In this document: piece by piece, positions 1 through 64,000 of the stretch
How positions within the stretch are numbered: the stretch's first letter is position 1
Layout of the letters: each line of letters begins with the position of its first letter
NCBI RefSeq assembly: GCF_900066015.1
Contig: NZ_LN890656.1
Coordinates: 310,001-374,000 of the forward strand
DNA: 64,000 nt
Direction: 5' to 3'
Origin: Candidatus Promineifilum breve
GTDB taxonomy: Bacteria > Chloroflexota > Anaerolineae > Promineifilales > Promineifilaceae
Made by a program: the position numbers and the translations under genes
The notes under the pieces: generated by a model
The model's database searches: none
What the model was told of the DNA's origin: nothing
The model's input: the letters and a program-made list of their open reading frames with translations, nothing else

Positions 1-1
1 A

Positions 2-2254
2 CTGAAGTACCCCGCCGTCGAGGGCCAGCCGCTCACCTACCAGTTCAATCCGATGGGCAACGGGATCATGGCGGTATCGATTCGGGGCACGGGCGGTAAC
101 CCGCGCTTGTTCATCGGCGGCAAGGTCGAGGGGACGGTGGGGTTAGGCTTCACGGCGACCGGCAGTTCGTCGGCCATACACAACCACGTCTACCAGAATT
201 ATGGCGAAGGGCTGTCATCGTTCTTCAATGCCCGGAACGTGACCGTCAGGGATAACGTCGTCTACGATAACATCCACGCCAATCTCTACGTGAACGACGT
301 GCAATCGGCCGTAGTCGATTCAAATATCGCCTATTGCTCCAACGACCGGCGTTTCTGGCAGATGGGAGAAAATCCGTTGGGGCGGGAAAATGGCTATCAA
401 CCATCACGCGGCCTCGCCATTCAGGATGAAACGCCGGCTAAGAAGCAGGAGGATAAGTTAGACGCAGCTTCCAAGACCCAACCCAGCAGCCACATCACGA
501 TCGCCAACAACATCGCTGCCGGCTGCATGAACAACTTCTATTTTTCGAAAAACAGTGGTAGCCCTGGGAAAGACGCACCGGCGAACGATATAAGGGTGTT
601 CCACAATACGCTGGTGGAGGCCCGCGGCGATGTCGTCGACGCGTATTCCAACGTGCTTTTTACCAATAAGATAAACCCAGACGCTGACTATTTTGTGAAT
701 AGTCTATTTGCCAATAACCTGATCGCCCAATGGCCGTCTGGTAAGCCCGATCACATTATCTCCACCTGGGACAAGAAAAACGACCTGTCTTTTCCGCCCC
801 CGGGCCTGGAGATGAGGAATAACCTCTATCAGTTCGCTCCGCCGGCTAATTTTCTGTCCGAACCCGGCCAGGTGATCGCCGACCCGCTGCTGTTCAATGC
901 CGGCGGCGCGCTGGTCGCGGGGCTGGTCAATCCAGACTGGTATAATATCCAGCCCAATTCACCGGCGCGAAACAGCGGTTTCTTATCAACCGTGGTCTGG
1001 ACGCCCTTTGACTTCTATGGCATCGCCCGGCAGGACGGCCAGCCGGACATCGGCGCGTATGAGCGGCCGGCTCCCAACGACAATCCCAGCATGAGTCTGG
1101 GGGAAACCGTCACCGGAACCGCCTGGTCAGAGACAGAGCCTACCGGCACTTTTCAGGTGGGCATTGAGGAATTCCGGCTGCTAAGACCCACCCTGGTCCT
1201 GATTGACGTACTCGTCACCGGCGGTTCCCCCGAGCCACCGATCGATGAGGTCAGGTTATCCCATGATTGTACGTGGTATGCCAACGACACCATCGCCAGT
1301 ATCGGATCGATAGACATCAATAAGAGGGGCTATATCCTCTACGACTTGCCGGCCGGGGATTACTGCATTTCCATCTGGCCGCAAATATGGTCGGCTGAGT
1401 CGACGAATGCCGATTATACCCTGTCGCTGAGCAGCCCCTTGTTGCTCAGCGCGGCAGCGGCCGGGTTGGCGGCGGGCGGCGACGTGGGCGGTATCCACTT
1501 CTACTCCGAAGACATTCTGGCCTACTCCAAAATGAAGAACGGCCCGGATCAGTGGCGGATGATCTTCGACGGGTCGGACGTGGGCATCACCCCCAACGTC
1601 AGCAATATCGCCGTTGACCGGGGCAACCGCATCTTGCTGACCTTGCGCGCCCAACAGAACCTGCCCACTATCGGCGTCGTCGGCCCCCACGACATTCTGG
1701 CCTTCGACCCCGAGCGGCTGGGGCCGGACACGGCGGGAACGCTTAGCCTGGTATTCGAGGGCGTTGATCAGGAATTCACGACGGTCGGCGAGCGGCTGGA
1801 CGGCATCGATGGCCGCGTGGACGTTGGCCAACAGGAGTATGACCTCATTGTCAGCACCGAAGGCGTGGCCAGAGGTGACCCATGGTCCGGCCCGATGAAA
1901 CATGACAATGAAGACGTCTTCGGTCTGATCGAGGACTGGGGCGGCTCATTTGATTGGTATCGGTTCTTCGACGTGAAGGGCATTCGGAATGCCCAGCCCG
2001 CGGAGTTGACGGCGGCGGTCAGCGTGCCCGGTTTGCGAGAGCGCAACGTATTTGGCCTGGCCTATGACGACAGCGACGGCGTGATGTACCTGACCATTCG
2101 TGGCAGCGCTTATATCCACCAGCATCACCACGTGACCCAGACGGATGTGTTCGCCATCAATTACCCCAGCTACACCTGGGGCGGGGTCATCTGGCGCGGC
2201 ACCGAGCACGGCTGGAATTACAAGATCGATGCGATTGAGTTGAATGGCTGGTAA
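2..2254 (+). CDS. Secreted right-handed beta-helix protein, 5'-truncated by the window edge
   Basis: The reading frame is open from base 2, well before the first ATG at 53, so the N-terminus lies outside the window. The first ~320 residues read as a right-handed parallel beta-helix, with rungs such as NVTVRDNVVYDNIHANLY, and end with the GAYE motif common at the end of choice-of-anchor helices. A middle beta-rich domain follows (DNA about 1100-1480). The last ~255 residues (DNA 1483-2251) contain FDGSDVGIT and end in EHGWNYKIDAIELNGW; this domain recurs at the C-termini of the proteins ending at 7984 and 45049. A polysaccharide-binding or lyase-like surface role is possible, but no catalytic motif is visible. 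The beta-helix call is firm; the substrate is unknown. Confidence 0.8.
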   Translation: MKYPAVEGQPLTYQFNPMGNGIMAVSIRGTGGNPRLFIGGKVEGTVGLGFTATGSSSAIHNHVYQNYGEGLSSFFNARNVTVRDNVVYDNIHANLYVNDVQSAVVDSNIAYCSNDRRFWQMGENPLGRENGYQPSRGLAIQDETPAKKQEDKLDAASKTQPSSHITIANNIAAGCMNNFYFSKNSGSPGKDAPANDIRVFHNTLVEARGDVVDAYSNVLFTNKINPDADYFVNSLFANNLIAQWPSGKPDHIISTWDKKNDLSFPPPGLEMRNNLYQFAPPANFLSEPGQVIADPLLFNAGGALVAGLVNPDWYNIQPNSPARNSGFLSTVVWTPFDFYGIARQDGQPDIGAYERPAPNDNPSMSLGETVTGTAWSETEPTGTFQVGIEEFRLLRPTLVLIDVLVTGGSPEPPIDEVRLSHDCTWYANDTIASIGSIDINKRGYILYDLPAGDYCISIWPQIWSAESTNADYTLSLSSPLLLSAAAAGLAAGGDVGGIHFYSEDILAYSKMKNGPDQWRMIFDGSDVGITPNVSNIAVDRGNRILLTLRAQQNLPTIGVVGPHDILAFDPERLGPDTAGTLSLVFEGVDQEFTTVGERLDGIDGRVDVGQQEYDLIVSTEGVARGDPWSGPMKHDNEDVFGLIEDWGGSFDWYRFFDVKGIRNAQPAELTAAVSVPGLRERNVFGLAYDDSDGVMYLTIRGSAYIHQHHHVTQTDVFAINYPSYTWGGVIWRGTEHGWNYKIDAIELNGW

Positions 2255-2271
2255 GGCGCGGCCTGTTCTGA

Positions 2272-2309
2272 GTAACCCCTCGGCGGCTTGGGCTGCCGAG
2301 GGGTGTTAC
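2272..2309. terminator. Stem-loop between convergent genes
   Basis: GTAACCCCTCGGC (2272-2284) pairs with GCCGAGGGGtgTTAC (2295-2309), leaving a two-base bulge and a 10-base loop. It lies 17 bases after the beta-helix stop and 11 bases before the end of the opposing Uma2 gene. The position suits a bidirectional terminator. There is no long T-run, so Rho-independent action is not certain. Confidence 0.6.
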
Positions 2310-2320
2310 CTGGAATTGGG

Positions 2321-3025
2321 TTAGCTCCCGCCTTTCAGCCGCCGCAATTCGTCCAACAACCGGGCATACTCCGCTGCCAGTTCGGCGGCGCGGGTGTGCC
2401 CGGCTTCGCCATGCGTCGGCAATAGCTGCCCCTCGGCGTCGAACAGCCGCAGCCAGGTGGCCGTCTGGCCCAGGTAGTCGCCTTCCCAGCGGCCGAGCCG
2501 GGCATCCAGTTCGGCGCTCCACAGGCGGCCGGCGGCGTCCGGTTCCAGCGGTTCGTAGTCGCGGTCGCGCAACCGCCAGCCGTAGAGCGCGTCGTCGTTG
2601 GGATCATAGGCGAAGTAGTCGGGCGTGTGGAACGTGCGTTCATAGAGCGCCTTCTTGCGGCCCAGGTCTTGGGCGGCCGTGGAGGGGGACATCAGTTCGA
2701 TGATGGCGTCCGGGAAGCGGCCGTCCTCTTCCCACACGACCCACTTGCCGCGCGCCGGTGTGCCGTCCACGTCCTTCACCAGGAAGAAATCGGGGCCTTT
2801 GTACTCCCGGTTGCGGGCCTGTCGCGCGCTGTAGTAGATGAACATATTGCCGCCCACGAAATAGTCGCGCCGCGCGCGCCAGCGATGGGTGACGACGTCG
2901 ATCAGCAGGTTGATCTGCGCCCGATGCCAGTTGGTTTCCAAGGGGACGCCGTCCTCCTCCGGTAGATCGAGCGCCGGCAGTTCCGGCACTTCGTAGCGTT
3001 CGATGACTTCGATGATCTCGGTCAT
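2321..3025 (-). CDS. Uma2 family (DUF820) endonuclease-like protein
   Basis: This 234-residue protein has the Uma2/DUF820 layout: an N-terminal segment with HRAQINLLIDVV, then the PD-(D/E)XK-like core GPDFFLVKDV ... PDAIIELMSPST ... LGRKKALYERT, and a C-terminal segment ending in a helix rich in Glu, Arg and Leu. Uma2 proteins are abundant in cyanobacteria and Chloroflexota. They have a restriction-endonuclease-like fold, but their cellular role is unsettled. The gene is convergent with the beta-helix gene and stands alone. ATG at 3025 is the natural start because the Uma2 N-terminus follows it directly. Confidence 0.85.
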   Translation of the reverse strand: MTEIIEVIERYEVPELPALDLPEEDGVPLETNWHRAQINLLIDVVTHRWRARRDYFVGGNMFIYYSARQARNREYKGPDFFLVKDVDGTPARGKWVVWEEDGRFPDAIIELMSPSTAAQDLGRKKALYERTFHTPDYFAYDPNDDALYGWRLRDRDYEPLEPDAAGRLWSAELDARLGRWEGDYLGQTATWLRLFDAEGQLLPTHGEAGHTRAAELAAEYARLLDELRRLKGGS

Positions 3026-3143
3026 AGTCCGGCCATTATACCCGATTTATCGTAGCGGATATACAGGCTATCTTTCGCGTTCTTCTTAAGCTTGCGCGGC
3101 GGGCGGGGCGGTCTACAATGACTGCCAACGCAAAAGGCGGAAG

Positions 3144-3196
3144 ATCGATTGCGATTGCGATAGCGATAGCGATCACGAGTCTCAATCGCAATCGAT
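3144..3196. repeat. Word palindrome of the (GATAGC)/(GCGATT) family
   Basis: Perfect 14-bp arms ATCGATTGCGATTG (3144-3157) and CAATCGCAATCGAT (3183-3196) enclose tandem GCGATA words. It sits just upstream of the oxidoreductase ribosome-binding site. The same hexameric words recur at 32330-32372, inside the CpXC gene (45589-45632) and inside the Asp/Asn-repeat gene (50340-51190). Confidence 0.75.
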
Positions 3197-3217
3197 ACCG
3201 CCAGGCAGGAGGACGTG

Positions 3218-4216
3218 ATGGATAAAGTACGCTGGGGCCTGCTCTCCACGGCCCACATCAATCGCCGGCTGATCCCGGCCATTCGCGCCTCGGCGCGGGG
3301 CGAGCTGCTGGCCGTGGGCAGCCGCAGCCAGGCCGCGGCCGACACCTACGCCGCCGAGTGGGGCATCCCGTTGGCCTTCGGCAGCTATGAAGCGCTGCTG
3401 GCCTCGGACGCCATCGACGCCGTCTACATCGGTCTGCCCAACCATTTGCATGCCGAATGGACAACACGGGCGCTGGCGGCGGGCAAGCACGTGCTGTGCG
3501 AGAAGCCGTTTGCCCAGACGCTGGCCGAGGTCGACCGGATGACGGCCGCCGCCCGCGACAACGGCCGGGTGTTGGCCGAGGCGTTCATGTACCGCCACCA
3601 CCCGCAGACGAAGATCGCCGGCGAGTTCGTGCGCGCCGGGCGGCTGGGGCGCGTTCAGTTGCTGCGCGGCGTCTTCACCTTCCGCATGGGCAGCCGCGAC
3701 AACGTGCGCCTGCGGCCGGAGTGGGGCGGGGGCAGCCTGTGGGACGTGGGCATCTATCCGCTGAGCCTGGCCCAATTCCTGCTGGGCGGGCCGCCGGAGT
3801 GGGTCTTCGGCGACCAGTGGCGGGGGCCGAGCGGCGTGGACGAGGCCTTCAGCGGCGCGCTGCACTATGCCGGCGGGGCCATGGCCCAGATCAGCAGCGG
3901 CTTCGGCGTGCCCTATTTCAACCATTTCGAGGCGCTGGGCGACGAGGGGCGGCTGGTATTCACCCGTCCCTTCAACTCCCTGGAGCGCGACGACCGGCGG
4001 CTGACCTTCATCGACGCCGCCGAGGCCGCCCACGAACTGCCCGTGCCGGAGATGGAACTCTATGCCGGGGAGGTGGCCGATATGCACGACGCCATCCTCG
4101 ACGGGCGGCCGAGCTATATTTCGCTCAGCGAGACGCGCGACCATGTGCGGACGGTGTTGGCGCTTTATGAGTCGGCTAGGCGGGGGGAGCGGGTGTATTT
4201 AGAAGAGATAAGCTGA
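3218..4216 (+). CDS. Gfo/Idh/MocA family NAD(P)-dependent oxidoreductase
   Basis: This 332-residue protein begins with the Rossmann segment VRWGLLSTAHINRRLIPAI. The usual GxGxxG is replaced by GLLSTAHI, a variation seen in some family members. It carries the family hallmarks NHLHAEWTTRALAAGKHVLCEKP (split here: AGKHVLCEKPFA) and AFMYRHHPQT, followed by a C-terminal alpha/beta substrate domain. ATG 3218 is preferred to GTG 3215 because AGGAGGA lies at 3207-3213. Such enzymes oxidise or reduce sugars, inositols or related pseudo-sugars; the substrate cannot be read here. No partner gene is adjacent. Confidence 0.88.
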   Translation: MDKVRWGLLSTAHINRRLIPAIRASARGELLAVGSRSQAAADTYAAEWGIPLAFGSYEALLASDAIDAVYIGLPNHLHAEWTTRALAAGKHVLCEKPFAQTLAEVDRMTAAARDNGRVLAEAFMYRHHPQTKIAGEFVRAGRLGRVQLLRGVFTFRMGSRDNVRLRPEWGGGSLWDVGIYPLSLAQFLLGGPPEWVFGDQWRGPSGVDEAFSGALHYAGGAMAQISSGFGVPYFNHFEALGDEGRLVFTRPFNSLERDDRRLTFIDAAEAAHELPVPEMELYAGEVADMHDAILDGRPSYISLSETRDHVRTVLALYESARRGERVYLEEIS

Positions 4217-4220
4217 GGCA

Positions 4221-4229
4221 TGGTATACT
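4221..4229 (+). promoter_or_regulatory. Extended -10 promoter of the DUF104 gene
   Basis: TGGTATACT is a TGnTATAMT extended -10 element, 30 bases upstream of the ATG at 4259. No good -35 is visible, which is normal for extended -10 promoters. Confidence 0.5.
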
Positions 4230-4258
4230 ATAGGCATGATTGTTCCTGGAGATTGCAT

Positions 4259-4537
4259 ATGACCGAGATCATTACGGCAATTTACGAAAACGGTGTACTG
4301 CGCCCCCTCCGCCCCTTGAACTTGAAAGAGCGGCAACGTGTTCAGGTTAGCGTCGTATCGGAACCATCTGAAGATCGAAATGAGGCAATTCTTCGCATGT
4401 TGAGTGAGGATGGGCTGATCGAGCCTCATGCGTCGCCTCATACCGTCGATCCTGTTACTCAGGAACAACGGCTGGCACTAGCCCACCTTCTGGGATTAGC
4501 GCCTGGTAAGCCGCTATCAGAGTTGGCTCGTAGTTGA
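4259..4537 (+). CDS. DUF104 (AF2212/PG0164-like) antitoxin
   Basis: This 92-residue protein starts MTEIITAIYENGVLRPLRPL, followed by KERQRVQVSVV. That is the signature of the DUF104 antitoxin family, small proteins that usually neutralise a PIN-domain RNase encoded next door. The ATG at 4259 has GGAG at 4248-4251 and matches the family start; an upstream in-frame ATG at 4220 overlaps the promoter and is rejected. No PIN or other toxin gene lies beside it, so it appears to be an orphan antitoxin or DNA-binding relic. Confidence 0.75.
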   Translation: MTEIITAIYENGVLRPLRPLNLKERQRVQVSVVSEPSEDRNEAILRMLSEDGLIEPHASPHTVDPVTQEQRLALAHLLGLAPGKPLSELARS

Positions 4538-4582
4538 TTCATTTTTTTACATTCCCTCTATAGCAACGCCAAAGTTTTGTTG

Positions 4583-4588
4583 TATAAT
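4583..4588 (+). promoter_or_regulatory. Putative -10 element upstream of the metacaspase gene
   Basis: A consensus TATAAT lies 21 bases before the ATG at 4609, in an unusually AT-rich stretch. No convincing -35 is present. The implied leader would be very short. Confidence 0.4.
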
Positions 4589-4608
4589 CCCGCACATCAA
4601 GTGGGCTT

Positions 4609-5964
4609 ATGGCAACATCCCTATTCAGCAACGGCTACGCGCTGATCATCGCCGTCAACGACAACCGCAACCCGGCCTACGCCCTGCCGGCCGTGGGCCG
4701 CGACGCCACGGCCTTGCGCGACGTGCTGGTTCACCCGCGGCGCTGCGCCTACCCGCCGGGTAACGTGCGCCTGCTGCTGGGCAGCGCGGCCACGCGGGCA
4801 GGCATTCAGGCCGGGCTGGCCTGGCTGCGCGAGCGAATCACGGCTGACCAGAGCGGCAACGCCACGGCCATCCTGTTCTACTCCGGCCACGGCGTCTATA
4901 GCCCCGGCGACCGCAGCTACTACCTGCTGCCCTATGACACCAGCGCGCCGCTGGCCGCTTCGCTATTGCGGGCCACCGACCTGGCGGCCGAGATCGAACA
5001 GGTGCAGCCGCGCCGCCTGCTGGTGGCCCTCGATTGCTGCCACGCCGGCGGCATGGGCATCAAGGGCGATGACCTGGCGGCCGGGTTGGGGCTGCAAAAG
5101 ATGGCCGCCCCGGCCGAGGCGCGCCCCATCGCCGCCCTGATGCAGGGTCAGGGTCGGGCCGTGCTCAGTTCGTCGACCGCCGCCGAAAGCTCCTACATCC
5201 GCCCCGACCGGCGCATGAGCATCTTCACCTACCATTTGGTGGAGGCCCTGACCGGCCACGCCCAGCCGCAAGGGGCCACCGAGGTGCTGGTCAGCGACCT
5301 GATGGGTTACGTCAGCCGTGCCGTGCCCGGCAGCGCCCGCGCCGCCTACAACGTGGCCCAGACGCCGGTCTACCAGATGAGCGGCGAGAATTTCCCGGTG
5401 GCCCTGGTGCTGGGCGGGGCGGGGGCGGGCAAGGGGCAGCCGCTGCCCGACCCATTGACCGCGCTGCCGGTCGCGCCGGTCTTGCAGACGACGATCCATA
5501 CCGGCGGCGGGGCCTACGTCAGCGGCGGCGCGTTCACGGCCGGCGGCGACATCCATCTGGGGGCCAAGACGGTTGGCGGCGACGCGGCGCGGGCCGACAA
5601 AGCCGTGCCGTCGGGCAACGGCGGCGCGGCGGCGGCGGCCATCGGCGCCACCATGACCCAGGCGGCGGCGGCCATCCAGCGCGCCCCACGCGGCGACGCG
5701 GCGGCGCGGGCCGAGTTGAACGGGCTGGTTGGCGCGCTGCAAATCGAACTGGAAGCGGCGGCCCATGACCACGCAGCCGCGGCCCGGACGGCCGCCCGCC
5801 GGCTGGCCGAGGCGGCGGCGGCGCTGGCCGAGGGGGACGGCGAGATGATCGCCATCCGCGGCCGGGCGCTGGGGCGGGCGGCGGCGGCGCTGGCCGATGA
5901 CCGGACAACCATCCCCGCGCTGGCCGGGCAGATCACGGCGGCCCTGGCGCGGCTGAACGAATAG
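4609..5964 (+). CDS. Metacaspase-like caspase family protease with Gly-rich and helical C-terminal module
   Basis: The 451-residue product begins with a peptidase C14 (caspase/metacaspase) domain, roughly residues 8-265. The catalytic His lies in YSGHG (residues 91-95) and the Cys in LDCCHAGG (the DCCH starts at residue 142). A low-complexity linker leads to a Gly-rich motif, TIHTGGGAYVSGGAFTAGG (about 295-313), and then an Ala/Glu/Arg-rich helical region (about 340-451). Both C-terminal parts are closely matched in the downstream EAD protein 34 bp away. Bacterial metacaspases act in programmed cell death or other conflict responses. The pairing suggests a protease effector recruited through a shared C-terminal module; this partnership is inferred. 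Confidence 0.88.
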   Translation: MATSLFSNGYALIIAVNDNRNPAYALPAVGRDATALRDVLVHPRRCAYPPGNVRLLLGSAATRAGIQAGLAWLRERITADQSGNATAILFYSGHGVYSPGDRSYYLLPYDTSAPLAASLLRATDLAAEIEQVQPRRLLVALDCCHAGGMGIKGDDLAAGLGLQKMAAPAEARPIAALMQGQGRAVLSSSTAAESSYIRPDRRMSIFTYHLVEALTGHAQPQGATEVLVSDLMGYVSRAVPGSARAAYNVAQTPVYQMSGENFPVALVLGGAGAGKGQPLPDPLTALPVAPVLQTTIHTGGGAYVSGGAFTAGGDIHLGAKTVGGDAARADKAVPSGNGGAAAAAIGATMTQAAAAIQRAPRGDAAARAELNGLVGALQIELEAAAHDHAAAARTAARRLAEAAAALAEGDGEMIAIRGRALGRAAAALADDRTTIPALAGQITAALARLNE

Positions 5965-5998
5965 GGCGCGGCCGGATCGCCCCCACGGAGAAAAGCGC

Positions 5999-6688
5999 AT
6001 GAACAATGCCAGTCAAAAATTTATGGCGGAGATGCAGGCCAAGCTGACGACCTACTTCAACGGCGAAGAGGTCGAGACGATAGCCTTTGTGCTGGGCATT
6101 GACTACGATTCGCTGCGCGGCGCGACCAAGCCGACCAAGGTCAACTCATTGTTGTATGACGTGGCCCGCAACGGCCGCCTGCCGGAACTGCTGGCCCACG
6201 TGGGCGACAGCCGGCGCAATGTGGAATGGCCGGCGTTGCCGCCCAATTTTGAGCTGCCCCAGGGCGCGGCCGGCAGCGAGACGGGCGGCACCACCATCCA
6301 CAACATCAACACCGGCGGCGGGGCCTACATCAGCGGCGGCAACTTCAGCGCCGGGGGCAATCTGTCCACCGGGCGGGCGGACTTGGGCAGCGGGGCGCTG
6401 GGCAAGGGACCGGCGGGCGATCCGCGGGCGCGTTTTCTGCATGAGGTGGCCGCGTTGAAATCGGCGCTGGCCGGGCTACCGTCGCAGCACGCCCGCGAGG
6501 CCGGCACATTGGCCCGCCGCGTCGATCTGCTGGCCGAAGAGCTGGCCGCCGACGACTTCGACGGCGAGACGGTGCTGGATTTGGCCCAGGCGGTGCGCCG
6601 GGCGGCCGAGGCCCTGGCGCAGGTCTCTCCGGCGGCGGTGGGGCGGGCGGGGGCAGTGGTGGAACTGGCGACGCAATTGGCCCGCTAG
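5999..6688 (+). CDS. Effector-associated domain (EAD) protein paired with the metacaspase
   Basis: This is a 229-residue protein. Residues ~10-80 form a death-like effector-associated domain (YFNGEEVETIAFVLGIDY ... GRLPELLAHV ... NVEWP). The same domain opens the protein at 37383. Residues ~98-122 repeat the metacaspase Gly-rich motif (INTGGGAYISGGNFSAGG). Residues ~137-229 form a helical segment that aligns by eye with the metacaspase C-terminus (ALAGLPSQHAREAGTLARRV here, against ALQIELEAAAHDHAAAARTA there). The gene follows the metacaspase after 34 bp with GGAG before the ATG, so the two are probably co-transcribed. An adaptor or sensor role through homotypic EAD contacts is inferred from the family. 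Confidence 0.75.
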   Translation: MNNASQKFMAEMQAKLTTYFNGEEVETIAFVLGIDYDSLRGATKPTKVNSLLYDVARNGRLPELLAHVGDSRRNVEWPALPPNFELPQGAAGSETGGTTIHNINTGGGAYISGGNFSAGGNLSTGRADLGSGALGKGPAGDPRARFLHEVAALKSALAGLPSQHAREAGTLARRVDLLAEELAADDFDGETVLDLAQAVRRAAEALAQVSPAAVGRAGAVVELATQLAR

Positions 6689-6709
6689 GTTGGTTGACCG
6701 GCAACTCGC

Positions 6710-6857
6710 GCCGGAATCGCTGAACAGCAACAACCTACTTCGCATAGTGAACTTTACATAAACAAAATTCATCCTGTCAATCTTGTAAATCCTGTCAAAT
6801 CCTCCCAGGCTAATCGCGACAACTGCAAAGCCCTGCCAGCTAGCCCCCTTCGTACCC
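6710..6857. repeat. Intergenic stretch with ATCCTGTCAA words
   Basis: About 150 non-coding bases after the EAD gene. They contain the degenerate word series ATCCTGTCAATCTTGTAA / ATCCTGTCAAATCC near 6769-6805. Nothing else is recognised. Confidence 0.4.
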
Positions 6858-7069
6858 TGTTACACAAGGATTTTACTGTTCGTTGTAAGCAACTTTAGTT
6901 GCGTTCTTCAGCGCCGTCACTGGGAACGCAGCTAAAGTTGCTTACTACAAACCTCAGAAACATTGTTACACAAGGATTTTACTGTTCGTAGTAAGCAACT
7001 TTAGTTGCGTTCTTCAGCGCCGTCACTGGGAACGCAACTAAAGTTGCTTACTACAAACCTCAGAAACAT
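6858..7069. repeat. Two 106-bp tandem units, each a 22-bp palindrome
   Basis: Units 6858-6963 and 6964-7069 differ at only two positions. Each contains GTAAGCAACTTTAGTTGCGTTC, a 17-base loop, and its inverted copy (one mismatch in the first unit). The element looks like a short palindromic mobile or REP-like unit that duplicated recently. Confidence 0.85.
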
Positions 7070-7125
7070 TGCGTATCAATGTACTAAGTGGTTCTAATCC
7101 ATAACTCTTACTACCATTGACACCG

Positions 7126-7887
7126 ATGTCTCTAACCATCCTCTCGGCCAATCTGCTCAACCCGTTGTTCAACACCATACGGGTCGATCACCGGGCCTGG
7201 CTGACGCGGCTGGAGGCGTTGGCCGGGCTGGTCGAGTCTCAGGCGGCCGACGTGGTGCTCTGCCAGGAAGTGGGCCGCAGTCGCGAGCTTCGTGTAGATG
7301 AATGGCTGGCCGGGCGGTTGGGCCTGACCGCCGTCTATGAGCGGGCCAACGGTCGGGCCCAGGGGCGGTGGGGGCGCGAGGAAGGCGTGGCGATTCTCAG
7401 CCGCTACCCCCTGTCGTCGCCGGTGAGCACCCTGTTGGGCGGCGGGCTGTGGCGGCGGCCGGCGCTGGGAGCGGTGGTCGCCGCGCCGTGGGGCGAGTTG
7501 GCCGTCTATACCGCCCACCTGAGCCTGCGGCCGTGGCGCAACCGGCGGCAACCGGGGCGGCTGCGCGACTGGGTGGCGGCCACGGCCGGCGGGCGGCCGG
7601 CCATCATCGGCGGCGATTTCAACGCCGCGGCGCACGCGCCGGGGATGGCGGCGTTGGCCGGGCCGTGGCGCGACGTATGGCGGGCGACGCATCCCACCGT
7701 AGAGGGATTCTCCCACGAACTCACGCTATTCGGCCGGGTGGCGCGGCGGCGGCGGATCGACTACCTGTTTCTGCGGGCGGGCGATCCAGAACTTCGCATC
7801 GCTTATTGTGACTATCATACGACTGCACCGCCGTTCGCCGATCATCGCGCCGTCGTGGGCCGCTTTGAAGCGGGCGCTGGTGAATGA
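7126..7887 (+). CDS. Endonuclease/exonuclease/phosphatase (EEP) family hydrolase
   Basis: The 253-residue protein has the EEP fold motifs in order: ILSANLLN near the N-terminus, the metal-binding Glu in VVLCQEVGRS, IIGGDFNAAAH, RIDYLFLRAG and the terminal ADHRAVVG. The family cleaves phosphodiester or phosphomonoester bonds in DNA, lipids or sugar phosphates. No DNA-repair-specific insert or signal peptide is obvious, so the substrate is unknown. ATG 7126 is preferred to the upstream TTG at 7117 because MSLTILSANL is the usual family start. Confidence 0.85.
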   Translation: MSLTILSANLLNPLFNTIRVDHRAWLTRLEALAGLVESQAADVVLCQEVGRSRELRVDEWLAGRLGLTAVYERANGRAQGRWGREEGVAILSRYPLSSPVSTLLGGGLWRRPALGAVVAAPWGELAVYTAHLSLRPWRNRRQPGRLRDWVAATAGGRPAIIGGDFNAAAHAPGMAALAGPWRDVWRATHPTVEGFSHELTLFGRVARRRRIDYLFLRAGDPELRIAYCDYHTTAPPFADHRAVVGRFEAGAGE

Positions 7888-7911
7888 GGGGTTGCGGCCA
7901 TCACCCATGAG

Positions 7912-7983
7912 TGAAGGATGAAGGATGAATTATGAAGGAAGAGAACGCTCTCCTTCATAATTCATCCTTCATAATTCATCCTT
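7912..7983. repeat. GAAGGATGAATTAT word palindrome between convergent genes
   Basis: Words GAAGGATGAA and GAATTATGAAGGA are followed by an 11-base spacer and their inverted copies ending in CATCCTTC, directly at the stop codon of the minus-strand gene. The position fits a bidirectional terminator. Confidence 0.7.
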
Positions 7984-10686
7984 CTAGTTTCCCGTCGCGA
8001 TGTGTAGCCCATGCACCCGGCCGGTGTAGCCCCAATCGGAGCCTTCCCAGAACTTGGTCACCGTGTTATTGGGGTGGAAGATCAGGATGTCGTTCTCATT
8101 GCCGGCCAGGCCGCCGACGTTGGGGTAGGAATCCCAGAAGGAGACGTACTTGTCCCCCGCGCCGTCAATGTAGAGGCTGATGATGTTCTCCTTCTTCAGC
8201 CCGGCCACCTGGGTGTTGTTGAAGTAGAGCGAAAACGTGCCCAGGGTGTTGGCCCCATAGCTCGTGGCATCGAAGAGCAGCAGGTCGTTCTTCTGCCCCT
8301 TCAGCAGCGGCGACCCCGGCACGCTGAACTTGTCCTTGGTGCTGATCACCAGATCGCCGCCGGGCAGCACTTCCACCGCGTCGATGATCTCGCTGCTTGC
8401 GTCCAGCCCCACGTCGGAGCCGTCGAAGTACATCGAGAACGACCCGGCCGTCGTCGTCCCGGTCGCCGTCGGGCAGAACTTCACCAGGTCTTGCGGCTTC
8501 ACCAGTCCCACGCCGGGCACATTCTGATTGCCGTTGAAGGTCATCAGTAGACAGCCGTCGGCCGTGAAGGTGAAGTCGGTCAGATTCTTGGTGATGCCCA
8601 CGTCGGAGCCGTCGAAGTACATGGCCCAGTCGGCCGTGCCCAACGTATTGACGATGATGTCCTCGTCCATGTAGGCCACGCCATCGACCATACCGTTGTT
8701 GCGGTTAGGGGCGATGTAGAGCAGGGACGCCGGCGGCGGGATGAGCACACAGTCTTCGATGCTGTCGGAGCCGGCCGGGGAAGTCGTGCCATCCGGGCAG
8801 GCGGTCTGGGCCGTGGCCGCCGGGCCGGCGGCATAGTAACCCGCGTCGGCCTGGATACACTGCACCGCGCCGCTGCTGGGCTGATAGGTGCCGGGGGCGC
8901 AGGCGATGGGGGCCGTGGCCGCCGTACCGGGAACGTAGTAGCCCGCGTCGGCCGGGAGGCACGACGCCGCGCCGCCGGCAGGCTGGTAAGTGCCCGCCGG
9001 GCAGGCGGTCTGGGCCGTGGCCGCCGGGCCGGCGGCGTAGTAACCCGCGTCGGCCGGGAGGCACGCCGCCGCGCCGCCGGCAGGCTGGTAAGTGCCCGCC
9101 GCGCAGGCGATTTGGGCGGTGGCCGCCGAGCCGGCAACGTAGTAGCCGGGGTCGGCCTGGAGGCACGCGACCGCGCCACTGTTGGACTGGTAAGTGCCTG
9201 CCGCGCAAGCAGTCTGAGCCGCCGCGCCGACGGTGCTAACGAAGTAGCCGGGATCGGCCGGGGCGCAGGCCCAGGTGGCGGCCGTGTCGAAGTTGCCCGG
9301 CTGGCAGATGGTGTTGGTGAAGGTGCAGCTGACCGTGTCACCGGCATCGAGCGTGACCGAGAGAGCGCCGTTGCTGGCCGAGTCGCCGTTGCTGCACGAT
9401 ACCGCAGTGGCATAGCCGGTGGGGTTGGTCTCGTTGACGGCCACGACGCCGGCGGTGACGTCGCTATCGTACATGGAGGGGATTTCGTCGGTCAGGCTGA
9501 ACGCGCCCAGGCCGCCGGTGAAGCCGAACGACCAGTCGCTAGGCGCGCCGCTGCCGGTCACGCTCTTGACGATGGTCAACTGGGCCGGCGACGCCCCGAC
9601 CGTGGCGTACTTCAGGTCAGAGTTGGTGATGTCGCGGTAGCTGATGTGCGGGCTGTCGGAGGCGTCCAGCGCCAGCGAGGTGTACACGCCCACGCTCCCG
9701 GCGCTATCGGCTATCTCGAAATCCCAGCTCGATCCGTTCCAGGCGGCGTACTTTAGCTCGCCGTTGTCGTAGTCGGCGTAGCTGATGCGCGGCCGGCCGG
9801 CCGCGTCCAGCGCCAGCGAGGGGCTCTCGCCCACGCTCCCGGCGCTGTCGACCGTCTGGACGACCCAGCTCGTGCCGTTCCAGGCGGCGTACTTCAGGTC
9901 GAGGTTGGTGAGGTCGCGGTAGCTGATGCGCGGCTGGCCGGTCGCGTCCAGCGCCAGGGAGGCGTACTGGCCCACGCTCCCGACGCTGTCGATCGTCTCG
10001 ACGACCCAGCTCGTGCCGTTCCAGGCGGCGTACTTCAGGTCGGCGTTGCCGACGTCGTGGTAGCTGATGCGCGGCCGGCCGGCGCTGTCCAGCGCCACCG
10101 AGGTGTAGAAGCCCACGTTCCCGGCGCTGTCGACCGTCTCGACGACCCAGCTCGTGCCGTTCCAGGCGGCGTACTTCAGGTCGGCGTTGTTAAAGTCGTG
10201 GTAGCTGATGCGCGGCCGGCCGGCGCTGTCCAGCGCCAGCGAGGTCCACCAGCCCACGTTCCCGTCGCTGTCGACCGTCTCGACGACCCAGCTCGTGCCG
10301 TTCCAGGCGGCGTACTTCAGTTCGTCGTTGGTGGCATCGTAGTAGCTGATGCGCGGCCGGCCGGCCGCGTCCACGGCCAGCGAGCTGTGCACGCCTACGT
10401 TCCCGGCGCTGTCGACCGTCTCGACGACCCAGCTCGTGCCGTTCCAGGCGGCGTACTTCAGGTCGAGGTTGGTGTCGTCGCGGTAGCTGATGCGCGGCCG
10501 GCCGGCCGCGTCCAGCGCCAGCGAGGTGTAGTAGCCCACGTAACCGGCGCTGTCGACCGTCTCGGTTTTCCAGGTCAGGGCCCGCACGGCCACCGGCAGC
10601 GCCAGACACAACAACAACAGGACCAGGGCGGCCGGCCACAACCGCCCGGCGCGCCTGCCATTCACCGCATCAATCCGACTATTCAT
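7984..10686 (-). CDS. Secreted multidomain surface protein: seven propeller-like repeats, prealbumin-like domain, GCC2/GCC3-like Cys repeats and FDGSDVG domain
   Basis: ATG 10686 is preceded by GGAGG and starts a signal peptide (MNSRIDAVNG ... LLLLCLALPVAVRA). Residues ~42-365 hold seven tandem 47-residue repeats of the type SLALDAAGRPRISY ... LKYAAWNGTSWV, which fits a seven-bladed beta-propeller. Residues ~365-462 form a prealbumin-like surface domain (TIVKSVTGSGAPSDWSFGFT) also present three times in the amylase at 39506. Residues ~462-649 are Cys-rich GCC2/GCC3-like repeats (CPAGTYQPAGG, PADAGYY). The last ~250 residues are the FDGSDVG domain shared with two other secreted proteins here. 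The gene encodes an extracellular adhesion or recognition protein without a visible catalytic site. Confidence 0.82.
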   Translation of the reverse strand: MNSRIDAVNGRRAGRLWPAALVLLLLCLALPVAVRALTWKTETVDSAGYVGYYTSLALDAAGRPRISYRDDTNLDLKYAAWNGTSWVVETVDSAGNVGVHSSLAVDAAGRPRISYYDATNDELKYAAWNGTSWVVETVDSDGNVGWWTSLALDSAGRPRISYHDFNNADLKYAAWNGTSWVVETVDSAGNVGFYTSVALDSAGRPRISYHDVGNADLKYAAWNGTSWVVETIDSVGSVGQYASLALDATGQPRISYRDLTNLDLKYAAWNGTSWVVQTVDSAGSVGESPSLALDAAGRPRISYADYDNGELKYAAWNGSSWDFEIADSAGSVGVYTSLALDASDSPHISYRDITNSDLKYATVGASPAQLTIVKSVTGSGAPSDWSFGFTGGLGAFSLTDEIPSMYDSDVTAGVVAVNETNPTGYATAVSCSNGDSASNGALSVTLDAGDTVSCTFTNTICQPGNFDTAATWACAPADPGYFVSTVGAAAQTACAAGTYQSNSGAVACLQADPGYYVAGSAATAQIACAAGTYQPAGGAAACLPADAGYYAAGPAATAQTACPAGTYQPAGGAASCLPADAGYYVPGTAATAPIACAPGTYQPSSGAVQCIQADAGYYAAGPAATAQTACPDGTTSPAGSDSIEDCVLIPPPASLLYIAPNRNNGMVDGVAYMDEDIIVNTLGTADWAMYFDGSDVGITKNLTDFTFTADGCLLMTFNGNQNVPGVGLVKPQDLVKFCPTATGTTTAGSFSMYFDGSDVGLDASSEIIDAVEVLPGGDLVISTKDKFSVPGSPLLKGQKNDLLLFDATSYGANTLGTFSLYFNNTQVAGLKKENIISLYIDGAGDKYVSFWDSYPNVGGLAGNENDILIFHPNNTVTKFWEGSDWGYTGRVHGLHIATGN

Positions 10687-10982
10687 GCTTTTCCTCCACA
10701 AACGACAATGGTTTTATTTCGGCCGGGCCAACCCCACGACAGCGCCCTCCCCGAACAGGCCACCACCGTTCATTTCCCGCGACCGGCATGCGCTTGTATG
10801 CTGCGAACACTATAGCAAAAAAAAGAGGCCGCTGTCTGTCGCCTGGGCGACATCACCTGAGGACAACGGGCAAAAAAAACAGGGCGTGGGGGCAAATTCC
10901 CACGTCCTATATAGCTTATTTTACCCAGGTCTATTATACCCGGCCATTCGTTACATTTTCCATTAAGCTTGGTGGGGAAAAA
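10687..10982. other. Divergent-side intergenic region without a recognisable gene
   Basis: About 300 bases upstream of the propeller gene. It holds an A-run (10808-10815) and AT-richer DNA near 10912-10970, including TATTATACC at 10929-10937, which could carry a promoter. No coding potential is supported. Confidence 0.35.
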
Positions 10983-11042
10983 GTGGTCCGTGGTCTGTGG
11001 TCTGTGGTCAGTCCGACCACAGACCACGGACCACAGACCACT
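10983..11042. repeat. GTGGTCT/AGACCAC word palindrome
   Basis: Tandem GTGGTCY words are followed by ACCACAGACC words on the same strand, giving long inverted arms around GTCAGTCCGAC. The array runs on into ACCCGCCACCCGCAACTCGC, which overlaps the end of the alpha-2-macroglobulin gene and encodes its last residues. Confidence 0.8.
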
Positions 11043-11047
11043 ACCCA

Positions 11048-14000
11048 CTACCTACCCGCCACCCGCAACTCGCCACTCGCACTCCGCCCCCACAGTTCCG
11101 GCTCATACATCGCCCAGGCCTCGGCCGGCAGGGCGGTGAACGTGCCTTCGTGGGTGGCGCGGGCCAGGTACTCGAAGCGGCTGACGCCGATGGGCAGGGT
11201 GGTGACGAAGAAGCTCACCCGCCCCTCGCGGATCTCCTTGTGGTTGTAGCCGTACTGCTGCCAGCGGTAGAGCCGCCAGGTCGTGTCGCTGTAGTCGCGC
11301 TGCGTCTGGTGGGCGGACGTGTTCAGACGCTCGTTGACCGCCTCCAGCCCGGCGGCCGTGGGGTCTTCGATGACGACAAAGCTCATCTCGCGCGGCGCGC
11401 TCACCGTCAGGCGCACCAGCACCAGATCGCCGGGGCGAATCTCGTCCAGCGTCTGTTGCGAGCCGCGCGGCGAGTGGTAGCTGCGCCCGACGACCACCGG
11501 CCCGTCGGCCTCAATCGTCGCGCGGGCGACGCGGTAGCGGCCGTCGACCACGTAGTAGAGCCGCCCGCCGTCGGCCGCCGTCAGTTCGATGGTGTTGGCC
11601 TCGCCCAGCCGTAATTGGTCGAAGGGGATGGCGATCACGTCGCGCAGTTCGTCGGCGTCCAGCGTGCCCTCGGCCAGCGGCGCGCCGTTGAGCGTGGCCG
11701 TGTAGGCCGCGTCCGTGCGCCCCAGCCCGGCGGCCAGCAGGTGGTCGGTCAGGCCGATGATGGCGTAGGCCGTCTCGTTGGTCGTGCCCCAGCCGTCGCC
11801 GCGCCGCCGTTCCATCAGGTAGTTGACCATCCCCGGCTCCAGGTCGCTGCCCGGCCGCAGTTGGACGAAGGCGCTGAGGGCCAGGGCCGTGGAGCGCGTG
11901 GCCGAGGCCATCGTCTTGTGGTTGTACTGGCCGTCGCCCGTCGTGCCCCAATGGGCGGTCGGGTTGCCGGCGGCGTCCTCACCCAGTTCGACCGTCTCTT
12001 CCAGCATATCCATGACCCGCCCGGCCCCGTCGCTCTCGCCGTGGGCGTCGAGGGCCAGGGCCAGCGCCGCCAGACTGAAGGCGTCGAGCTTGAGCGGGTT
12101 GTTGCCTTCCAGTTGGGCCAGCAGTTGGCGGGCGGCGGCGGCCTCATCGACCGGCGGATTGTCGTCTCCGGTATCACCGGTCGTCACCGAGACCGGGTCG
12201 ATGCCCGCTTCGTCCAGGATGGGCTGGGCGGCGGCCAGGCTGTAGAGCATGTAGGCCTGGAGGCGCGGGTCGGCCGTGTCCAGCCGCTCGCGCAGATAGT
12301 CCGCGCCGCGGGCGATGACGTTGGCGTCGATCTGGTGGCCGCCGTCGGCCATCGTCGCCAGCCCGAACAGCACCCAGGCCGATTGGTAGACGTCGCTGTC
12401 GTCGTCGAACCACCAGCCCCAGCCGCCATCGTCGTGCTGGAAGCCGTAGAGCCGTTGGGCGCTCACGTTCACCAGGTCGTCGAGATCGACGTTGGCCGGC
12501 GGCGGCACATTGAGGGCGTTGAAGGCCCGGCTGACCACGGCATTGGGCAGGGCGCGGCTCATGGTCTGCTCCACGCAGCCGTAGGGGAAGCCGGTCAGGA
12601 ACTCCAGCCCGTTGAGCAGCGTCCCGGCCGGCGATCGGCTGACTTCCAGGTTGATGAGGCTGGTGGGCAGGGCGTCGGCCGGCACGTCGAAGGGGACGGT
12701 GCCCGCGCCCTCGACCGTGCCGGTGTTGTAGTTGTGGATGGGCACGGCCAACTCGCGGATGTCGAGAATGACCGCCACGGCGTCCCCACTGCCGTCGGGA
12801 CGGGCGGCGCGCACTTCGATGGGCGCGGCCACGGCGGCCACGGCGGTGATGGGCCAGCCGACGACCCGCGTGGCCCCCGGCTCCAGGCTGATGGTCTGGG
12901 TGATGGGGTCGGCGACGGTCAGCGCCCCGGCGCTATCGACCAGCCACACGGCCAGTTCGGTCTCTGCCGCGCCGTAGTTATGGACGACGGCCGTCAGCAC
13001 GCCTTGGTCGCCCACGGTCAGGCCGCGCGGCATGATCGGCCGGACGATGACGTCCTGGTGGGTGGTGAATTTGTGGACGGCCTCGCCCACGCTCGTATCG
13101 TTAGCGGTCACCGCCCTTGCGGTCAGCCGCCACGTGGTCAGGCTGTCGGCCAGGGGGATGTTGACCGTCACCCGGCCGTTCTCGTCGGTGACGAGGGCCG
13201 GCAACCAGGCGGCCGTGTCGGGGAAGTCGCTGCGGGGCGCGCCGAAGGCTTCGCCGCCGCCGCCGCCCATGCCGCCCTGGTACAGATAGCGGCCGGGGGC
13301 CATGGCGTGGCGGGTCTGCACCCGGTTGGGGCGGCGACCGTAGAACGCCTCGTACAGCGGCTGGGTGTTGTCGTCGGCCAGCAGGAAGATGGCCTCATCG
13401 ACCATCGCCAGGGCCACCTGGGCGCGCACGGGTTGGCCGGCGGCGTCGGTGACCTGCACGGTGACGGCCGCTGCCTCGCCCGGCGCGTACACCTCGCGGT
13501 CGGTCGTGATTTCGACGGTCAGCGTGCGGTCGGTGACGGGCACGATTAGCTCCACCGAGGCGGTATGCAGTTCGGCGTCGCGCTGGCTCTCGGTCAGCAG
13601 CCAATTATCTTCCAAATCCAGGTTGGGCGGCGTGGTGGTGATCGGCTGCCAGGCGTTGATCGTGGCGTGGACGTTGGGCGCGTCCTCGGGCAGGATGGGC
13701 AACTCGATGACCGTCACCGGCGGGGTCAGCATGACCGGGATCTCGCGCCGCACGGTGGCCCGCTCCAGCGTCAGCAGCGCCGGCCCGGCGAAGTCGGCGG
13801 CCACCAGCAGCCGGGCGGTGTCGCCGGGGTCGTAGCTGGTCTGGTCGGCGCTGATGGTGACCGAGGCCGTGGGGCCGTTCCACCACCAGCCGTCGCTGCC
13901 GCCTTCGTCCAGGACGTAGATGTAGGTCTCGGCGAAGAGGGGGCGGCCGTTGTCATCCGCGCCGTTGAGCCGCAGCCGGTAGTAGCCGGCGGCGGGCGGC

Positions 14001-17000
14001 GTCAGGAAGGCGCTGACCTCGCCATTGGCGTCGGTCGTCCATTCGTACTCGGCCACGACGTCGCTGTATTCGTAGGTCTGGCTCGACCAGGCGCGCAGCG
14101 TGCCGCGAATGGCCCGCCCCTCGACCGGCGCGTCCTGCCCGTCGGTCGTGGTGACGCGGGCGGCGAAGGGGGCCTCGTCGCCCAACTCCATGAAGAAATC
14201 GGGCGTCTCTACCAGCGTCAGCACCTCGGCCGCGCGGTGGATGGTGACCACCGTGGAGGCGCTGACCGTCTGGTTGCTGCCGTCGTTGACCGTGGCCTCG
14301 ATGGCCATGCGCCAACTCATCGGGTTACTGCCCCACCAGCTATAGTCCATGTCCTTGGGCACGGCGGGGATGAGCACCACGGCCCGGCCGTCGGCGTCGG
14401 TCGTGGCCGTGCGCGGCGTCTCGTCCCACCACTCTTCCCAGAAATCCTCGCCGCCGCCCCAATAATCGTAGTAGTCGGACAGGCGGAAGCGGCGGAAAGT
14501 GACCTTGGCGCCGGCCACCGGCTCGCCGAAGAGGTATTGGGTATCGACGGTGACGCTGATCGTGTCGCCGGCGATCATGTCCGGCGCGGCCGGGGTGATG
14601 GTGACGCTGAAATCGGGCTTGCGGTACTCCTCCACCTGGAAGGTCTGCCGCCGGGCCTGATCGAGCGCGCCGCCGGCCGTCACCGGCTGGGCCTCGATGG
14701 CGTAATCGCCCAGCATGGCCCCCTCGGCCACGTCGAACGAGTCGTAGACCGCGCCGAAGTCGTCGGTCGCCAGGAAGCGGGTGCGCACCACGTTGTTGCG
14801 GCTGTCGATGAGCCGGACGATGACCTGTGTGCCCAGCGGCGGCAGGCTGACGGCCCCATCGTCGTCGTTGCGGACGATGGCCTTATAGAACACCGTCTGG
14901 CCGGGGCGATAGATGGGCCGGTCGGTCTGGACGTGGACGGCGAAGGCCGGCGGGGCGAAGGTCGTCACCGGCCCGCCGCCCCAGAACGACCAGTCGTAAT
15001 ACTCGCCGCGGGCCTGTAGCTCCGGCGTCAGGGCGCTGAAGGTAATATCCTCGCCGTTTTGGGCGAAGACGACGTAGGGTTCGGCGGTGGCGGCCAGCGG
15101 CAGGCGGGCGATGCCGCGTTCGTCGGTCGTGGCCTCGGCCAGCAGCGCGCCGTTTTGGGCGTAGACGCTGATGGCCGCGTCGGGGACGGCCGCGCCGCTG
15201 TCCGGCATCAGGACGCCGTCGGTGGTGGCGGCCGGAATGCCGGTGACCCACACGACCATCTCCTCGGCCGACAGCTTGGCGACCAGGGTCATGCGCGTCA
15301 GGGCCAGCAGCAGATTGGCCGGGTCGGGGTTGTTCAGCCGCAGCAGGTAGAGGCCGGGCGGCGCGTCGGCCGGGATGAGCGTCTCCTGCGGGTTGGCCCA
15401 CCTGTTGGGGTCGCCGGCCAGCGTGGTCGATGTCCACGAGGCGACCGGCTCCAGACCGTCGTCGGCGATGGGGTCGGCCGTGGCGCTCCACGACGAGGTG
15501 ACGTCGCCCACCAGCCGGTTGAGAAAGCCGGTCTGATCGACCGGCAGCAGGTCGAAGCTGAGCGTCACCGGGTCGTTGATGCTGGATTGGAACTGCACGG
15601 CGCGGCGGCCGGCGGCGTCGAGCACCTGCGTCTGTGGCCCGATGCCCCAATCGGCCAGGCGGCGCTCCTCGCCGGTGGTGAAGCGCTGCACCAGCGGCTC
15701 GCCCAGCAGGGGATTGCCGGCGGCGTCGCTGGCGCCGGTGTCGAGGGTGATGGTGTAGCTGGTCAATGGCTGCCAGTAGCCGCCGTCGGGGGTGAAAAGC
15801 AGCGTGCTGTCGTCGGCCCAGGTGATTTCGCCGGGCGTGGCCGGTTCCACCGACAGCGCGTCGGCCGTGGCCGCCGGGGCCATCGGCCGGTCGAACACCC
15901 AGCGCAACAGCGCGGCGGGGTGCACGTCGCGGCCGCCGGGCGTGGCCTCGAGCAGCGGCGAGCCGGTCTGGAACTTGAGCGGTTTGGCCGGGGCGGGCAG
16001 GGGCGTGCCCTCGGCGTCATTGACGGCCGACGACAGGGAGAATTCGTAGCCGGTGTTGCCCAGCAGGGCCGGACTCACGAACTCCAGCGTCTTGTCGTCG
16101 AGCCAGCGCCGTTCGGCGGCCAGCGGCGGCGTGATGACCAGCGCAGCCTCGGCCGCGGCGCGATCCATCGGGTAGCCGAAGTGCAGCAGCAGGGGCACGT
16201 CGGGGGTTTCGCGGCCCGGCCCTTCGACGGCGGCCAGGACGGCGTTGGGCGTCACCCGCCAGCGGTAGGCCTCGCCCAGGGGGATGCCTTCGGCGTCGGC
16301 CGCCGTGGGCAGGATGAGGAAGTCGTAGGTCTCGCCGGGGGTCAGCAGTTCGGTCGGGCGGACGGTCAGGGTCGTCGGGTCGGCCCAGGTTATGTCAAGC
16401 GGGACAACCGGATCGACGCCGACAGTAAAGCTGGCGGCGTCCATCGGGCGGTCGAAGGTCAGGGTGATGGTCGGTTGGCGGTCAACGGCGCGGCTGAGGG
16501 CCGGGTCGCGCCGCAGGACGGTGGGCGGCGACACTACGTCGAGCGACCACGTCGGTTGGCCGTCGAGTGCCGTGCCGTCCGCGCCGGTCACCTGGGTGGC
16601 GACGCTGACCTGATAGCGCGTGCCGGCCACGAAGCCGCGGGTGGGGTTGAAGGTGACGGCGGTGCGCTCGTCGTTCCAGGAGAAGGTGCCGGCCACGGCC
16701 GGGGCGAAGGCCAGCGGCCGGGTGGGGGCGGGTTCGGCCACCGGGCGGTCGAAGAGGACGGTCACCGGGGCGCGGGCCGAGTGGCGGCTGGGGTCGAGGG
16801 CCGGGTCGAGGGTGGCGGTCAGGGCGTCGGCCGGGGGCTGCTCGGCGGCGGGGGTGGGCGAGGGATCGGCCGCCGGGGAGGGGTCGGCGGCGGCCGTGGC
16901 GGCCACGGTGGCCGGCGGCTGGCTGACCACAGTCGGCGCGCTGGTCGGCAGCGGTTGGCGGTCGATGACGTTGCAGGCGATCAGGAGGGCGGCTCCGGCG

Positions 17001-17041
17001 ATGACGAGAAGGACGATGAGGGCGATGGTGGAACGCTTCAT
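11048..17041 (-). CDS. Alpha-2-macroglobulin family lipoprotein with intact thioester
   Basis: This 1997-residue lipoprotein starts MKRSTIALIVLL with the lipobox LLIAC, so it should be lipid-anchored on the cell surface. A Pro/Ala/Thr-rich tether is followed by repeated Ig-like and MG domains. The macroglobulin core includes the MG7-like segment VQTDRPIYRPGQTVFYKAIV and the bait/thioester region. The thioester motif GCVEQ has its Cys near residue 1489, followed by the alpha-helical thioester domain (LVNVSAQRLYGFQHDDGGWG). Bacterial macroglobulins trap proteases through the thioester. No PbpC (PBP1C) gene is adjacent, unlike many proteobacterial cases. The start has GGAGGAG directly upstream. 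The final residues (ELRVAGR) are encoded by the GGTGGCG-type repeat that follows. Confidence 0.92.
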   Translation of the reverse strand: MKRSTIALIVLLVIAGAALLIACNVIDRQPLPTSAPTVVSQPPATVAATAAADPSPAADPSPTPAAEQPPADALTATLDPALDPSRHSARAPVTVLFDRPVAEPAPTRPLAFAPAVAGTFSWNDERTAVTFNPTRGFVAGTRYQVSVATQVTGADGTALDGQPTWSLDVVSPPTVLRRDPALSRAVDRQPTITLTFDRPMDAASFTVGVDPVVPLDITWADPTTLTVRPTELLTPGETYDFLILPTAADAEGIPLGEAYRWRVTPNAVLAAVEGPGRETPDVPLLLHFGYPMDRAAAEAALVITPPLAAERRWLDDKTLEFVSPALLGNTGYEFSLSSAVNDAEGTPLPAPAKPLKFQTGSPLLEATPGGRDVHPAALLRWVFDRPMAPAATADALSVEPATPGEITWADDSTLLFTPDGGYWQPLTSYTITLDTGASDAAGNPLLGEPLVQRFTTGEERRLADWGIGPQTQVLDAAGRRAVQFQSSINDPVTLSFDLLPVDQTGFLNRLVGDVTSSWSATADPIADDGLEPVASWTSTTLAGDPNRWANPQETLIPADAPPGLYLLRLNNPDPANLLLALTRMTLVAKLSAEEMVVWVTGIPAATTDGVLMPDSGAAVPDAAISVYAQNGALLAEATTDERGIARLPLAATAEPYVVFAQNGEDITFSALTPELQARGEYYDWSFWGGGPVTTFAPPAFAVHVQTDRPIYRPGQTVFYKAIVRNDDDGAVSLPPLGTQVIVRLIDSRNNVVRTRFLATDDFGAVYDSFDVAEGAMLGDYAIEAQPVTAGGALDQARRQTFQVEEYRKPDFSVTITPAAPDMIAGDTISVTVDTQYLFGEPVAGAKVTFRRFRLSDYYDYWGGGEDFWEEWWDETPRTATTDADGRAVVLIPAVPKDMDYSWWGSNPMSWRMAIEATVNDGSNQTVSASTVVTIHRAAEVLTLVETPDFFMELGDEAPFAARVTTTDGQDAPVEGRAIRGTLRAWSSQTYEYSDVVAEYEWTTDANGEVSAFLTPPAAGYYRLRLNGADDNGRPLFAETYIYVLDEGGSDGWWWNGPTASVTISADQTSYDPGDTARLLVAADFAGPALLTLERATVRREIPVMLTPPVTVIELPILPEDAPNVHATINAWQPITTTPPNLDLEDNWLLTESQRDAELHTASVELIVPVTDRTLTVEITTDREVYAPGEAAAVTVQVTDAAGQPVRAQVALAMVDEAIFLLADDNTQPLYEAFYGRRPNRVQTRHAMAPGRYLYQGGMGGGGGEAFGAPRSDFPDTAAWLPALVTDENGRVTVNIPLADSLTTWRLTARAVTANDTSVGEAVHKFTTHQDVIVRPIMPRGLTVGDQGVLTAVVHNYGAAETELAVWLVDSAGALTVADPITQTISLEPGATRVVGWPITAVAAVAAPIEVRAARPDGSGDAVAVILDIRELAVPIHNYNTGTVEGAGTVPFDVPADALPTSLINLEVSRSPAGTLLNGLEFLTGFPYGCVEQTMSRALPNAVVSRAFNALNVPPPANVDLDDLVNVSAQRLYGFQHDDGGWGWWFDDDSDVYQSAWVLFGLATMADGGHQIDANVIARGADYLRERLDTADPRLQAYMLYSLAAAQPILDEAGIDPVSVTTGDTGDDNPPVDEAAAARQLLAQLEGNNPLKLDAFSLAALALALDAHGESDGAGRVMDMLEETVELGEDAAGNPTAHWGTTGDGQYNHKTMASATRSTALALSAFVQLRPGSDLEPGMVNYLMERRRGDGWGTTNETAYAIIGLTDHLLAAGLGRTDAAYTATLNGAPLAEGTLDADELRDVIAIPFDQLRLGEANTIELTAADGGRLYYVVDGRYRVARATIEADGPVVVGRSYHSPRGSQQTLDEIRPGDLVLVRLTVSAPREMSFVVIEDPTAAGLEAVNERLNTSAHQTQRDYSDTTWRLYRWQQYGYNHKEIREGRVSFFVTTLPIGVSRFEYLARATHEGTFTALPAEAWAMYEPELWGRSASGELRVAGR

Positions 17042-17174
17042 TTCTCCTCCAATAGTCCGGTCGCCGAAAAAATGATGGGGGTTGGCGAATGGGGACTATA
17101 TAAAGGAAGGATAGCACGATTTGGGGGGTTGTTCTCGACGGTTAGGGAATGATTAAGCAACGGGATGGCGACGG

Positions 17175-17400
17175 AGAAGAACCCTCTTCCTAACCCTCTC
17201 CCGGGGGGAGAGGGGACGGAGAAGAACCCTCTCCCTAACCCTCTCCCAAGGGGAGAGGGGACGGAGAAGAAGACCCTCTCCCTAACCCTCTCCCAAGGGG
17301 AGAGGGGACGGGGAAGAACCCTCTCCCTAACCCTCTCCCGGGGGGAGAGGGGACGGGGCCGGCCCCCCTGCTCCCCTGCCCCCCTGCTCCCCTGCTCTGC
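17175..17400. repeat. Four CCCTCTCCC hairpins followed by CCCCTGCTC words
   Basis: Four consecutive hairpins of about 45 bp, CCCTAACCCTCTCCC with the inverse GGGGAGAGGGG, are spaced by ACGGAGAAGAA (17175-17356). They merge into tandem CCCCTGCTC words (17363-17395) and ATTCGTC words. The same two families occur together inside the coding region at 53155-53345. Confidence 0.85.
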
Positions 17401-17537
17401 CATTCGTCATTCGTCATTTCATTTGACAATAACCCACATATCAGTTATTTCTTACAGGTTAGATTAAGCCGAAGGGAAGCAGTCCATCAGACACTTCCGG
17501 CCGCGGGTCCTCAGCGTGGCGCGGAGCGGCTTGAGAA

Positions 17538-17563
17538 CCGTTGTCCCGAACGGCCCTTATAAT
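17538..17563 (+). promoter_or_regulatory. -10 element with candidate operator for the sugar transporter operon
   Basis: TATAAT at 17558-17563 lies 22 bases before the ATG at 17586. Just upstream, the inverted repeat CCGTT-N6-AACGG (17538-17553) would occupy the -35/-10 spacer, as expected for a repressor site. No good -35 is seen, which could mean activator dependence. The binding factor is unknown. Confidence 0.45.
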
Positions 17564-17585
17564 TCCCCAACCATAGGAGTGAAGT

Positions 17586-19829
17586 ATGAAGAAGAATGCC
17601 TTGAGAATGCTCCTGGCCCTCATCGCCATTTTGGCCCTGACGGTCCTGGTAGCATGCGGTGGCACAACCACCACCGAAACGCCCGAAGAAACCGTGGCGA
17701 CCGAAGTACCGGCCGCCGAAGAACCGGCGGCCGAAGAAGAGCCGGCGGCCGAACTGTCGGGCAAGGTCGGCATCGTATTGCCGACGCAGGATGAGCCGCG
17801 CTGGGAGCAGGACGAGACCCGCTTCCGCGAGGCGCTGGAAGCCGCGGGCTATGAGGTCGAAATCCTCTTCAGCCAGGGCGACTCGGCGCGCGAGCGCCAG
17901 AACGTGGAAGACCTGATCACCCAGGGTATCCAGGTGTTGATCATCACCCCCCACGACGGCACCGCCGCCGCCGCCGCCGCCGAACTGGCGCGCGCCGCGG
18001 ACGTGAGCGTGATCTCCTACGACCGCCTGATCCGCGACACCGAGGCCGTGGACTACTACGTGACCTTCGACAGCATCGCCGTGGGCGCGCAGCAGGCGCA
18101 GTTCCTGGTCGATAACGCCGAAGGCACCGACAACCCGCTGTACCTGTACGCCGGCGCGGCCACCGACAACAACGCCTTCATCTTCTTCGAAGGTGCGTGG
18201 CAGGTGTTGCAGCCGAAGATCGCCGATGGCACGTTCCGCATCGTCAACTCGAGCGAAGCGGTGGCCCTGCAAGACACGGCCGAACTGAGCCGCGAGCAGA
18301 TGGCGACGATCATCGATCAGATCACGACCAACTGGGACTTCAACACGGCCCGTAACCTGGCCGAAGCCAACCTGACCGCCGCCACCGCCGAGGATAAGGG
18401 CGACGTGTTCATCCTGGCCCCCAATGACGGCACGGCCCGCTCCATCGCCGACGTGTTCGCCGCCGACCCCGACGTGACCAGCTTCCTGGTGACCGGGCAG
18501 GACGCCGAGCAGGCTTCGGTGCAGTACATCATCGACGGCCGCCAGTCGATGACCGTCTTCAAGGACGTGCGCACGCTGGTGGATGACGCCATCGCTGCCG
18601 CCGTGGCCCTGCTCGAGGGCGGCGCGCCGGAAGCGTCGGGCGCCTACAACAACGGTGTCATCGACGTGCCCGCCGTGCAGTCGCCGGTGGTCTCGGTTAC
18701 CCAGGCCAACCTGGTCGCAGCCCTGATCGACTCCGGCTACTACAGCGCCGACCTGTTCACCGGCCTCGACGCGCTGGGCGCGGGCGCGGCCGAAGAACCG
18801 GCGGCCGAGCTGACCGGCAAGGTCGGCATCGTGCTGCCGACGCAGGACGAGCCGCGCTGGGAGCAGGACGAAACCCGCTTCCGCGAGGCGCTGGAAGCCG
18901 CCGGCTATGAGGTCGAAATCCTCTTCAGCCAGGGCGACTCGGCGCGCGAGCGCCAGAACGTGGAAGACCTGATCACCCAGGGTATCCAGGTGTTGATCAT
19001 CACCCCCCACGACGGCACCGCCGCCGCCGCCGCCGCTGAACTGGCCCACGAGGCCGGCGTGAGCGTCATCTCCTACGACCGCCTGATCCGCGACACCGAG
19101 GCCGTGGACTACTACGTGACCTTCGACAGCATCGCCGTGGGCGCGCAGCAGGCGCAGTTCCTGGTCGATAACGCCGAAGGGACCGACAACCCGCTGTACC
19201 TGTACGCGGGCGCGGCCACCGACAACAATGCCTTCATCTTCTTCGAAGGTGCGTGGCAGGTGTTGCAGCCGAAGATCGCCGACGGCACGTTCCGCATCGT
19301 GAACTCGAGCGAAGCGGTGGCCCTGCAAGACACGGCCGAACTGAGCCGCGAGCAGATGGCGACGATCATCGACCAGATCACGACCAACTGGGACTTCAAC
19401 ACGGCCCGTAACCTGGCCGAAGCCAACCTGACCGCCGCCGCCGCCGAGGACAAGGGCGACGTGTTCATCCTGGCCCCCAATGACGGCACGGCCCGCTCCA
19501 TCGCCGACGTGTTCGCCGCCGACCCCGACGTGACCAGCTTCCTGGTGACCGGGCAGGACGCCGAGCAGGCTTCGGTGCAGTACATCATCGACGGCCGCCA
19601 GTCGATGACCGTGTTCAAGGACGTGCGCACGCTGGTGGACGACGCCATCGCCGCCGCCGTGGCCCTGTTGTCCGGTGGCGCGCCGGAAGCGTCGGGCGCC
19701 TACAACAACGGTGTCATCGACGTGCCCGCCGTGCAGTCGCCGGTGGTGACCGTGACGGCCGAGAACCTGGTCGAGGCCCTGATCGACTCCGGTTACTACG
19801 CCGCCGACCTGTTCACCGGCTTGCCGTAG
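17586..19829 (+). CDS. chvE: ChvE-type multiple-sugar-binding lipoprotein with two tandem binding domains
   Basis: A lipobox (LTVLVACGG) and an Ala/Glu/Pro-rich tether precede two complete periplasmic-binding-protein domains of the ChvE/multiple-monosaccharide class. They span roughly residues 58-400 and 410-747. Both start GKVGIVLPTQDEPRWEQDE and carry ISYDRLIRDTEAVDYYVTFD, TDNNAFIFFEGA and TGQDAEQASVQYIIDG. The copies are nearly identical at DNA level with a period of 1056 bp (17761 matches 18817). Family members have a single domain of about 330-360 residues, so this is an internal duplication. The gene is followed by the cognate ATPase and permease. It should bind aldose monosaccharides outside the membrane; the exact sugars are not readable. 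Confidence 0.9.
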   Translation: MKKNALRMLLALIAILALTVLVACGGTTTTETPEETVATEVPAAEEPAAEEEPAAELSGKVGIVLPTQDEPRWEQDETRFREALEAAGYEVEILFSQGDSARERQNVEDLITQGIQVLIITPHDGTAAAAAAELARAADVSVISYDRLIRDTEAVDYYVTFDSIAVGAQQAQFLVDNAEGTDNPLYLYAGAATDNNAFIFFEGAWQVLQPKIADGTFRIVNSSEAVALQDTAELSREQMATIIDQITTNWDFNTARNLAEANLTAATAEDKGDVFILAPNDGTARSIADVFAADPDVTSFLVTGQDAEQASVQYIIDGRQSMTVFKDVRTLVDDAIAAAVALLEGGAPEASGAYNNGVIDVPAVQSPVVSVTQANLVAALIDSGYYSADLFTGLDALGAGAAEEPAAELTGKVGIVLPTQDEPRWEQDETRFREALEAAGYEVEILFSQGDSARERQNVEDLITQGIQVLIITPHDGTAAAAAAELAHEAGVSVISYDRLIRDTEAVDYYVTFDSIAVGAQQAQFLVDNAEGTDNPLYLYAGAATDNNAFIFFEGAWQVLQPKIADGTFRIVNSSEAVALQDTAELSREQMATIIDQITTNWDFNTARNLAEANLTAAAAEDKGDVFILAPNDGTARSIADVFAADPDVTSFLVTGQDAEQASVQYIIDGRQSMTVFKDVRTLVDDAIAAAVALLSGGAPEASGAYNNGVIDVPAVQSPVVTVTAENLVEALIDSGYYAADLFTGLP

Positions 19830-19830
19830 T

Positions 19831-19973
19831 CAATTACGAATTACGAATTACGAATTAAGAAATCAGTTCGTAACTCGTAGGTCGTAGCCTGGAATGAGGA
19901 ATTAGGGATTACGAATTACGTATGAGGAGCATGTCTCTGAATTCGTAATTCGTAATTCCTAATTCGTAATTAT
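19831..19973. repeat. ATTACGAATT word palindrome between binding protein and ATPase genes
   Basis: Tandem ATTACGAATT words (19833-19858) are mirrored by AATTCGTAAT words (19940-19971), with a partly repetitive centre. The hairpin lies in the 156-bp gap between binding-protein and ATPase genes. It could cause partial termination or mRNA processing, giving more binding protein than membrane components. Confidence 0.75.
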
Positions 19974-19985
19974 CTTGGAGTTGCA

Positions 19986-21515
19986 ATGAGCGAAAAAGTC
20001 ATACTGGAAATGCGGAACATCTCGAAGGAGTTCCCCGGTGTGAAAGCTCTGGACAACATCAGCTTTCGCGTGAAAGAAGGGGAGATCCACTGCCTGGTGG
20101 GCGAGAACGGCGCGGGCAAATCGACCCTGATGAAAGTCCTGAGCGGCGTCTACCCGCATGGCGATTATAGCGGGGAGATCGTCCTCAACGGGCAACCACA
20201 GCGCTTTAACAACATTCGCGACAGCGAACATGCCGGCATCGGCATCATCTATCAGGAATTGGCCCTCGTGCCGGAGATGACCGTCTACGAAAACATCTTC
20301 CTGGGCAACGAGATCCGCAAGGGCATGCGCGTCGACTGGAACGAAACGGTCAAGCAAGCCACGGCCATCCTGAAAAAAGTGAAGCTCAACGTCAACCCCG
20401 AGGTGAAAATCATCGAGTTGGGCGTGGGCAAGCAGCAATTGGTGGAGATCGCCAAGGCCCTCAGCAAGGACGTGCGCCTGCTCATCCTCGACGAGCCGAC
20501 CTCGGCCCTCAACGAGTCGGACGTGGACAACCTGTTCGACCTGCTGCGCGACCTGAAGGCCAACGGCGTCTCGCTGATCATGATCACCCACAAGCTGCGT
20601 GAGGTGATGGAGATGGCCGACACGGTGACGGTCATCCGCGACGGCAAGAGCATCGCCACGCTCGACGCCAAAAAGGGCGAGATCACCGAGGCGTCGCTCA
20701 TCCGCAACATGGTCGGCCGCGAGATCGACAACATCTATCCCCCCCGCGCCCATAAGCGCTCCGACGAAGTGGTGCTGAGCGTCCACGATTGGGACGTGTA
20801 TGACCCGGCCGTGGAGCGCAAAATCCTCAAGAAGAACTCATTCAATTTGAAAAAGGGCGAAATCGTCGGCTTCTCCGGCCTGATGGGATCGGGGCGCACC
20901 GAGCTGGCCCTCAGCATCTTCGGCAACCCGGCCCACTACAAGATCGAGGGCGATCTGGAAGTGAACGGCAAGAAGCAGCGCTTCGGCCATCCCGAAGAGG
21001 CCATCCAGGCCGGCGTGGCCTACGTGTCCGAAGACCGCAAGCGCAATGGGCTGATCCTCATCCAGGACGTGCGCCAGAACACGACGCTGGCGAACCTGAA
21101 GTCACTGGCCGCCCGGCTGGGGGTCATTGACGCCAACGCCGAGATCAAGGTCGCCAACGAGTACAAGAAGTCGCTCAACATCAAGACGCCGTCGATCCAG
21201 CAGCGCGTCAGCAATCTGAGCGGCGGCAACCAGCAGAAGGTGTCGCTGGCGAAGTGGCTGTTCGTCTCGCCCAATATCCTCATCCTCGATGAGCCGACGC
21301 GGGGCATCGACGTGGGGGCCAAGTTTGAGATCTATACCCTGATGAACCAGTTGGTGGAGCAGGGGTTGAGCATCCTGATGATTTCCTCGGAACTGCCGGA
21401 AGTGCTGGGCATGAGCGACCGCGTCTACGTCATGTCGGTCGGCGAAATTACCGGCGAGTTGGCCGTCGAGGAAGCCAATCAGGAAAAAATCATGCATCTG
21501 GCGACAAGGAATTAG
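19986..21515 (+). CDS. mmsA: Multiple-monosaccharide ABC transporter ATP-binding protein
   Basis: The 509-residue protein contains two ABC ATPase modules, typical of the MmsA/GguA/XylG class. The first has Walker A GENGAGKST (about residues 39-47), a degenerate signature (ELGVGKQQLVEIAKAL) and Walker B LLILDEPTSA. The second has the degenerate P-loop GLMGSGRTEL, the canonical signature LSGGNQQKV and Walker B ILILDEPTRGID. The N-terminus ILEMRNISKEFPGVKALDNI matches GguA-type proteins. It energises sugar import with the adjacent permease, whose ATG follows 9 bp after this stop. TTGGAG precedes the start. Confidence 0.95.
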   Translation: MSEKVILEMRNISKEFPGVKALDNISFRVKEGEIHCLVGENGAGKSTLMKVLSGVYPHGDYSGEIVLNGQPQRFNNIRDSEHAGIGIIYQELALVPEMTVYENIFLGNEIRKGMRVDWNETVKQATAILKKVKLNVNPEVKIIELGVGKQQLVEIAKALSKDVRLLILDEPTSALNESDVDNLFDLLRDLKANGVSLIMITHKLREVMEMADTVTVIRDGKSIATLDAKKGEITEASLIRNMVGREIDNIYPPRAHKRSDEVVLSVHDWDVYDPAVERKILKKNSFNLKKGEIVGFSGLMGSGRTELALSIFGNPAHYKIEGDLEVNGKKQRFGHPEEAIQAGVAYVSEDRKRNGLILIQDVRQNTTLANLKSLAARLGVIDANAEIKVANEYKKSLNIKTPSIQQRVSNLSGGNQQKVSLAKWLFVSPNILILDEPTRGIDVGAKFEIYTLMNQLVEQGLSILMISSELPEVLGMSDRVYVMSVGEITGELAVEEANQEKIMHLATRN

Positions 21516-21524
21516 GAGGCCGGA

Positions 21525-22754
21525 ATGAGCGCTGTTAAAGAACTACCCGCAAAAGGCCCCGCCGGGGCGCCGCCGGCCGGTTTTGCCGGCCAACTATCCC
21601 AGGTTTTGCGCAAGAACATCCGCGATTACGGCATGTTCATCGCCCTGTTTGTCATCTGGATCGCGTTTTATTTTCTGACCGATGATGGCGTTTTCCTTTC
21701 TGCGCGCAATCTGAGTAATTTGCTGAACCAGTTCGGCTACATCGCCGTGCTGGGCATCGGCGTCACGCTGGTCATCGTCATCCGCCACATCGACCTGTCC
21801 ATCGGCTTTCTGGCCGGCTTCATGGGCGCGGTGGCGGCCATCGCCCTGAGCTTCTGGGGGCTGCCGGTGTGGGTGGTCATCCCCGCCGTGCTGCTCATGG
21901 GGGCCATCCTGGGGCTTATTCCGGGCTACATGGTGGCCCAACTGGGCATCCCGGCCTTCGTCGCCACGCTGGCCGGCTTCCTGGTCTATCGCGGGGCCAT
22001 CCTGGTGGTCACCGGCGGCTCGGGCACGATCATCATCGACAACGACGCCTTCAACGCCATCGGCAACGGCTTCATCCCCGACATTCCCGGCGAGCTATGG
22101 CCGGGCAAGCATCTGCTGACGCTGCTGCTGGGCGTGGCGGCGGTCATCCTGTTCATCCGCAACGAGATCAAGAGCCGCCGCACCAAAATGGCCTATGAGT
22201 TCGAGGTGCTGCCGAGCAACATCTTCATCCTGAAGCTGGTCTTCGCCTCGCTCATCATCGCCGCCATCAGTTGGATTCTGGCCAGCTACAACGGCCTGTC
22301 GTGGACGGTGGTCGTGGTGCTCATCGTGCTGGCGATCTACCATTTCGTGACGACGCAGACGGTGCTGGGCCGCCACATCTACGCCGTGGGCGGCAACCCC
22401 GAAGCGGCCGAATTGAGCGGCATCAACGTCAAGCGCATCACCTATCTCATCTTCAGCCAGATGGGCATGTTGGCCGCGCTGTCGGGCATGTTGTTCGCCT
22501 CGCGGCTGCAATCGGCGACGACGACGGCGGGCACGCTGTTCGAGCTGGACGCCATCGCCGCGTCCTACGTGGGTGGTGTGTCGGCCGCGGGCGGCGTGGG
22601 CCGCGTCACGGGCGCGGTCGTCGGCGCGCTGGTCATGGCTTCGCTGACCAGCGGCATGAACCTGATGGGCATCGGCATCAGCTACCAGTACATCGTGCGC
22701 GGTATCGTCCTGGCCCTGGCGGTCATCTTCGACGTCGCGACACGGAACAGATAA
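21525..22754 (+). CDS. mmsB: Multiple-monosaccharide ABC transporter permease
   Basis: This is a 409-residue multispanning membrane protein of the MmsB/GguB (XylH-like) family. Recognisable segments include SARNLSNLLNQFGYIAVLGIGVTLV, cut here to LLNQFGYIAVLGIGVTLVI, then RHIDLSIGFLAGFMGAVAAI, VYRGAILVVTGG, YAVGGNPEAAELSGINVKRI and the C-terminal YVGGVSAAGGVGRVTGAVVG. About ten transmembrane helices are expected, as in the family. GGAGG lies before the ATG. It forms the channel for the sugar bound by the ChvE-like lipoprotein and is driven by the upstream ATPase. Confidence 0.94.
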   Translation: MSAVKELPAKGPAGAPPAGFAGQLSQVLRKNIRDYGMFIALFVIWIAFYFLTDDGVFLSARNLSNLLNQFGYIAVLGIGVTLVIVIRHIDLSIGFLAGFMGAVAAIALSFWGLPVWVVIPAVLLMGAILGLIPGYMVAQLGIPAFVATLAGFLVYRGAILVVTGGSGTIIIDNDAFNAIGNGFIPDIPGELWPGKHLLTLLLGVAAVILFIRNEIKSRRTKMAYEFEVLPSNIFILKLVFASLIIAAISWILASYNGLSWTVVVVLIVLAIYHFVTTQTVLGRHIYAVGGNPEAAELSGINVKRITYLIFSQMGMLAALSGMLFASRLQSATTTAGTLFELDAIAASYVGGVSAAGGVGRVTGAVVGALVMASLTSGMNLMGIGISYQYIVRGIVLALAVIFDVATRNR

Positions 22755-22761
22755 GAAAAGA

Positions 22762-22886
22762 GAATCCACAGATTACACAGATTTCACAGATTTAAAGAGA
22801 GTGAATAGTGGTCAGTGGTCAGTGGGCAGACTGACCACTGACCACTCTACTCTTCAATCTGTGAAATCTGTGTAATCTGTGGATTC
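22762..22886. repeat. Nested double palindrome (CTGTGAAAT outside, GTGGTCA inside)
   Basis: Perfect 31-bp outer arms (22762-22792 and 22856-22886), made of ACACAGATT/TTCACAGATT words, enclose a second perfect 16-bp inverted repeat AGTGGTCAGTGGTCAG (22807-22822) and its complement (22831-22846). The right arm encodes the last residues and stop of the restriction-modification gene. The same two-layer architecture occurs at 62671-62806. Confidence 0.9.
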
Positions 22887-25800
22887 TCCCCTCTTCTCCC
22901 CCGCATCAGGTTTAGATCAAGCAGCCGCTCCAGGATGGCCTCGTCGCTCAACCCATCCGGCCAGCCATAGGCGCGCAACACGGCCGCGTCGAGGGCGCGG
23001 TGGATGTCGTCCAGTTCCCGTATCTCCTCGCGACTGACCCCGCCGCGCGTCTCCTTGTCGAAGGCGGCGCGGTCGAAGGCCGTGCCCTTGTGGTCGCGGT
23101 AGTAGACCAACCCGTTATACAGATTGGTCAAGGTGCGGGCCTTGATCAGCCGGTCGTAGGCCACATCGAGCGTCCCTTTGGCCGGCGGCGGCGGGTTCAG
23201 CCACGCCGCGCGCCACGCCACCAGCTCCCGCGCCCGCCGCGCGATGGCTTCCACAAGCCGCCGCCTGTCTTCCGCCTCTCTGCCCTGCCCACTCTCTTCT
23301 CCCCCCTGCTCCCCCGCTCCCCTGCTCCCCTGCTCTCCTTCCCCCCTGCTCCCCTGCTCCCCCTCAGCCCCCGGCGGCCAGGGGAAGGGGAAAGTCTCGA
23401 AGGTCGTGGTGGGGGTATAGCGCGGGCGGTCTTCGAGCGACGTCCCCATGCGCAGCGCCCACAGTTCGTGCAGCCGGGAGTGGAGGACGCCGAAGAAGTA
23501 GTCGTCGTCGCGGGCGATGGCGATCACGAGATTAGCCGGAAGAATCTCTGGTTCCAGCCAATCAAAAATCCGATGCTTCGCAACCATTGAAGTGCCGATG
23601 TATCTGCTCAGAGGTTTAAGGGCGCTCCTCATTCCCGACCGTGCTTCAGCGTGTAACCACCATTTATCACGGTAGGATGCTCTGCTATTATCCTTACGAA
23701 TTGGATACACATTGTTTTGTACGTAGCTAAATGGGGCTTCGTACTTTCCAGCATCTTCAATGGACATATCAACGCCAAAGTCGACTATCCATACGTCTCG
23801 TGGTCGCCTCGTGATGTCAGTTCCGTTGTAATAGGGTCTAACTACTTTTTGGTTGTTTTCGCTTTCGGCAATCCACTTGCGCGCTAAAGAACCATCAATA
23901 TCAAATGGCCCTGCTGGTGTGACACCCATGAAAGACAAGTGCTGATTTTCCGTTAGTTGCTTTGCTTCACTTACATTGATGGTCGAGGATAGGTCAGAAT
24001 TAATTATAGAAACATTTAACCCATCCAGTGTCTTTGTCGCATTGGTTTCGCTTTTGCCCGCAAATCCAATAATCGACACCCGCACAGCCGCGCCATCCAA
24101 AATCCACGAATTATCACTCCAGGCCATAAAAATATCGCCGGTATCTTTAATGCGATCCAAAACTTTACGGTTCGCGCCGCCACGGATAGAGTTGGTCGCT
24201 AATAAGCCGGCTCGTTTCGCATAGTCTATCTTGATAGCCTCTCGCGCCTTCTCAAACCAGTAGCACACCAAATCCGCCTCGCGCGGTACGCGGCCGTCAT
24301 AGACGCGGAAAACGTCATCCACGTAGGCGTCGCCCAATTCACTACGCAACCGCTTGCCCCCCAAAAACGGCGGATTCCCAATAATCACCTCAGCCGCCGG
24401 CCATTCCGGCTCCACCGGGTGGCCGTCGGCGTCATGGGCCAGGATGGCGTCCATGTGGCGGATGTTGCCCAGCGGCCGCAGCACCGGGTCGTCCATCTCG
24501 GCGAAGCCGTTCTCGTGCCGCCATTGCAGGTAGCCGATCCAGACCGTCACCTGGGCCAGTTCGTGGGCGTATTCGTTGATCTCGATGCCGTACAGTTGGT
24601 GCGGCCCCACCGTCAGCGGAATGTCCGGCAGCCCCCGCCGCGCGGCATGGGTGATGACTTCCTTCTGCAAATCCAGCAGCCGCCGCAGGGCCACGTACAG
24701 AAAGTTGCCGCTGCCGCAGGCGGGATCCAAGACGCGCACCTGGGATAATTCGTGGGCGAATTGTGACAAACGATCGTTTTCTAATGACAAATGACGAATG
24801 ACGAATGACGAATCAAGAGGTTGCTCTTCATTCGTCGTTCGCGGCGGCTCCCCTGCTCCCCTGCCCCCCTGCTCCCCTGCGCCCCCGCCCCCGCCCCCGC
24901 TTCCTCGCCGCACCTCATCCCACCGCCGCTCCAACGGTTCCATCAGCACCGGCTCGACGATCAGTTCGATGTCTTGCCGGCTGGTGTAGTGGGCGCCGAG
25001 TTGGGCGCGCTTGTCCTCGTCGATGACGCGCTCGAAGAGGGTGCCGAAGATGGAGGGATCGACGGCCGACCAATCCTGATCGGCGGCGCGCAAGACCTTG
25101 TGGGCCAGGTCGTGGGGCAGGGCGGGCACGAATTCGTCATCGAACAGCGTGCCGTTGAAATGGCGCACGGCGAACATGCCGAAGTGGCCGCCGTCGCGCA
25201 TGGCGGCGAACAGATTGCGCAGCGGGTGGCGCAGGTCGCTGTAGGCCGTGCCCTGGCCCTTGACGATCTGGGTGAACAGACCGTCGGGCAGCAGCCCCAA
25301 ATCCTCGGCAAACAGGCAGAACAGCAGGCGGATGAGGAAATGGGCGCGCTGTTCGGGGGTGTAGCTCTCGCCGGTCAGCCGTTGGTGCTCCTTCAGCGCC
25401 TCGGCCACGGCCAGGAAGGTATCGGCCGTGGCGCGGGTGATGTTCTCCCGCGTGCGTTCGGGCATGAAGCTGTCGGGGTCAAGGAAGACGCGGCGCAGCA
25501 CATCGACCCCCGGCCCGGCGCCGCCGTTCCCGGCGACGATGTCGTCGAGGGTGACGGTCGTCTTGACCACCGGCCGGTTGGTGAAATTGGAGTAGATGTG
25601 GATGACGCGGGTGTCGCTGGTGATGAGCAGCGGCGGGTTGTTGAGCGCCTCGCGGTAGAGCTGGAGCTGGCGGTAGGCTTTGTCCAGGTCGGCGTGCGGC
25701 CCCTTGTACTCCATGATGAAGTGGTCGCGAAAGTAGACGTCGGCGTAGCCTTTCTGGCCGCCGGCTTTCACGGTCGAAGTCTGGAAGGAGAAGGTCGCGC

Positions 25801-25942
25801 CGGTGGGGTCGTGGCGCGCGCCGTATTCGCTGGGCGTGGCGTGGCCCACCAGCCGGCACAGGTCATCGAAGTGACTGGCATAGAGGGCGGTTTCTTTCTG
25901 CTGTAATTTAGACCATTTGCTGACGAATTCGGCGGGCGACAT
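22847..25942 (-). CDS. MmeI-like fused type II restriction endonuclease/N6-adenine methyltransferase
   Basis: The 1031-residue protein joins an N-terminal nuclease to a gamma-class methyltransferase. The nuclease motif D-X9-EXK (DVYFRDHFIMEYK) matches the spacing known for MmeI-type type IIL enzymes. Methyltransferase motif I is LDPACGSGNFLYVAL (about residue 405) and motif IV is NPPF (about residue 524). A target-recognition region follows (SFMGVTPAGPFDIDG ... RPRYTPTTTFETFPFPW). Such single-chain enzymes cut DNA at a distance and methylate one strand for protection, so no separate subunit is needed. Two low-complexity insertions (residues ~346-389 and ~860-880) are encoded by intergenic-type repeats. 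The C-terminus PQITQISQIEE comes from the flanking palindrome. Confidence 0.88.
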   Translation of the reverse strand: MSPAEFVSKWSKLQQKETALYASHFDDLCRLVGHATPSEYGARHDPTGATFSFQTSTVKAGGQKGYADVYFRDHFIMEYKGPHADLDKAYRQLQLYREALNNPPLLITSDTRVIHIYSNFTNRPVVKTTVTLDDIVAGNGGAGPGVDVLRRVFLDPDSFMPERTRENITRATADTFLAVAEALKEHQRLTGESYTPEQRAHFLIRLLFCLFAEDLGLLPDGLFTQIVKGQGTAYSDLRHPLRNLFAAMRDGGHFGMFAVRHFNGTLFDDEFVPALPHDLAHKVLRAADQDWSAVDPSIFGTLFERVIDEDKRAQLGAHYTSRQDIELIVEPVLMEPLERRWDEVRRGSGGGGGGAGEQGGRGAGEPPRTTNEEQPLDSSFVIRHLSLENDRLSQFAHELSQVRVLDPACGSGNFLYVALRRLLDLQKEVITHAARRGLPDIPLTVGPHQLYGIEINEYAHELAQVTVWIGYLQWRHENGFAEMDDPVLRPLGNIRHMDAILAHDADGHPVEPEWPAAEVIIGNPPFLGGKRLRSELGDAYVDDVFRVYDGRVPREADLVCYWFEKAREAIKIDYAKRAGLLATNSIRGGANRKVLDRIKDTGDIFMAWSDNSWILDGAAVRVSIIGFAGKSETNATKTLDGLNVSIINSDLSSTINVSEAKQLTENQHLSFMGVTPAGPFDIDGSLARKWIAESENNQKVVRPYYNGTDITRRPRDVWIVDFGVDMSIEDAGKYEAPFSYVQNNVYPIRKDNSRASYRDKWWLHAEARSGMRSALKPLSRYIGTSMVAKHRIFDWLEPEILPANLVIAIARDDDYFFGVLHSRLHELWALRMGTSLEDRPRYTPTTTFETFPFPWPPGAEGEQGSRGEGEQGSRGAGEQGGEESGQGREAEDRRRLVEAIARRARELVAWRAAWLNPPPPAKGTLDVAYDRLIKARTLTNLYNGLVYYRDHKGTAFDRAAFDKETRGGVSREEIRELDDIHRALDAAVLRAYGWPDGLSDEAILERLLDLNLMRGRRGENPQITQISQIEE
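23301..23363. repeat. CCCCTGCTC word array inside the restriction-modification gene
   Basis: Tandem CCCCTGCTC/CCCCCTGCTC words lie in frame and encode GEQGSRG/GAGEQGG peptides between the target-recognition region and the C-terminal helices. The same words are intergenic at 17363-17395. Confidence 0.85.
24774..24905. repeat. TGACGAA palindrome plus CCCCTGCTC words inside the restriction-modification gene
   Basis: ATGACGAATGACGAATGACG words (24787-24815) are mirrored by CATTCGTCGTTC (24829-24840) and followed by CCCCTGCTC and CCCCCG words. The array is translated as GSGGGGGGAGEQGG and TTNEEQPLDSSFVIRH just before methyltransferase motif I. Confidence 0.82.
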
Positions 25943-26036
25943 GGGGGGAATTGTAACGCCGGATTTTGATCGGGCGAATGGATGTGGGGCGAGTGGCGGG
26001 TGGCGGGTGGCGCGGTTCGATGGCCCGGCGGGTTCA

Positions 26037-26245
26037 TGCGTTTTGATTATTTGTTCCGGGTAGGTTGCGTTCCACCGGCCCGCCCGAGCCTAAAGGCGTC
26101 GGGCTAGTCCACGGCGCCGGCCGAGGCCGGCTGAAGAGGCGGGCGCGCGGCGCTTCAGGCCCGTTCACGGGCCGTTGTTCACTAGCCCCGCGGCTTTAGC
26201 CCGGGGCGGCGTTGTCGGGTATCTGTTTTAATTTGTCAAAACGCA
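26037..26245. mobile_element. Non-coding MITE-like element X, copy 1
   Basis: This 209-bp element has 10-bp perfect terminal inverted repeats, TGCGTTTTGA (26037-26046) and TCAAAACGCA (26236-26245). Its interior contains hairpins GCGCCGGCCGAGGCCGGC, GGCCCGTTCACGGGCC and CCGCGGCTTTAGCCCGGGGCGG. Related copies in the opposite orientation lie at 45908-46074 and 46103-46310. It encodes no protein. Confidence 0.7.
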
Positions 26246-26299
26246 TAAACCCGCCGCTGGCACACAAAACCGGCTGAAGCCGGTTGCAGAGGGTTGGGC

Positions 26300-26520
26300 C
26301 TCCGGCAGTGCGTTTTTGCGGTTAAACAAAATAATCAAGTGTCGCGTAGGGGTCAGGCAACCGGGATAGATGTTGGTGAGAAACGGTCGGCCTCGTCTCC
26401 CGGTTGCCTGACCCTCTTTAACCTTGACCTAAGAGGGGCGAGGCGGTGGCGAGACAAGGCGCATTGTTTCCACCTATGCCCATCGCCACCGCCTCGCCCC
26501 TACACCGCATTAATTTGTTA
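26300..26520. mobile_element. Non-coding composite hairpin element Y, copy 1
   Basis: Two hairpins lie in series. GGGGTCAGGCAACCGGGA pairs with TCTCCCGGTTGCCTGACCC (26349-26414). GAGGGGCGAGGCGGTGGCGA pairs with TCGCCACCGCCTCGCCCCT (26433-26502). Outer sequence such as ATAATCAAGTGTC and CCGCATTAA is conserved in the inverted copy at 29998-30190. The CCGGCTGAAGCCGG hairpin just upstream (26270-26283) also recurs there. Confidence 0.7.
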
Positions 26521-26555
26521 ATCTTCAACAACCCACCGCGGCCACCGCGGCCCCA

Positions 26556-27716
26556 TCATTTCACCAGAAACGCTGTCCCATACATAATCAATATCCCCGC
26601 CGCCAGCCCGGCGAAATTGAGCCAGGTCAACGCCGAACCGCCGGCGCGTTGGGCGTCGCGGCTCAGCAGGCGGCCGACTTCCCAGATGACCTGCAAGATG
26701 GCCCCCGCGCCGATGCTGAGGAACAGCGCCGCCAGCAGGGGCGAGAAGGCCAGCCCGCCGATCCACGTGCCCAGGATGGCCGGGCCGCCGGCCAACAGGG
26801 CCAGCAGCACGAAGGCCCGCAGCGGCGGCCGTTGCCGGGTCAAGGGGGCCACCACGCCGATGCCCTCGGTCACGTTGTGGAGCGTGAAGCCGACGACGAG
26901 GAACGAGCCCAAGGCCGCCGCGCCGGTGGCGAAGGCCGCGCCGATGGCCAGCCCCTCGCCGAAGTTGTGCAGCCCGATGCCCAGGGCGATGAGCGCCGCC
27001 ACGCGCAGCGGCGACTGCTCCCCGCCGCGCCGCCCCACGGCCAGCAACACGCCCAGACTGAGCAGCGCCCCGAAGACGACCACCGGCACGCCCTGGAACA
27101 CGCCCGGCGCTTCCCCGGCCAGTTCCAGCGCCTCCAGCAGCGTATCGACGAACAGGAAGATGAGCAGGCCGATGGTCAGGGCCAGCACGGCGTTCAGCCA
27201 TTTGCGGTCAACCCGGCGCAGGAAGGGATACCACAACATGCCCAGGGCCACGGGGATGACGCCGACGTAGATGCCCAGCAGGGCGTAGGCCAGCAGCGTG
27301 CCGCCGTCCAGTGCGGGCGAGACCACGGCCACGTCGACGCCGGCCGGGAAGGTGACGCCGGTGGCGGTGATGAGATTGATGGGCAACGGTTCGCCGTCGA
27401 CCCAGGGGTAGGCCAGGTCGATGGTGGCCGTGTCCAGGCGCCCCAGGGTGCGGCCGGGGCTGATGGTGTGGCGCCAGTAGGCATCATCGACCGTCACCTG
27501 GGCGATGGTCACCGGGTCGGGGCCGCCGTTGATGACCTCCAGGCGGATGGCCCCCGGCGCGGGGAAGAGGACGCGCTGGACGGTCAACTCTTCCAGCGGC
27601 GGGAACGCGCCGCTGAAATAGCGCAATGGGTCGAGGGCCAGAAACCCGGCCACCAGCGCGGCCAGCAGCAATAGCGGCAGCAGGGCCAGCAGCCAGCGCG
27701 GGGCGTTACGTAACAT
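26556..27716 (-). CDS. ZIP family metal transporter with extra N-terminal domain
   Basis: The 386-residue membrane protein has the ZIP metal-binding helices GIGLHNFGEGLAIGAAF and VGFTLHNVTEGIGVV, so both HNxxEG sites are intact. The first ~130 residues are an N-terminal helix and a beta-rich extracytoplasmic segment (VQRVLFPAPGAIRLEVINGG) that is not part of the minimal ZIP fold. ZIP proteins import Zn, Fe or Mn. ATG 27716 overlaps the stop of the upstream multicopper oxidase gene by 11 bp, indicating translational coupling. The joint arrangement suggests periplasmic metal oxidation or binding linked to uptake; this is an inference. Confidence 0.85.
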   Translation of the reverse strand: MLRNAPRWLLALLPLLLLAALVAGFLALDPLRYFSGAFPPLEELTVQRVLFPAPGAIRLEVINGGPDPVTIAQVTVDDAYWRHTISPGRTLGRLDTATIDLAYPWVDGEPLPINLITATGVTFPAGVDVAVVSPALDGGTLLAYALLGIYVGVIPVALGMLWYPFLRRVDRKWLNAVLALTIGLLIFLFVDTLLEALELAGEAPGVFQGVPVVVFGALLSLGVLLAVGRRGGEQSPLRVAALIALGIGLHNFGEGLAIGAAFATGAAALGSFLVVGFTLHNVTEGIGVVAPLTRQRPPLRAFVLLALLAGGPAILGTWIGGLAFSPLLAALFLSIGAGAILQVIWEVGRLLSRDAQRAGGSALTWLNFAGLAAGILIMYGTAFLVK

Positions 27717-28935
27717 CAAAGAACCCCATCCAGCCCAACTCGGCCAGCTCCGTCTGGTGGGCGTGGAACATATAGAGGCCCGGCTCGAAATCCTCGAAGC
27801 TGAACTCCAGGATGCCGCGCTGGGCCTGGCACTGCATGATCGTGTCCACCGTGCGCAGGGTGGGCGTCAGCGTCGTGCCGTGGTCGTAATAGTCGAAGAA
27901 GTTGGCGTGCAGGTGGATGGAGTTGATCGGGTCGAACTCGGTCACGTTGATCAGATAGAGCCGCTGCCGCTGGTCGCGGCGGATGGGGATCGGCCGCGTC
28001 ATGTCATAGGCGAAGGCCACCGTGTTGGCGGCGTAAACCTCGTTCTCGCCGTCGAAATTGGTGTCGAAGCCGTTGAGCACCATGACCATCTCGTTGACGG
28101 CGCGGCTTTCGGCGAACTGGTGATTGCGGGCGCGGGCGGCGGCCGCTTCCGCGCCGCTGAATTGGGCCGGGTCGGGGTCGATGATGAACGCGCCGTATAG
28201 CCCCTTGTGGATGTGGCGCTTGAGGGGCACGGCGTGGCAATGGTACAGATGGCAGCCGAACGGCTTGGCGTCGAACTCGTAGGTGAACGACCCGCCGGGC
28301 TGGATCATGCCCGGCCCCACGCCGGGGATGCCGTCCATCACCGCCGAATGGATGCCGTGGAAGTGGATGGTGTGGGGGTGGCTGCCGGCATTCACGAAGT
28401 GGACGCGCAGCCGCTCGCCGGCCACGCAGCGCAGGCTGGGGCCGGGGCATTGGCCCATCAGCCGGCCGGCGCGGCGCGAGGCGGCGGCCGTCGGGCTGCC
28501 ATAGACCCAGCCGGGAAAATGCACCCCCGGGGCGATCTCGAATTCGCGGTCGATGGCGTAGAGCTGCCAGGTGCGCACGGTGCGGCCGCCTTCCTCGGTC
28601 ACCGTGCCGTAGTCGAAATCGGTCAAAATCTCGTGCGGGTCGAAGCCGTTGGCGGCGTGGTCGACCTGGCCGACGGTGCCCATGCCGCCGTGGTCGGGGG
28701 AAGAGTGCAGGGGGGCAGGGGAGCGGGGGAGCAGGGGGGAGGCGGAATGAAGGGGAGCAGGGGAGCGGGGGAGCAGGGGAGAAGAAGCGTGGGGGTCGTG
28801 AGTGGTGGGGGGCGGTGATTGGTCGGCGCCGGCCGCTTCCAGCCCGCGCAGGCCGAACAGGCCGGCCAGCCCGGCGAGGCTGAAGCCGCCTACGCGCAGG
28901 AAGTCGCGCCGCGAAAAGCCTTGGTTGTCGCTCAT
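27706..28935 (-). CDS. Tat-exported multicopper oxidase domain protein
   Basis: ATG 28935 gives a twin-arginine signal, FSRRDFLRVGGFSLAGLAG; the open frame to 28986 adds no signal-like sequence. Copper motifs include HTIHFHG (HxHG), the core HLYHCHAVPLKRHIHKGLYG, HLHANFF and a last motif HAHQTELAELGWMGFF. The last motif has Ala and Glu where laccases have Cys and His, so the type 1 site probably resides in the HCH core, as in two-domain enzymes. Residues ~41-80 are a Ser/Pro/Leu/His-rich linker encoded by GGGAGCAGG-type repeats. The gene precedes and overlaps the ZIP transporter and is divergent from the TetR gene. Substrate unknown; a metal-oxidase role is plausible. Confidence 0.82.
   Translation of the reverse strand: MSDNQGFSRRDFLRVGGFSLAGLAGLFGLRGLEAAGADQSPPPTTHDPHASSPLLPRSPAPLHSASPLLPRSPAPLHSSPDHGGMGTVGQVDHAANGFDPHEILTDFDYGTVTEEGGRTVRTWQLYAIDREFEIAPGVHFPGWVYGSPTAAASRRAGRLMGQCPGPSLRCVAGERLRVHFVNAGSHPHTIHFHGIHSAVMDGIPGVGPGMIQPGGSFTYEFDAKPFGCHLYHCHAVPLKRHIHKGLYGAFIIDPDPAQFSGAEAAAARARNHQFAESRAVNEMVMVLNGFDTNFDGENEVYAANTVAFAYDMTRPIPIRRDQRQRLYLINVTEFDPINSIHLHANFFDYYDHGTTLTPTLRTVDTIMQCQAQRGILEFSFEDFEPGLYMFHAHQTELAELGWMGFFDVT
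28697..28790. repeat. GGGGAGCAG word array inside the multicopper oxidase gene
   Basis: Repeated GGGGAGCAGGGGAGC words, interrupted by GGCGGAATGAA, are translated on the minus strand as two SPLLPRSPAPLHS units just after the Tat signal. This is the same family as 23301-23363 and 53315-53345. Confidence 0.85.
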
Positions 28936-29063
28936 GGTGGTGTCCAGGGCTAAGGAAAACCTCTGTTTGAAAGTTCGCCTTAGCAAAAGTTAAATTTTGA
29001 TTAGTCTAAATTTTAACGAGAGTGAGGGCTTTGTCAAGGAGAACGCTGGTTACCTCTGGCGGG

Positions 29064-29149
29064 GAAACCGAGTTTTTTCTTGAAAACTCGGTTTCTCTCT
29101 TGAGATCAATCCCGGAAAGAAACCGAGTTATCAAGAAAAACTCGGTTTC
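29064..29149. repeat. Two GAAACCGAG hairpins
   Basis: GAAACCGAGTTTT / AAAACTCGGTTTC (29064-29095) and GAAACCGAGTT / AACTCGGTTTC (29119-29149) are two complete hairpins upstream of the TetR promoter. Further copies lie at 49719-49750 (inside a gene) and 61425-61456. Confidence 0.88.
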
Positions 29150-29160
29150 GAGGTTGTCAC

Positions 29161-29189
29161 TTGACGCCCACTAGACCAGTCTATATACT
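29161..29189 (+). promoter_or_regulatory. Sigma-70 promoter overlapped by LmrA/YxaF-like operator
   Basis: TTGACG (29161-29166) and TATACT (29184-29189) are separated by exactly 17 bases. Overlapping the spacer and -10 is TAGACCAGTCTATATACT (29172-29189). This matches the established LmrA/YxaF box TAGACCRGTCWMTATAWT except at one position. It lies 6 bases before the ATG of a TetR-family gene, so autorepression is expected. Confidence 0.72.
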
Positions 29190-29195
29190 GTCCCC

Positions 29196-29753
29196 ATGAC
29201 TGCCAAACGGGACGAAATCATCGCCACCACGTGCGAACTGCTGGAGGTGCAGGGCTACCACGCCACCGGGCTGAACCGCATCCTGCAGGAGAGCGGCGCG
29301 CCTAAGGGGTCGCTCTACCACTACTTCCCCGAGGGCAAAGAGGAACTGGCGGCCGAGGCCATTGCCCGGTCGGGCGCGGGCATCGCCGGCCACATCGAGC
29401 GGGCGCTGCTGGAGAGCGACGACCCGGCCGAGGCGGTGACGGGCTTCATCCGCGCCCTGGCCGGCCACGTGGCGGCGTCGGGCTACCGGCAGGGCGGGCC
29501 GATCACCGCCGTGGCCCTGGAGGCGGCCTCCACCAGCGAGCGGCTGCGGCTGGCCTGTCGCGACCAGTATCGCGGCTGGCAGGCGCTATTTGCCGCCAAA
29601 CTGCGGCCCCGCTATGGCCCGGCGCGGGCCGACCGGCTGGCGGCGCTGATCATCGCCGCCATCGAGGGCGGCATCATCCTGGCCCGTAGCGAACGTAGTC
29701 TGCAACCGTTGTTGGCTGTGGCGGAGGAGATTGAGGTGTTGTTGGGGGGGTAG
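29196..29753 (+). CDS. TetR/AcrR family repressor (LmrA/YxaF-like)
   Basis: The 185-residue protein has an N-terminal TetR helix-turn-helix (KRDEIIATTCELLEVQGYHA ... ILQESGAPKGSLYHYFPEGK) and a C-terminal ligand/dimer domain (GYRQGGPITAVALEAAS ... AALIIAAIEGGIILARSER) of the LmrA/YxaF type. The leader contains an LmrA-box-like palindrome on its own promoter. LmrA-type repressors respond to lipophilic drugs or flavonoids and usually control efflux or redox genes. No efflux gene is adjacent. The multicopper oxidase is divergent ~260 bp away, and the NmrA-like gene lies downstream beyond a repeat block. The target is uncertain. Confidence 0.88.
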   Translation: MTAKRDEIIATTCELLEVQGYHATGLNRILQESGAPKGSLYHYFPEGKEELAAEAIARSGAGIAGHIERALLESDDPAEAVTGFIRALAGHVAASGYRQGGPITAVALEAASTSERLRLACRDQYRGWQALFAAKLRPRYGPARADRLAALIIAAIEGGIILARSERSLQPLLAVAEEIEVLLGG

Positions 29754-29842
29754 CGGGTGGCGGGTGGCGGGTGGCGGGTGGCGGGTGGCGGGTGGCGGGT
29801 GGCGGGTGGCGGGTGGCGGGTGGCGGGTGGCGGGTGGCGGCC
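29753..29842. repeat. GGTGGCG heptamer tandem array
   Basis: About twelve uninterrupted copies of the 7-mer GGGTGGC directly after the TetR stop. Shorter or palindromic runs of the same heptamer occur at 37237-37298, 45055-45108, 45780-45850 and 46338-46375. Confidence 0.9.
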
Positions 29843-29997
29843 ATTCGGCCGCCGGTTGGCCGCCGGTTGGTCGCCGGCGGGTTGAAACCCGCCGCTGATA
29901 TACGAAACCCGGCTGAAGCCGGTTGCCGGAGGGGTTGCGCCTCTTCAGTGCGTTTTAACACACTTGGTGTGGCAGCGGTGGTTTTTTGCTGTTTTAC

Positions 29998-30190
29998 AAA
30001 TGAATGCGGCGTAGGGGCGAGGCGGCGGCGATTGGGGTCGCATGAAACAATGAACCATGTCTCGCCGCCGCCTCGCCCCTCTTGGGTCACGGCCAAAGAG
30101 GGTCAGGCAACCGGGAGCGGAGTATGCTTGTTTCCCAGCGACGTTTCTCCCGGTTGCCTGACCCCTACGTGACACTTGATTATATTGATA
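29998..30190. mobile_element. Non-coding composite hairpin element Y, copy 2 (inverted)
   Basis: This carries the same two hairpins as 26300-26520 in reverse order and orientation: the GGGGCGAGGCGGCGGCGA stem (30014-30080) then the GGGTCAGGCAACCGGGA stem (30100-30163), with CACTTGATTATA and CCGCATTAA at the edge. The loops differ between copies, while the arms stay complementary. Confidence 0.7.
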
Positions 30191-30261
30191 AACCGCATTA
30201 ACCCACCGGGTGGCGGGTAGTGGTCAGTGGTCTGTGGTCTGTGGTCAAGTAAGGAGCATCA

Positions 30262-31122
30262 ATGAGCGGGGTCATTCTGGTTACCGGGGCGACGGGCAAC
30301 GTCGGGCGCGAGGTGTTGCGCGAGCTGATCGCGCGGGGGGCGGCGGCGCGGGCGGCCGTCTATAACCTGGCCGACGCGCCCCAGGGGGCGGGCGGCGTGG
30401 CCGAGGCGGTGCGCTTCGACTTCCGCGACCCCACCACCTTTCCCGCCGCCTTCGCCGGGGCCGACCGCCTGTTCCTGATGCGGCCGCCGGCCATCAGCAA
30501 CGTCAAGCGCGACATGCAGCCGGTCATCGACTACGCCGCCCGCCACGGCATCGGCCATATCGTTTTTCTGTCCCTCATCGGCGTCGAGCGCAACCCCATC
30601 GTGCCCCACGCCAAAATCGAGAAGCTGCTCCGGCAGTCGGGCGTGGCCTGGACGATGCTGCGCTGCGGCTTCTTCATGCAAAATCTGGACACGACCCACT
30701 GGGCTGATCTGGTGGAGGCCGACGACATCTTTGTGCCCGCCGGGGGAGGGCGCACCGCCTTCATCGACGCCCGCGACATCGGGGCCGTGGCCGCCCGCGT
30801 GCTGACCGAGCCGGGCCACGCCCACAAAGCCTATAACCTGACCGGCGGCGAAGCGCTGAGCTATGGCGAGGTGGCGGCGATTATGACCGAGGAACTGGGG
30901 CGGCCGATCACCTATAGCGACCCGTCGCCGCTGGCCTTCGCCCGCCGCTTCCGCCGGCGCGGCTACCCCGGGGGCATGGTCAACGTGATGCTGGGCATCT
31001 ATCTGACCACGCGGCTGGGGATGGCCGCCGGCATCAGCCCTGACGTGGCGCGGCTGCTCGGCCGCCCGCCCATTACCATGCGGCAATATGTGCGCGATTA
31101 TGCGGCGACTTTTCAGAAGTGA
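30262..31122 (+). CDS. NmrA-like NAD(P)-binding protein
   Basis: The 286-residue protein starts with a Rossmann dinucleotide-binding loop, VILVTGATGNVGREVL. It continues with NmrA-family features: LFLMRPPAISNVKRDMQPVI, HIVFLSLIGVERNPIVPHAK, WTMLRCGFFMQNL and FIDARDIGAVAARVL. It lacks the YxxxK catalytic pair of classical SDRs. Relatives act as NADP(H)-sensing regulators or quinone/flavin reductases, so the reaction is not assigned. AAGGAG precedes the ATG at 6 bases. A GGTCAGTGGTCTGTGGTC word array (30221-30246) sits directly upstream. Confidence 0.85.
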   Translation: MSGVILVTGATGNVGREVLRELIARGAAARAAVYNLADAPQGAGGVAEAVRFDFRDPTTFPAAFAGADRLFLMRPPAISNVKRDMQPVIDYAARHGIGHIVFLSLIGVERNPIVPHAKIEKLLRQSGVAWTMLRCGFFMQNLDTTHWADLVEADDIFVPAGGGRTAFIDARDIGAVAARVLTEPGHAHKAYNLTGGEALSYGEVAAIMTEELGRPITYSDPSPLAFARRFRRRGYPGGMVNVMLGIYLTTRLGMAAGISPDVARLLGRPPITMRQYVRDYAATFQK

Positions 31123-31133
31123 GGAACGAGGTG

Positions 31134-31333
31134 TGACGAGTATGGACGAAGAATTGGCTACGGATACAACCGGAAAGGACGGATTTCTTCTATCCATTTC
31201 TTCCGTTTATGTCCGTAGCTAATTCTTCACGATTGACGAGTATGGACGAAGAATTGGCTACGGATACAACCGGAAAGGACGGATTTCTTCTATCCGTTTC
31301 TTCCGTTTATGTCCGTAGCTAATTCTTCACGAA
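31134..31333. repeat. Two 100-bp tandem palindromic units
   Basis: Units 31134-31233 and 31234-31333 are nearly identical. Each carries GAAGAATTGGCTACGGA and its near-complement TCCGTAGCTAATTCTTC around TTTCTTC words. The GAAGAATTGGCTACGG word is shared with the 88-bp units at 54886-55178. Confidence 0.85.
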
Positions 31334-31374
31334 TGGGGCATTGAGGTTTTTCATTGCCTCGTTAAAGGTAAATT

Positions 31375-31809
31375 ATGTCAACTATAGCGAAGAAAGTCTC
31401 GAATGGAGTGAACCGCAGCAAGCTGCCCACGGCCGGGCTGGCGTCGGTGGCGGCGGCCGTGGCGGCCAATCTGCTGGCCTTCGTCATCATCCGCGCCCTG
31501 GTCGATTTGCCGGCCGGATTCATGCCGCTGTCGGTGATGTCGATCACCTTTTTCACCATTCTCGGCACGGGGTTGGGGGCGTTACTGTTTGCCTGGCTGG
31601 CCGGGCGGTCGGCCGCGCCTTTTCGGACGTATCGCACCATCGCCATCGTGGCTTTCGTCGTGTCGATCATCCCCAACGTGCTGGCGGCGCTGAACCCGGC
31701 CATGTTCCCGTTTCCCGGCGGCACGGCCGCGGCTTTCCTGGTGCTCATCCTGTTCCACGTGGTGGCGGCGGTGGTTAGTGTGGCGGTGTTGTTTCGTCTG
31801 GCGCGGTAG
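31375..31809 (+). CDS. DUF6069-like four-helix membrane protein
   Basis: The 144-residue protein has four predicted transmembrane helices: AGLASVAAAVAANLLAFVII, the segment around MPLSVMSITFFTILGTGLGA, TIAIVAFVVSIIPNVLAAL and FLVLILFHVVAAVVSVAVLF. This resembles the DUF6069 family, which has no known function. It follows the NmrA-like gene after 250 bp of tandem palindromes, so it may or may not share a transcript. ATG 31375 (MSTIAKK) gives a basic N-terminus before the first helix. Confidence 0.72.
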   Translation: MSTIAKKVSNGVNRSKLPTAGLASVAAAVAANLLAFVIIRALVDLPAGFMPLSVMSITFFTILGTGLGALLFAWLAGRSAAPFRTYRTIAIVAFVVSIIPNVLAALNPAMFPFPGGTAAAFLVLILFHVVAAVVSVAVLFRLAR

Positions 31810-31835
31810 GCATTCTAGGGCATTTCCAGAGTCAA

Positions 31836-31942
31836 TGAACACAGAGCACACGGAGAGCAGACACAGAGGACGCAGCGGGCGATAGCGTCTGGTTTCTCAG
31901 TGTCCTCTGTGTCTGCTCTCTATGGTCTCTGTGTTCTTTACT
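31836..31942. repeat. ACACAGAG/GGACGCAG word palindrome
   Basis: GAACACAGAGCACACGGAGAG and GACACAGAGGACGCAG are mirrored by GTCCTCTGTGTCTGCTCTC and CTCTGTGTTC, giving a long imperfect hairpin after the DUF6069 gene. The centre contains GCGATAGCGTC. Confidence 0.75.
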
Positions 31943-32055
31943 CCTTAGCCCGACTTTGGAGAAGCCCTGTTCATCGATCACACCCATTGGGCGGCTCTTG
32001 TTGTATACTAGAGCCATCACACTTCATCGCACAAACGCTAACCGAAAGGTGATCC

Positions 32056-32319
32056 ATGATGAATGCGTATCGAGCGGTGCTCAAGGGCAATCGACTGGAA
32101 TGGATGGAAGAACCTCCGCCGGAGATGGCTAACGGCGGCGTACAGGTCGTTGTTCTCATGCTGGAGAACCCGGTGGGGTCTTACCCCTCAAGAGGGGAGG
32201 CGATGGCCGCGGCTCTGGCAGGTCTGGCGGAAACGGGCGGCCCTACCTCGTTTGGTGATCCACTGGTCTGGCAGAGGGAGATACGGGAAGATCGGCCTCT
32301 CTATGGGCGGGATTTGTAG
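32056..32319 (+). CDS. Small antitoxin-like hypothetical protein
   Basis: The 87-residue product begins MMNAYRAVLKGNRLEWMEEP and then QVVVLMLEN. This N-terminal beta pattern is reminiscent of small antitoxin-like proteins found in cyanobacteria and Chloroflexota. The C-terminal half has a helix (EAMAAALAGLAETGG) and a toxin-binding-like tail (DPLVWQREIREDRPLYG). No toxin gene lies next to it. TATACT at 32004-32009 may be its -10. ATG 32056 or 32059 is possible; the first is given. Confidence 0.55.
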   Translation: MMNAYRAVLKGNRLEWMEEPPPEMANGGVQVVVLMLENPVGSYPSRGEAMAAALAGLAETGGPTSFGDPLVWQREIREDRPLYGRDL

Positions 32320-32329
32320 GGCCACCGAA

Positions 32330-32372
32330 GAACGATTGCGATCACGATAGCGATAGCGACCACGATAGCGAT
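32330..32372. repeat. CGATAG/GATCAC hexamer array
   Basis: ACGATTGCGATCACGATAGC continues as GATAGCGACCACGATAGCG words. This is the same word family as 3144-3196. It lies immediately upstream of the next ATG. Confidence 0.75.
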
Positions 32373-32386
32373 TGCCACCATATCCC

Positions 32387-33226
32387 ATGCCTGACTACCA
32401 CAACCAACCCACCGCCCGCCTGCAAAACGACCACCTGATCATCGATTACCTGCTGGAGGCCGGGCCGCGCCTCGTGCGCCTTATCCCCACGGCCACGGGC
32501 GAGAACCTGCTGGCCGAGACGCCCGAGGCCACGCTCGAATCGCCCCACGGCCCCTACCGGCTGTGGGGCGGCCACCGGCTGTGGCACGCGCCGGAGACGG
32601 CCGCCCGCACCTACATCCCCGACGAGGGCGAATTGCGTGTAGTCGAACTTCCCGACGGGGTTAGCCTGAGCCGCGAGGAAGCGCGCAGCGGGATTCGCAC
32701 TGAAATTCAGGTGACGCTGCGGCCCGACGCGGCCGGGGCGCGGCTGGTGCATCGCCTGACCAACGTCGGGCTGTGGCCGGTGGAGCTGGCCCCGTGGGCC
32801 ATCACCCAGTTGCGGCCGGGGGGCACGGCCATCCTGCCGCTGCCGGGGGCCATCGACGACGAGGGGCTGCTGCCCAACCGGCTGCTCGCCCTGTGGCCCT
32901 ATAGCCGCTGGGACGACCCGCGCTTCCGGCCGGGCGAGGCGGCCATTGAGATCGACGCCCGGCCCATCGCCCAGCCGTTCAAGCTGGGCTATCTGAACCG
33001 CGCCGGGTGGCTGGCCTATCGCACCGGCGGCCTGACCTTCACCAAGCGCTGGACGCCGCAACCCGACCGGCCCCACGTCGATTTCGGCTGCAACGCCGAG
33101 GTCTACACCAGCGGCAATCACATCGAATTGGAGACGCTGGGGCCGCTGGTGCGCCTGTCGCCGGGTGAGAGCGTTGCCCACAGCGAGGAATGGACGATAA
33201 CGGCTGAGAATTCGATTAGCTATTGA
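32387..33226 (+). CDS. Aldose-1-epimerase-like (galactose mutarotase superfamily) hypothetical protein
   Basis: The 279-residue, beta-rich protein has a pattern of short strands and turns (GPRLVRLIPTATGENLLAET, HGPYRLWGGHRLWHAPE, LVHRLTNVGLWPVELAPWAI, DFGCNAEVYTSGNHIELET). This resembles DUF4380/galactose-mutarotase-like proteins, which may bind carbohydrates. Typical catalytic His-Glu pairs of GalM cannot be assigned with confidence. ATG 32387 is chosen over the TTG at 32372, which lies in the hexamer repeat. The gene stands alone between repeats. Confidence 0.55.
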   Translation: MPDYHNQPTARLQNDHLIIDYLLEAGPRLVRLIPTATGENLLAETPEATLESPHGPYRLWGGHRLWHAPETAARTYIPDEGELRVVELPDGVSLSREEARSGIRTEIQVTLRPDAAGARLVHRLTNVGLWPVELAPWAITQLRPGGTAILPLPGAIDDEGLLPNRLLALWPYSRWDDPRFRPGEAAIEIDARPIAQPFKLGYLNRAGWLAYRTGGLTFTKRWTPQPDRPHVDFGCNAEVYTSGNHIELETLGPLVRLSPGESVAHSEEWTITAENSISY

Positions 33227-33251
33227 CGATTGCCCCCCGATTCATTACACT
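33223..33251 (+). promoter_or_regulatory. Sigma-70 promoter of the M6 peptidase gene
   Basis: TTGACG (33223-33228) and TACACT (33246-33251) are separated by 17 bases. The -35 overlaps the stop of the upstream gene. The same TACACT -10 form occurs at 37339-37344. Confidence 0.55.
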
Positions 33252-33257
33252 ATCCTA

Positions 33258-33633
33258 GTTCTGTGCTGCCGGATTGTGGGTAGGAGCCTATTGGGATCGT
33301 CCGTCAAACGCCCCGGGGTCGGGGCGCGCCATTGTGACAGAAGTGCTTAACCGAACGAGTGGGTTGGCGCTACTGCTGGCGGTTGCCTGTTGCCGCAGCC
33401 GGATTGATGGATGATCGGTTCGCCCGGTTCACACGTTGTGGCCGCGGCCGCGCTTCCCCATCACCCCGGCCATCCCGCAACCGCGTTTTGCTGGTGTTTA
33501 TTCTATACACTTCATCGAACGGAGGTGGCTATTGCCGGAGTGATAACCTGATTTCCTACGAAACGGAACAAGCCTGCGGAGAAAGATTCTCCGCGCCATC
33601 CATTGATCGAGTAGAACCAAAAGAGGAAAAACT
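33258..33633 (+). other. Long untranslated leader of the M6 peptidase gene
   Basis: If the promoter at 33223-33251 is used, about 375 nt precede the ATG. The region contains the GC hairpin CGCCCCGGGGTCGGGGCG (33310-33327) and further GC-rich inverted segments. No known riboswitch consensus could be matched by eye. Small frames here are not supported as genes. Confidence 0.4.
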
Positions 33634-35901
33634 ATGCATCGCAAGCATTTTGCGGTTTTATTGCTGGCCCTCGTGTTGATGCTCAGCCTGACGTCCCTGG
33701 CCATGGGTCAGGGCGACGACTTGCTGGCCGAAGACCGTGCCCTGCGCGGCGGCGACGGCGACAACCTGCCCCACCCGTTGGGCAAGCAGCAGAGCGGGCA
33801 GCGCCAGTTGGCCCTGCAACAGGTATTGCGCACCGCCACCCCGGCGGGCGTTGTCCAGCTTGGCCCGAACGAGTTTGTTCAACTGGAGCGCGAGGACGAG
33901 GATTCGATCCTGACGATCCTGGGCGAGTTCGGCAATCGCGTCCATCCCAGCTACGGCGGCGCCCAAGGCCCGCGCAAGAACACGATTCCCGAACCGGATC
34001 GCAGCGTGGATAACACCACGATCTGGACCGAGGATTTCAACCGCGACTACTATCTCGACCTGCTGTTCTCCGAAGAACCGGGCGCCATCTCGATGCGCAA
34101 TTACTACATCGAGCAGTCGTCGAACGTCTATGCCGTGAACGGCGACGTCTCCGACTGGGGGCGCGTGCGCTACAACACGGCGCGCTACGGCAACAATGCC
34201 TGCGGCAGCAACGTCTGCTCCACGGTGTGGTACTTCGTTCAGGATTCGGTGAACGAGTGGTACGACAACATGATCGCCAGCGGCATGTCGGCCGAAGACA
34301 TCAACGCCTACCTGGCCTCCTTTGACGTGTGGGACCGCTACGACTTCAACGGCAACGGCAACTTCGACGAGCCGGACGGTTACATCGACCACTTCCAGTC
34401 GGTTCATGCCGGCGAGGGCGAGGAAACCGGCGGCGGCGCGTTCGGCACCGATGCTATCTGGAGCCATCGCTGGTACGCCTTCTATAACCTGATCGGTTCG
34501 GCCGGCCCGTCGTTCAACATGTACGGCGGCCTGCAGATCGGCGATTCCGACTACTGGATCGGCGACTACACCATCGAGCCGGAGAACGGCGGCGTGGGCG
34601 TGTTCGCCCATGAATTCGCCCACGACCTGGGCCTGCCCGACCTGTATGACACGGCCGGCGGCGAGAATTCGACCGGCTTCTGGACGCTGATGTCGCAGGG
34701 TTCCTACGGCAACGACGGCACGACCGACATCGGCAGCAAGCCGACCCACATGGGCAACTGGGAGAAGTTCCAGCTTGGTTGGCTCGACTACGCCGTGGCC
34801 TTCGCCGGTCAGCGCCAGCGCATGATCCTCGGCCCGGCCGCCACGACCACCAACCGCGCCCAAGGCGCCTTCATCGTGCTGCCCGACAAGCAGGTTGACC
34901 TCGACCTGGGCGACCCGTATGCCGGGGAGAACTTCTACTACAGCGGTTCGGGCGACGACCTCGATAACCTGATGTACCGCGAGTTCGATCTGCCGGCCGG
35001 GGCCATGCTGACGGCTCAGGTGCGCTACCAGATCGAACTGGATTGGGATTACGCCTACGTGATCGTCTCCGATGACGGCGGCGCGACCTGGCACCACGTC
35101 GAGACCAATCTGTCGACCAACGACGACCCCAACGGCCAGAACTTCGGCAACGGCATCACCGGCGATTCCGGTGGCGCGTGGGTCGAGCTGACCGCCGACC
35201 TGTCGGCCTACACCGGCCCGACGCTGGTGGGCTTCCGCTACTGGACCGACGGCGCGGTGGCCGAGCCGGGCTTCATGATCGACGAGATCGCCATCACCGG
35301 TTCGCCCGTCGATGGCGCCGAGAGCGACATGGGCTGGACGTTCGACCCCGAGGGCGGCTTCCACGTGACGACCGGCTCCTCGACGTCGTTCTACTTCAAT
35401 GCCTACGTGCTGGAGTATCGCCAGTACTGGGGCTTTGACGAGTCGCTGCGCGACGGCCCGTACAACTTCGGCTTCCTGGATAACCCCGACCTGCAGAACT
35501 GGGTCGAGCACTTCCCCTATCAGGACGGCCTGTTGATCAACTACTGGGACGGTTCGCAGTCCGATAACAACACCAGCCAGCACCCCGGCGAGGGTCTGGT
35601 CCTGCCCATCGACGCCCACCCGGCGACGATGTACCGCGCCGACGGCGTGCCGTGGCGGCCGCGCGTGCAGTCCTATGACTCCCCGTTCGGCATCTGGCGG
35701 ACGGATGCCATCACGCTGCACCGCAACAGCATGCCTTCGGTCCATCGCAGCCTGCGCCCGGTGCGCCTGTTCAACGACAACATGCAATACTGGAACCCGG
35801 AAACGCCGACCGCCGGCGTGATGAACCCGCACACCAACACGCGCGTGCGCATCATCGGCGTCAGCCATACCGGCGCGTTCATGAATATCGAAATCCGCTA
35901 A
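33634..35901 (+). CDS. Secreted M6 (immune inhibitor A-like) metalloprotease
   Basis: The 755-residue protein starts with a signal peptide, MHRKHFAVLLLALVLMLSLT ... AMGQG. The zinc site is FAHEFAHDLGLPDLYDT, an HExxH motif near residue 326 with the M6-type GLPD follow-up and a downstream STGFWTLMSQGS segment. An InhA-like beta-sandwich with YAYVIVSDDGGATW and a C-terminal module (YRQYWGFDESLRDGPYNFGF, then LLINYWDG) complete the architecture. The family degrades extracellular proteins. AGAGGAAAA precedes the ATG. Single-gene transcription from a long leader is likely. Confidence 0.92.
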   Translation: MHRKHFAVLLLALVLMLSLTSLAMGQGDDLLAEDRALRGGDGDNLPHPLGKQQSGQRQLALQQVLRTATPAGVVQLGPNEFVQLEREDEDSILTILGEFGNRVHPSYGGAQGPRKNTIPEPDRSVDNTTIWTEDFNRDYYLDLLFSEEPGAISMRNYYIEQSSNVYAVNGDVSDWGRVRYNTARYGNNACGSNVCSTVWYFVQDSVNEWYDNMIASGMSAEDINAYLASFDVWDRYDFNGNGNFDEPDGYIDHFQSVHAGEGEETGGGAFGTDAIWSHRWYAFYNLIGSAGPSFNMYGGLQIGDSDYWIGDYTIEPENGGVGVFAHEFAHDLGLPDLYDTAGGENSTGFWTLMSQGSYGNDGTTDIGSKPTHMGNWEKFQLGWLDYAVAFAGQRQRMILGPAATTTNRAQGAFIVLPDKQVDLDLGDPYAGENFYYSGSGDDLDNLMYREFDLPAGAMLTAQVRYQIELDWDYAYVIVSDDGGATWHHVETNLSTNDDPNGQNFGNGITGDSGGAWVELTADLSAYTGPTLVGFRYWTDGAVAEPGFMIDEIAITGSPVDGAESDMGWTFDPEGGFHVTTGSSTSFYFNAYVLEYRQYWGFDESLRDGPYNFGFLDNPDLQNWVEHFPYQDGLLINYWDGSQSDNNTSQHPGEGLVLPIDAHPATMYRADGVPWRPRVQSYDSPFGIWRTDAITLHRNSMPSVHRSLRPVRLFNDNMQYWNPETPTAGVMNPHTNTRVRIIGVSHTGAFMNIEIR

Positions 35902-35906
35902 TCGCC

Positions 35907-36289
35907 TGTAGGGCGGGTTGGCAACCCGCCCTTCTAGCCTTATATCGTTAGCCATGGGGGCGGGTGAATAACCCGCCCCTTTTTGTTGTAGGTGGAGCTT
36001 CCAGCTCCACCAGCACCACCTTGGCCCGGCGGGTGGAACTGGAAGTTCCACCTACGAGGCTTGTAGGTGGAGCTTCCAGCTCCACCGGAGTTTCCAGCTC
36101 CACCTTAGCCCGACGGGTGGAACTGGAAGTTCCACCTACGAGGCTTGTAGGTGGAGCTTCCAGCTCCACCGGAGTTTCCAGCTCCACCTTAGCCCGACGG
36201 GTGGAACTGGAAGTTCCACCTACGAGGCTTGTAGGTGGAGCTTCCAGCTCCACTTTGGCCCGGCGGGTGGAACTGGAAGTTCCACCTAC
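35907..36289. repeat. Palindromic GGCGGGTT hairpins and four tandem GTAGGTGGAGCTTCC units
   Basis: After the protease gene come GTAGGGCGGGTTGGCAACCC hairpins (35907-35979). Then follow tandem units (35988-36289) in which GTAGGTGGAGCTTCCAGC is mirrored by GGAACTGGAAGTTCCACC, around TTAGCCCGACGG or TTGGCCCGGCGG. Each unit folds into a hairpin. No coding function is supported. Confidence 0.85.
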
Positions 36290-36355
36290 GATCTCAGCGT
36301 TAAACCGGCTAAATGATCCTGGACAAGCGCCGGGCAATTCTTTATTTTGGGGGGC

Positions 36356-37231
36356 ATGAGCAAGAAACAACCGACCCCCCAGGACATCCCCCCGCAGACC
36401 CAACGGACGCAGCCCGGCCGCGAGACGCGCATGACGCCTCGGCCGCAGTTCGCAGCGCCCGACTATCGCCCGGCCGACAAGCTGGCCGGCAAAGTGGCCC
36501 TCATCACCGGCGGCGATAGCGGCATCGGCCGGGCCGTGGCCGTGATCTTCGCCCGCGAGGGGGCCGATATTGCCATCGTCTATCTGAACGAGCACGACGA
36601 CGCCCAGGAGACGCAACGGCTGGTGAAGGCCGAGGGGCGGCGCTGCATCCTGATGGACGGCGACGCCGGCGACGCGACCTTTTGCCGCCAGGCCGTGGCC
36701 CGCACCGTGCGCGAATTGGGCGGCCTGAACGTGCTGGTGAACAACGCCGCCGAGCAGCACCCCCAGGAGCGCTTCGAGGACATCACCGCCGAGCAGTGGG
36801 AGAAGACGTTTCGCACCAACATCCACGCCTACTTCTACCTGACCCACGCCGCGCTGCCGCATCTGGGGCAGGGAGACACGATCATCAACACCACCTCGGT
36901 GACGGCCTACCGGGGCAGCCCCCATCTGGTCGATTATTCGGCCACCAAGGGGGCCATCGTCACCTTCACCCGCTCGTTGGGCATCCAACTGGCCCAGCGC
37001 GGCACAGGCATCCGCGTCAACGGCGTGGCCCCCGGCCCCATCTGGACGCCGCTCATCCCCAGCACGTTCACGGCCGGCAAGGTGGACGAGTTCGGGGCCG
37101 ACACGCCCATGGCCCGCCCCGGCCAGCCGGAAGAAGTGGCCCCGGCCTACGTCTTTCTGGCCTCGACCGATTCGTCCTATATCACCGGGCAGGTGATTCA
37201 TCCGAATGGGGGGGAGATTGTGAATGCGTAG
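36356..37231 (+). CDS. Short-chain dehydrogenase/reductase (general-stress glucose-dehydrogenase-like)
   Basis: The 291-residue SDR has an N-terminal extension rich in Gln, Pro and Arg (KKQPTPQDIPPQTQRTQPG), typical of the YhdF/YhxD/GsiB-region subfamily. The cofactor motif is TGGDSGIGRAVAV, the NNAA motif is present, and the active-site Ser and YxxxK lie in TTSVTAYRG and VDYSATKGA. It should use NAD(P) to oxidise or reduce an alcohol or ketone; the substrate is unknown. ATG 36356 follows a GGGGGG stretch and is preferred to the TTG at 36347. Confidence 0.9.
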   Translation: MSKKQPTPQDIPPQTQRTQPGRETRMTPRPQFAAPDYRPADKLAGKVALITGGDSGIGRAVAVIFAREGADIAIVYLNEHDDAQETQRLVKAEGRRCILMDGDAGDATFCRQAVARTVRELGGLNVLVNNAAEQHPQERFEDITAEQWEKTFRTNIHAYFYLTHAALPHLGQGDTIINTTSVTAYRGSPHLVDYSATKGAIVTFTRSLGIQLAQRGTGIRVNGVAPGPIWTPLIPSTFTAGKVDEFGADTPMARPGQPEEVAPAYVFLASTDSSYITGQVIHPNGGEIVNA

Positions 37232-37233
37232 GG

Positions 37234-37300
37234 GGTGGCGAGTGGCGGGTGGCGAGTGGCAGGTCACCCGCCACTCGCCACCCGCCACCCGCCACTCTTC
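37234..37300. repeat. GGTGGCG palindrome at the end of the SDR gene
   Basis: GGTGGCGAGTGGCGGGTGGCGAGTGGC words are mirrored by GCCACTCGCCACCCGCCACC, giving a hairpin three bases after the stop. It could act as a terminator. Confidence 0.8.
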
Positions 37301-37315
37301 ATTCGTCATTCCCCG

Positions 37316-37344
37316 TTGACATTCCCGCACGGGCTAATTACACT
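37316..37344 (+). promoter_or_regulatory. Sigma-70 promoter of the EAD/DUF2283/lipoprotein cluster
   Basis: Perfect TTGACA (37316-37321) and TACACT (37339-37344) are separated by 17 bases, about 40 bases before the GTG start at 37383. Confidence 0.7.
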
Positions 37345-37382
37345 AGCCTTAGGGCCATTGGCTAACCCGGCCCCAGTGGAGT

Positions 37383-38171
37383 GTGTTCGCCTTGCTCGTG
37401 ATCGATCTTGTCCGGCTGCGCAACCTCATCTTGAACCACTTCGACCCGGAGGAACTCAACAGCCTGATGTTTGAGTTGGGCATCCGCAAGGGGGATATAA
37501 GCGGGGCGACGATCAGCGCGCGCGTGGAGGAGCTGGTGGCCTATTGCCAACGGCAGGGCCAACTGGAGGTTCTCTATGCCGAGTGCGTCCGGTTGCGCCC
37601 GGTGGTGGATTGGGCGGCCGTGCGCGTGGCCGCGGTGGGGCCTGGCCCGGCGGCCGACCCGCGCCTGGCCGCCGCTCTGAGCGAGGTGAGGGCCTTCAAA
37701 GCACTGCTGGATGAAGGGCGCGAGATATTCCTGCGCAACAACGCCCAACGCGGCCGGCTGCATGATCTCATCCACGCCAACCATGCCGGCGAAATCCCGC
37801 CAAACAAGGGGTATGACGATCTGTTCTATAAGATGTTCGACCACTTGAACGAGGAGGAGAAGGCACTCTTCCACATCGTGCGCGGCAACACAAGAGTGGG
37901 GATGCACCGGATCAACGCCCGTATCCAGGATTGGGCCGACAATCACGACGTGGCGGCCATGTTCCCGCAGCAGTCGCCGTCCGTTCTGGCGCTGGAGCGC
38001 GAGCTAAAGGAATTGCGCAGCCACCTGTCCGAGTGGTTCAGCAAATACGAGGAGACGTTTAAGCCTGACCCGAAGCGGACGCTGGTCTATCTGAACGATG
38101 AGAATAAGCATGGTACGAAGTGGCCGCCGGGATTGAATGGGGCGGTGGCGGCCTTGTTGGCTGAGGCGTAG
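37383..38171 (+). CDS. Effector-associated domain (EAD) protein with unknown C-terminal domain
   Basis: Residues ~9-76 (LRNLILNHFDPEELNSLMF, ELGIRKGDISGA, then LRPVVDW) align with the EAD of the protein at 5999. They share HF/YF, EE, LGI, GAT and a final aromatic VDW/VEW. The remaining ~180 residues are mostly helical (DLFYKMFDHLNEEEKALFHI, VLALERELKELRSHLSEWF) with no recognised domain. EADs link sensors, NTPases and effectors in bacterial conflict systems. Here the partner is not the metacaspase but the two genes downstream, or remote EAD proteins. The start is a GTG with GGAG a few bases upstream; GTG 37398 is an alternative. Confidence 0.65.
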   Translation: MFALLVIDLVRLRNLILNHFDPEELNSLMFELGIRKGDISGATISARVEELVAYCQRQGQLEVLYAECVRLRPVVDWAAVRVAAVGPGPAADPRLAAALSEVRAFKALLDEGREIFLRNNAQRGRLHDLIHANHAGEIPPNKGYDDLFYKMFDHLNEEEKALFHIVRGNTRVGMHRINARIQDWADNHDVAAMFPQQSPSVLALERELKELRSHLSEWFSKYEETFKPDPKRTLVYLNDENKHGTKWPPGLNGAVAALLAEA

Positions 38172-38173
38172 CA

Positions 38174-38380
38174 ATGAAAGTAATATTCGATCCTACCACC
38201 GACACGTTGACCATCATATTTTCTGAGACTGTCGTGACGGAGAGCGACGAGGATAAGCCGGGCGTGATTCTGGATTACGACACCGAGGGCAACCTGGTCG
38301 CCATCGAAATCCTCGATGCCTCACGACGCGTGGAAATCCCATCCCGAATCGAGTACCAGGTAACGCCAATTACAGCTTGA
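38174..38380 (+). CDS. DUF2283 family small protein
   Basis: The 68-residue protein MKVIFDPTTDTLTIIFSETV ... GVILDYDTEGNLVAIEILDA matches DUF2283. These are small proteins frequently found near toxin-antitoxin and conflict genes, with no proven function. Its ATG lies two bases after the stop of the EAD gene, so it is very likely co-translated with it. Confidence 0.8.
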   Translation: MKVIFDPTTDTLTIIFSETVVTESDEDKPGVILDYDTEGNLVAIEILDASRRVEIPSRIEYQVTPITA

Positions 38381-38388
38381 ATGGACGG

Positions 38389-39240
38389 ATGCCCGTGAAG
38401 AAGTCACTCGCTTTCCTTCTTATCGTAGTTACGCTGCTAACTGCCTGTTCCGAAAGTTCCCGCGCCGCCATCGGCTCGTGGCTGCGCGACAGTGGCGGCC
38501 CGGCGGCGGCCGAGGGGGCGCGCGTGGCCCTGACGGCGGCGGTCGAGGCGGCCCAGACCAACGTGCCCCGCGCCCAGACGGCGGCGGCCGCGGCCGCGGC
38601 CACCGGCGGCCCCATCGCCCGCACGCTGGTGGCCGAGGGGGCTGTGGCCGGCGGCACGCTGGGCGCCGAAATATTGGCGACGGGCGGCCCCATCGCCGGG
38701 ACGGCCGTGGCCGGCGGCTTCGACGCGCTGAGCACGCGCGCCGCCCAGGAGCCGGGCTATCGCTGCCCGGCGGTGGTCTATGACACCAACAGCGACCTTA
38801 ACGTGGTGGTCGATATCAGCGGGGCGCAACTGGACGCGGCCATCGCCGCCAGCGTGCCCGGCAGCCCGCTCATCGGGTTGGGCGGGGCGTTCGTCGATGC
38901 CGGGCGCGCCTATGGCCTGAGCGCCTACTATCTGGCCGCCCATGCCGCCTGGGCTTCGGCCTGGGGTACGAGCGCCCTGGCGACGGTCAAGAACAACCCG
39001 TTCGGCTATGGGGCCACGCTGGCCTGCCCCTACGATTGCGCCGTGCCCTTCAATTCGCGCGAGGAGGCGATCAACTTCATCGCCCCGCTGGTGAAGGCCG
39101 ACTATCTGACCCCCGGCGGCCGCTTCTACACCACGCCGACGCTGGCCGGCATGGAGCCGATCTTCTCCGGCGACCCGGCCTGGGCGGAGGGGATTAGTTC
39201 GGTGATGAATTTGTTGCGGCAGAACACACCGTGTCCGTAA
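38389..39240 (+). CDS. Lipoprotein with glucosaminidase-like domain lacking the catalytic Glu
   Basis: ATG 38389 opens a lipoprotein signal (PVKKSLAFLLIVVTLLTAC). An Ala/Gly-rich region is followed by a GH73-like N-acetylglucosaminidase core, GLSAYYLAAHAAWASAWGTS, KNNPFGYGA and FNSREEAINFIAPLV. In active relatives the HAAxE segment carries the catalytic Glu; here that position reads HAAWASAWG, so Glu is replaced by Ala. The domain may bind rather than cut peptidoglycan. The gene starts 8 bases after the DUF2283 stop, giving a three-gene cluster with the EAD protein. Confidence 0.68.
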   Translation: MPVKKSLAFLLIVVTLLTACSESSRAAIGSWLRDSGGPAAAEGARVALTAAVEAAQTNVPRAQTAAAAAAATGGPIARTLVAEGAVAGGTLGAEILATGGPIAGTAVAGGFDALSTRAAQEPGYRCPAVVYDTNSDLNVVVDISGAQLDAAIAASVPGSPLIGLGGAFVDAGRAYGLSAYYLAAHAAWASAWGTSALATVKNNPFGYGATLACPYDCAVPFNSREEAINFIAPLVKADYLTPGGRFYTTPTLAGMEPIFSGDPAWAEGISSVMNLLRQNTPCP

Positions 39241-39241
39241 A

Positions 39242-39340
39242 TATGAATTAGGAATTACGAATTAGGAATTAGGAATTAGGAATTAAGAGCGCGTTCTTCA
39301 TTCGTAATTCGTAATTCCTAATTCCTAATTCGTATTTCTG
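39242..39340. repeat. AATTAGGAATTACG word palindrome
   Basis: Tandem TTAGGAATTACGAATT words (39246-39283) are mirrored by ATTCGTAATTCGTAATTCC words (39300-39332). This is the same word family as 19831-19973. The hairpin directly follows the lipoprotein stop. Confidence 0.8.
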
Positions 39341-39368
39341 TTGACTTTTCAATCACATCCACTAAAAT
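39341..39368 (+). promoter_or_regulatory. Promoter of the amylase gene
   Basis: TTGACT (39341-39346) and TAAAAT (39363-39368) are separated by 16 bases, just past the repeat block and 138 bases before the ATG. Confidence 0.55.
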
Positions 39369-39384
39369 AGCGAGCGTAGAAGGA

Positions 39385-39416
39385 AGGAGCAGGCCAAATT
39401 TGGGCTGCTCCTTTTT
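39385..39416 (+). terminator. Rho-independent terminator-like hairpin in the amylase leader
   Basis: AGGAGCAG-GCCAAATTTGGG-CTGCTCCT (39385-39412) is a strong stem followed by TTTTT (39412-39416). It lies downstream of the putative promoter but ~90 nt before the amylase ATG. It could be an attenuator. If the promoter call is wrong, it would terminate upstream transcripts. Confidence 0.6.
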
Positions 39417-39505
39417 GCTTGGTGGCCGGTTCCGGCCATCGAGGGTTGCGCTATTCGCTCCGCGCAACGGGCGCCGTATCGTTACAAATCGTTAGAGGTG
39501 AAACC

Positions 39506-42500
39506 ATGTTCCCATCCCCTGTTCCCCTTCGCCGCGCGTTGGCGCTGGCGCTTGTCTTCTTATTGGCCGTGCTGGTCACTCCGGTCTTCGTGGCCGGCGC
39601 GGCCAGCCACGACAACAACGTTCAGTGGGCCGAGTTGGGCCACAACAGCCGCGACGTGCTCTTCCGCGGCCCCGGCGGGGCGCAACCCACCGGGACGGCC
39701 GTCCGTCTGCGCCTGCGCGCCGCCGATGGCGACCTGACCGCGGCCCAGGTGCGCGTCTACAATGACCGCATCAATCAAGAGAACATCTATAACATGACCA
39801 AAGTCGCCTCCGGCGTCACCTTCACCGGCGACTCGGCGGTCTATGAGTTCTGGGAGGTCACCCTGCCGGCCCCGCCCGACCCGACCATCTTCTGGTATCG
39901 CTTCATCGCCATCGACGGCAGCGACACCGATTTCTACGAGGACGACGCGGCCCGCACCGGCGGCTGGGGTGAGGCCTTCGACGAAAGCCCCGACAATAGC
40001 TGGCAGTTGACCTACTACGATCCGGCCTTCCAGACGCCCGATTGGGTCAAGAACGCCGTCATCTACCAGATCTTCCCCGACCGCTTCCGCGACGGCAACA
40101 GCGCCAACAACCCGCTGGCGGGCCAGTTCTTCTACGGCGCGTTCGACACCATCGTGCGCAGCAACACGACCGACTGGAACACCCACATCTGCGACCCGCG
40201 CAACAACGCCGGCAGTGTGGCGACGTGTGAACTCAAGTACAGCCAGAACTTCTATGGCGGCGACTTGCAGGGCATCATCGACAAGCTCGACTACATCGAT
40301 GGGTTGGGCGTCACGGCCCTCTACCTCAACCCCATCTTCGAGTCGCCGTCGAACCACAAGTATGACACCAAGGACTTCCTGGTCGTCGACGACAATTTCG
40401 GCGATCTGGCGAAGTTCCAGCAGTTGGTGACCGAGGCCAACAACCGCGGCATCCACATCATCCTCGACGGCGTGTTCAATCATAGCTCGTCGGACAGCAC
40501 CTACTTCGACCGCTACAGCCGCTGGGACGCCAACGGCAACCCGACGACGCTGGGCAATAATGACGGCAGCGGCGCGTGTGAATCCACGGCCTCGCCCTTC
40601 GTCGATTGGTACACCTTCTTTGAGTTCACCGGCCCCGGCCCGGCGCCCTGCTCCGACGACCGCGACTACCCCAAGTGGTTCGGCATCTTCGACACGCTGC
40701 CGGTCTTCCAGCACGACAACCCCGAAGTGCGCGACTACTTCATCGACAACGGCACGGCCGCTGTCGGCCCCTACTGGATCGACCAGGGGGCGGAGGGTTG
40801 GCGGCTCGACGTGGCCGGCGAGATCGACCACGGCCAGATCAACGACCCGGCCGACGACTACTGGGAAGATTTCCGCGCCGCCGTCCATGCCGTTGACCCC
40901 GACACCTATATCGTTGGCGAGGAGTGGGGCAATGCCACCTCGTGGACCGTCGGCGACGAGTGGGACGCGACGATGAACTACCAGTTCGGCGCTGCCGTCC
41001 TGTCTTTCTGGCGCCACGAAGCCTTCACCGACAACGACTTCAACAGCGGCAGTTCGGCCGGCGTGCTGAACCCGCTGGACGCGACCGGCGTCAGCGAGCG
41101 GCTGCTGAACCTGGAAGAGCGTTACGCGCCCGAGGCGTTCGCGGCCATGATGAACCTGTTCAACAGCCACGACACCAACCGCGTCCTGTTCCTGCTGAAC
41201 CACGACGTCGATCAGAACGACGTCGCCCTCTATAACGATGCCAACTACGACTGGAGCGACAGCATCACCCGCTACAAGGGCGCGCTGATCATGCAGATGA
41301 CGCTGCCCGGCGCGCCGACGGTCTACTACGGCGACGAGGTCGGCACGGTCAACCCGCCCGGCCGCGACGCCACCACGTGGCAGGACGACCCGTATAACCG
41401 CGCCCCCTTCCCGTGGCTCGATCAGACGGGCACGCCGTTCTATGCTCACATGCAGAGCCAGACGACGCAGGACGATCTGTCCGACTACGTCACCAGTCTG
41501 ACCGCCGCCCGCAACAGCCATCCGGCGCTGCGCACCGGTTCGTTCGACGTGATCGATAGCGGCAACACCGAAGTGTTCAGCTACGGCCGCAAGTCGGCCG
41601 CCGGGGACGAAATCCTCATCGTCCTGGTGAACAAGGGCGGCACGCCGCGGACGGTGACGCTCGATCTGAGCGGCTACACGCCTGACGCGGGTGTGCTGGA
41701 TGATTTGCTGAGCAGCGACATCTACGGCCTGAGCAGCGGCGCGGTGACCGTGCCGGTGCCGGCCATGGGCGGCCGTATCCTGCTGGTGCAGGGCACGTAT
41801 GCCTCGCCCGACGCGGTGAATGACCTGACGGCCACGGCCAACGGCGCGACGCAGGTCAACCTCGACTGGAGCGCGGCCAACGGCGCGGCCAGCTACGATG
41901 TCTATCGCAGCCTGCTCTCCGGCGGCGGCTATGAGTTCGTGGGCACCACGACCAACACCGACTACGCCGACACCAATCTGACCACGGGCGTGACCTACTA
42001 CTACGTCGTTGTGTCCCGCGCGGCCGATGGGCTGGCGAGCGGCTGGTCGAATGAGGCTTCGGCCACGCCGTCCATCCCCCTCGACAGTAGTTGGCGCAAT
42101 GTCCAGTGGCCGTGCGACATCCAGAACCACATCATCGGCGTCAACAACTACACGCCCACCGTCTACGGCCAGATCTGGGTCGGCGGCTACACCGACGCCC
42201 AGTCCACGCCGGTGGCCGGCATCATCGCCCAGGTCGGCTACGGCCCGGTCGGCGACGCGCCCACCGCGGCCACGTGGACCTGGTTCGATATGGAGCACAA
42301 CTCCGGCTACGACTTCAGCCAGAACAACGACGAGTTTCAGGGCCAGATGCTACCGACACAGCTCGGCAGCTTCAAGTACACCACCCGATACAGCGGCGAC
42401 GGTGGACTGACGTGGTATTACGCGGTCGTCGCCGGCTGCTCCCCCAATGACGCGCTGCGCGATCTGACGGTCATCCAAAGCAGCGACACGACCGCTCCGG

Positions 42501-45049
42501 CCGCGCCGACCACGCTGGCGATCACCGGCGTCACCTCGGCCAGCATCAGCCTGGGCTGGGACGCGCACCCCAATACCGACGGCGACCTGTACGCCTTCCG
42601 CGTCTATCGCGGCCCGGTCGGCGGCCCCTACACTCAGATCGCCCAGCTCGTCAATCCGGCGGCCACCAGCTACGTGGACACGGCCGTGACCGCCGGGCAG
42701 ACGTATGAGTATTACGTCACCGCCGTCGATACCAGCCTGAACGAGTCGCTCCCGTCGAATCTGGTATCGGCCACGGCCGAGAACCTGATCGTCGCCGTCA
42801 CCTTCCGGGTCACCGTGCCCAACTTCACGCCCGATGACACCCCGGTCTACCTGGTCGGCGGCTTCGGCGTGGCCGGCTATCCCAACTGGGATCCCGGCGC
42901 GCCGTCGATGGCGATGACCGAGACCTCGCCCGGCGTTTGGGAGATCACGCTCAACATCCTGGACGGCAGCCAGATCCAGTACAAGTATACGCGCGGCTCG
43001 TGGGATATGGTCGAGAAGCAGGCCGACGGCTTCGCCGAGGTCGATAACCGGCCGCTGACCGTCGATTACGGCACGGACGGCACGCAACTGGTCGAGGACA
43101 CCGTCGCCAACTGGCGCGACCGGATCGTCGTCAGCCACACCCCGGCCAACGGCGCGACGGGCGTCGCGCCCAACGCGGTCGTCACCGCCACCTGGAACAA
43201 GTGGCTGCCCACCCCGCCGCCCGGAACGTTCACCGTGACCGGCCCCGGCGGCGCGGTCAGCGGCGCGTTCACCTGGGACAACGACACCAAGACCACCACC
43301 TTCACCCCCGCCGCCCCGCTGGCCGACGGCGAGTACACCGTCACGATCAGCGGCAACAACGACGGCGGCGACAACCAGTTCGTGCCCGTCACGTTCACCT
43401 TCACCGTAGGCACGCCGCCGACGCCGACGCTGACCGTGGTCAAGGAAGTGACCGGCGACGGCCCGGCCACGTGGTCGTTCGGCTTCACCGGCGATCTGGG
43501 CGCGTTCACGCTGACCGACACCGACTCCGAGGCGGACTTCCCCGGTCTGACGGCCGACGAGTACAGCTTCAGCGAGACGGGCGTGGCCAACTACACCACG
43601 ACCATCGCCTGCGACAACGGCGACAGCAGCACCACGGGCAGCATCACCGTCGACTTCGACGCCACCGCGGACGTGACCTGCACCGTCACCAATGCCTACA
43701 CCCCGCCCACGGCCACCCTGACCGTCGTCAAGGCCGTGACCGGCGGCGGCCCGGCCACGTGGTCGTTCGGCTTCACCGGCGACCTGGGCGCGTTCACGCT
43801 GACCGACGCCGACTCCGAGGCGGACTTCCCCGGTCTGACGGCCGACGAGTACAGCTTCAGCGAGACGGGCGTGGCTAACTACAGCGCGTCTATCGCCTGC
43901 GACAACGGCGACAGCAGCGCCACGGGCAGCATCACCGTCGATTTCGACGCCACCGCGGACGTGACCTGCACCGTCACCAATGCCTACACCCCGCCCACGG
44001 CCAGCCTAACCGTGGTCAAGGCCGTGACCGGCGACGGCCCGGCCACGTGGTCGTTCGGCTTCACCGGCGATCTGGGCGCGTTCACGCTGACCGACGCCGA
44101 CTCCGAGGCGGACTTCCCCGGTCTGACGGCCGACGAGTACAGCTTCAGCGAGACGGGCGTGGCTAACTACACCACGACCATCGCCTGCGACAACGGCGAC
44201 AGCAGCGCCACGGGCAGCATCACCGTCGATTTCGACGCCACCGCGGACGTGACCTGCACGGTGACCAATGCCTACACCCCGCCGCCGGTCTACCCCGACA
44301 TCTACGTCACCGCCACCGGCGGCACGGTGGACGGCATCAGCTACAGGGTGAACGACATTCTGCGGTGGGACGAGGTGAACGGCTGGTCGAAGTGGTTCGT
44401 CGGCGCGGACGAGGGGCTGAACAACGGCCACGACATCAGCGCCATCGCCGTGCCCGACGGCTCCACCGGGCAGGTGTACCTCAGCTTCAGCGCCAACCGG
44501 GTGTGGGTCGAGGGCATCAGCACGCGGGTCTACGGCCAGGACGTGGTCTACTACGACGGCGAGACGTACTCGCTCTACATCGACGGCGCCGACCTGGGTC
44601 TGACCACCGGCAATGAGAAGATCGACTCGCTGGAGGTCATCCCCAACGGCGCGCCCGGTTGCCAGGCGGTGGTGCTGCTGAGCACGCGCGGCAACGGCCG
44701 GGTCAGCGGCGGCCTGGGGGCCATCCGTGGTGAGGACATCCTGTTCATGTGCCTGACGCAATCGGGCGCGAACACCCAGTTCACCTGGCTGGGCATCATC
44801 CGCGGCCGGGCCGAGGGCATGCCCAATAATGCCACGATTGCCCTGAGCATGGCCGACTATGACGCCGATGAACTGCACTTCCTGACGCGCAACACGTTCA
44901 ACGTGGACGGCGTCGTCGGTGGTCATTCGACCATCTACGGCTTCGACCTGGACGCCACGACGTTCAGCGGCCCCCATTGGCGGGCGGCCGAGCACGGGCT
45001 GCGGCAGGCGACGGATAGTCTGGATGTGAATGGCGAGCTGAGCAACTAG
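39506..45049 (+). CDS. Secreted multidomain GH13 alpha-amylase/neopullulanase-like glycosidase
   Basis: ATG 39506 (AGAGGTG upstream) opens a signal peptide (LRRALALALVFLLAVLVTPV). A CBM34-like N-domain is followed by the GH13 barrel (YQIFPDRFRDGN). The nucleophile lies in GWRLDVAGE (Asp ~434), the acid/base in IVGEEWG (~470), and the third site in NSHDTNR. Then come fibronectin-III modules, a CBM20-like starch-binding domain (TVPNFTPDDTPVYLVGGFG, YKYTRGSWDMVEKQADG; ~1097-1205) and an Ig-like domain (SHTPANGATGVAPNAVV). Three 96-residue prealbumin-like repeats follow (288-bp period from 43433), then the C-terminal domain shared with two other proteins here. The 1847-residue enzyme should degrade starch or maltooligosaccharides at the surface, upstream of sugar import. 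Confidence 0.93.
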   Translation: MFPSPVPLRRALALALVFLLAVLVTPVFVAGAASHDNNVQWAELGHNSRDVLFRGPGGAQPTGTAVRLRLRAADGDLTAAQVRVYNDRINQENIYNMTKVASGVTFTGDSAVYEFWEVTLPAPPDPTIFWYRFIAIDGSDTDFYEDDAARTGGWGEAFDESPDNSWQLTYYDPAFQTPDWVKNAVIYQIFPDRFRDGNSANNPLAGQFFYGAFDTIVRSNTTDWNTHICDPRNNAGSVATCELKYSQNFYGGDLQGIIDKLDYIDGLGVTALYLNPIFESPSNHKYDTKDFLVVDDNFGDLAKFQQLVTEANNRGIHIILDGVFNHSSSDSTYFDRYSRWDANGNPTTLGNNDGSGACESTASPFVDWYTFFEFTGPGPAPCSDDRDYPKWFGIFDTLPVFQHDNPEVRDYFIDNGTAAVGPYWIDQGAEGWRLDVAGEIDHGQINDPADDYWEDFRAAVHAVDPDTYIVGEEWGNATSWTVGDEWDATMNYQFGAAVLSFWRHEAFTDNDFNSGSSAGVLNPLDATGVSERLLNLEERYAPEAFAAMMNLFNSHDTNRVLFLLNHDVDQNDVALYNDANYDWSDSITRYKGALIMQMTLPGAPTVYYGDEVGTVNPPGRDATTWQDDPYNRAPFPWLDQTGTPFYAHMQSQTTQDDLSDYVTSLTAARNSHPALRTGSFDVIDSGNTEVFSYGRKSAAGDEILIVLVNKGGTPRTVTLDLSGYTPDAGVLDDLLSSDIYGLSSGAVTVPVPAMGGRILLVQGTYASPDAVNDLTATANGATQVNLDWSAANGAASYDVYRSLLSGGGYEFVGTTTNTDYADTNLTTGVTYYYVVVSRAADGLASGWSNEASATPSIPLDSSWRNVQWPCDIQNHIIGVNNYTPTVYGQIWVGGYTDAQSTPVAGIIAQVGYGPVGDAPTAATWTWFDMEHNSGYDFSQNNDEFQGQMLPTQLGSFKYTTRYSGDGGLTWYYAVVAGCSPNDALRDLTVIQSSDTTAPAAPTTLAITGVTSASISLGWDAHPNTDGDLYAFRVYRGPVGGPYTQIAQLVNPAATSYVDTAVTAGQTYEYYVTAVDTSLNESLPSNLVSATAENLIVAVTFRVTVPNFTPDDTPVYLVGGFGVAGYPNWDPGAPSMAMTETSPGVWEITLNILDGSQIQYKYTRGSWDMVEKQADGFAEVDNRPLTVDYGTDGTQLVEDTVANWRDRIVVSHTPANGATGVAPNAVVTATWNKWLPTPPPGTFTVTGPGGAVSGAFTWDNDTKTTTFTPAAPLADGEYTVTISGNNDGGDNQFVPVTFTFTVGTPPTPTLTVVKEVTGDGPATWSFGFTGDLGAFTLTDTDSEADFPGLTADEYSFSETGVANYTTTIACDNGDSSTTGSITVDFDATADVTCTVTNAYTPPTATLTVVKAVTGGGPATWSFGFTGDLGAFTLTDADSEADFPGLTADEYSFSETGVANYSASIACDNGDSSATGSITVDFDATADVTCTVTNAYTPPTASLTVVKAVTGDGPATWSFGFTGDLGAFTLTDADSEADFPGLTADEYSFSETGVANYTTTIACDNGDSSATGSITVDFDATADVTCTVTNAYTPPPVYPDIYVTATGGTVDGISYRVNDILRWDEVNGWSKWFVGADEGLNNGHDISAIAVPDGSTGQVYLSFSANRVWVEGISTRVYGQDVVYYDGETYSLYIDGADLGLTTGNEKIDSLEVIPNGAPGCQAVVLLSTRGNGRVSGGLGAIRGEDILFMCLTQSGANTQFTWLGIIRGRAEGMPNNATIALSMADYDADELHFLTRNTFNVDGVVGGHSTIYGFDLDATTFSGPHWRAAEHGLRQATDSLDVNGELSN

Positions 45050-45054
45050 GATGG

Positions 45055-45108
45055 GGCGGGTGGCGGGTGGCGGGTGATCGTTGAGCCGCCACTCGCCACC
45101 CCGCCACC
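45055..45108. repeat. GGTGGCG palindrome after the amylase gene
   Basis: GGCGGGTGGCGGGTGGCGGG (45056-45075) is mirrored by GCCACTCGCCACCCCGCC (45088-45105). This puts a hairpin just after the amylase stop. Confidence 0.8.
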
Positions 45109-45145
45109 CCCTTGCAATATCCCCCCATTGTGATACCCTCCCGAC

Positions 45146-45787
45146 ATGAGCCAACTTCCAGACTTCTCCCACGCCGAGCCGGCCGAATTGGCTTGCCGGG
45201 CGTGTGGCGGGGCGGTGGCGGGCGCGGTGTGGGTCATCGTCGATGTGGCCGCGCGGCCGGATTTGTCGGCCCGGTTGCGGACGGGGACGCTCCATGAGCT
45301 AATCTGCCCCGCCTGCGGTCATGCGGCCACGGTCAACGCGCCGCTGTTGCTGTTGCGGGCGGGGGCGGAGCCGCCGCTGCTCTTCTCGCCGGCCCGCGGC
45401 GACGACCGGGAGCGGGACGAGGAACAGGCCGTGGGGCTGGTGGGGCTATTGCGCGCCCACATGGGCGCGGCCTGGCGCGATGAGTGGCTGGCGCGAGGGT
45501 TGATCGGCGCGCCGCGCGAGGCGCTGCCGGCGTTGCTGGGCGATGATCCGGCGCTGGTGGCCCGGCTGGCGCAGGCCGTGGCGGCGGGCGATAGCGATAG
45601 CGATTACGACAACGATAGCGAAAGCGATATGCCGTCCACGACGCGGCGGGCGTTGGGGGAAATCCTGAGCGCACTGGCCGCCGAGGGCGTGCGCGTCACT
45701 ACGCCGGAAGAGTTGGGCCGGGCGCTGGACGAGCGGCCGATGCTGAAGGCCCGGCTGGCGAGGGCGATGGGAGGGGGTGGCGGGTAG
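45146..45787 (+). CDS. CpXC zinc-binding domain protein with hexamer-encoded insertion
   Basis: The 213-residue protein has two CxxC knuckles, LACRACGG near the N-terminus and LICPACGH, as in the CpXC domain. This is a presumed zinc ribbon of unknown function, common in Chloroflexota. The C-terminal half is helical and ends in a Gly run. Residues ~148-163 (GDSDSDYDNDSESD) are encoded by GATAGC-type hexamer repeats and split two otherwise ordinary helices. The gene follows the amylase at about 100 bp but has its own spacing. ATG 45146 starts directly before the zinc motif region. Confidence 0.78.
   Translation: MSQLPDFSHAEPAELACRACGGAVAGAVWVIVDVAARPDLSARLRTGTLHELICPACGHAATVNAPLLLLRAGAEPPLLFSPARGDDRERDEEQAVGLVGLLRAHMGAAWRDEWLARGLIGAPREALPALLGDDPALVARLAQAVAAGDSDSDYDNDSESDMPSTTRRALGEILSALAAEGVRVTTPEELGRALDERPMLKARLARAMGGGGG
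45589..45632. repeat. GATAGC hexamer array inside the CpXC gene
   Basis: GCGATAGCGATAGCGATTAC and ACGATAGCGAAAGCGATA words are translated as DSDSDYDNDSESD. The same words are non-coding at 3144-3196 and 32330-32372. Confidence 0.82.
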
Positions 45788-45850
45788 CGGGTAGCGGGTG
45801 GCGGGTGGCGAGTGGCGAGTGGCGAGTGGCGAGTGGCGAGTGGCGAGTGA
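45780..45850. repeat. GGGTAGC/GAGTGGC heptamer array
   Basis: About nine copies of GGGTGGC/GAGTGGC heptamers overlap the last codons of the CpXC gene and supply its terminal Gly run and stop. Confidence 0.85.
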
Positions 45851-45907
45851 TCGCTCCCCTGCTGCCCTGCGCCGCCACGTCTCACCAGCTACCATGCGAT
45901 GGGTTGA

Positions 45908-46074
45908 TGCGTTTGACAAATCAAACCGGATACCCGACAACGCCGCCCCGGGCTAAAGCCGCGGGGCTAGTGAACAACGGCCCGTGAACGGGCCTGAAGT
46001 GTCGCGCGCCCGCCTCTTAAGCCGGCCTCGGCCGGCGCCGTGGCGTAGCCCGATGCCTTTAGGCTCGGGCGGCT
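45908..46074. mobile_element. MITE-like element X, copy 2 (right end missing)
   Basis: It starts TGCGTTTGACAAATC and carries the same internal hairpins as 26037-26245 in the opposite orientation. It stops after CTTTAGGCTCGGGCGG, where a GCCACCC heptamer run replaces the right end. Confidence 0.7.
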
Positions 46075-46102
46075 CGCCACCCGCCACCCCGCGATGGGTT
46101 GA

Positions 46103-46310
46103 TGCGTTTGACAAATCATAACGGATACCCGACAACGCCGCCCCGGGCTAAAGCCGCGGGGCTAGTGAACAACGGCCCGTGAACGGGCCTCAAGCGTCGC
46201 GCGCTCGCCGCTTTAGCCGGCCTCGGCCGGCGCTGTGCCGTAGCCCGATGCCTTTAGGCTCGGGCGGCCCAGTGGAACGCAACATACCCGGAACAAATAA
46301 TCAAAAGGCA
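46103..46310. mobile_element. MITE-like element X, copy 3
   Basis: This 208-bp copy runs from TGCGTTTGAC (46103) to TCAAAAGGCA (46310), in tandem with copy 2. It retains the segment GGAACGCAACATACCCGGAA that copy 2 lacks. Length and ends agree with copy 1, supporting a defined mobile unit. Confidence 0.72.
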
Positions 46311-46375
46311 TCAACCCACCGTTAGCCCGGCGCGTCTCGCTCGCTGCCCGCCACCCGCCACCCGCCACCCGCCAC

Positions 46376-47740
46376 TCATTGCCCCGTCTCACAAATCGAC
46401 GTCGACGTGACCGCCGCGAACAGTTCGACGCGGGCCGGGGTGCCGCTGACGCTGAGGGGCACGCTCACCGGCTCGTTGGCCGCGGCCGGGATGGCGTCGA
46501 TAAAGGTGAAGCCGCCGCCGATGATGTGGCCGGCCTCGTCGAAGGCCAGGGCCGATACCTGAATGTTGGTCACCTCCGACGGGTTGGGATTGACCACCGT
46601 GCCGCTCACCTCGGGCGAGAAATCGCCGGCCACCAACGTCGCCGCCTCGGTGGTGAAGGCGCTCATGGTCGTCTCGTCCACGATGAATTCGCCGCTCAGC
46701 ACCTGCACGTCGATCGTGGCAATGGCCGCCTCGGTCTGCGAAAAGATGGAACCGGCCACGCCCAGCGTTTGCCCCGGTAGGAGAAAGTGGATGTCGCCGG
46801 CGTAGGTCGCCACCACCGTGCCCCGCTCGTCGAAGGCGGTGATCTGATAGCGGCTGCTCTCGACGGGATAGGTCGTGTTGGGGTTGTGGACGAGTAGCCC
46901 ATAGCCGGATTCAAAGGCCCCCTGCCCAATGCCCGCGTCCAGCAATTCGATGGGCAGGGCGTCGGCCGGGGCTTCGATGGCCGCTTCCAGGACGGACAGC
47001 GGCGACACGGCCGGATAGAGTTCGACGCGGGCCACCTCGCCCACGGCCGAGATCAACACCAACGCCCCGATTTGCCCGGCGGGCGGCACGAAACCGGCAA
47101 AGGTGAAGCCGCCGCCGCTGATACGTGCCTCGGCATCATAGGCGATGGCCGAGACGCGCACCTCTTCCAGCGGGCGGTCGAACGGGCTATGGATGATGCC
47201 GCTGACGGCGCGGCCGTAGTCGCTAGGTAAATAGGTTACCGTGCTGACCGTGAAATTCTCAACCGGCCCCAGGGCCACGGCTTGCCCGCCGGACAGCGCC
47301 ACGTCGATGGCGGTCAGCGGCGTCTCGCTGTCCAGGAAGATGGTGCCGGCCACGCCGTGGGTCTGGCCGGGCAGGAGCGTGGCGATGGTGCCGGCGTCGC
47401 GGCCGACGATGGCGCCGTCAGCCGTTTTCAAGGTCACCTGATAGGCTACGTTCTCCCAAGCGAGCGACTCATTGGGATTGACGACCACGAAGCCATAGGC
47501 CGCGCTTTGAATGTCCTGGGCAAAGCCTTTGGCCTGCACGGTGACGGCCGCCGCCTCGATAGACGTGCCGGCGGTGGACGGGGTGGCGACGGTGGCGGCC
47601 GTCGGGGCGATCGCCACGGGAACCGACGCTTCCACCCCGGCCTCGCCGCCGGCGCGGCCACAGGCTGACGATAAAAGGAGGAATAAGGCCATCAGCCCGA
47701 TGAGCAGGATTCGCGGCCGTGGTAATTGTTCGTTTCGCAT
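46376..47740 (-). CDS. Lipoprotein with duplicated FxLYD-like domains
   Basis: The 454-residue protein starts with a lipoprotein signal (LLIGLMALFLLLSSAC). It then holds two homologous halves. Each has the pattern GYGLLVHNPNTTYPVESSRY or AYGFVVVNPNESLAWENVAY, followed by LLPGQTxGVAGxIF, then a second sandwich with VSAIAYDAEARISGGGFTF or VSALAFDEAGHIIGGGFTF. The latter resembles FxLYD domains, small beta-sandwiches of surface proteins. Function is unknown; a surface-binding role is inferred. GGGAGAAAAG precedes the ATG. The stop abuts a GGTGGCG repeat run. Confidence 0.75.
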   Translation of the reverse strand: MRNEQLPRPRILLIGLMALFLLLSSACGRAGGEAGVEASVPVAIAPTAATVATPSTAGTSIEAAAVTVQAKGFAQDIQSAAYGFVVVNPNESLAWENVAYQVTLKTADGAIVGRDAGTIATLLPGQTHGVAGTIFLDSETPLTAIDVALSGGQAVALGPVENFTVSTVTYLPSDYGRAVSGIIHSPFDRPLEEVRVSAIAYDAEARISGGGFTFAGFVPPAGQIGALVLISAVGEVARVELYPAVSPLSVLEAAIEAPADALPIELLDAGIGQGAFESGYGLLVHNPNTTYPVESSRYQITAFDERGTVVATYAGDIHFLLPGQTLGVAGSIFSQTEAAIATIDVQVLSGEFIVDETTMSAFTTEAATLVAGDFSPEVSGTVVNPNPSEVTNIQVSALAFDEAGHIIGGGFTFIDAIPAAANEPVSVPLSVSGTPARVELFAAVTSTSICETGQ

Positions 47741-47894
47741 CTTCTTTTCTCCCGCGAATCAGGCACAACTAGATGCGGCCATCAGCGATTCGCGCGGCTA
47801 TGATTGAAACCGATTCGCGATGGGTGATCCATAGGACATTTGACCCGAATCGGGTATTGAAAAGGGAGCAATTCGACATGGAATTAAGTGCGTT
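47741..47894. other. Divergent intergenic region between lipoprotein and beta-helix genes
   Basis: About 150 bases with the imperfect inverted words GATTCGCG...CGATTCGCG (47803-47819) and GACCCGAATCGGGTATTG (47838-47855). It probably carries the promoters of the divergent genes. None is strong enough to place. Confidence 0.35.
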
Positions 47895-47971
47895 GTAGGG
47901 CGGGATGGTATCCCGCCCAGCCTGTGGTATCCCGCCAGGGGAGAAGAGGGCGGGTTGCCAACCCGCCCTAC
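47895..47971. repeat. GTAGGGCGGGATGGTATCCC / GGGCGGGTTGCCAACCCGCC hairpins
   Basis: Two adjacent hairpins, each a perfect GGGCGGG...CCCGCCC palindrome, are separated by a CCTGTGGTATCCCGCC word. This is the same family as 35907-35930. Confidence 0.8.
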
Positions 47972-48032
47972 AAGGCGGAGGGGCCGCAACGGGCGATTGA
48001 CAGGTCGGGTGATCATCCTTTATTGTAGGGGC

Positions 48033-49811
48033 ATGAATCCTCAGCCGACGCGATGCCGGCGCTTCCTGGGCCTGGGAGCCGCCGCGTTCATTAGCCTTGC
48101 CTTCGTCCTGACCACGCCACCGGCCCACGCCCAAATGACCTTTACGGTCGATAGCCAACTGGATCAAATCGACGCCGACACGGCCGACGGCCAGTGCCGG
48201 ACCAGCGCCGGAACCTGCACCCTGCGCGCGGCGGTGATGCAGGCCAACACCAGCAGCGGCGCGGGGGCGGTGATCGTCCTGCCCGTGGGCGAGTATCACC
48301 TGACGCGACCGGCCACCGGCGGCAACGGGCCGGACGTGGGCGATCTGAACCTGCTGGCCCCGACCGCCGGTCAACCGATCATCACCATCCTGGGCGCGGG
48401 CGCGGCCGATACCGTGATCGACGCCAACCAGATCGACCGCGTTTTCTCGGTCGCCGCCGGTCGTTCGGCCGTGCTCTCCGGCGTCACGATCAGCGGCGGC
48501 TATGCCGTCGAGGCCGGGGGCGTCTACAACCTGGGATCACTGACCATCAGCAACGCCACCGTCAGTGGCAACGCGGCCACGCTCTACGACGGCGGGGGCA
48601 TCCTCAACTACGGCGCGCTGCTGCTGGCCGATAGCCGCGTCGCCGCCAACACGGCCGCGGGCGGCGGCGGCGGCATCTTCAATGACGACACGTTGACCCT
48701 GCGCGATAGCCAATTGAGCGAAAACACGGCCGAGCAGCAGCCGGGCGGCGGGCTGTTCAACTTCGGCGTGGCCGAATTGACCGGCGCGATCATCCAAGCC
48801 AATACCTCGCCGCAGGCCGGTGGGGGCATCTATAACCACGAGGTCGGGGAACTCCAGATCGCCGCCAGCCTCATTGAGGCCAACACGACCGGCGGCGACG
48901 GCGGTGGCCTCTATAACGTCGGCCTGGCCACAATGGCCCACACGACCGTGAGGGCTAACACGGCCGGGCTGGCGGGCGGCGGCCTCTATAACCACGAACT
49001 GGGCGATCTGACGGCGGCCGACAGCGGCATCGCGACCAACACGGCCGAGACGGTGGGCGGCGGGTTGTCTACCGACGGCCTCGCGACCATAAAACGTAGC
49101 GCCATTTACGACAACAGCGGCCAACACGGCGGCGGCATCCTGAACAGCGGCGCGCTGGTCGTCATCAACAGCACGATCAGCGGCAACCGTGCCCTGATCA
49201 GCGGCGGCGGCCTCTACAACCAGCACATCGCCACGCTCTACAGCAGCACCATCGCCGCCAACCGGGCCGACGCCGACAACTCCGGCATCGGCGGCGGCGG
49301 CGGCGTGGACAATGAGGGCGGCGCCTCGTTGGAGGTGGGCAATACGTTGATCGCCGGCAACATGACCGGGCCGGACGCGGGCGACGAATGCCGGGGCACG
49401 CTGGCCGTGTTCGGCCGCAATCTCATCGGGGCCGACGCCGCGGCCGTCACCTGCGCCATCGATAATGCCTTCGGCGAATGGGCCTACGCCGGGCTGGACG
49501 CCATCGGCCCGCTGGGCGACAACGGCGGGCCGACGCCGACCCACGCCCTGCCGCCGGGCAGCCGGGCCATCGACGCCGCCGACGCCGTCAATGGCTGCTT
49601 CGGCCCGTCGGGCGCGCCGCTGCCCACCGACCAGCGCGGCAAGGCGCGGGTCGTGGGGGCGCGCTGCGACGTGGGGGCGTATGAGTATCGGCCGCCGTTG
49701 TATTTGCCGGTGATCCTGGAAACCGAGTTTTTTCTTGAAAACTCGGTTTCTATCTTCCAGCAGCCCGGCATCTATAACGCTCTGGCTCTGTTATTGTCCG
49801 ATCTCCGATAG
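48033..49811 (+). CDS. Secreted CSLREA/choice-of-anchor Q beta-helix protein
   Basis: ATG 48033 starts a signal peptide (RRFLGLGAAAFISLAFVLTT ... AHA). The CSLREA-type motif TCTLRAAVMQANTSSG follows, then a long right-handed beta-helix with Gly-rich rungs such as GGGIFNDDTLTLRDSQLSEN and AGGGLYNHELGDLTAADSG. The choice-of-anchor Q end is IGPLGDNGGPTPTHALPPG ... RCDVGAYEYRPP, followed by LYLPVIL, a usual end of Chloroflexota surface proteins. Thereafter the frame runs on through a GAAACCGAG hairpin (49719-49750) that encodes TEFFLENSVS, adding ~30 residues. The native stop seems to have been overwritten by the repeat. Confidence 0.85.
   Translation: MNPQPTRCRRFLGLGAAAFISLAFVLTTPPAHAQMTFTVDSQLDQIDADTADGQCRTSAGTCTLRAAVMQANTSSGAGAVIVLPVGEYHLTRPATGGNGPDVGDLNLLAPTAGQPIITILGAGAADTVIDANQIDRVFSVAAGRSAVLSGVTISGGYAVEAGGVYNLGSLTISNATVSGNAATLYDGGGILNYGALLLADSRVAANTAAGGGGGIFNDDTLTLRDSQLSENTAEQQPGGGLFNFGVAELTGAIIQANTSPQAGGGIYNHEVGELQIAASLIEANTTGGDGGGLYNVGLATMAHTTVRANTAGLAGGGLYNHELGDLTAADSGIATNTAETVGGGLSTDGLATIKRSAIYDNSGQHGGGILNSGALVVINSTISGNRALISGGGLYNQHIATLYSSTIAANRADADNSGIGGGGGVDNEGGASLEVGNTLIAGNMTGPDAGDECRGTLAVFGRNLIGADAAAVTCAIDNAFGEWAYAGLDAIGPLGDNGGPTPTHALPPGSRAIDAADAVNGCFGPSGAPLPTDQRGKARVVGARCDVGAYEYRPPLYLPVILETEFFLENSVSIFQQPGIYNALALLLSDLR
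49719..49750. repeat. GAAACCGAG hairpin inside the CSLREA gene
   Basis: GAAACCGAGTTTTTTCTTGA and AAAACTCGGTTTC form the same hairpin as at 29064-29095, but here in frame near the 3' end of the gene. Confidence 0.88.
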
Positions 49812-50044
49812 AGACGATGATTGCGAAGCCGTCGAACAGGGGCCAGTTGCCGCCTGTGGCCGGGTCGATCAGATAATTGAAGTCGTTGGTGTCATCGACG
49901 TCGACGAGCGGCGGGCTGCTGATGATGGCGGGCGGGGGTTCGCCATCAGCGTGGCGGCGGCTTCGCGCTCGGCCTCGCTGAGTGGGGGAGGGGTGGGGGC
50001 CTGGGCCAGCATCTGGCCGACCAGACCGCTCTTCGGCCGATCTT
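49812..50044 (-). pseudogene. Frameshifted gene remnant
   Basis: On the minus strand, DRPKSGLVGQMLAQAPTPPP then LSEAEREAAATLMANP reads in one frame. The sequence continues naturally only in another frame as PPAIISSPPLVDVDDTNDF, then NYLIDPATGGNWPLFDGFAI. Both parts have coding-like composition and join near 49935-49945. No start is visible, and a stop precedes the first part. The family was not recognised. Confidence 0.4.
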
Positions 50045-50170
50045 AGGCAATATTACTTAATTGTTGCGGCAATTGACGAGATTGGGCGGCCGGCCGTTAC
50101 TTTGGCGCGGTGAATGCCACTATAGGGGCAGACAACCGAACCGTGACGACCGACGATAGGAGAAAGACCC

Positions 50171-51193
50171 ATGAATAAGCGAATTGTGACGATGATGATT
50201 GTGGCGCTGGCCTTGCTGGCGCTGGCGGCGACGGCCGTTCTGGCCCGTGAAGCGCCGGAGCTGGGCGGTGGGGCGGCTAACGAGGCTCGCCTGCGTAAGC
50301 CGATGGTTAGCCGAGGCGGGCTGATCGGGTTGTTGCTTGCCAGGCAGGACGACGACAACGCCAATGACAATGGCGGCGATGACAATGCCAATGATAATGG
50401 CGATGATGATAACGGGAACGATAACGATAGCGACGACAACGCCAATGACAATGGCGACGATGACAACGCCAATGACAATGGCGACGATGACAACGCCAAC
50501 GACAATGGCGATGATGACAACGCCAACGACAATGGCGACGACGACAACGCCAACGACAACGGCGGCGATGACGATGACGACAACGCCAACGACAACGGCG
50601 ATGACGACGACAACGCCAATGATAATGGCGATGATGATAACGGGAACGATAACGATAGCGACAACGATAGCGATAGCGACGACAACGCCAATGACAATGG
50701 CGACGATGACAACGCCAACGATAATGACGATGACGACAACGCCAACGACAACCACGATGACGACGATAACGCCAACGACAATGGCGACGATGACAACGCC
50801 AACGACAATGGCGACGACGATAGCGGGAACGATAACGATAGCGACAACGATAGCGATAGCGACGACAACGCCAACGACAACGGCGATGATGACGACAACG
50901 CCAACGACAATGGCGACGACGACAACGCCAACGACAATGGCGACGACGACAACGCCAACGACAATGGCGATGACGATATGAACGACAACGGCGACGACAA
51001 CGGCGACGACAACGGCAACGATAACGATAGCGACAACGATAGCGACGACAACGATAGCGACGACAACGATAGCGACGATAACGATAACGACGACGACGAC
51101 AACAGCGGCCCCGGCGGCGGCGATGACGACGACGACGATGACGATGACGACGATGACGACAACAGCGGCTCAGGTGGCGGCGACAACGACTGA
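50171..51193 (+). CDS. Secreted Asp/Asn-repeat protein
   Basis: The 340-residue protein starts with a signal peptide (NKRIVTMMIVALALLALAAT) and a short unique segment (REAPELGGGAANEARLRKPM). About 280 residues of DDNANDNGDDDNANDNG-type repeats follow, ending NSGSGGGDND. The repeats are encoded by AACGACAATGGCGACGAT and GATAGC-type words related to the intergenic hexamers. Such acidic D/N tracts could bind calcium or form extracellular matrix. The next genes are an ECF sigma factor and a DUF5667 membrane protein ending in a very similar tail. TAGGAGAAAG precedes the ATG. Confidence 0.72.
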   Translation: MNKRIVTMMIVALALLALAATAVLAREAPELGGGAANEARLRKPMVSRGGLIGLLLARQDDDNANDNGGDDNANDNGDDDNGNDNDSDDNANDNGDDDNANDNGDDDNANDNGDDDNANDNGDDDNANDNGGDDDDDNANDNGDDDDNANDNGDDDNGNDNDSDNDSDSDDNANDNGDDDNANDNDDDDNANDNHDDDDNANDNGDDDNANDNGDDDSGNDNDSDNDSDSDDNANDNGDDDDNANDNGDDDNANDNGDDDNANDNGDDDMNDNGDDNGDDNGNDNDSDNDSDDNDSDDNDSDDNDNDDDDNSGPGGGDDDDDDDDDDDDDNSGSGGGDND

Positions 51194-51257
51194 CGCACTG
51201 CCCACTGACCACTAACTATCCACTGCCCACTATCCACTTTTCAAGTATCATCGCCTC

Positions 51258-51803
51258 GTGGACGACGAACGGGAACTACTGCGACGGGCCGGCGCCTTCG
51301 ATCAGGAGGCGCTGGCCGTCATTCACGACCGCTACTATCAGGCGGTCTATCGCTTTCTATCGTTTCGGGTGGCCGACCGGCAGACGGCTGAAGACCTGGC
51401 CTCCGAAGTTTTCATCCGCTTCCTGAGTGCTCTGCGCGACCGCAGCGCCCCGCCCAACACGATTCGCGGCTGGCTCTTCGGTGCGGCGCGCAACGTGTTG
51501 AAAGAGCAATATCGCCAACAACGCCGGCTGAACCTGGCCGAACTGGACGAGACGATTGGCGGCAACGACACGCCGGAGAAACGGCTGATGGAGCGACTGG
51601 ACAAGGACGAGTTGAGCCGGGCCATCGGCGAACTGACGGCCGAGCAGCAGGACGTGCTGGCCCTGCGCTTCGGCTATGAGATGCCCATCAAGGACGTGGC
51701 GGAAACGGTGAACAAGAGCGAAGGATCGGTCAAGATGTTGCAGGCGCGGGCCATTGCCGCCCTGACGCGCCGCCTGAATGGGCCGGGGACGGATGGGCGA
51801 TGA
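51258..51803 (+). CDS. ECF-type RNA polymerase sigma factor
   Basis: The 181-residue protein has sigma region 2 (AVYRFLSFRVADRQTAEDLA, then SEVFIRFL) and region 4 (LTAEQQDVLALRFGYEMPIK, then VAETVNKSEGSVKMLQARA), and no region 3, as in ECF factors. The start is a GTG at 51258, with DDERELLRRAGAFDQEALAV giving the usual ECF N-terminus. Its stop overlaps the ATG of the next gene by 4 bases (ATGA), so the pair is translationally coupled. A word array of ACTGACCAC/TGCCCACT type (51200-51237) precedes it. Confidence 0.92.
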   Translation: MDDERELLRRAGAFDQEALAVIHDRYYQAVYRFLSFRVADRQTAEDLASEVFIRFLSALRDRSAPPNTIRGWLFGAARNVLKEQYRQQRRLNLAELDETIGGNDTPEKRLMERLDKDELSRAIGELTAEQQDVLALRFGYEMPIKDVAETVNKSEGSVKMLQARAIAALTRRLNGPGTDGR

Positions 51804-53098
51804 ACGACATGGACGACAACGTACTCATCGAAGTCTTGGACCTGCTGGCGAGCGGGCTGCCTATCGACGCCATCGTCGCCCGCTATCCGGCGCAGGCTGC
51901 CGAGCTGCGGCCGTTCCTGCTGACGGCCGCCGCGCTGGGTCGCCTGGCCGAGCAGCCGACGCTGGACGCCCAGGCGCAATCGCAACGCGCCTTTCTGGCT
52001 GCCGCCGGGGAGATGGCCGCCACCCAACCACGACCGACGGCCGCCGGTTGGTGGCGGCGGCTGCTGGCCCCGGCGCTGGCCCTGCTGCTGGTCGTTTTTC
52101 TGGGCGGGGTGGGGCTGGTGGGGGCTTCGGCCGCCGCCGCGCCGGGGGATGCGCTCTATGGGACCAAGCGCCTCATCGAAGACGTGCGGCTGAATCTGAC
52201 CGGCGACCCGGAGCGGGCGGCGGCGCTGCGCGAGCAGTTCCGTCTGGAGCGCGTGGACGAGATCGAGCGGCTGCTGGTCGAGGGCCGAGAGGTGGCGGTG
52301 AGCCTGACCGGGCCGATTGAGGCCATCGACGGGCTGCGCTGGACGGTGGCCGGGCTGCCGGTGGTCGTGGGGGCCGATACGGTGATCGACGGCGCGCCGG
52401 CCGTGGGGGCGCTGGCCCAGGTGGACGGCCGCACCGGCCAGGGCGGCGTGGTGGCCGAGCGGGTGGTCGTGCTGGTGGGCGGGCCGCCGGCCGAACCGAC
52501 CCCGCCGCCGTCAGAGGACGGCGGCGACGGGGAGATGGAGGGCGGCAACAACGACGCCCCGGCCGTGACGCCCAGCCTGCCCCCGGCGGCGACGCCGACG
52601 AATATGGCCACGGCCACGCCGCCACCCGCCGCCACCACGTCGCCGGCGGTGACGGCCTTGTTTACGGCGACCGCGCCCGCAACCGTCCCGCCCATGGGGG
52701 AGGGGACGGCCACGCCGCCGCCGACGCTGCCGGCCACCGCGTCGTTGCCGCCGACACCGCCGGCTACGGATTCACCGCCTTCTACGGTAACGCCGCCGCC
52801 CACGCCGCCACCCTCGGCGACCCCGCCGCCCACGGCCACGCCGCCGCCCTCGGCCACGCCGGATGATGACAACGGCAACGACAACGACGATAACGGGAAC
52901 GACAACGACGACAACGGGAACGATAACGACAACGATAACGGCAACGGCAACGACAACGACGACAATGACAACGGCGGAGGCGATAACGGCAATGACAACG
53001 ATAACAGCGGCAGCGGGGGAGGCGATAACGATAACGACAACGAAAGCGAAAGCGACAACGACAACAACAGCGGCAGCGGCGGCAGCGACAACGATTGA
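51800..53098 (+). CDS. DUF5667 membrane protein coupled to the ECF sigma factor, with D/N-repeat tail
   Basis: The N-terminal ~70 residues (VLIEVLDLLASGLPIDAIVA, then RYPAQAAELRPFL) are cytoplasmic. One membrane helix follows (LLAPALALLLVVFLGGVGLV), then the DUF5667 signature PGDALYGTKRLIEDVRLNLT, a DUF5666-like beta domain (VSLTGPIEAIDGLRWTVAGL), a Pro/Thr/Ala-rich stalk and a D/N-repeat tail ending NSGSGGSDND. The 4-bp overlap with the ECF gene indicates an anti-sigma-like partner. The extracellular tail resembles the secreted protein at 50171, hinting that envelope D/N matrix is sensed. This regulatory link is inferred. Confidence 0.82.
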   Translation: MNDMDDNVLIEVLDLLASGLPIDAIVARYPAQAAELRPFLLTAAALGRLAEQPTLDAQAQSQRAFLAAAGEMAATQPRPTAAGWWRRLLAPALALLLVVFLGGVGLVGASAAAAPGDALYGTKRLIEDVRLNLTGDPERAAALREQFRLERVDEIERLLVEGREVAVSLTGPIEAIDGLRWTVAGLPVVVGADTVIDGAPAVGALAQVDGRTGQGGVVAERVVVLVGGPPAEPTPPPSEDGGDGEMEGGNNDAPAVTPSLPPAATPTNMATATPPPAATTSPAVTALFTATAPATVPPMGEGTATPPPTLPATASLPPTPPATDSPPSTVTPPPTPPPSATPPPTATPPPSATPDDDNGNDNDDNGNDNDDNGNDNDNDNGNGNDNDDNDNGGGDNGNDNDNSGSGGGDNDNDNESESDNDNNSGSGGSDND

Positions 53099-53111
53099 CG
53101 GCTGACGTCGC

Positions 53112-54863
53112 ATGAGACGAACCATGACTGGAGAAATGAAAACGACGCGCGACGGGCAGAACCCTCTCCTAACCTCCCCCGAGGGGAGAGGGACAAGCGC
53201 GGACGAGCAGAAACCTCTCCTAACCTCTCCCGGGGGGAGAGGGACAAGAGTCGCCGCGCTGGAGGCGACCGCCGACGGCCGACGGCCAACCACCAATCAG
53301 CCTGGAGACCCTCTCACCCCTGCTCCCCTGCTCCCCCGCTCCCCTGCGCTTTCAATCCTTGCCACCGCCATCGGCCTCTTCGCCGTCGCCGTCGCCCTCT
53401 TCGCCGCCATCCAGTGGGCCACGCCGGGGATTGTGGGCAATGACGGCTATTACCACATCAAGATGGGCTATCTGATGCGGCAGGAGGGGCTGACCCCGGC
53501 GTTCGAGGCGCTGCCCAACACCATCCTGAATGCCGAGGCGTATTACGACCACCATTTGCTGTTCCACCTGTTCCTGGCCCCCTTTGCCGGAGTCGATCCG
53601 GCGGCCGACGGCGGGGCGGCCCTGACGCGCGGGGCCAAGCTGGCCGCGGTGGTGTTGCCGGCGCTGGCTGTGGTGGCTGTGTGGTGGCTGTTGCGCGGGC
53701 AGGGTGTGGCTTATGCCGCTGTCTGGGCGCTGGGGCTGTTCGCCGTGTCCGAGGCGTTCCTCTACCGCATGAGCATGGGCCGGGCGCAGGCGGGGGCGGT
53801 CATCTTTTTGGCGCTGGCCTTGCATTGGCTGCTGAACGGGCGGCACAAGTGGCTGGCCCCGCTCGGTTTCCTCTTCGTCTGGTTCTACAACGCCTTTCCG
53901 CTGCTGCTGGTGGTGGCCGGGGTCTACGTGGTGGCGGTATTCATGTTGGAGCGGCGCGTGGCCTGGGGGGCGATGGCCTTTCCGGCGGTGGGCATCGCCC
54001 TGGGGCTGCTCATCAACCCGTATTTCCCGGAGAACGTCGTCTTCATCGCCGGTCATCTGCTGCCCAAGGTCGGCGCGTCGGTCGTGCCGGTGGGCAACGA
54101 GTGGTCGCCCTACGAGACGTGGACGCTGGCGACCAATTCAGCCGGGGCGCTGGTGGCGGTGCTGCTGGGGGCATTGGCGTTGGGCTGGCGGGAGGAGCGC
54201 ATCGATTTGGCGTCGCTGGTGGGGCTGGGGCTAGTGGGCGTGTTCGGGCTGATGGTCTTCAAGTCGCGCCGCTTTGTGGAGTACTTTCCGGTGATGGCCC
54301 TGTTGTTTTTGGCGTTCAGTAGCGCGCCGTTGCTGGGTCGGGTGGTGGGAAAGAGGGAAGAATTAAACACGGATGGGCACGGGTTTAACGGATTTTACGG
54401 ATTAGGGTTGGTTGTTATTGTGGCGTTGGCGTTGGGTGGATTAGTTTACATAACGGTGCGGGACGCCCGTGGGCTGGTGGCCGATTCGCGACCGGCCGAT
54501 CTCTACGCCGGGGCGATGCTCTTTCTGCGGGCCGAGGGGGAGAAACGCGACGGCGACGTGACCGTCTTCCAGACCGACTGGGACGATTTCACCCGCCAGT
54601 TTTTCTACTACGACCAGGCGCGCTACATCAATGGGCTGGACCCGACGTTTATGCAGCTCCACGACGCCGCGCTCTATGACGAATGGGTAGACATCACGCG
54701 CGGCCGGGTGGATTCGCCGGGGCAGGCCATCCGCGACCGCTTCGGGGCGCAATTCGTCTTCAGCGATGTGGGGCACGAGGGCTTTCTGGCGGCCGCGGCC
54801 GATGACCCGCTGCTGCGCGAGATCTATCGTGACGAATACGCGGTCGTTTTCGCTGTCCAATAG
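53112..54863 (+). CDS. GT-C-like multispanning membrane protein with repeat-encoded N-terminus
   Basis: After ~78 residues, the protein resembles GT-C glycosyltransferases or STT3-like proteins. It starts a membrane helix at LSILATAIGLFAVAVALFAA, then has GNDGYYHIKMGYLMRQEGL, a DxxYYH-type catalytic loop, ~10 further helices and a soluble C-terminal domain (VTVFQTDWDDFTRQFFYYDQ). A lipid-linked sugar transfer role is plausible but unproven. Residues ~14-78 (PLLTSPEGRG, PLLTSPGGRG, APLLPRSPA) are encoded by CCTCTCC hairpins and CCCCTGCTC words (53155-53345). Residues ~413-433 (REELNTDGHGFNGF) come from a GAATTAAACACGGATGG repeat. The true original start is unclear. Confidence 0.68.
   Translation: MRRTMTGEMKTTRDGQNPLLTSPEGRGTSADEQKPLLTSPGGRGTRVAALEATADGRRPTTNQPGDPLTPAPLLPRSPALSILATAIGLFAVAVALFAAIQWATPGIVGNDGYYHIKMGYLMRQEGLTPAFEALPNTILNAEAYYDHHLLFHLFLAPFAGVDPAADGGAALTRGAKLAAVVLPALAVVAVWWLLRGQGVAYAAVWALGLFAVSEAFLYRMSMGRAQAGAVIFLALALHWLLNGRHKWLAPLGFLFVWFYNAFPLLLVVAGVYVVAVFMLERRVAWGAMAFPAVGIALGLLINPYFPENVVFIAGHLLPKVGASVVPVGNEWSPYETWTLATNSAGALVAVLLGALALGWREERIDLASLVGLGLVGVFGLMVFKSRRFVEYFPVMALLFLAFSSAPLLGRVVGKREELNTDGHGFNGFYGLGLVVIVALALGGLVYITVRDARGLVADSRPADLYAGAMLFLRAEGEKRDGDVTVFQTDWDDFTRQFFYYDQARYINGLDPTFMQLHDAALYDEWVDITRGRVDSPGQAIRDRFGAQFVFSDVGHEGFLAAAADDPLLREIYRDEYAVVFAVQ
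53155..53345. repeat. CCTCTCC hairpins and CCCCTGCTC words at the start of the GT-C gene
   Basis: Two hairpins of the type CCTAACCTCCCCCGAGGGGAG / GGGAGAGGG (cut to parts: CCTCTCCTAACC and GGGGGGAGAGGG) are followed by CTGCTCCCCTGCTCCCCCGC. The array is in frame with the downstream gene. Confidence 0.78.
54350..54412. repeat. ACACGGATGGGCACGG/TTTAACGGATT words inside the GT-C gene
   Basis: GAAGAATTAAACACGGATGG and GTTTAACGGATTTTACGGAT match the intergenic words at 54886-55178 and 55785-55868. They are translated between two membrane helices. Confidence 0.75.
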
Positions 54864-54885
54864 CCGTGGGGCTGCGTATAGTTGG

Positions 54886-55178
54886 CAGAGGAAGAATTGG
54901 CTACGGATTATTACGGACGGAACTGATGGTGGAACGATTTTCAATCCGTTCAATCCGTGAAATCTGTTTAGTACAGAGGAAGAATTGGCTACGGATTATT
55001 ACGGACGGAACTGATGGTGGAACGATTTTCAATCCGTTCAATCCGTGAAATCTGTTTAGTACAGAGGAAGAATTGGCTACGGATTTTAACGGACGGAACG
55101 GATGGCGGAACGATTGATCATCCCGTTCGATCCGTGTCCTTCCGTGAAATCCGTGTCCATCCGTGTTTAATTCTTCCA
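54886..55178. repeat. Three ~88-bp tandem units of GAAGAATTGGCTACGG type
   Basis: Units start at 54886, 54974 and 55062. The first two are essentially identical and the third diverges and extends. Each joins GAAGAATTGGCTACGGATT to AATCCGTTCAATCCGTGAAA, so the units also fold. The block separates the GT-C and heme-protein genes. Confidence 0.85.
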
Positions 55179-55212
55179 CCCGCACCGTAAACGACATTGT
55201 GAGGCTAAAACC

Positions 55213-55752
55213 ATGCGCCGCAACTTATTGATCGCCATCGCCGTCCTGATCGCCGGGTTCCTGTTGCTGCAACTCATCCCCTACGGCCGCGCCCACGATA
55301 ACCCGCCGCTGGTGAGCGAGCCGAATTGGGACAGCCCCCAGACGCGGGAACTGGCCCAGCGGGCGTGCTTCGATTGTCACAGCCACCAAACTGTCTGGCC
55401 GTGGTATGCCAACGTCGCCCCCGTGTCGTGGCTGGTGCAGCGCGACGTGGCGCACGGCCGCGAGCACCTCAACTTCTCCGACTGGAACCAGAGCCACGAC
55501 GAGCACGGCCACGAAGGACACGCCGCCGAAGAACTGATCGAGGTGCTGCGTGAGGGAACCATGCCGCCCCGCAACTACTTGCTCAACCACCCCGAGGCCC
55601 GCCTGAGCGACGCCGAACGGGCAGCGCTCATCGAAGGGCTGGCGGCCACGGCCGACCTGTCGCCCGTGGCCGGGGAAGAGGCCCACGACGACGAGGCTGA
55701 GCACACGGAAGAGGCCGAGCACGACGAAGAAGAGAGCCGCGACGATTATTAA
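55213..55752 (+). CDS. Heme-binding domain (Haem_bd) protein
   Basis: The 179-residue protein has an N-terminal membrane anchor (NLLIAIAVLIAGFLLLQLIP) and a cytochrome-c-type CxxCH heme site in RACFDCHSHQTVWPWY. This is the signature of the Haem_bd (PF14376-like) family. The partner motif is EGTMPPRNYLLNHPEARLS, whose Met may be the distal ligand. The C-terminus is a His/Glu/Asp-rich tail (EEAEHDEEESRDDY). It should sit on the outer face of the membrane and take part in electron transfer. It stands alone between repeats. ATG 55213 directly precedes the anchor. Confidence 0.85.
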   Translation: MRRNLLIAIAVLIAGFLLLQLIPYGRAHDNPPLVSEPNWDSPQTRELAQRACFDCHSHQTVWPWYANVAPVSWLVQRDVAHGREHLNFSDWNQSHDEHGHEGHAAEELIEVLREGTMPPRNYLLNHPEARLSDAERAALIEGLAATADLSPVAGEEAHDDEAEHTEEAEHDEEESRDDY

Positions 55753-55784
55753 CCGTGAGCGTGTTCGTTGTTGATATCAAATGA

Positions 55785-55868
55785 TTAACCACGGATTAAA
55801 CGGATTAGACGGATGAACACGGATTAAACATTGATTCCGTGTTAATCCGTCTAAACCGTGAAAATCCG
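55785..55868. repeat. ACCACGGATTAAACGGATT palindrome
   Basis: AACCACGGATTAAACGGATT words (55785-55824) are mirrored by AATCCGTCTAAACCGTGAAA / ATCCGTGG (55845-55871). The hairpin sits between convergent genes, ending 6 bases before the cyclase stop. Confidence 0.82.
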
Positions 55869-55876
55869 TGGCTAAA

Positions 55877-58800
55877 TCATTCCAGAATTTCAGCCACCAC
55901 CGCCTCCAATTCGGCCGCCGGGCCATCCGCCGCCTCGCCCCATTCGGTCAGGAGCGCGGCGATCTGTGGCCGGGTCTGGTTTTCGGTGGCCGGGTGGGCC
56001 AGCACCAGCCGCACCACCTCGGCTGCCCGCGCCCGCTCGCCCGTCGCCGCCAGATAGCGGCCGTAGACGAACAGCATCACCGTGACGCGCGGCAATAGCC
56101 CCAGCCGCCAGGCCAGCGCCAGCCCCTCGGCCAAATCGCGGCGGGCGGCCGGCCAGTCGCCCCGGTCAACGCCCGCCTCGGCCAGATTGCCCAAGGCCAT
56201 GACCACCTGCTCCGAGCGGCCCAGTTCGCGGTAGTGGGCCAGCGCCGCGCGGTAATGGTCGAGGCCGCCGCCGGGGTCGCCCTGGCGATGGGCCAGCGCC
56301 CCCAGGTTCATCAGCGCCGTCGCCTCGCGCTCCAGATTGCCGTTGCCGCGGGCCAGTTCCAGACACGTCTCGTAGTAGGCGCGGGCTGTGTCCAGATCGC
56401 CGCGCAGATAGGCCATCGTGCCCAGCCGATTGAGGGCCATCAACTCCAGCGTCGTATTGCCCACGGCGCGGGCCAGGGTCAGACTCTCGGTGACGTAGGT
56501 CTGGAGCGTCGCCAGATCGCCCATCTTCCAGGCCACGTCGGCCACGCCATAGAGCACCTGGGCCAGCGTGTCGGGGTCGGCGGCGCGGGCCAGCGGCAGC
56601 CCGTAGGCCAGCAACATGCGGGCGTGAGCATAATCGCCACGACTGATGGCCACCCGGCTGAGCCAGTAGAGGGCGTTGGCCTGGCCGTGGACGTCACCGG
56701 CGCGGCGGGCGGCATCGCGGGCGAAGAAGAGGGCGCGCTCGGCGGCCGGGAAATCGCCCAGATTCCAGCACACCGCGCCTAACTTCAGCCGTAGCTCGGC
56801 CTGCTCCCGCTCGTCGGGGCGCAGGGTCAGCGCCCGCTCGAAGGCGGCGCGGGCCGATTGGTAAGCGCCGCTGCGTTGGGCGGCGTCGCCGGAGCGCTCC
56901 AGGTAGGCGGCGGCGCGGGCATCGGCCCCGGCCAGGATGTAGTGCTCGGCGATGAGGCCCAGGTATTCGGCCAACCGCGCCCCGGCGTTGACCTCCAGCC
57001 AGCGGGCGACGCGGGCGTGGTGGCGCTTGCGGTCGCGGATGAGCACCGTCTCGTAGGCCACCTCGCGCAGCAGATTGTGGCGAAAGGTGTACTCCTCGGT
57101 GCCGGCGAAGGCCGGGCGGTCGCGCCGGGTGATGAGTTCGCGCGCGGCCAGGGCGGCCAGGGTGCGGCTCAGCGCCTCGGTTGAAGCCGCCGCCGCCGGA
57201 TCATCGGGCGCGTCGGGGTTCTTGGCGGCCGAGGTCTGGCCCAGCAGAGCGTGGACGGCGTTGTCCCAGAAGACGCGGCCGACGACCGCCGCCCGCTGCA
57301 AGACGGCCTGCTCGGGCGGCGTCAGGGCATCGAGGCGGGCCTGCAACAGGGCCGTCAGCGTCGGCGGCACGCGCACCGCGCCCAGCATGGCCTCGTGGAT
57401 GATCCACCGTTCGGGGTGGGGGGGCAGCGCCGCGCCGGCCGGTTCGCGGGCGATGACCCCCTGCTCCACCAGCGTCTTGATCAGCTCCTCGATGTAGAAC
57501 GGGTTGCCCTGGGCCTCGCGCACGACCAGAGCGCGCAGGGCTTCGGGCACGCGGTCGGCGCGCTGCATGATCTCGTCCACCAGGGCGCGGCTGCCGGGGT
57601 CATCGAGCGGCGACAGGCGGATTTCAAGAGTGCCGGGCAGCCCCTGGCCCCAGTGCGGCCGGCGCTCATAGAGGGATGGCCGGGTCAGGCAGATCAGCAG
57701 CAGGTGGGCATCGGGCACGGCCTGGGCCAGACTTTCGATGAGGTCGAGCGAGGAGTCATCGGCCCAATGGATGTCCTCCAGCAGGACGGCCAGGCCGCGC
57801 TCCTGGGCCAACACGCGGGCGTAGCGCAGGAAATGGGCCTGGGCCAGCGCGGCGAAATCGGGGCTGCCGGACAGGCGGGCCACCGATGGGCTGGCCGAGA
57901 AGTCGAAGCCCAGCCAGTGGCCGACGACGTCGGCGGCGTGGCGGTTGGGCGATTCGGCCGTTTCGTCCACGGGCGCGCCGGTTTGGGCGACGGCGTTCGC
58001 CGGGCTGCCGACGCCCGTTGGGCCGCCAACGCCTGCTGATGCGGCAACGCCCGCCGGGCTGCCGGCGCCCGTTGCTCCCGCAACGCCCGTTGCTCCGGCA
58101 ACGACCATGCCCCGCCGAAACTTGCTGAGGGCCACCGCCGGGCTGTCGCTATCGAGGATGTCGAAGCGAAAGGCCAGCAGATCGCGCCACAGGCTATGGG
58201 GCACGCTTTGCAGGGCGGGGGTGGCTCGGCCCTTGAAGTAGCGTACCAGCTCCGGGCGCAACTCGACCCAGTTGTCGAACTCATAGAGCAGGCGGCTTTT
58301 GCCCACGCCGGCATCGCCGACGATGGTGACGACGCGGGTCTGGCCGCCAGCAGCGACTACGTCCTCGAAGGCGGCTTGCAGCGCGGCCAGTTCGGCGTCG
58401 CGGCCGATCATGCGTGTCTCGATGCCCTCGACGCCACGGGTGGGCGAGCGGAAGATGCGCGGCTTGGAGCGCAGCACGGTGTAGACCGGCGTGGCCTCGT
58501 GCCGCCCGCGCACCTGGAGCGGCCCCTGCGGTTGGGCGTCGAAGATGCCGCGCACGTGGCGATAGGTGTTGTGGGCGATGAGGATGCCGCCCAATGGCGC
58601 GGCCTGCTCCAGCCGGTTCGCCAGATTGACCGTGTCGCCCATGGCCGTGAATTCGCGGGTCAGGCCCACCTGGCCCAGCAGCACCGGGCCGGTGTTGATG
58701 CCCACGCGAATTTGCAGGTCGATGCCCGGCGGCAGGCGACCGCGACACGGGCGGCCTCGCCGAATAGTTCGACCTCGGCCTGAATCGCCAGGGCGGCGCG

Positions 58801-59199
58801 CACGGCCTGCTCGGGGTCGTCCTCGCGGGTCGTTTCGCTGCCCCACAGGGCCATGACCGCGTCGCCGATGTGCTTGTCGATGCGCCCGCCGAAGGTCGCC
58901 ACCACGCCGTCGATGCGCTCCCACAGGTCGTTGATCAGTTCGGTCACTTCCTCGGCGTCGCGGCGCTCCGACAGGGCGGTGAAGCCCACGATGTCGGCGA
59001 ACAGGATGGTGGCTTGCTTGCGTTGCTGCTGGGGCGCGGGGCGGGCGGCGGCCTCCAGCGCGTCGAGTTGGGCGCGCATCGAACTGAGCGCGGCATCGAC
59101 CACGGCGTTGCCCAGGATCGGCCGCTGGGCATCGAGGGCCGTTATGGCGGCGCGGAGTTGCGCGGGGTCGCGGGCGGGGTCGGCATCGATCGACGACAT
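55877..59199 (-). CDS. Class III adenylate/guanylate cyclase-ATPase-TPR signalling protein, frameshifted
   Basis: The frame from ATG 59199 encodes a cyclase N-half with both metal sites (ATILFADIVGFTALSERR; KHIGDAVMALWG). Near 58725-58745 it passes to the frame ending at 55877, which continues the cyclase (IDLQIRVGINTGPVLLGQVG, EFTAMGDTVNLANRLEQA). Then come an AAA/NACHT-like ATPase (GDAGVGKSRLL; LAVLLEDIHWADD) and ~400 residues of TPRs. A single missing base restores one ~1107-residue protein. This is either a sequence error or a recent inactivation. Residues encoded by 57955-58112 (GVAGATGAGSPAG type) are a word-repeat insertion in the ATPase. The protein should synthesise cyclic nucleotide under NTP- and partner-controlled regulation. 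Confidence 0.8.
57955..58112. repeat. CAACGCC/GTTGCTCC word array inside the cyclase gene
   Basis: GTTGCTCC, GCAACGCC and CCGGGCTGCC words alternate and partly mirror each other. They encode an Ala/Gly/Thr/Val-rich stretch in the ATPase domain. Confidence 0.65.
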
Positions 59200-59239
59200 C
59201 GACCTGATTGTAGCAGAGGCGGGTTTAATCTTGTAGAAG

Positions 59240-59340
59240 TTAGAATAGAACGCGGATGACGCGGATTTAACGGATTAACGCGGACAAGAAAATTTCTGAT
59301 CCGTGTTTATCCGTCCTATCCGTGTCAATCCGTGGCTAAA
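59240..59340. repeat. GAATAGAACGCGGATGACGC palindrome
   Basis: AACGCGGATGACGCGGATTT words are mirrored by ATCCGTGTTTATCCGTCC and TCAATCCGTGGCTAAATT. The right arm encodes the last residues (NNLATD) and stop of the downstream minus-strand gene. Confidence 0.8.
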
Positions 59341-61388
59341 TTATTCTCTCTCCGGGCGTTCAACAGGCCGAAGACGTCGGTCGAGCTGCGCGTCGGCGGC
59401 ACGACCATGTCCGGCGGATGCAACAGAAAGCAGTCGGTTTGCTCGCCGCCCAGGCCGCCGTGGACGCCGATCTGCTCTTCCAGGGCGGCCACGGTCTTGT
59501 CGGGGTAGACGGCGCTCATGACGGTAATATCGCCGGCGCTGGGAAAGTCGGCCAGCCGTCCCACCTGCCAGGCGCGCAGGTCGGCATCGCCGTAGGTCAA
59601 CAGCGGGTCTTCGCCGGTCACATCGCCGGTATGCAGATTGCGCGCCCCGCGCGGCCCCAGGGCAATCGGCACGCCGGCATCATCGGCGACGACGACCAGG
59701 CCCACGCCCTCGTGCCGCACCAGGGCGTCGATAAGGTTGGGGTAGGTCTGATTCAATTCGCTCAGCCTGGCCCGTTGCGGAAAGGCGCGGAAGTAGATCT
59801 GGGCCAGATTGCCGCTGGCGCAGAAGGTGACGTCGGCCGCAGCGCGCAAGCCTTCGTTCTCGTATTCGCGCAACTGCTCGGCCGCTTCTTCGGCCAGTTC
59901 GCGCATCTGCTCGGCCGCCGCCTTGCCGATGACGCCGCCCATGCCCTGCTCGTGGATGTTGCCCAGTTCGGCGGCCATGGCGATGACCGACAGCGAGCCG
60001 TCATCCAGATCGTGGGCCTCGGAGACGACCGTGCCGGTGGGCAGGTAGCGCTCGATGAACTCCAGCAGGCTATAGCCGTAGCGCATCTGAAACGTCGCGC
60101 CCGAAGAATGGCCGTGGTCGGACAGCAGGATCAGCTCATAGGGGCGGGGCGAACGGCGGGCCAGGACGACGCGCAGTTGGCCCAGGAAGCGGTCGAAGCC
60201 GCGCAACGTGCCGAAGGCGTGGCGCGACCACGGCCCGGAGAAGTGGGCTACCTTGTCGTAGCCGGGCCAGGTGGTATAGACGATCGGCTCGCCGCGCCTG
60301 ATCTGGATCAGTGTCAGGAAGCCCGACACCTCGCGCATCACCACGGTGGTAGCGGCGCGATAGAAGGGGTAGAAATCGGCCAGGCGATTGAGGCGCGGCT
60401 GGACATTGCGGGCCACGTCGGTGCCATATTGCCACACTTCCAACGCCGCCTCGCCGATGAACAGGCCGACGACGCGCAGCAGGAAATGGGGATTGAGCAG
60501 CAGCAGGTAGATGTCGCGAGCGCGGGCTTTCTTCTCCTCGTCCGCGCCGCCGGTCAGGTCGGTGGCCGTCAGCAGCGACAGCCGGGCGTCGCCGTCGAGC
60601 AGGTTGTTGATGCTCACGCCGTCGCGCAGCAGCCCGCGGCCGCCGCCGTAGCGGGCGTTGATGAGCGCGGCGTCACTGCCGGCCACGTAGAGGCGATTCT
60701 CGGCCTTGCTGAACCAGCGGAAGGCGGGGATGTCGTAATTGTCGCCGTAGAGGATGCCCGCCTGGCAGGCAGCCGTCTGGGACGAAAGGCCGCAATCGGT
60801 GCGGGAGAGCACGTAGCCGTCATTGGCGATCATGCGCGCCACATTGGGCATGTAGCCGCGAGTCATGGCTTCCTGGATGTGGTGATAGCTCAGCCCGTCC
60901 ACTTGCAGCACGATCAGGCCGCGGTAGTCGTCCTGGGGCGCGCTGACCCAGTCGCGAGCGATGCGGCGGCCGATGACGGCGCGATAGAACGAGCCGCTAT
61001 CGTCGATGCCCAGCAGCCCGGCGATGAGGGTGTTGACCACCGCCAGAACGATGCCGGCGATGATGGCCGGCAGCCAGCCGTCCACCGTCAGCCCGCCGCC
61101 CAGCAGGTTGGCCGTCAGGCGCAGCATCATGGCATTGATTAAAAACCCGGCCACCAACAGCAGGATGAACCCGCGGCGCATGACCACCAGCAGGATGAGC
61201 GGCCGGATGATGATGTTGGCCGTGCCCAACACGAGGGCGGCGATGAGGGCGATGCCCCAGGCCGGCACGCGCCCGTGAGCGACCAGGCCGATGCCGGGCA
61301 TGATCCAGGCGGTGAGGCTCAGCGACAGCGCGTCGATGAGCCAGATGGCGATGAAGCGGGCGAGGAAGCGGGTGAATGATCGGTGCAT
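59325..61388 (-). CDS. Membrane fusion of phage-holin-4_2-like domain and type I phosphodiesterase-like domain
   Basis: The first ~140 residues form four membrane helices like the PF04020 (phage_holin_4_2) family (LIDALSLSLTAWIMPGIGLV, ALVLGTANIIIRPLILLVVM). The remainder is an alkaline-phosphatase-superfamily hydrolase. Metal and nucleophile motifs read LIVLQVDGLSYHHI, SSQTAACQAGIL, DKVAHFSGPW and LLSDHGHSSG. The catalytic face should lie outside the membrane. Such enzymes cleave phosphodiesters or sulfate/phosphate esters; the substrate is unknown. The start is ATG 61388. The C-terminus (ENNLATD) is provided by the adjacent repeat. Confidence 0.82.
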   Translation of the reverse strand: MHRSFTRFLARFIAIWLIDALSLSLTAWIMPGIGLVAHGRVPAWGIALIAALVLGTANIIIRPLILLVVMRRGFILLLVAGFLINAMMLRLTANLLGGGLTVDGWLPAIIAGIVLAVVNTLIAGLLGIDDSGSFYRAVIGRRIARDWVSAPQDDYRGLIVLQVDGLSYHHIQEAMTRGYMPNVARMIANDGYVLSRTDCGLSSQTAACQAGILYGDNYDIPAFRWFSKAENRLYVAGSDAALINARYGGGRGLLRDGVSINNLLDGDARLSLLTATDLTGGADEEKKARARDIYLLLLNPHFLLRVVGLFIGEAALEVWQYGTDVARNVQPRLNRLADFYPFYRAATTVVMREVSGFLTLIQIRRGEPIVYTTWPGYDKVAHFSGPWSRHAFGTLRGFDRFLGQLRVVLARRSPRPYELILLSDHGHSSGATFQMRYGYSLLEFIERYLPTGTVVSEAHDLDDGSLSVIAMAAELGNIHEQGMGGVIGKAAAEQMRELAEEAAEQLREYENEGLRAAADVTFCASGNLAQIYFRAFPQRARLSELNQTYPNLIDALVRHEGVGLVVVADDAGVPIALGPRGARNLHTGDVTGEDPLLTYGDADLRAWQVGRLADFPSAGDITVMSAVYPDKTVAALEEQIGVHGGLGGEQTDCFLLHPPDMVVPPTRSSTDVFGLLNARRENNLATD

Positions 61389-61424
61389 TGTTAGGTGGTG
61401 GGAATGGTGGTGGGAAGCGAGAGA

Positions 61425-61456
61425 GAAACCGAGTTTTCAAGAAAAAACTCGGTTTC
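61425..61456. repeat. GAAACCGAG hairpin
   Basis: GAAACCGAGTTTTCAAGAAA with AAAACTCGGTTTC forms the fourth copy of this hairpin, between two minus-strand genes. Confidence 0.88.
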
Positions 61457-61462
61457 TAGGAA

Positions 61463-62638
61463 TTAACCCGCAATACTATACTCATACCGCCCGCGCACCG
61501 GCTCGTCGTCGGCGAAGCGGCCGAGGCGGAACAGGCGGCTGTCGAACAGCGGGTCGGCCACGCCCAGCACGCGCTCGGCCACCAGGCGGCCGACGGCCGG
61601 GCCGAGCTTGAAGCCGTGGCCGCTGGCCCCGCAACAATGGTAGAAGCCGCTGCCCGCCGGAGCCTCGTCGATGATGGCGTGCCAGTCGGGCGTCACGTCG
61701 TAGAGGGCGGCGTAGCCCCCGGCGCTGGCGCTGCGCTCCATGGCCGGGTAGCGGCGAATGAGGCGCTCGCCGCTGTCGAGGATGAAGTCGGTATCGACGC
61801 CCTCGGCGTAGCGGTCGGGATCGACGATGGCGTTGGCCTCGGCCGGGTCGACCAGGCCGACGAGGGTCAGGCCGCCGGTCTCGCTGCGGAAGTAGGTGGC
61901 GTGGATGAAATCGACCACGACGGGGTGGATGGCCTCTTCGCCGGCCGGGCGCTTGAAGAACGATACCTGGACGCGGCAGGCGCTGATCGGAATCTCGACC
62001 CCGGCCAGCCGGGCCACCCGCGCCCCCCACGGCCCGGCGCAGTTGACGACGACCGGCGCGGCCAGATCGCCGGCGGCCGTGGCCACGCCCGTCACCCGGC
62101 CGCCGCTCTGGTGGATGGCCGTCACAGCGGTGTTGGTCAACAGCCGCGCCCCGGCCCGTTTGGCGGCGGCGGCGTAGGCGTTGACGGTCAGATACGGGTC
62201 GGCATAGCCGCTATCCTCTTCCCAGGCGGCGGCCACCAGATCGTCGCTGGCGATGCCGGGCATGACTTCGCGCAGGGCTTCGGGCGACAGCAGTTCGGTG
62301 CGGATGCCCACGCCGCGCTGCATGGCGACGTTGGCCGCCAGCCCGGCCTGGTCCTTGGCCGCGGCGATGGCGACGAAGCCGGTTCGCCGGAAGCCGCATT
62401 CGCCGCCGACACGCTCTTCAAAATCCTGGAAGACGCCCAGGCTGTAGTGGGCCATGCGGGCCGTCAGTTCGTTGGAGTAATGCTGGCGGATGATGGCCGA
62501 CGAGCGGCCGGTGGGGCCGTCGCCGATGTTGTCTTTCTCCACCAGAGCGACGCGCACGCCGCGCTGGGCCAGTTCCAGGGCGGTGGAGCAACCATTGATG
62601 CCCCCGCCGATGATGATGACGTCGTAGGTGTTGATCAT
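61463..62638 (-). CDS. FAD-dependent oxidoreductase, DAO/sarcosine oxidase-like
   Basis: The 391-residue protein starts with the FAD-binding loop YDVIIIGGGINGCSTALELA, then VALVEKDNIGDGPTGRSSAI, and ends with the second FAD contact CCGASGHGFKLGPAVGRLVA. This is the layout of D-amino-acid oxidase/sarcosine oxidase beta/glycine oxidase proteins (SAIIRQHYSNELTARMA). It should oxidise an amine or amino acid to an imine with H2O2 or another acceptor. No neighbouring sarcosine-oxidase subunits are present, so it is probably a monomeric oxidase. The ATG is preceded by GGAGG. Confidence 0.88.
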   Translation of the reverse strand: MINTYDVIIIGGGINGCSTALELAQRGVRVALVEKDNIGDGPTGRSSAIIRQHYSNELTARMAHYSLGVFQDFEERVGGECGFRRTGFVAIAAAKDQAGLAANVAMQRGVGIRTELLSPEALREVMPGIASDDLVAAAWEEDSGYADPYLTVNAYAAAAKRAGARLLTNTAVTAIHQSGGRVTGVATAAGDLAAPVVVNCAGPWGARVARLAGVEIPISACRVQVSFFKRPAGEEAIHPVVVDFIHATYFRSETGGLTLVGLVDPAEANAIVDPDRYAEGVDTDFILDSGERLIRRYPAMERSASAGGYAALYDVTPDWHAIIDEAPAGSGFYHCCGASGHGFKLGPAVGRLVAERVLGVADPLFDSRLFRLGRFADDEPVRGRYEYSIAG

Positions 62639-62670
62639 AGGAGGAGAGTATCCACAGATTACAAAGAAAA

Positions 62671-62806
62671 GAAAACCACAGATTGCACAGATTTCACAGA
62701 TTAAGAAAAGTGGGTAGTGGTTAGTGGGCAGTGGGCAGTCTCGTTACTGCCCACTGCCCACTATCCACTGTCTTAAATCTGTGAAATCTGTGAAATCTGT
62801 GGTTTC
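62671..62806. repeat. Nested double palindrome (CTGTGAAAT outside, GTGGGCA inside)
   Basis: Outer arms of ACAGATTTCACAGATT / AATCTGTGAAATCTGTG words (62671-62705 and 62772-62806) enclose an inner inverted repeat AGTGGGCAGTGGGCAGT (62722-62739) with its complement (62746-62762). This is the same architecture as 22762-22886. The right arm holds the end of the TPR gene. Confidence 0.85.
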
Positions 62807-64000
62807 TCCGTCTGGGCCAGGAAGGAAGCGCGCAGGTCGTCGGGCCAGGTGTTGGCGGCCACGAAGGCGATCTCGGCCGCGGCCTCGGCGTGGAGCGTGG
62901 CCGCCGCCGCGTCATCGCCGCGTTGCCCGGCCAGCGCCGCCGCCGCCGCCAGAAAGCGCCACAGCGAACCGCGCATGTCCAGCGTCCGCGCCAGGTCGAT
63001 GGCCGCGGCGAAGGAGCCGGCCGCTTCGTCGGCGCGCCCGGCGGCCAGCAGCGCCCTGGCCCGCAGGTAGTAGACGGGCGGCAAGATGCCCCGGCTGTCC
63101 ATGGCCGTGAAGCGCGTGACGGCGGCCTCGGCCCGCGCCAGCGCCTCGGCCACATCCCCCTGGGCCAGGGCCAACTCGATGCCCGCCAGCGACAGATCGA
63201 ATAGCTGGAAGACCTGTTGCTGCTCCTGATAGGCCGCCGCGTCGGCATATAGGTCGGCCGCAGCGTCGATTTCGCCCCGGGCGACAAGGCAATTGACGAT
63301 GCGGCCGATGCACATGCCCACGAATTGCGGCAATTGCTCGCGGGCCAATGTCAGGGCCGCCCGCGCCCGCCGCAGCGCCTCGTCCAGGTCGCCCGCTTCC
63401 TGCAACACGCGGGCCAGGAAGGTGTTGGACAGGATGTCCCCGGCCACGAAACCGGCGGCGCGGGTTTTCTCGTTGCCGCCGGACAAATCGTCCACGGCGC
63501 GCCCCACCTCGCCCAGATAGCCCAGGATTTGGCCGCGCACCGCCTGGCTATAAGCCTCGCCCCAGATGTTGCCGATGCGCGTGGTGATGAGAAACGCCTC
63601 CTCGACCTTGACCAAGCCGGCGCGGAAGTGGCCGCCGATCTGTTCCCAGACGGCCGAACTGGTCAGGCTATCGGCCAGCATGGCCTCGTTGCCCAGCGCC
63701 CGCCAGCGGTCGCGGGCCTCGCCCAGCAGCTCGCCAGCCCGGTCGAGACGGCCGAACGTGCCGTACAACTCGCCCAGGTCGTTGACCAGGTAGGCCAACT
63801 CCTCGCCCAGCCCCAGTTCCCGGGCCAGAGCCAGGCCGCGCTCGCCGTGGACGGTGGCCCATTCCAGGCCGTTCAGGTCGAAACGGCCGATATTGAGCAG
63901 GTTCCAGAGGATACGCACCTCGGCCACGCGGTTGCCGGCGGCCTCGGCCAATGCCACCGCCCGCTCCATCAGCGCCCGGCCGCGCGCGGCGTCATAGAAC
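62773..64000 (-). CDS. TPR-repeat protein, 5'-truncated by the window edge
   Basis: The frame is open through base 64000 (FYDAARGRALMERAVALAEA), so the N-terminus is outside the window. At least eight tetratricopeptide-like helix pairs are visible (ALARELGLGEELAYLVNDLG, LARVLQEAGDLDEALRRARA, LALAQGDVAEALARAEAAVT). Such C-terminal TPR solenoids usually follow a cyclase, NTPase or LuxR-type domain, as in the gene at 55877. The last residues (EKPQISQISQI) and the stop come from the CTGTGAAAT word palindrome. Confidence 0.75.
   Translation of the reverse strand, partial: FYDAARGRALMERAVALAEAAGNRVAEVRILWNLLNIGRFDLNGLEWATVHGERGLALARELGLGEELAYLVNDLGELYGTFGRLDRAGELLGEARDRWRALGNEAMLADSLTSSAVWEQIGGHFRAGLVKVEEAFLITTRIGNIWGEAYSQAVRGQILGYLGEVGRAVDDLSGGNEKTRAAGFVAGDILSNTFLARVLQEAGDLDEALRRARAALTLAREQLPQFVGMCIGRIVNCLVARGEIDAAADLYADAAAYQEQQQVFQLFDLSLAGIELALAQGDVAEALARAEAAVTRFTAMDSRGILPPVYYLRARALLAAGRADEAAGSFAAAIDLARTLDMRGSLWRFLAAAAALAGQRGDDAAAATLHAEAAAEIAFVAANTWPDDLRASFLAQTEKPQISQISQI

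Follow-up and report, generated by a model that had tools for sequence, protein, structure and literature searches.

Dispersed short repeats translated in frame within an MmeI-like restriction-modification enzyme of Candidatus Promineifilum breve

The MmeI-like restriction-modification gene of Candidatus Promineifilum breve encodes, between its helical spacer and methyltransferase motif I, a linker that contains several short tandem repeats (linker 1, codons 346-390; positions 24773-24907, minus strand, of the window, by which is meant the whole 64,000-nucleotide stretch of DNA analysed). We consider it probable that this linker is a site of in-frame insertion of dispersed repeats, at which inserts survive only if they are tolerated. 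A preliminary description of the window had claimed that repeat words are translated in frame at this place, and this was borne out; two further repeat-coded stretches that it had not reported were found in the same gene.

The MmeI-Like Gene and Its Repeat-Coded Stretches

The gene, a Type IIG/IIL-like fusion of restriction and modification functions, occupies positions 22847-25942 on the minus strand and encodes a protein of 1031 amino acids that matches Pfam models and the solved MmeI structure 5HR4. The Pfam domains MmeI_hel, MmeI_Mtase, and MmeI_TRD lie at residues 200-267, 389-632, and 789-854, respectively, and the translation shows the motifs DPACGSGNFL, NPPF, and D-x-EYK. Judged by its sequence, the predicted protein is a member of the MmeI family, possessing an N-terminal nuclease motif, the helical spacer, an N6 methyltransferase with motif I and NPPF, and a target recognition domain. 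Comparison with a homologue of the same genus, with the linkers left out, gave a dN/dS of about 0.25, which is consistent with a working gene. The recognition domain (residues 631-856) is only 46% identical to that of the same-genus homologue in genome G005 (L036), compared with 76-88% for the remaining parts, and a swap of this domain is likely.

The peptide encoded by linker 1 is GSGGGGGGAGEQGGRGAGEPPRTTNEEQPLDSSFVIRHLSLENDR. Its DNA combines three repeats: CGCCCC in a run, the octamer CCCCTGCT in tandem, and the heptamer AATGACG, likewise in tandem and accompanied by a hairpin. Tandem Repeats Finder (TRF) delimits 4.9 copies of the octamer GCTCCCCT at 24847-24885 and 3.5 copies of CGCCCC at 24880-24900, a combined stretch (24847-24900) that is read on the minus strand as GSGGGGGGAGEQGGRGAGE. 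The heptamer array (24783-24813, TRF, 4.4 copies) is read on the minus strand, its stop-free orientation, as SSFVIRHLSL. The TGACGAA words had been described as palindromic; the heptamer itself is not, and the palindrome is instead a hairpin at 24802-24841, with 18-nt arms (24802-24819 and 24824-24841) and a 4-nt loop, which was recovered by inverted-repeat search and RNA folding and is the top-scoring inverted repeat detected in the open reading frame (ORF).

The second in-frame octamer array, at 23303-23362 (TRF, 7.5 copies of CCCCTGCT; codons 861-880), lies in the linker that leads from the recognition domain to the C-terminal helices, and is found in the G005 homologue and missing from the other homologues. 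The third stretch is a nonamer array at 22856-22881 (TRF, 2.9 copies of AATCTGTGA) coding the C-terminal tail NPQITQISQIEE. Predicted tryptic peptides that would be diagnostic of translation are GSGGGGGGAGEQGGR, GAGEPPR, and TTNEEQPLDSSFVIR.

Placement of Linker 1 in the Protein Structure

In the alignment to the solved MmeI, residues 342 and 345 of 5HR4 stand where the focal protein has residues 346 and 390; the linker 1 stretch is thus missing from the solved enzyme, which has 2 residues at that place. The preliminary description had proposed an alignment with MmeI-family proteins as a check, and its outcome supports an insertion, the linkers of homologues being unrelated to that of the focal protein. 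The linker between '...PLRRRWDEVRRQ' and '...FAAEIAAVRVLDPACGSGNFL' varies in length and sequence among family- and class-level homologues, and alignments within it are too poor to separate insertion from replacement. The case that was named as speaking against the idea, the same peptide encoded by unrelated DNA words, was not seen among these homologues, which have different peptides encoded by different repeats.

An AlphaFold2 model of the protein (mean pLDDT 80.6) contains only three long stretches with pLDDT below 50, at residues 350-377, 863-883, and 1020-1028, and these coincide with the three repeat-coded stretches, although low values are partly expected there because homologues lack those columns. 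Linker 1 bridges a helix at residues 322-349 and another at 378-401, and is modelled as a low-confidence coil, that is, as disordered.

Palindromes in the Same Linker of Homologues

The MmeI linker also codes palindromes, of different sequence, in the homologues of G050, G051, G021, G022, G034, and G035, and in all of these except G035 the linker palindrome is the strongest, or joint strongest, inverted repeat in the entire ORF. Most are multicopy within their own genomes, copy numbers here including the linker copy: that of G050 (ACCTGACAGGT) is represented by 55 arm pairs, that of G034 (GACCTGCGAGGT) by 17 copies, and that of G021 (GTGACAGGCACTT) by 6 copies. The arm pattern of the G051 palindrome has a single further copy in G051 when loops of up to 30 bases are searched. 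A second, C-terminal loop also bears a palindrome in G051, G022, and G034. Sampling of 22 palindromes in G050 placed 3 within long ORFs, those of MurD, DltB-like, and RsmF-like proteins. At the G034 locus (G034:C45:30327-34274; L046 = 30620-35047), the restriction-modification gene and its immediate surroundings account for 6 of the 17 GACCTGCGAGGT palindromes, including 2 inside the ORF in different loops and 1 right past the stop codon.

Close relatives differ within the linker itself. The flanking protein of G050 and G051 is about 90% identical and the linker 32%, and G021 and G035 share 88-96% identity outside the linker and 46% within it, while the G005 homologue has a heptamer-type linker built from other words. 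A single ancestral insertion in the restriction enzyme would be compatible with the tree, yet was rejected, as sister pairs bear different palindromes. Ordinary linkers, devoid of a hairpin, are present in G018, G020, G038, G040, G041, G045, and the outgroup homologues, and so neither a hairpin nor a repeat is required. All of these homologues are kin, and counts across them are not independent.

Repeats Across the Genome

The arrays are a feature of the genome at large. The 5.03-Mb genome contains 153 copies of the AATGACG word AATGACGAATGACGAAT compared with 0 for a reversed control, and CCCCTGCTCCCCTGC, with up to 2 mismatches, matches 24 sites in the 64-kb window against 0.47 expected. More detailed statistics refer to the first 1.0 Mb of contig C2, joined from separately retrieved stretches, in which a home-made, self-trained dicodon model called 753 genes (86% of the sequence coding). 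Exact arrays of period 7, 8, and 9 number 185, 45, and 24 in this region, compared with 0, 1, and 0 in a shuffled control, and arrays of other periods are mostly rare. The exact arrays fall into 25 heptamer and 5 octamer classes of variable length that share no common element. Adjacent heptamer arrays up to 120 bp apart are inverted in 27 cases and direct in 5, random pairs being even. A composite octamer-heptamer element was considered and rejected: a heptamer array lies no more than 60 bp away from 5 of the 45 octamer arrays, and with 2.8 expected this does not exceed chance.

The words of linker 1 had been described as intergenic elsewhere, which holds for most heptamer arrays but not for all: 115 of the 185 are intergenic, 29 lie within predicted genes, and 41 straddle gene boundaries. 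Heptamer arrays are depleted in coding DNA, with 16% in genes where 86% of the sequence is coding. Those heptamers that contain stops on both strands are found in genes once and between genes 31 times, the other heptamers being genic in 28 cases and intergenic in 84 (Fisher p=0.005), and the octamer, which is stop-free on both strands, is genic in 17 of 45 cases, more commonly than the heptamers (p=0.03). This distribution is the mark of a selection filter, although the near-absence of stop-bearing arrays from genes follows in part from what defines an ORF.

A RAYT/Y1 transposase was considered as the mobilizer of the arrays and gained no support: the genome has 3 Y1 transposase (Y1_Tnp) genes, and no array of 7- to 9-mers was present in the surrounding loci of about 3.3 kb. 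Exact (AATGACG)4 was found, among the matches listed, in Verrucomicrobia, Planctomycetes, Bacteroidetes, Cyanobacteria, and other phyla (L127-L243), where 9 of 121 listed arrays lie deep in long ORFs, mostly reading ...SSFVIRHSSFVIRH...; the scan covered this heptamer alone, and cross-phylum enrichment or transfer of AATGACG is not claimed.

Three other repeats of the window may be recorded here. Its longest heptamer array, (GGGTGGC) at 29748-29840 (13.3 copies, 98% matches), begins at the stop of a small TetR-like ORF (29196-29753) and is a candidate for length variation. An octamer array at 28707-28781 is read as SPLLPRSPAPLH repeats in the N-terminal part of a multicopper-oxidase-like ORF (27706-28935, minus strand). 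An intergenic tandem 45-bp repeat (AACCCTCTCCC...GGGGAGAGGG) occupies 17170-17356, and related words are present in the PurH inserts of the focal genome and of the same-genus genome G007.

Translated Arrays in Other Genes

The MmeI-like gene is not unique in the genome, as 49 heptamer, octamer, and nonamer arrays lie within 28 predicted genes of the 1.0-Mb region. Among 20 further array-bearing proteins that were scanned, at least 12 have curated domains flanking or spanning the array, among them PurH, Tex, a family B polymerase, and two restriction enzymes with translated heptamer arrays, a Type ISP enzyme and a ResIII protein (L067:8513-11659 and L103:7529-10174). One 1797-aa membrane ORF (L067:1927-7320, minus strand; PMT_2, DUF2298) carries seven translated arrays between and within its domains.

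Filled and empty sites can be compared within the genus for two of these proteins. The PurH insert is sited at the joint of the cyclohydrolase and transformylase parts (residues 197-217 of Mycobacterium tuberculosis PurH), where a single loop of the focal protein combines words that resemble three types of repeat, G007 has a different repeat-like insert, and the linker of G005, like that of other genera, is short and ordinary. The focal PurH passes the cut-off of its NCBIfam model. In Tex, one loop holds an insert in the focal genome and a different one in G003, and is empty in G005.

Origin of the Linker

Insertion would proceed as follows. Short heptamer, octamer, and nonamer arrays number in the hundreds in this genome, and the heptamers often stand as inverted pairs forming hairpins. 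These dispersed, mostly intergenic arrays would spread and land anywhere, and copies in genes would come from elsewhere in the genome. A genic copy would survive only if the frame was kept, the orientation was stop-free, and the site was a flexible linker or loop, a pattern that the surviving copies display. The insert would then be translated as a passive disordered spacer of no required sequence, as the structural model and the free replacement in relatives suggest, and the enzyme would presumably still work. In sister genomes, palindromes native to each genome appear to have entered or replaced the same linker, which may thus be regarded as a recurrently occupied, tolerant site.

Points counted against insertion are that neither an excision product nor a mobilizing transposase was identified and that in-gene arrays could grow in place through slippage. 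Slippage can indeed generate tandem arrays, and the repeat units differ among same-genus homologues, as would be anticipated if a pre-existing low-complexity linker had been expanded by slippage and drift with no DNA from elsewhere. We nonetheless regard such a local origin as unlikely, given that the linker units are identical to those found genome-wide, that the palindromes of G050, G034, and G021 belong to multicopy families, that inverted repeats are not a product of slippage, and that words resembling three repeat types share one PurH loop. An equally small probability is assigned to a phase-variable enzyme, in which gain or loss of units by slippage would shift the frame, since a unit of 7 or 8 bases does not make up whole codons, and so switch restriction-modification off and on. 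Such units do sit within the ORF, the other two frames meet a stop 3-114 codons past linker 1, and repeat-driven switching of restriction-modification genes is an established theme (e.g., PMC6321876 and PMC3936762). The arrays, however, are interrupted and short, at about 4-8 units each; PurH and Tex, whose switching off would be harmful, hold similar arrays; and the relatives' linker holds non-tandem palindromes that offer no unit-wise slippage.

Two further readings carry less weight still. The palindrome might have been retained for a regulatory effect of its structure, in mRNA or DNA, on expression of the enzyme or on its co-translational folding, a proposal to which at least five homologues with hairpins of different sequence at the linker, and a weaker hairpin in the focal gene, lend some colour; it is nevertheless very improbable, as the six homologues with ordinary linkers and all outgroups have none, and the PurH and Tex of relatives manage without inserts. 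Misassembly of repeats is frequent, yet we give almost no credence to the ORF being a decaying pseudogene or an assembly artefact, as 1031 codons are open under the dN/dS given above, the independent genome G005 has a homologous repeat-bearing linker, and PurH shows the same pattern with its model score above cut-off. Within the preferred reading of in-frame insertion, there is a minor chance that active and repeated swapping of genome-specific repeats, by a dispersal mechanism common to heptamers and palindromes, makes true hot spots of the MmeI linker and of the loops in PurH and Tex. They may instead be merely tolerant sites that retain rare insertions, and the data are compatible with both.

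Comparison With Known Systems

Rickettsia palindromic elements (RPEs) are palindromic families of about 150 bp with a conserved peptide (Ogata 2000, 2002, via review PMC10969869), and a likeness to them had been suggested in the preliminary description. It stands as an analogy. Like RPEs, the repeats described here are dispersed and lie in frame within intact protein genes (the focal gene, PurH, Tex, and others), genes of basic metabolism included, where they are apparently tolerated and translated. The C2 arrays do not form a palindromic family of about 150 bp with conserved sequence and peptide. Unlike RPEs, the focal arrays consist of short heptamers, octamers, and nonamers in tandem, accompanied by hairpins; their length varies, and the phylum in which they occur is a distant one. 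By this comparison, they would work in the manner of RPEs while remaining outside the RPE family.

Precedents exist for translated repetitive extragenic palindromes (REPs) and for translated heptamers. REPs in genes are GTAG/CGTC-tagged palindromes of 20-40 bp, mostly intergenic with some translated, and two Xanthomonas species have different REPs at about the same recB site (PMC3733652), whereas here several unlike repeat types fill one linker across the family, and no RAYT link was found for the heptamers around the 3 Y1 transposase genes. The focal heptamers are dispersed, multicopy, tandem, and mainly intergenic, as are the STRRs of filamentous cyanobacteria (compared by description rather than by units), the intergenic GGGNATC of Xanthomonas and Nostoc (PMC4692102), and the TAACTGA of Beggiatoaceae, which is read in one orientation in 11 ORFs of one genome (PMC4679880), all in distant phyla. 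Genic copies of these earlier heptamers mostly belong to small hypothetical proteins or to the ends of proteins, whereas the focal ones separate or interrupt domains in PurH, Tex, polymerase B, and restriction enzymes, and PurH and Tex have empty sites for comparison in the same genus. Domain order and motifs are those of MmeI and other Type IIL/IIG enzymes, to which the focal enzyme adds two linkers coded by repeats, of 45 and about 20 residues, and a tail coded likewise.

Protein-coding 'selfish' repeats are best known from Rickettsia; the present data suggest that they are also common among free-living bacteria of one group, where they enter genes including purH and murD. With filled and empty sites at hand in a single genus, the movement of heptamer arrays and small palindromes and the tolerance of enzymes to random in-frame inserts both become directly testable, and glycine-rich or SSFVIRH-like stretches should not be taken for functional domains. 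What is new relative to the known systems is the filling of one enzyme linker by several unlike repeat types across a family, the presence of arrays in linkers of essential genes with empty-site comparisons, and the like behaviour of octamers and nonamers.

What the first reader, a model, noticed from the sequence alone, without database searches (positions are those of the whole stretch)
23301..23363. Second repeat-encoded peptide in the same restriction-modification gene
GGGAGCAGG words encode several GEQGSRG units between the target-recognition region and the C-terminus. Two independent insertions in one enzyme suggest tolerance or domestication, perhaps at domain linkers.
Basis: partly seen in the sequence, partly recalled or inferred. 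Interest (0 to 1): 0.55.

Follow-up and report, generated by a model that had tools for sequence, protein, structure and literature searches.

The report
Genome repeat words filling enzyme loops
A short DNA repeat that is scattered through this bacterium's genome has landed, in frame, in a floppy loop of a DNA-cutting defence enzyme, and related bacteria carry other repeats in the same loops, so the loops look like tolerated parking places rather than a new function.

Summary
Bases 23303-23362 are 7.5 imperfect copies of an 8-base word (GGGGAGCA on the gene's strand), read in frame as GEQGSRG(A) in a 1031-residue MmeI-like (Type IIL/IIG) restriction-modification enzyme, between target-recognition domain and C-terminal helical bundle. 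The word is dispersed through the genome: 616 near-matches to its dimer against 1 for a reversed control. Most homologues have a much shorter stretch there; a same-genus genome has a shorter octamer-derived segment at the same place. In the predicted structure both repeat peptides are low-confidence coil between helices. Across homologues, 20 of 35 inverted repeats fall at five loops, and close relatives carry different repeats in one loop. The octamer also sits in frame in other proteins of this genome, e.g. MiaB (0 of 19 relatives have it). Best reading: near-neutral in-frame insertion of multiplying repeats into indel-tolerant loops. Tolerance is supported; domestication is not; a phase-variation switch is unlikely because the array is degenerate. 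Frame-breaking insertions exist too. New variant of a known kind (Rickettsia palindromic elements, intragenic REPs).

The parts
22847..25942 (-). MmeI-like Type IIL/IIG restriction-modification gene, 1031 aa
   Evidence: ORF; Pfam MmeI spacer, methyltransferase and TRD; PADLOC REase_MTase_IIG 5e-256; best solved match 5hr4 MmeI by sequence and fold
23303..23362 (-). Site 2: octamer array, 7.5 copies of GGGGAGCA, encoding GEQGSRGEGEQGSRGAGEQG (residues 861-880)
23294..23398 (-). Predicted coil (residues 849-883) between TRD and C-terminal helices that holds the array and its G-rich tail
   Evidence: AlphaFold model; block means 56 and 53 at 861-880; about 28 residues longer than L073/L074 between residues 840 and 915 (76 against 48)
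24767..24900 (-). Site 1: octamer array, G/C run and AATGACG heptamers, encoding about residues 348-392
   Evidence: TRF 24783-24813 and 24847-24900; 43 residues where MmeI has 2; helix ends at 349 and resumes at 378
22750..22898 (.). Nested hairpin of ACAGATT-type and AGTGGTC-type words; encodes the enzyme's last 15 or so residues and holds its stop codon, and overlaps the end of the convergent permease ORF
   Evidence: inverted repeats; DNA fold z -15.2; ORFs 21525-22754(+) and 22847-25942(-)

Best explanation
The tract is a lineage-specific, in-frame insertion of a genome-dispersed octamer repeat into the unstructured linker between the target-recognition domain and the C-terminal helical bundle of an otherwise intact-looking MmeI-like restriction-modification enzyme. 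The word has no stop codon in any frame on either strand, so any total length that keeps the frame leaves an open gene and adds a hydrophilic, probably disordered loop. Insertions that break the frame or hit folded parts are mostly lost, so repeats accumulate in the few loops of this enzyme that tolerate length change. Shown: dispersal, in-frame state, absence of the word from other homologues seen except the same-genus one, placement in predicted coil, recurrence of other repeats at the same loops. Inferred: near-neutrality, the route of insertion, and that the enzyme still works.
For: Dispersal: 616 against 1; 141 exact dimers in G000 and 7-18 in four of the seven other genomes of the genus. 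Homologues: 68 residues against a median of 40 around site 2 (78 long homologues); same-genus L064 has about two octamer units at the same place, in frame. Structure: both inserts are low-confidence coil between helices in a model of mean pLDDT 88.4. Recurrence: 20 of 35 inverted repeats in 87 genes at five places; 19 of 21 longer ones clustered against 9.6 expected, reached by 3 of 5000 random placements; these places are among the most length-variable of the family. Turnover: L073/L074 and L075/L172 carry different repeats at site 1. Same word in other proteins of G000: 13 of 26 arrays in coding ORFs; MiaB insert absent in 19 of 19 relatives.
Against: Enzyme activity is untested. Rows are related, so the clustering test overstates independence. 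15 of the 35 inverted repeats lie elsewhere: 4 upstream of the start and 11 scattered in the genes. Frame-breaking cases exist: L104 has a palindrome with a frameshift at the 924 loop, L140 a transposase-like insertion at the TRD/C-terminal junction. Length at site 1 varies widely anyway (33-65), and a few homologues are nearly as long as the window at site 2 (up to 67). Low pLDDT also occurs at 313-317, which is not repeat-made.
Confidence: 0.85

Rival explanations
1. Phase-variation switch: slippage in the octamer array turns the enzyme on and off, as simple repeats do in other restriction-modification genes.
For: The unit is not a multiple of 3; loss or gain of 8 or 16 bases would end the protein at 909-947 residues, 24 would not. 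Simple repeats in restriction-modification genes and octanucleotide repeats are reported in Haemophilus (PMC2651432, passages), and a phase-variable Type IIG enzyme in Campylobacter (PMC4889913, start of abstract in a listing).
Against: The array is degenerate (84%): exact dimers occur at only two places in it, so the longest pure run is two and a half units, short for fast slippage (established knowledge). The same word is dispersed in hundreds of places, many not in restriction genes. The same-genus copy differs in length but stays in frame.
Confidence: 0.05
2. Domesticated or functional linker: the GEQGSRG peptide tunes domain spacing or TRD movement and is kept by selection.
For: It sits exactly at the TRD / C-terminal bundle junction and is present in both genomes of the genus in which the region was seen.
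Against: Length and sequence differ between these two; other homologues have a median of 40 against 68 residues; close relatives swap repeats at site 1; the same peptide occurs in unrelated proteins.
Confidence: 0.06
3. Nucleic-acid function: the G-rich tract is kept as a G-quadruplex or hairpin that regulates the gene or its mRNA.
For: The coding strand matches a G-quadruplex pattern. G-rich 7-nt repeats form quadruplexes in Xanthomonas and Nostoc (PMC4692102, abstract and passages).
Against: That paper reports such repeats to be under-represented in coding regions. No hairpin at site 2 (z +1.24). Other homologues carry other, non-G-rich repeats in these loops.
Confidence: 0.03
4. Chance low-complexity sequence or assembly artefact.
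For: Repeats are error-prone in assemblies (general knowledge).
Against: 20 matches against 0.09 in shuffles; the word occurs in separately assembled genomes of the genus; the ORF stays open through every tract.
Confidence: 0.01

Closest known systems
Rickettsia palindromic elements (RPE) and other protein-coding palindromes
   Same: Dispersed repeats inserted in frame in unrelated protein genes, typically in non-structured segments (passages of PMC10969869, PMC2996958, PMC2229807).
   Different: RPEs are palindromes of about 105-150 bp. Site 2 is a one-armed array of an 8-base word with no hairpin; in MiaB the same word does form a hairpin.
Intragenic REP elements and REPtrons (PMC3733652)
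   Same: 20-40 bp palindromes, some inside ORFs, some giving stop codons; loops and linkers proposed as neutral sites; tyrosine transposases nearby. The 33-bp palindromes of relatives and the G034 locus resemble this.
   Different: The window's octamer array is not a stem-loop at site 2; GTAG/CGTC tags were not tested; that paper stresses replication and repair genes, not restriction enzymes.
Short tandem repeats of 6-9 nt, e.g. G-rich heptamers of Xanthomonas and Nostoc (PMC4692102)
   Same: G-rich short units, dispersed in many copies.
   Different: Those are 7-mers and under-represented in coding regions; here 13 of 26 sampled arrays lie in coding ORFs by a crude score.
MmeI (5hr4), Type IIL restriction-modification enzyme
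   Same: Domain order and fold; Z 35.4, rmsd 3.9, 690 residues aligned, 25% identity.
   Different: MmeI has 2 residues where the window has 43 at site 1, so it lacks that insert.

Membership tests
MmeI-family Type IIL/IIG enzyme | N-terminal PD-(D/E)XK nuclease motif | tested here: met
   D68, E78 and K80 (E-x-K) invariant among 56 aligned rows
MmeI-family Type IIL/IIG enzyme | Helical spacer, N6-adenine methyltransferase (motif IV NPPF) and TRD in this order | tested here: met
   PF20465, PF20473, PF20466 above cut-off; NPPFLG 523-528 invariant
MmeI-family Type IIL/IIG enzyme | C-terminal helical bundle and overall fold | tested here: met
   helices from 884; 5hr4 Z 35.4 over model residues 168-1017
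MmeI-family Type IIL/IIG enzyme | Methylation and cleavage activity | not testable with these tools
   needs an assay
Protein-coding palindromic element (RPE type) | In-frame insertion absent from most homologues | tested here: met
Protein-coding palindromic element (RPE type) | Dispersed copies in the genome, in unrelated genes | tested here: met
Protein-coding palindromic element (RPE type) | The inserted element is itself a palindrome | tested here: not met
   site 2 has no hairpin, z +1.24; site 1 has one, z -2.4
REP / RAYT system | Stem-loop repeats beside a tyrosine transposase gene | tested here: inconclusive
   G000 has 3 Y1_Tnp matches but no exact octamer in the 3.5 kb taken around each. 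In relative G034 a gene like a REP-associated tyrosine transposase (below that model's cut-off; no Pfam Y1_Tnp match) adjoins the enzyme gene
Phase-variable simple-repeat gene | Pure tandem array of a unit that is not a multiple of 3 | tested here: not met
   unit of 8, but 84% match and no pure run over two and a half units
Phase-variable simple-repeat gene | Length variants among strains or cells | not testable with these tools
   one genome per species held; the only same-genus copy seen differs in frame-keeping fashion

The most novel reading that the evidence does not exclude
The loops of this restriction-modification family are preferred landing sites of an active repeat-mobilising system (RAYT-like), so the gene records whichever repeat was multiplying in each genome. 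In addition, the repeat tract at the TRD / C-terminal junction may act as a recombination seam for swapping specificity cassettes: between the window and same-genus L064, regions within residues 521-857 are 40-62% identical while flanking regions are 83-88%, and site 2 lies at the 3' edge of that block.
Probability: 0.1. Interest if true: 0.7.

Novelty: new variant of a known kind. Interest (0 to 1): 0.42.

Why it matters
It gives a natural map of insertion-tolerant loops in MmeI-type enzymes, which are of interest for engineering, and a case in which one enzyme family has been hit at the same loops by different repeats. That makes a question about small dispersed repeats testable: are they passengers filtered by protein structure, or do they have preferred targets?

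Tried and rejected
Chance or artefact: rejected. Phase variation: unlikely, see rivals. Hairpin at site 2: tested and absent. 'The octamer is unique to the genus': rejected; in the class, 29 of 298 genomes hold an exact dimer, with 47, 45 and 33 in G113, G317 and G309 of other families; within the family it is 7 of 52 genomes, five of them of the window's genus. Octamer next to tyrosine transposases of G000: no exact octamer in the three stretches of 3.5 kb. Is the enzyme gene a special hotspot? Weak at best: 18 inverted repeats in 230 kb of these genes (0.078 per kb) against 59 in 523 kb of flanks (0.113 per kb), 17 of the 59 in open frames of 200 aa or more. Seam for cassette swapping: cannot be told, because residues 846-860 are conserved in the rows compared. 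Strand preference of in-gene arrays: 9 against 4, too few to tell. An early guess that site 1 is a domain linker was corrected by the MmeI alignment. Literature searches: (listings; passages of some papers). I noticed no report of octamer or palindrome insertions in restriction-modification loops of Chloroflexota in those listings, but most subscription papers are not held, including the original RPE papers.

Rows dropped: 93 locus sequences were given to (13 regions and 80 loci). The alignment left out 10: four duplicates (L061, L067, L068, L069), five whose match needs more than one frame (L104, L116, L135, L140, L143) and a short fragment (L066), leaving 83. One search added three (86 homologues and the window = 87). 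The five were looked at afterwards: L104 has a palindrome with a frameshift at the 924 loop; L140 has an inserted transposase-like stretch at the TRD/C-terminal junction; L116 has a small frameshift in the FPFPWP motif next to site 2, without a repeat; L135 and L143 break elsewhere. L064 and L053, L172 and L173 are partial genes on separate contigs.

Full report
What is there. The minus-strand ORF 22847-25942 encodes 1031 residues. Pfam finds the MmeI helical spacer (200-267), MmeI methyltransferase (389-632) and MmeI TRD (789-854); PADLOC's Type IIG model matches at 5e-256. The nearest solved structure is MmeI (5hr4), by sequence (E 6e-45) and by predicted fold (Z 35.4, rmsd 3.9, 690 residues). 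Nuclease residues D68, E78, K80 and the methyltransferase motif NPPFLG (523-528) are invariant among 56 aligned rows, so the enzyme looks intact; activity was not tested.

The finding. Bases 23303-23362 are 7.5 copies of CCCCTGCT at 84%, read in frame on the gene's strand as GEQGSRGEGEQGSRGAGEQG, residues 861-880. The unit is 8 bases, so the peptide repeats every 24 bases as GEQGSRGA. Dimers of the word with up to 2 mismatches occur 20 times in the window against 0.09 expected, and with up to 1 mismatch 616 times in the genome against 1 for the reversed control.

Two more repeat-made parts lie in the same gene. Site 1 (about residues 348-392) joins an octamer array, a G/C run and AATGACG heptamers. 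The last 15 or so codons and the stop codon lie in a 149-nt nested hairpin of two other words, z -15.2.

Relatives. Homologues came from two overlapping sets of whole genomes (59 genomes, 22 with a match; 52 genomes, 25 with a match; each count includes the window's own) and from a scan of named genomes (248 candidates confirmed, best 80 kept). In the alignment (83 homologues) the window has 68 residues where 78 long homologues have a median of 40 (31-67) around site 2, and 65 against a median of 47 (33-65) around site 1. The same-genus genome G005 (L064) has GKGRKGEGEQGSG at site 2, about two octamer units, still in frame, and a different word (VTSYELQVTNEE) at site 1. Its flanking regions are 85-88% identical to the window (83% for the N-terminal part on another contig), while regions within residues 521-857 are 40-62%, as after a specificity-cassette swap.

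Recurrence. A search for perfect inverted repeats (arms of 11 or more, loops up to 60) in 87 genes found 35, of which 20 fall at five places: window residues 361-386 (site 1; 5 rows), 506-508 (4 rows), 894 (site 2; 1 row), 922-927 (6 rows) and 955 (4 rows). Of the other 15, four lie before the start codon and 11 are scattered. With arms of 13 or more, 19 of 21 lie within 15 residues of another; random placement gives 9.6 on average and reaches 19 in 3 of 5000, with the caution that rows are related. The commonest repeat length is 33 bases (11 of 21), and 16 of 21 lengths are multiples of 3; these are lengths of the perfect repeat, not of the whole insert. On a quick 40-row tree built without the five sites, parsimony needs 6 presence changes at site 1 (presence in 9 rows judged by eye), 3 at site 2, 3 at 507, 4 at 924 and 3 at 955; L064, L172 and L173 are partial and their placement is weak. 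Close pairs carry different repeats at site 1: L073/L074 (81-93% identical by region) and L075/L172 (88-96% where both are seen).

Match to the host genome was tested for two palindrome families. ACCTGACAGGTCTT-N-AAGACCTGTCAGGT (up to 2 mismatches) is in 14 of 52 family genomes, with 11-20 places in G060-G063 and none in the eight genomes of the window's genus. ACCTGCGAGGTTT-NNN-AAACCTCGCAGGT is also in 14 of 52, with 17 in G034 and none in the window's genus. In G034 six copies lie in 3.95 kb: two upstream of the enzyme gene, two in it (site 1 and the 955 loop), one at its stop codon and one inside the next gene. That gene resembles a REP-associated tyrosine transposase below that model's cut-off (45 against 80 bits) and has no Pfam Y1_Tnp match. 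The palindromes of L062, L073 and L075 at site 1 were not counted in their genomes.

Structure. The AlphaFold model from alignment A1 has mean pLDDT 88.4. Both inserts are coil between helices (322-349 / 378-400 and 844-848 / 884-915), with 10-residue block means of 49, 53, 66 at 351-380 and 56, 53 at 861-880; the C-terminal word tail 1022-1031 is under 50. One other low stretch, 313-317, is not repeat-made. The 507, 924 and 955 places fall in coil between secondary-structure elements. Site 2 is the TRD / C-terminal bundle junction (MmeI about 826); site 1 lies between residues aligned to MmeI 342 and 345, inside the methyltransferase domain (domain limits from passages of PMC4833311).

Same process elsewhere in this genome. 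In 704 kb (32 stretches of 20 kb and the window) 26 octamer arrays of 3 or more units were found; 13 lie in ORFs with coding signal on both sides by a crude hexamer score, 9 with the G-rich and 4 with the C-rich strand as sense. These 13 lie in eight ORFs: this enzyme and seven others. The seven, and one more whose array is at its C-terminus (L185), were scanned with Pfam; seven of the eight have a match. The array lies outside the best-scoring Pfam stretches in six (MiaB-like, FtsX, BTAD regulator, cytochrome, multicopper oxidase, arginase family) and inside it in one (peptidase S58). In the MiaB-like protein the insert adds 17 residues between the UPF0004 and radical SAM domains, and 0 of the 19 relatives aligned have it. 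There the word forms a full hairpin (z -7.6), whereas at site 2 it does not (z +1.24).

Interpretation. The simplest account is multiplication of short repeats, insertion at many places, and survival where the frame holds and the protein tolerates a longer loop. The octamer suits this because neither strand has a stop codon in any frame, as its sequence shows. The frame rule is a filter, not a property of insertion: L104 shows a palindrome with a frameshift and L140 a transposase-like insertion at the TRD/C-terminal junction. A switch by slippage is unlikely because the array is degenerate, although changes of 8 or 16 bases would end the protein at 909-947 residues and 24 would not.

Known or new. 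In-frame dispersed repeats in proteins are known from Rickettsia and others (PMC10969869, PMC2996958, PMC2229807: passages seen). Intragenic REPs, with flexible linkers or loops proposed as neutral sites and GTAG repeats reported in Chloroflexi, are in PMC3733652 (abstract and passages). What seems to be added is the octamer-word form, the restriction-modification host, and recurrence of different repeats at the same loops. The names 'RAYT-like' and 'MiaB-like' rest; other names and motif labels not tied to a call are recalled.

Noticed in passing
window 17586-19829: One 747-residue ORF holds two near-identical copies of a sugar-binding-protein-like sequence in tandem, beside ABC transporter ORFs.
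   Followed up: no
window 27709-28989: Multicopper-oxidase-like protein with octamer-encoded SPAPL/SPLLPR peptides before its first Pfam domain.
   Followed up: partly
L180:17582-19024: MiaB-like gene of the same genome with an octamer hairpin in frame between two domains; 0 of 19 relatives aligned have it.
   Followed up: yes
L233 (G034:C45), contig bases 30326-34276: Six copies of one 33-37-base palindrome in 3.95 kb in and around the homologous enzyme gene, one of them inside the next, transposase-like gene.
   Followed up: partly
L140, about 6493-7287: Homologue interrupted by a transposase-like stretch at the TRD/C-terminal junction, the same junction as site 2.
   Followed up: partly
genomes G113, G317, G309: The same octamer dimer is abundant (47, 45, 33 exact matches) in three genomes of other families of the class; why the same word recurs is unexplained.
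   Followed up: no
L064 against window residues 521-857: Between two same-genus genomes the methyltransferase/TRD block is only 40-62% identical while flanking regions are 83-88%, as after a specificity swap.
   Followed up: partly
window 50348-51195: Large GAC/AAC-rich tandem array (periods 6, 27, 81 and others), perhaps an Asp/Asn-rich protein segment.
   Followed up: no
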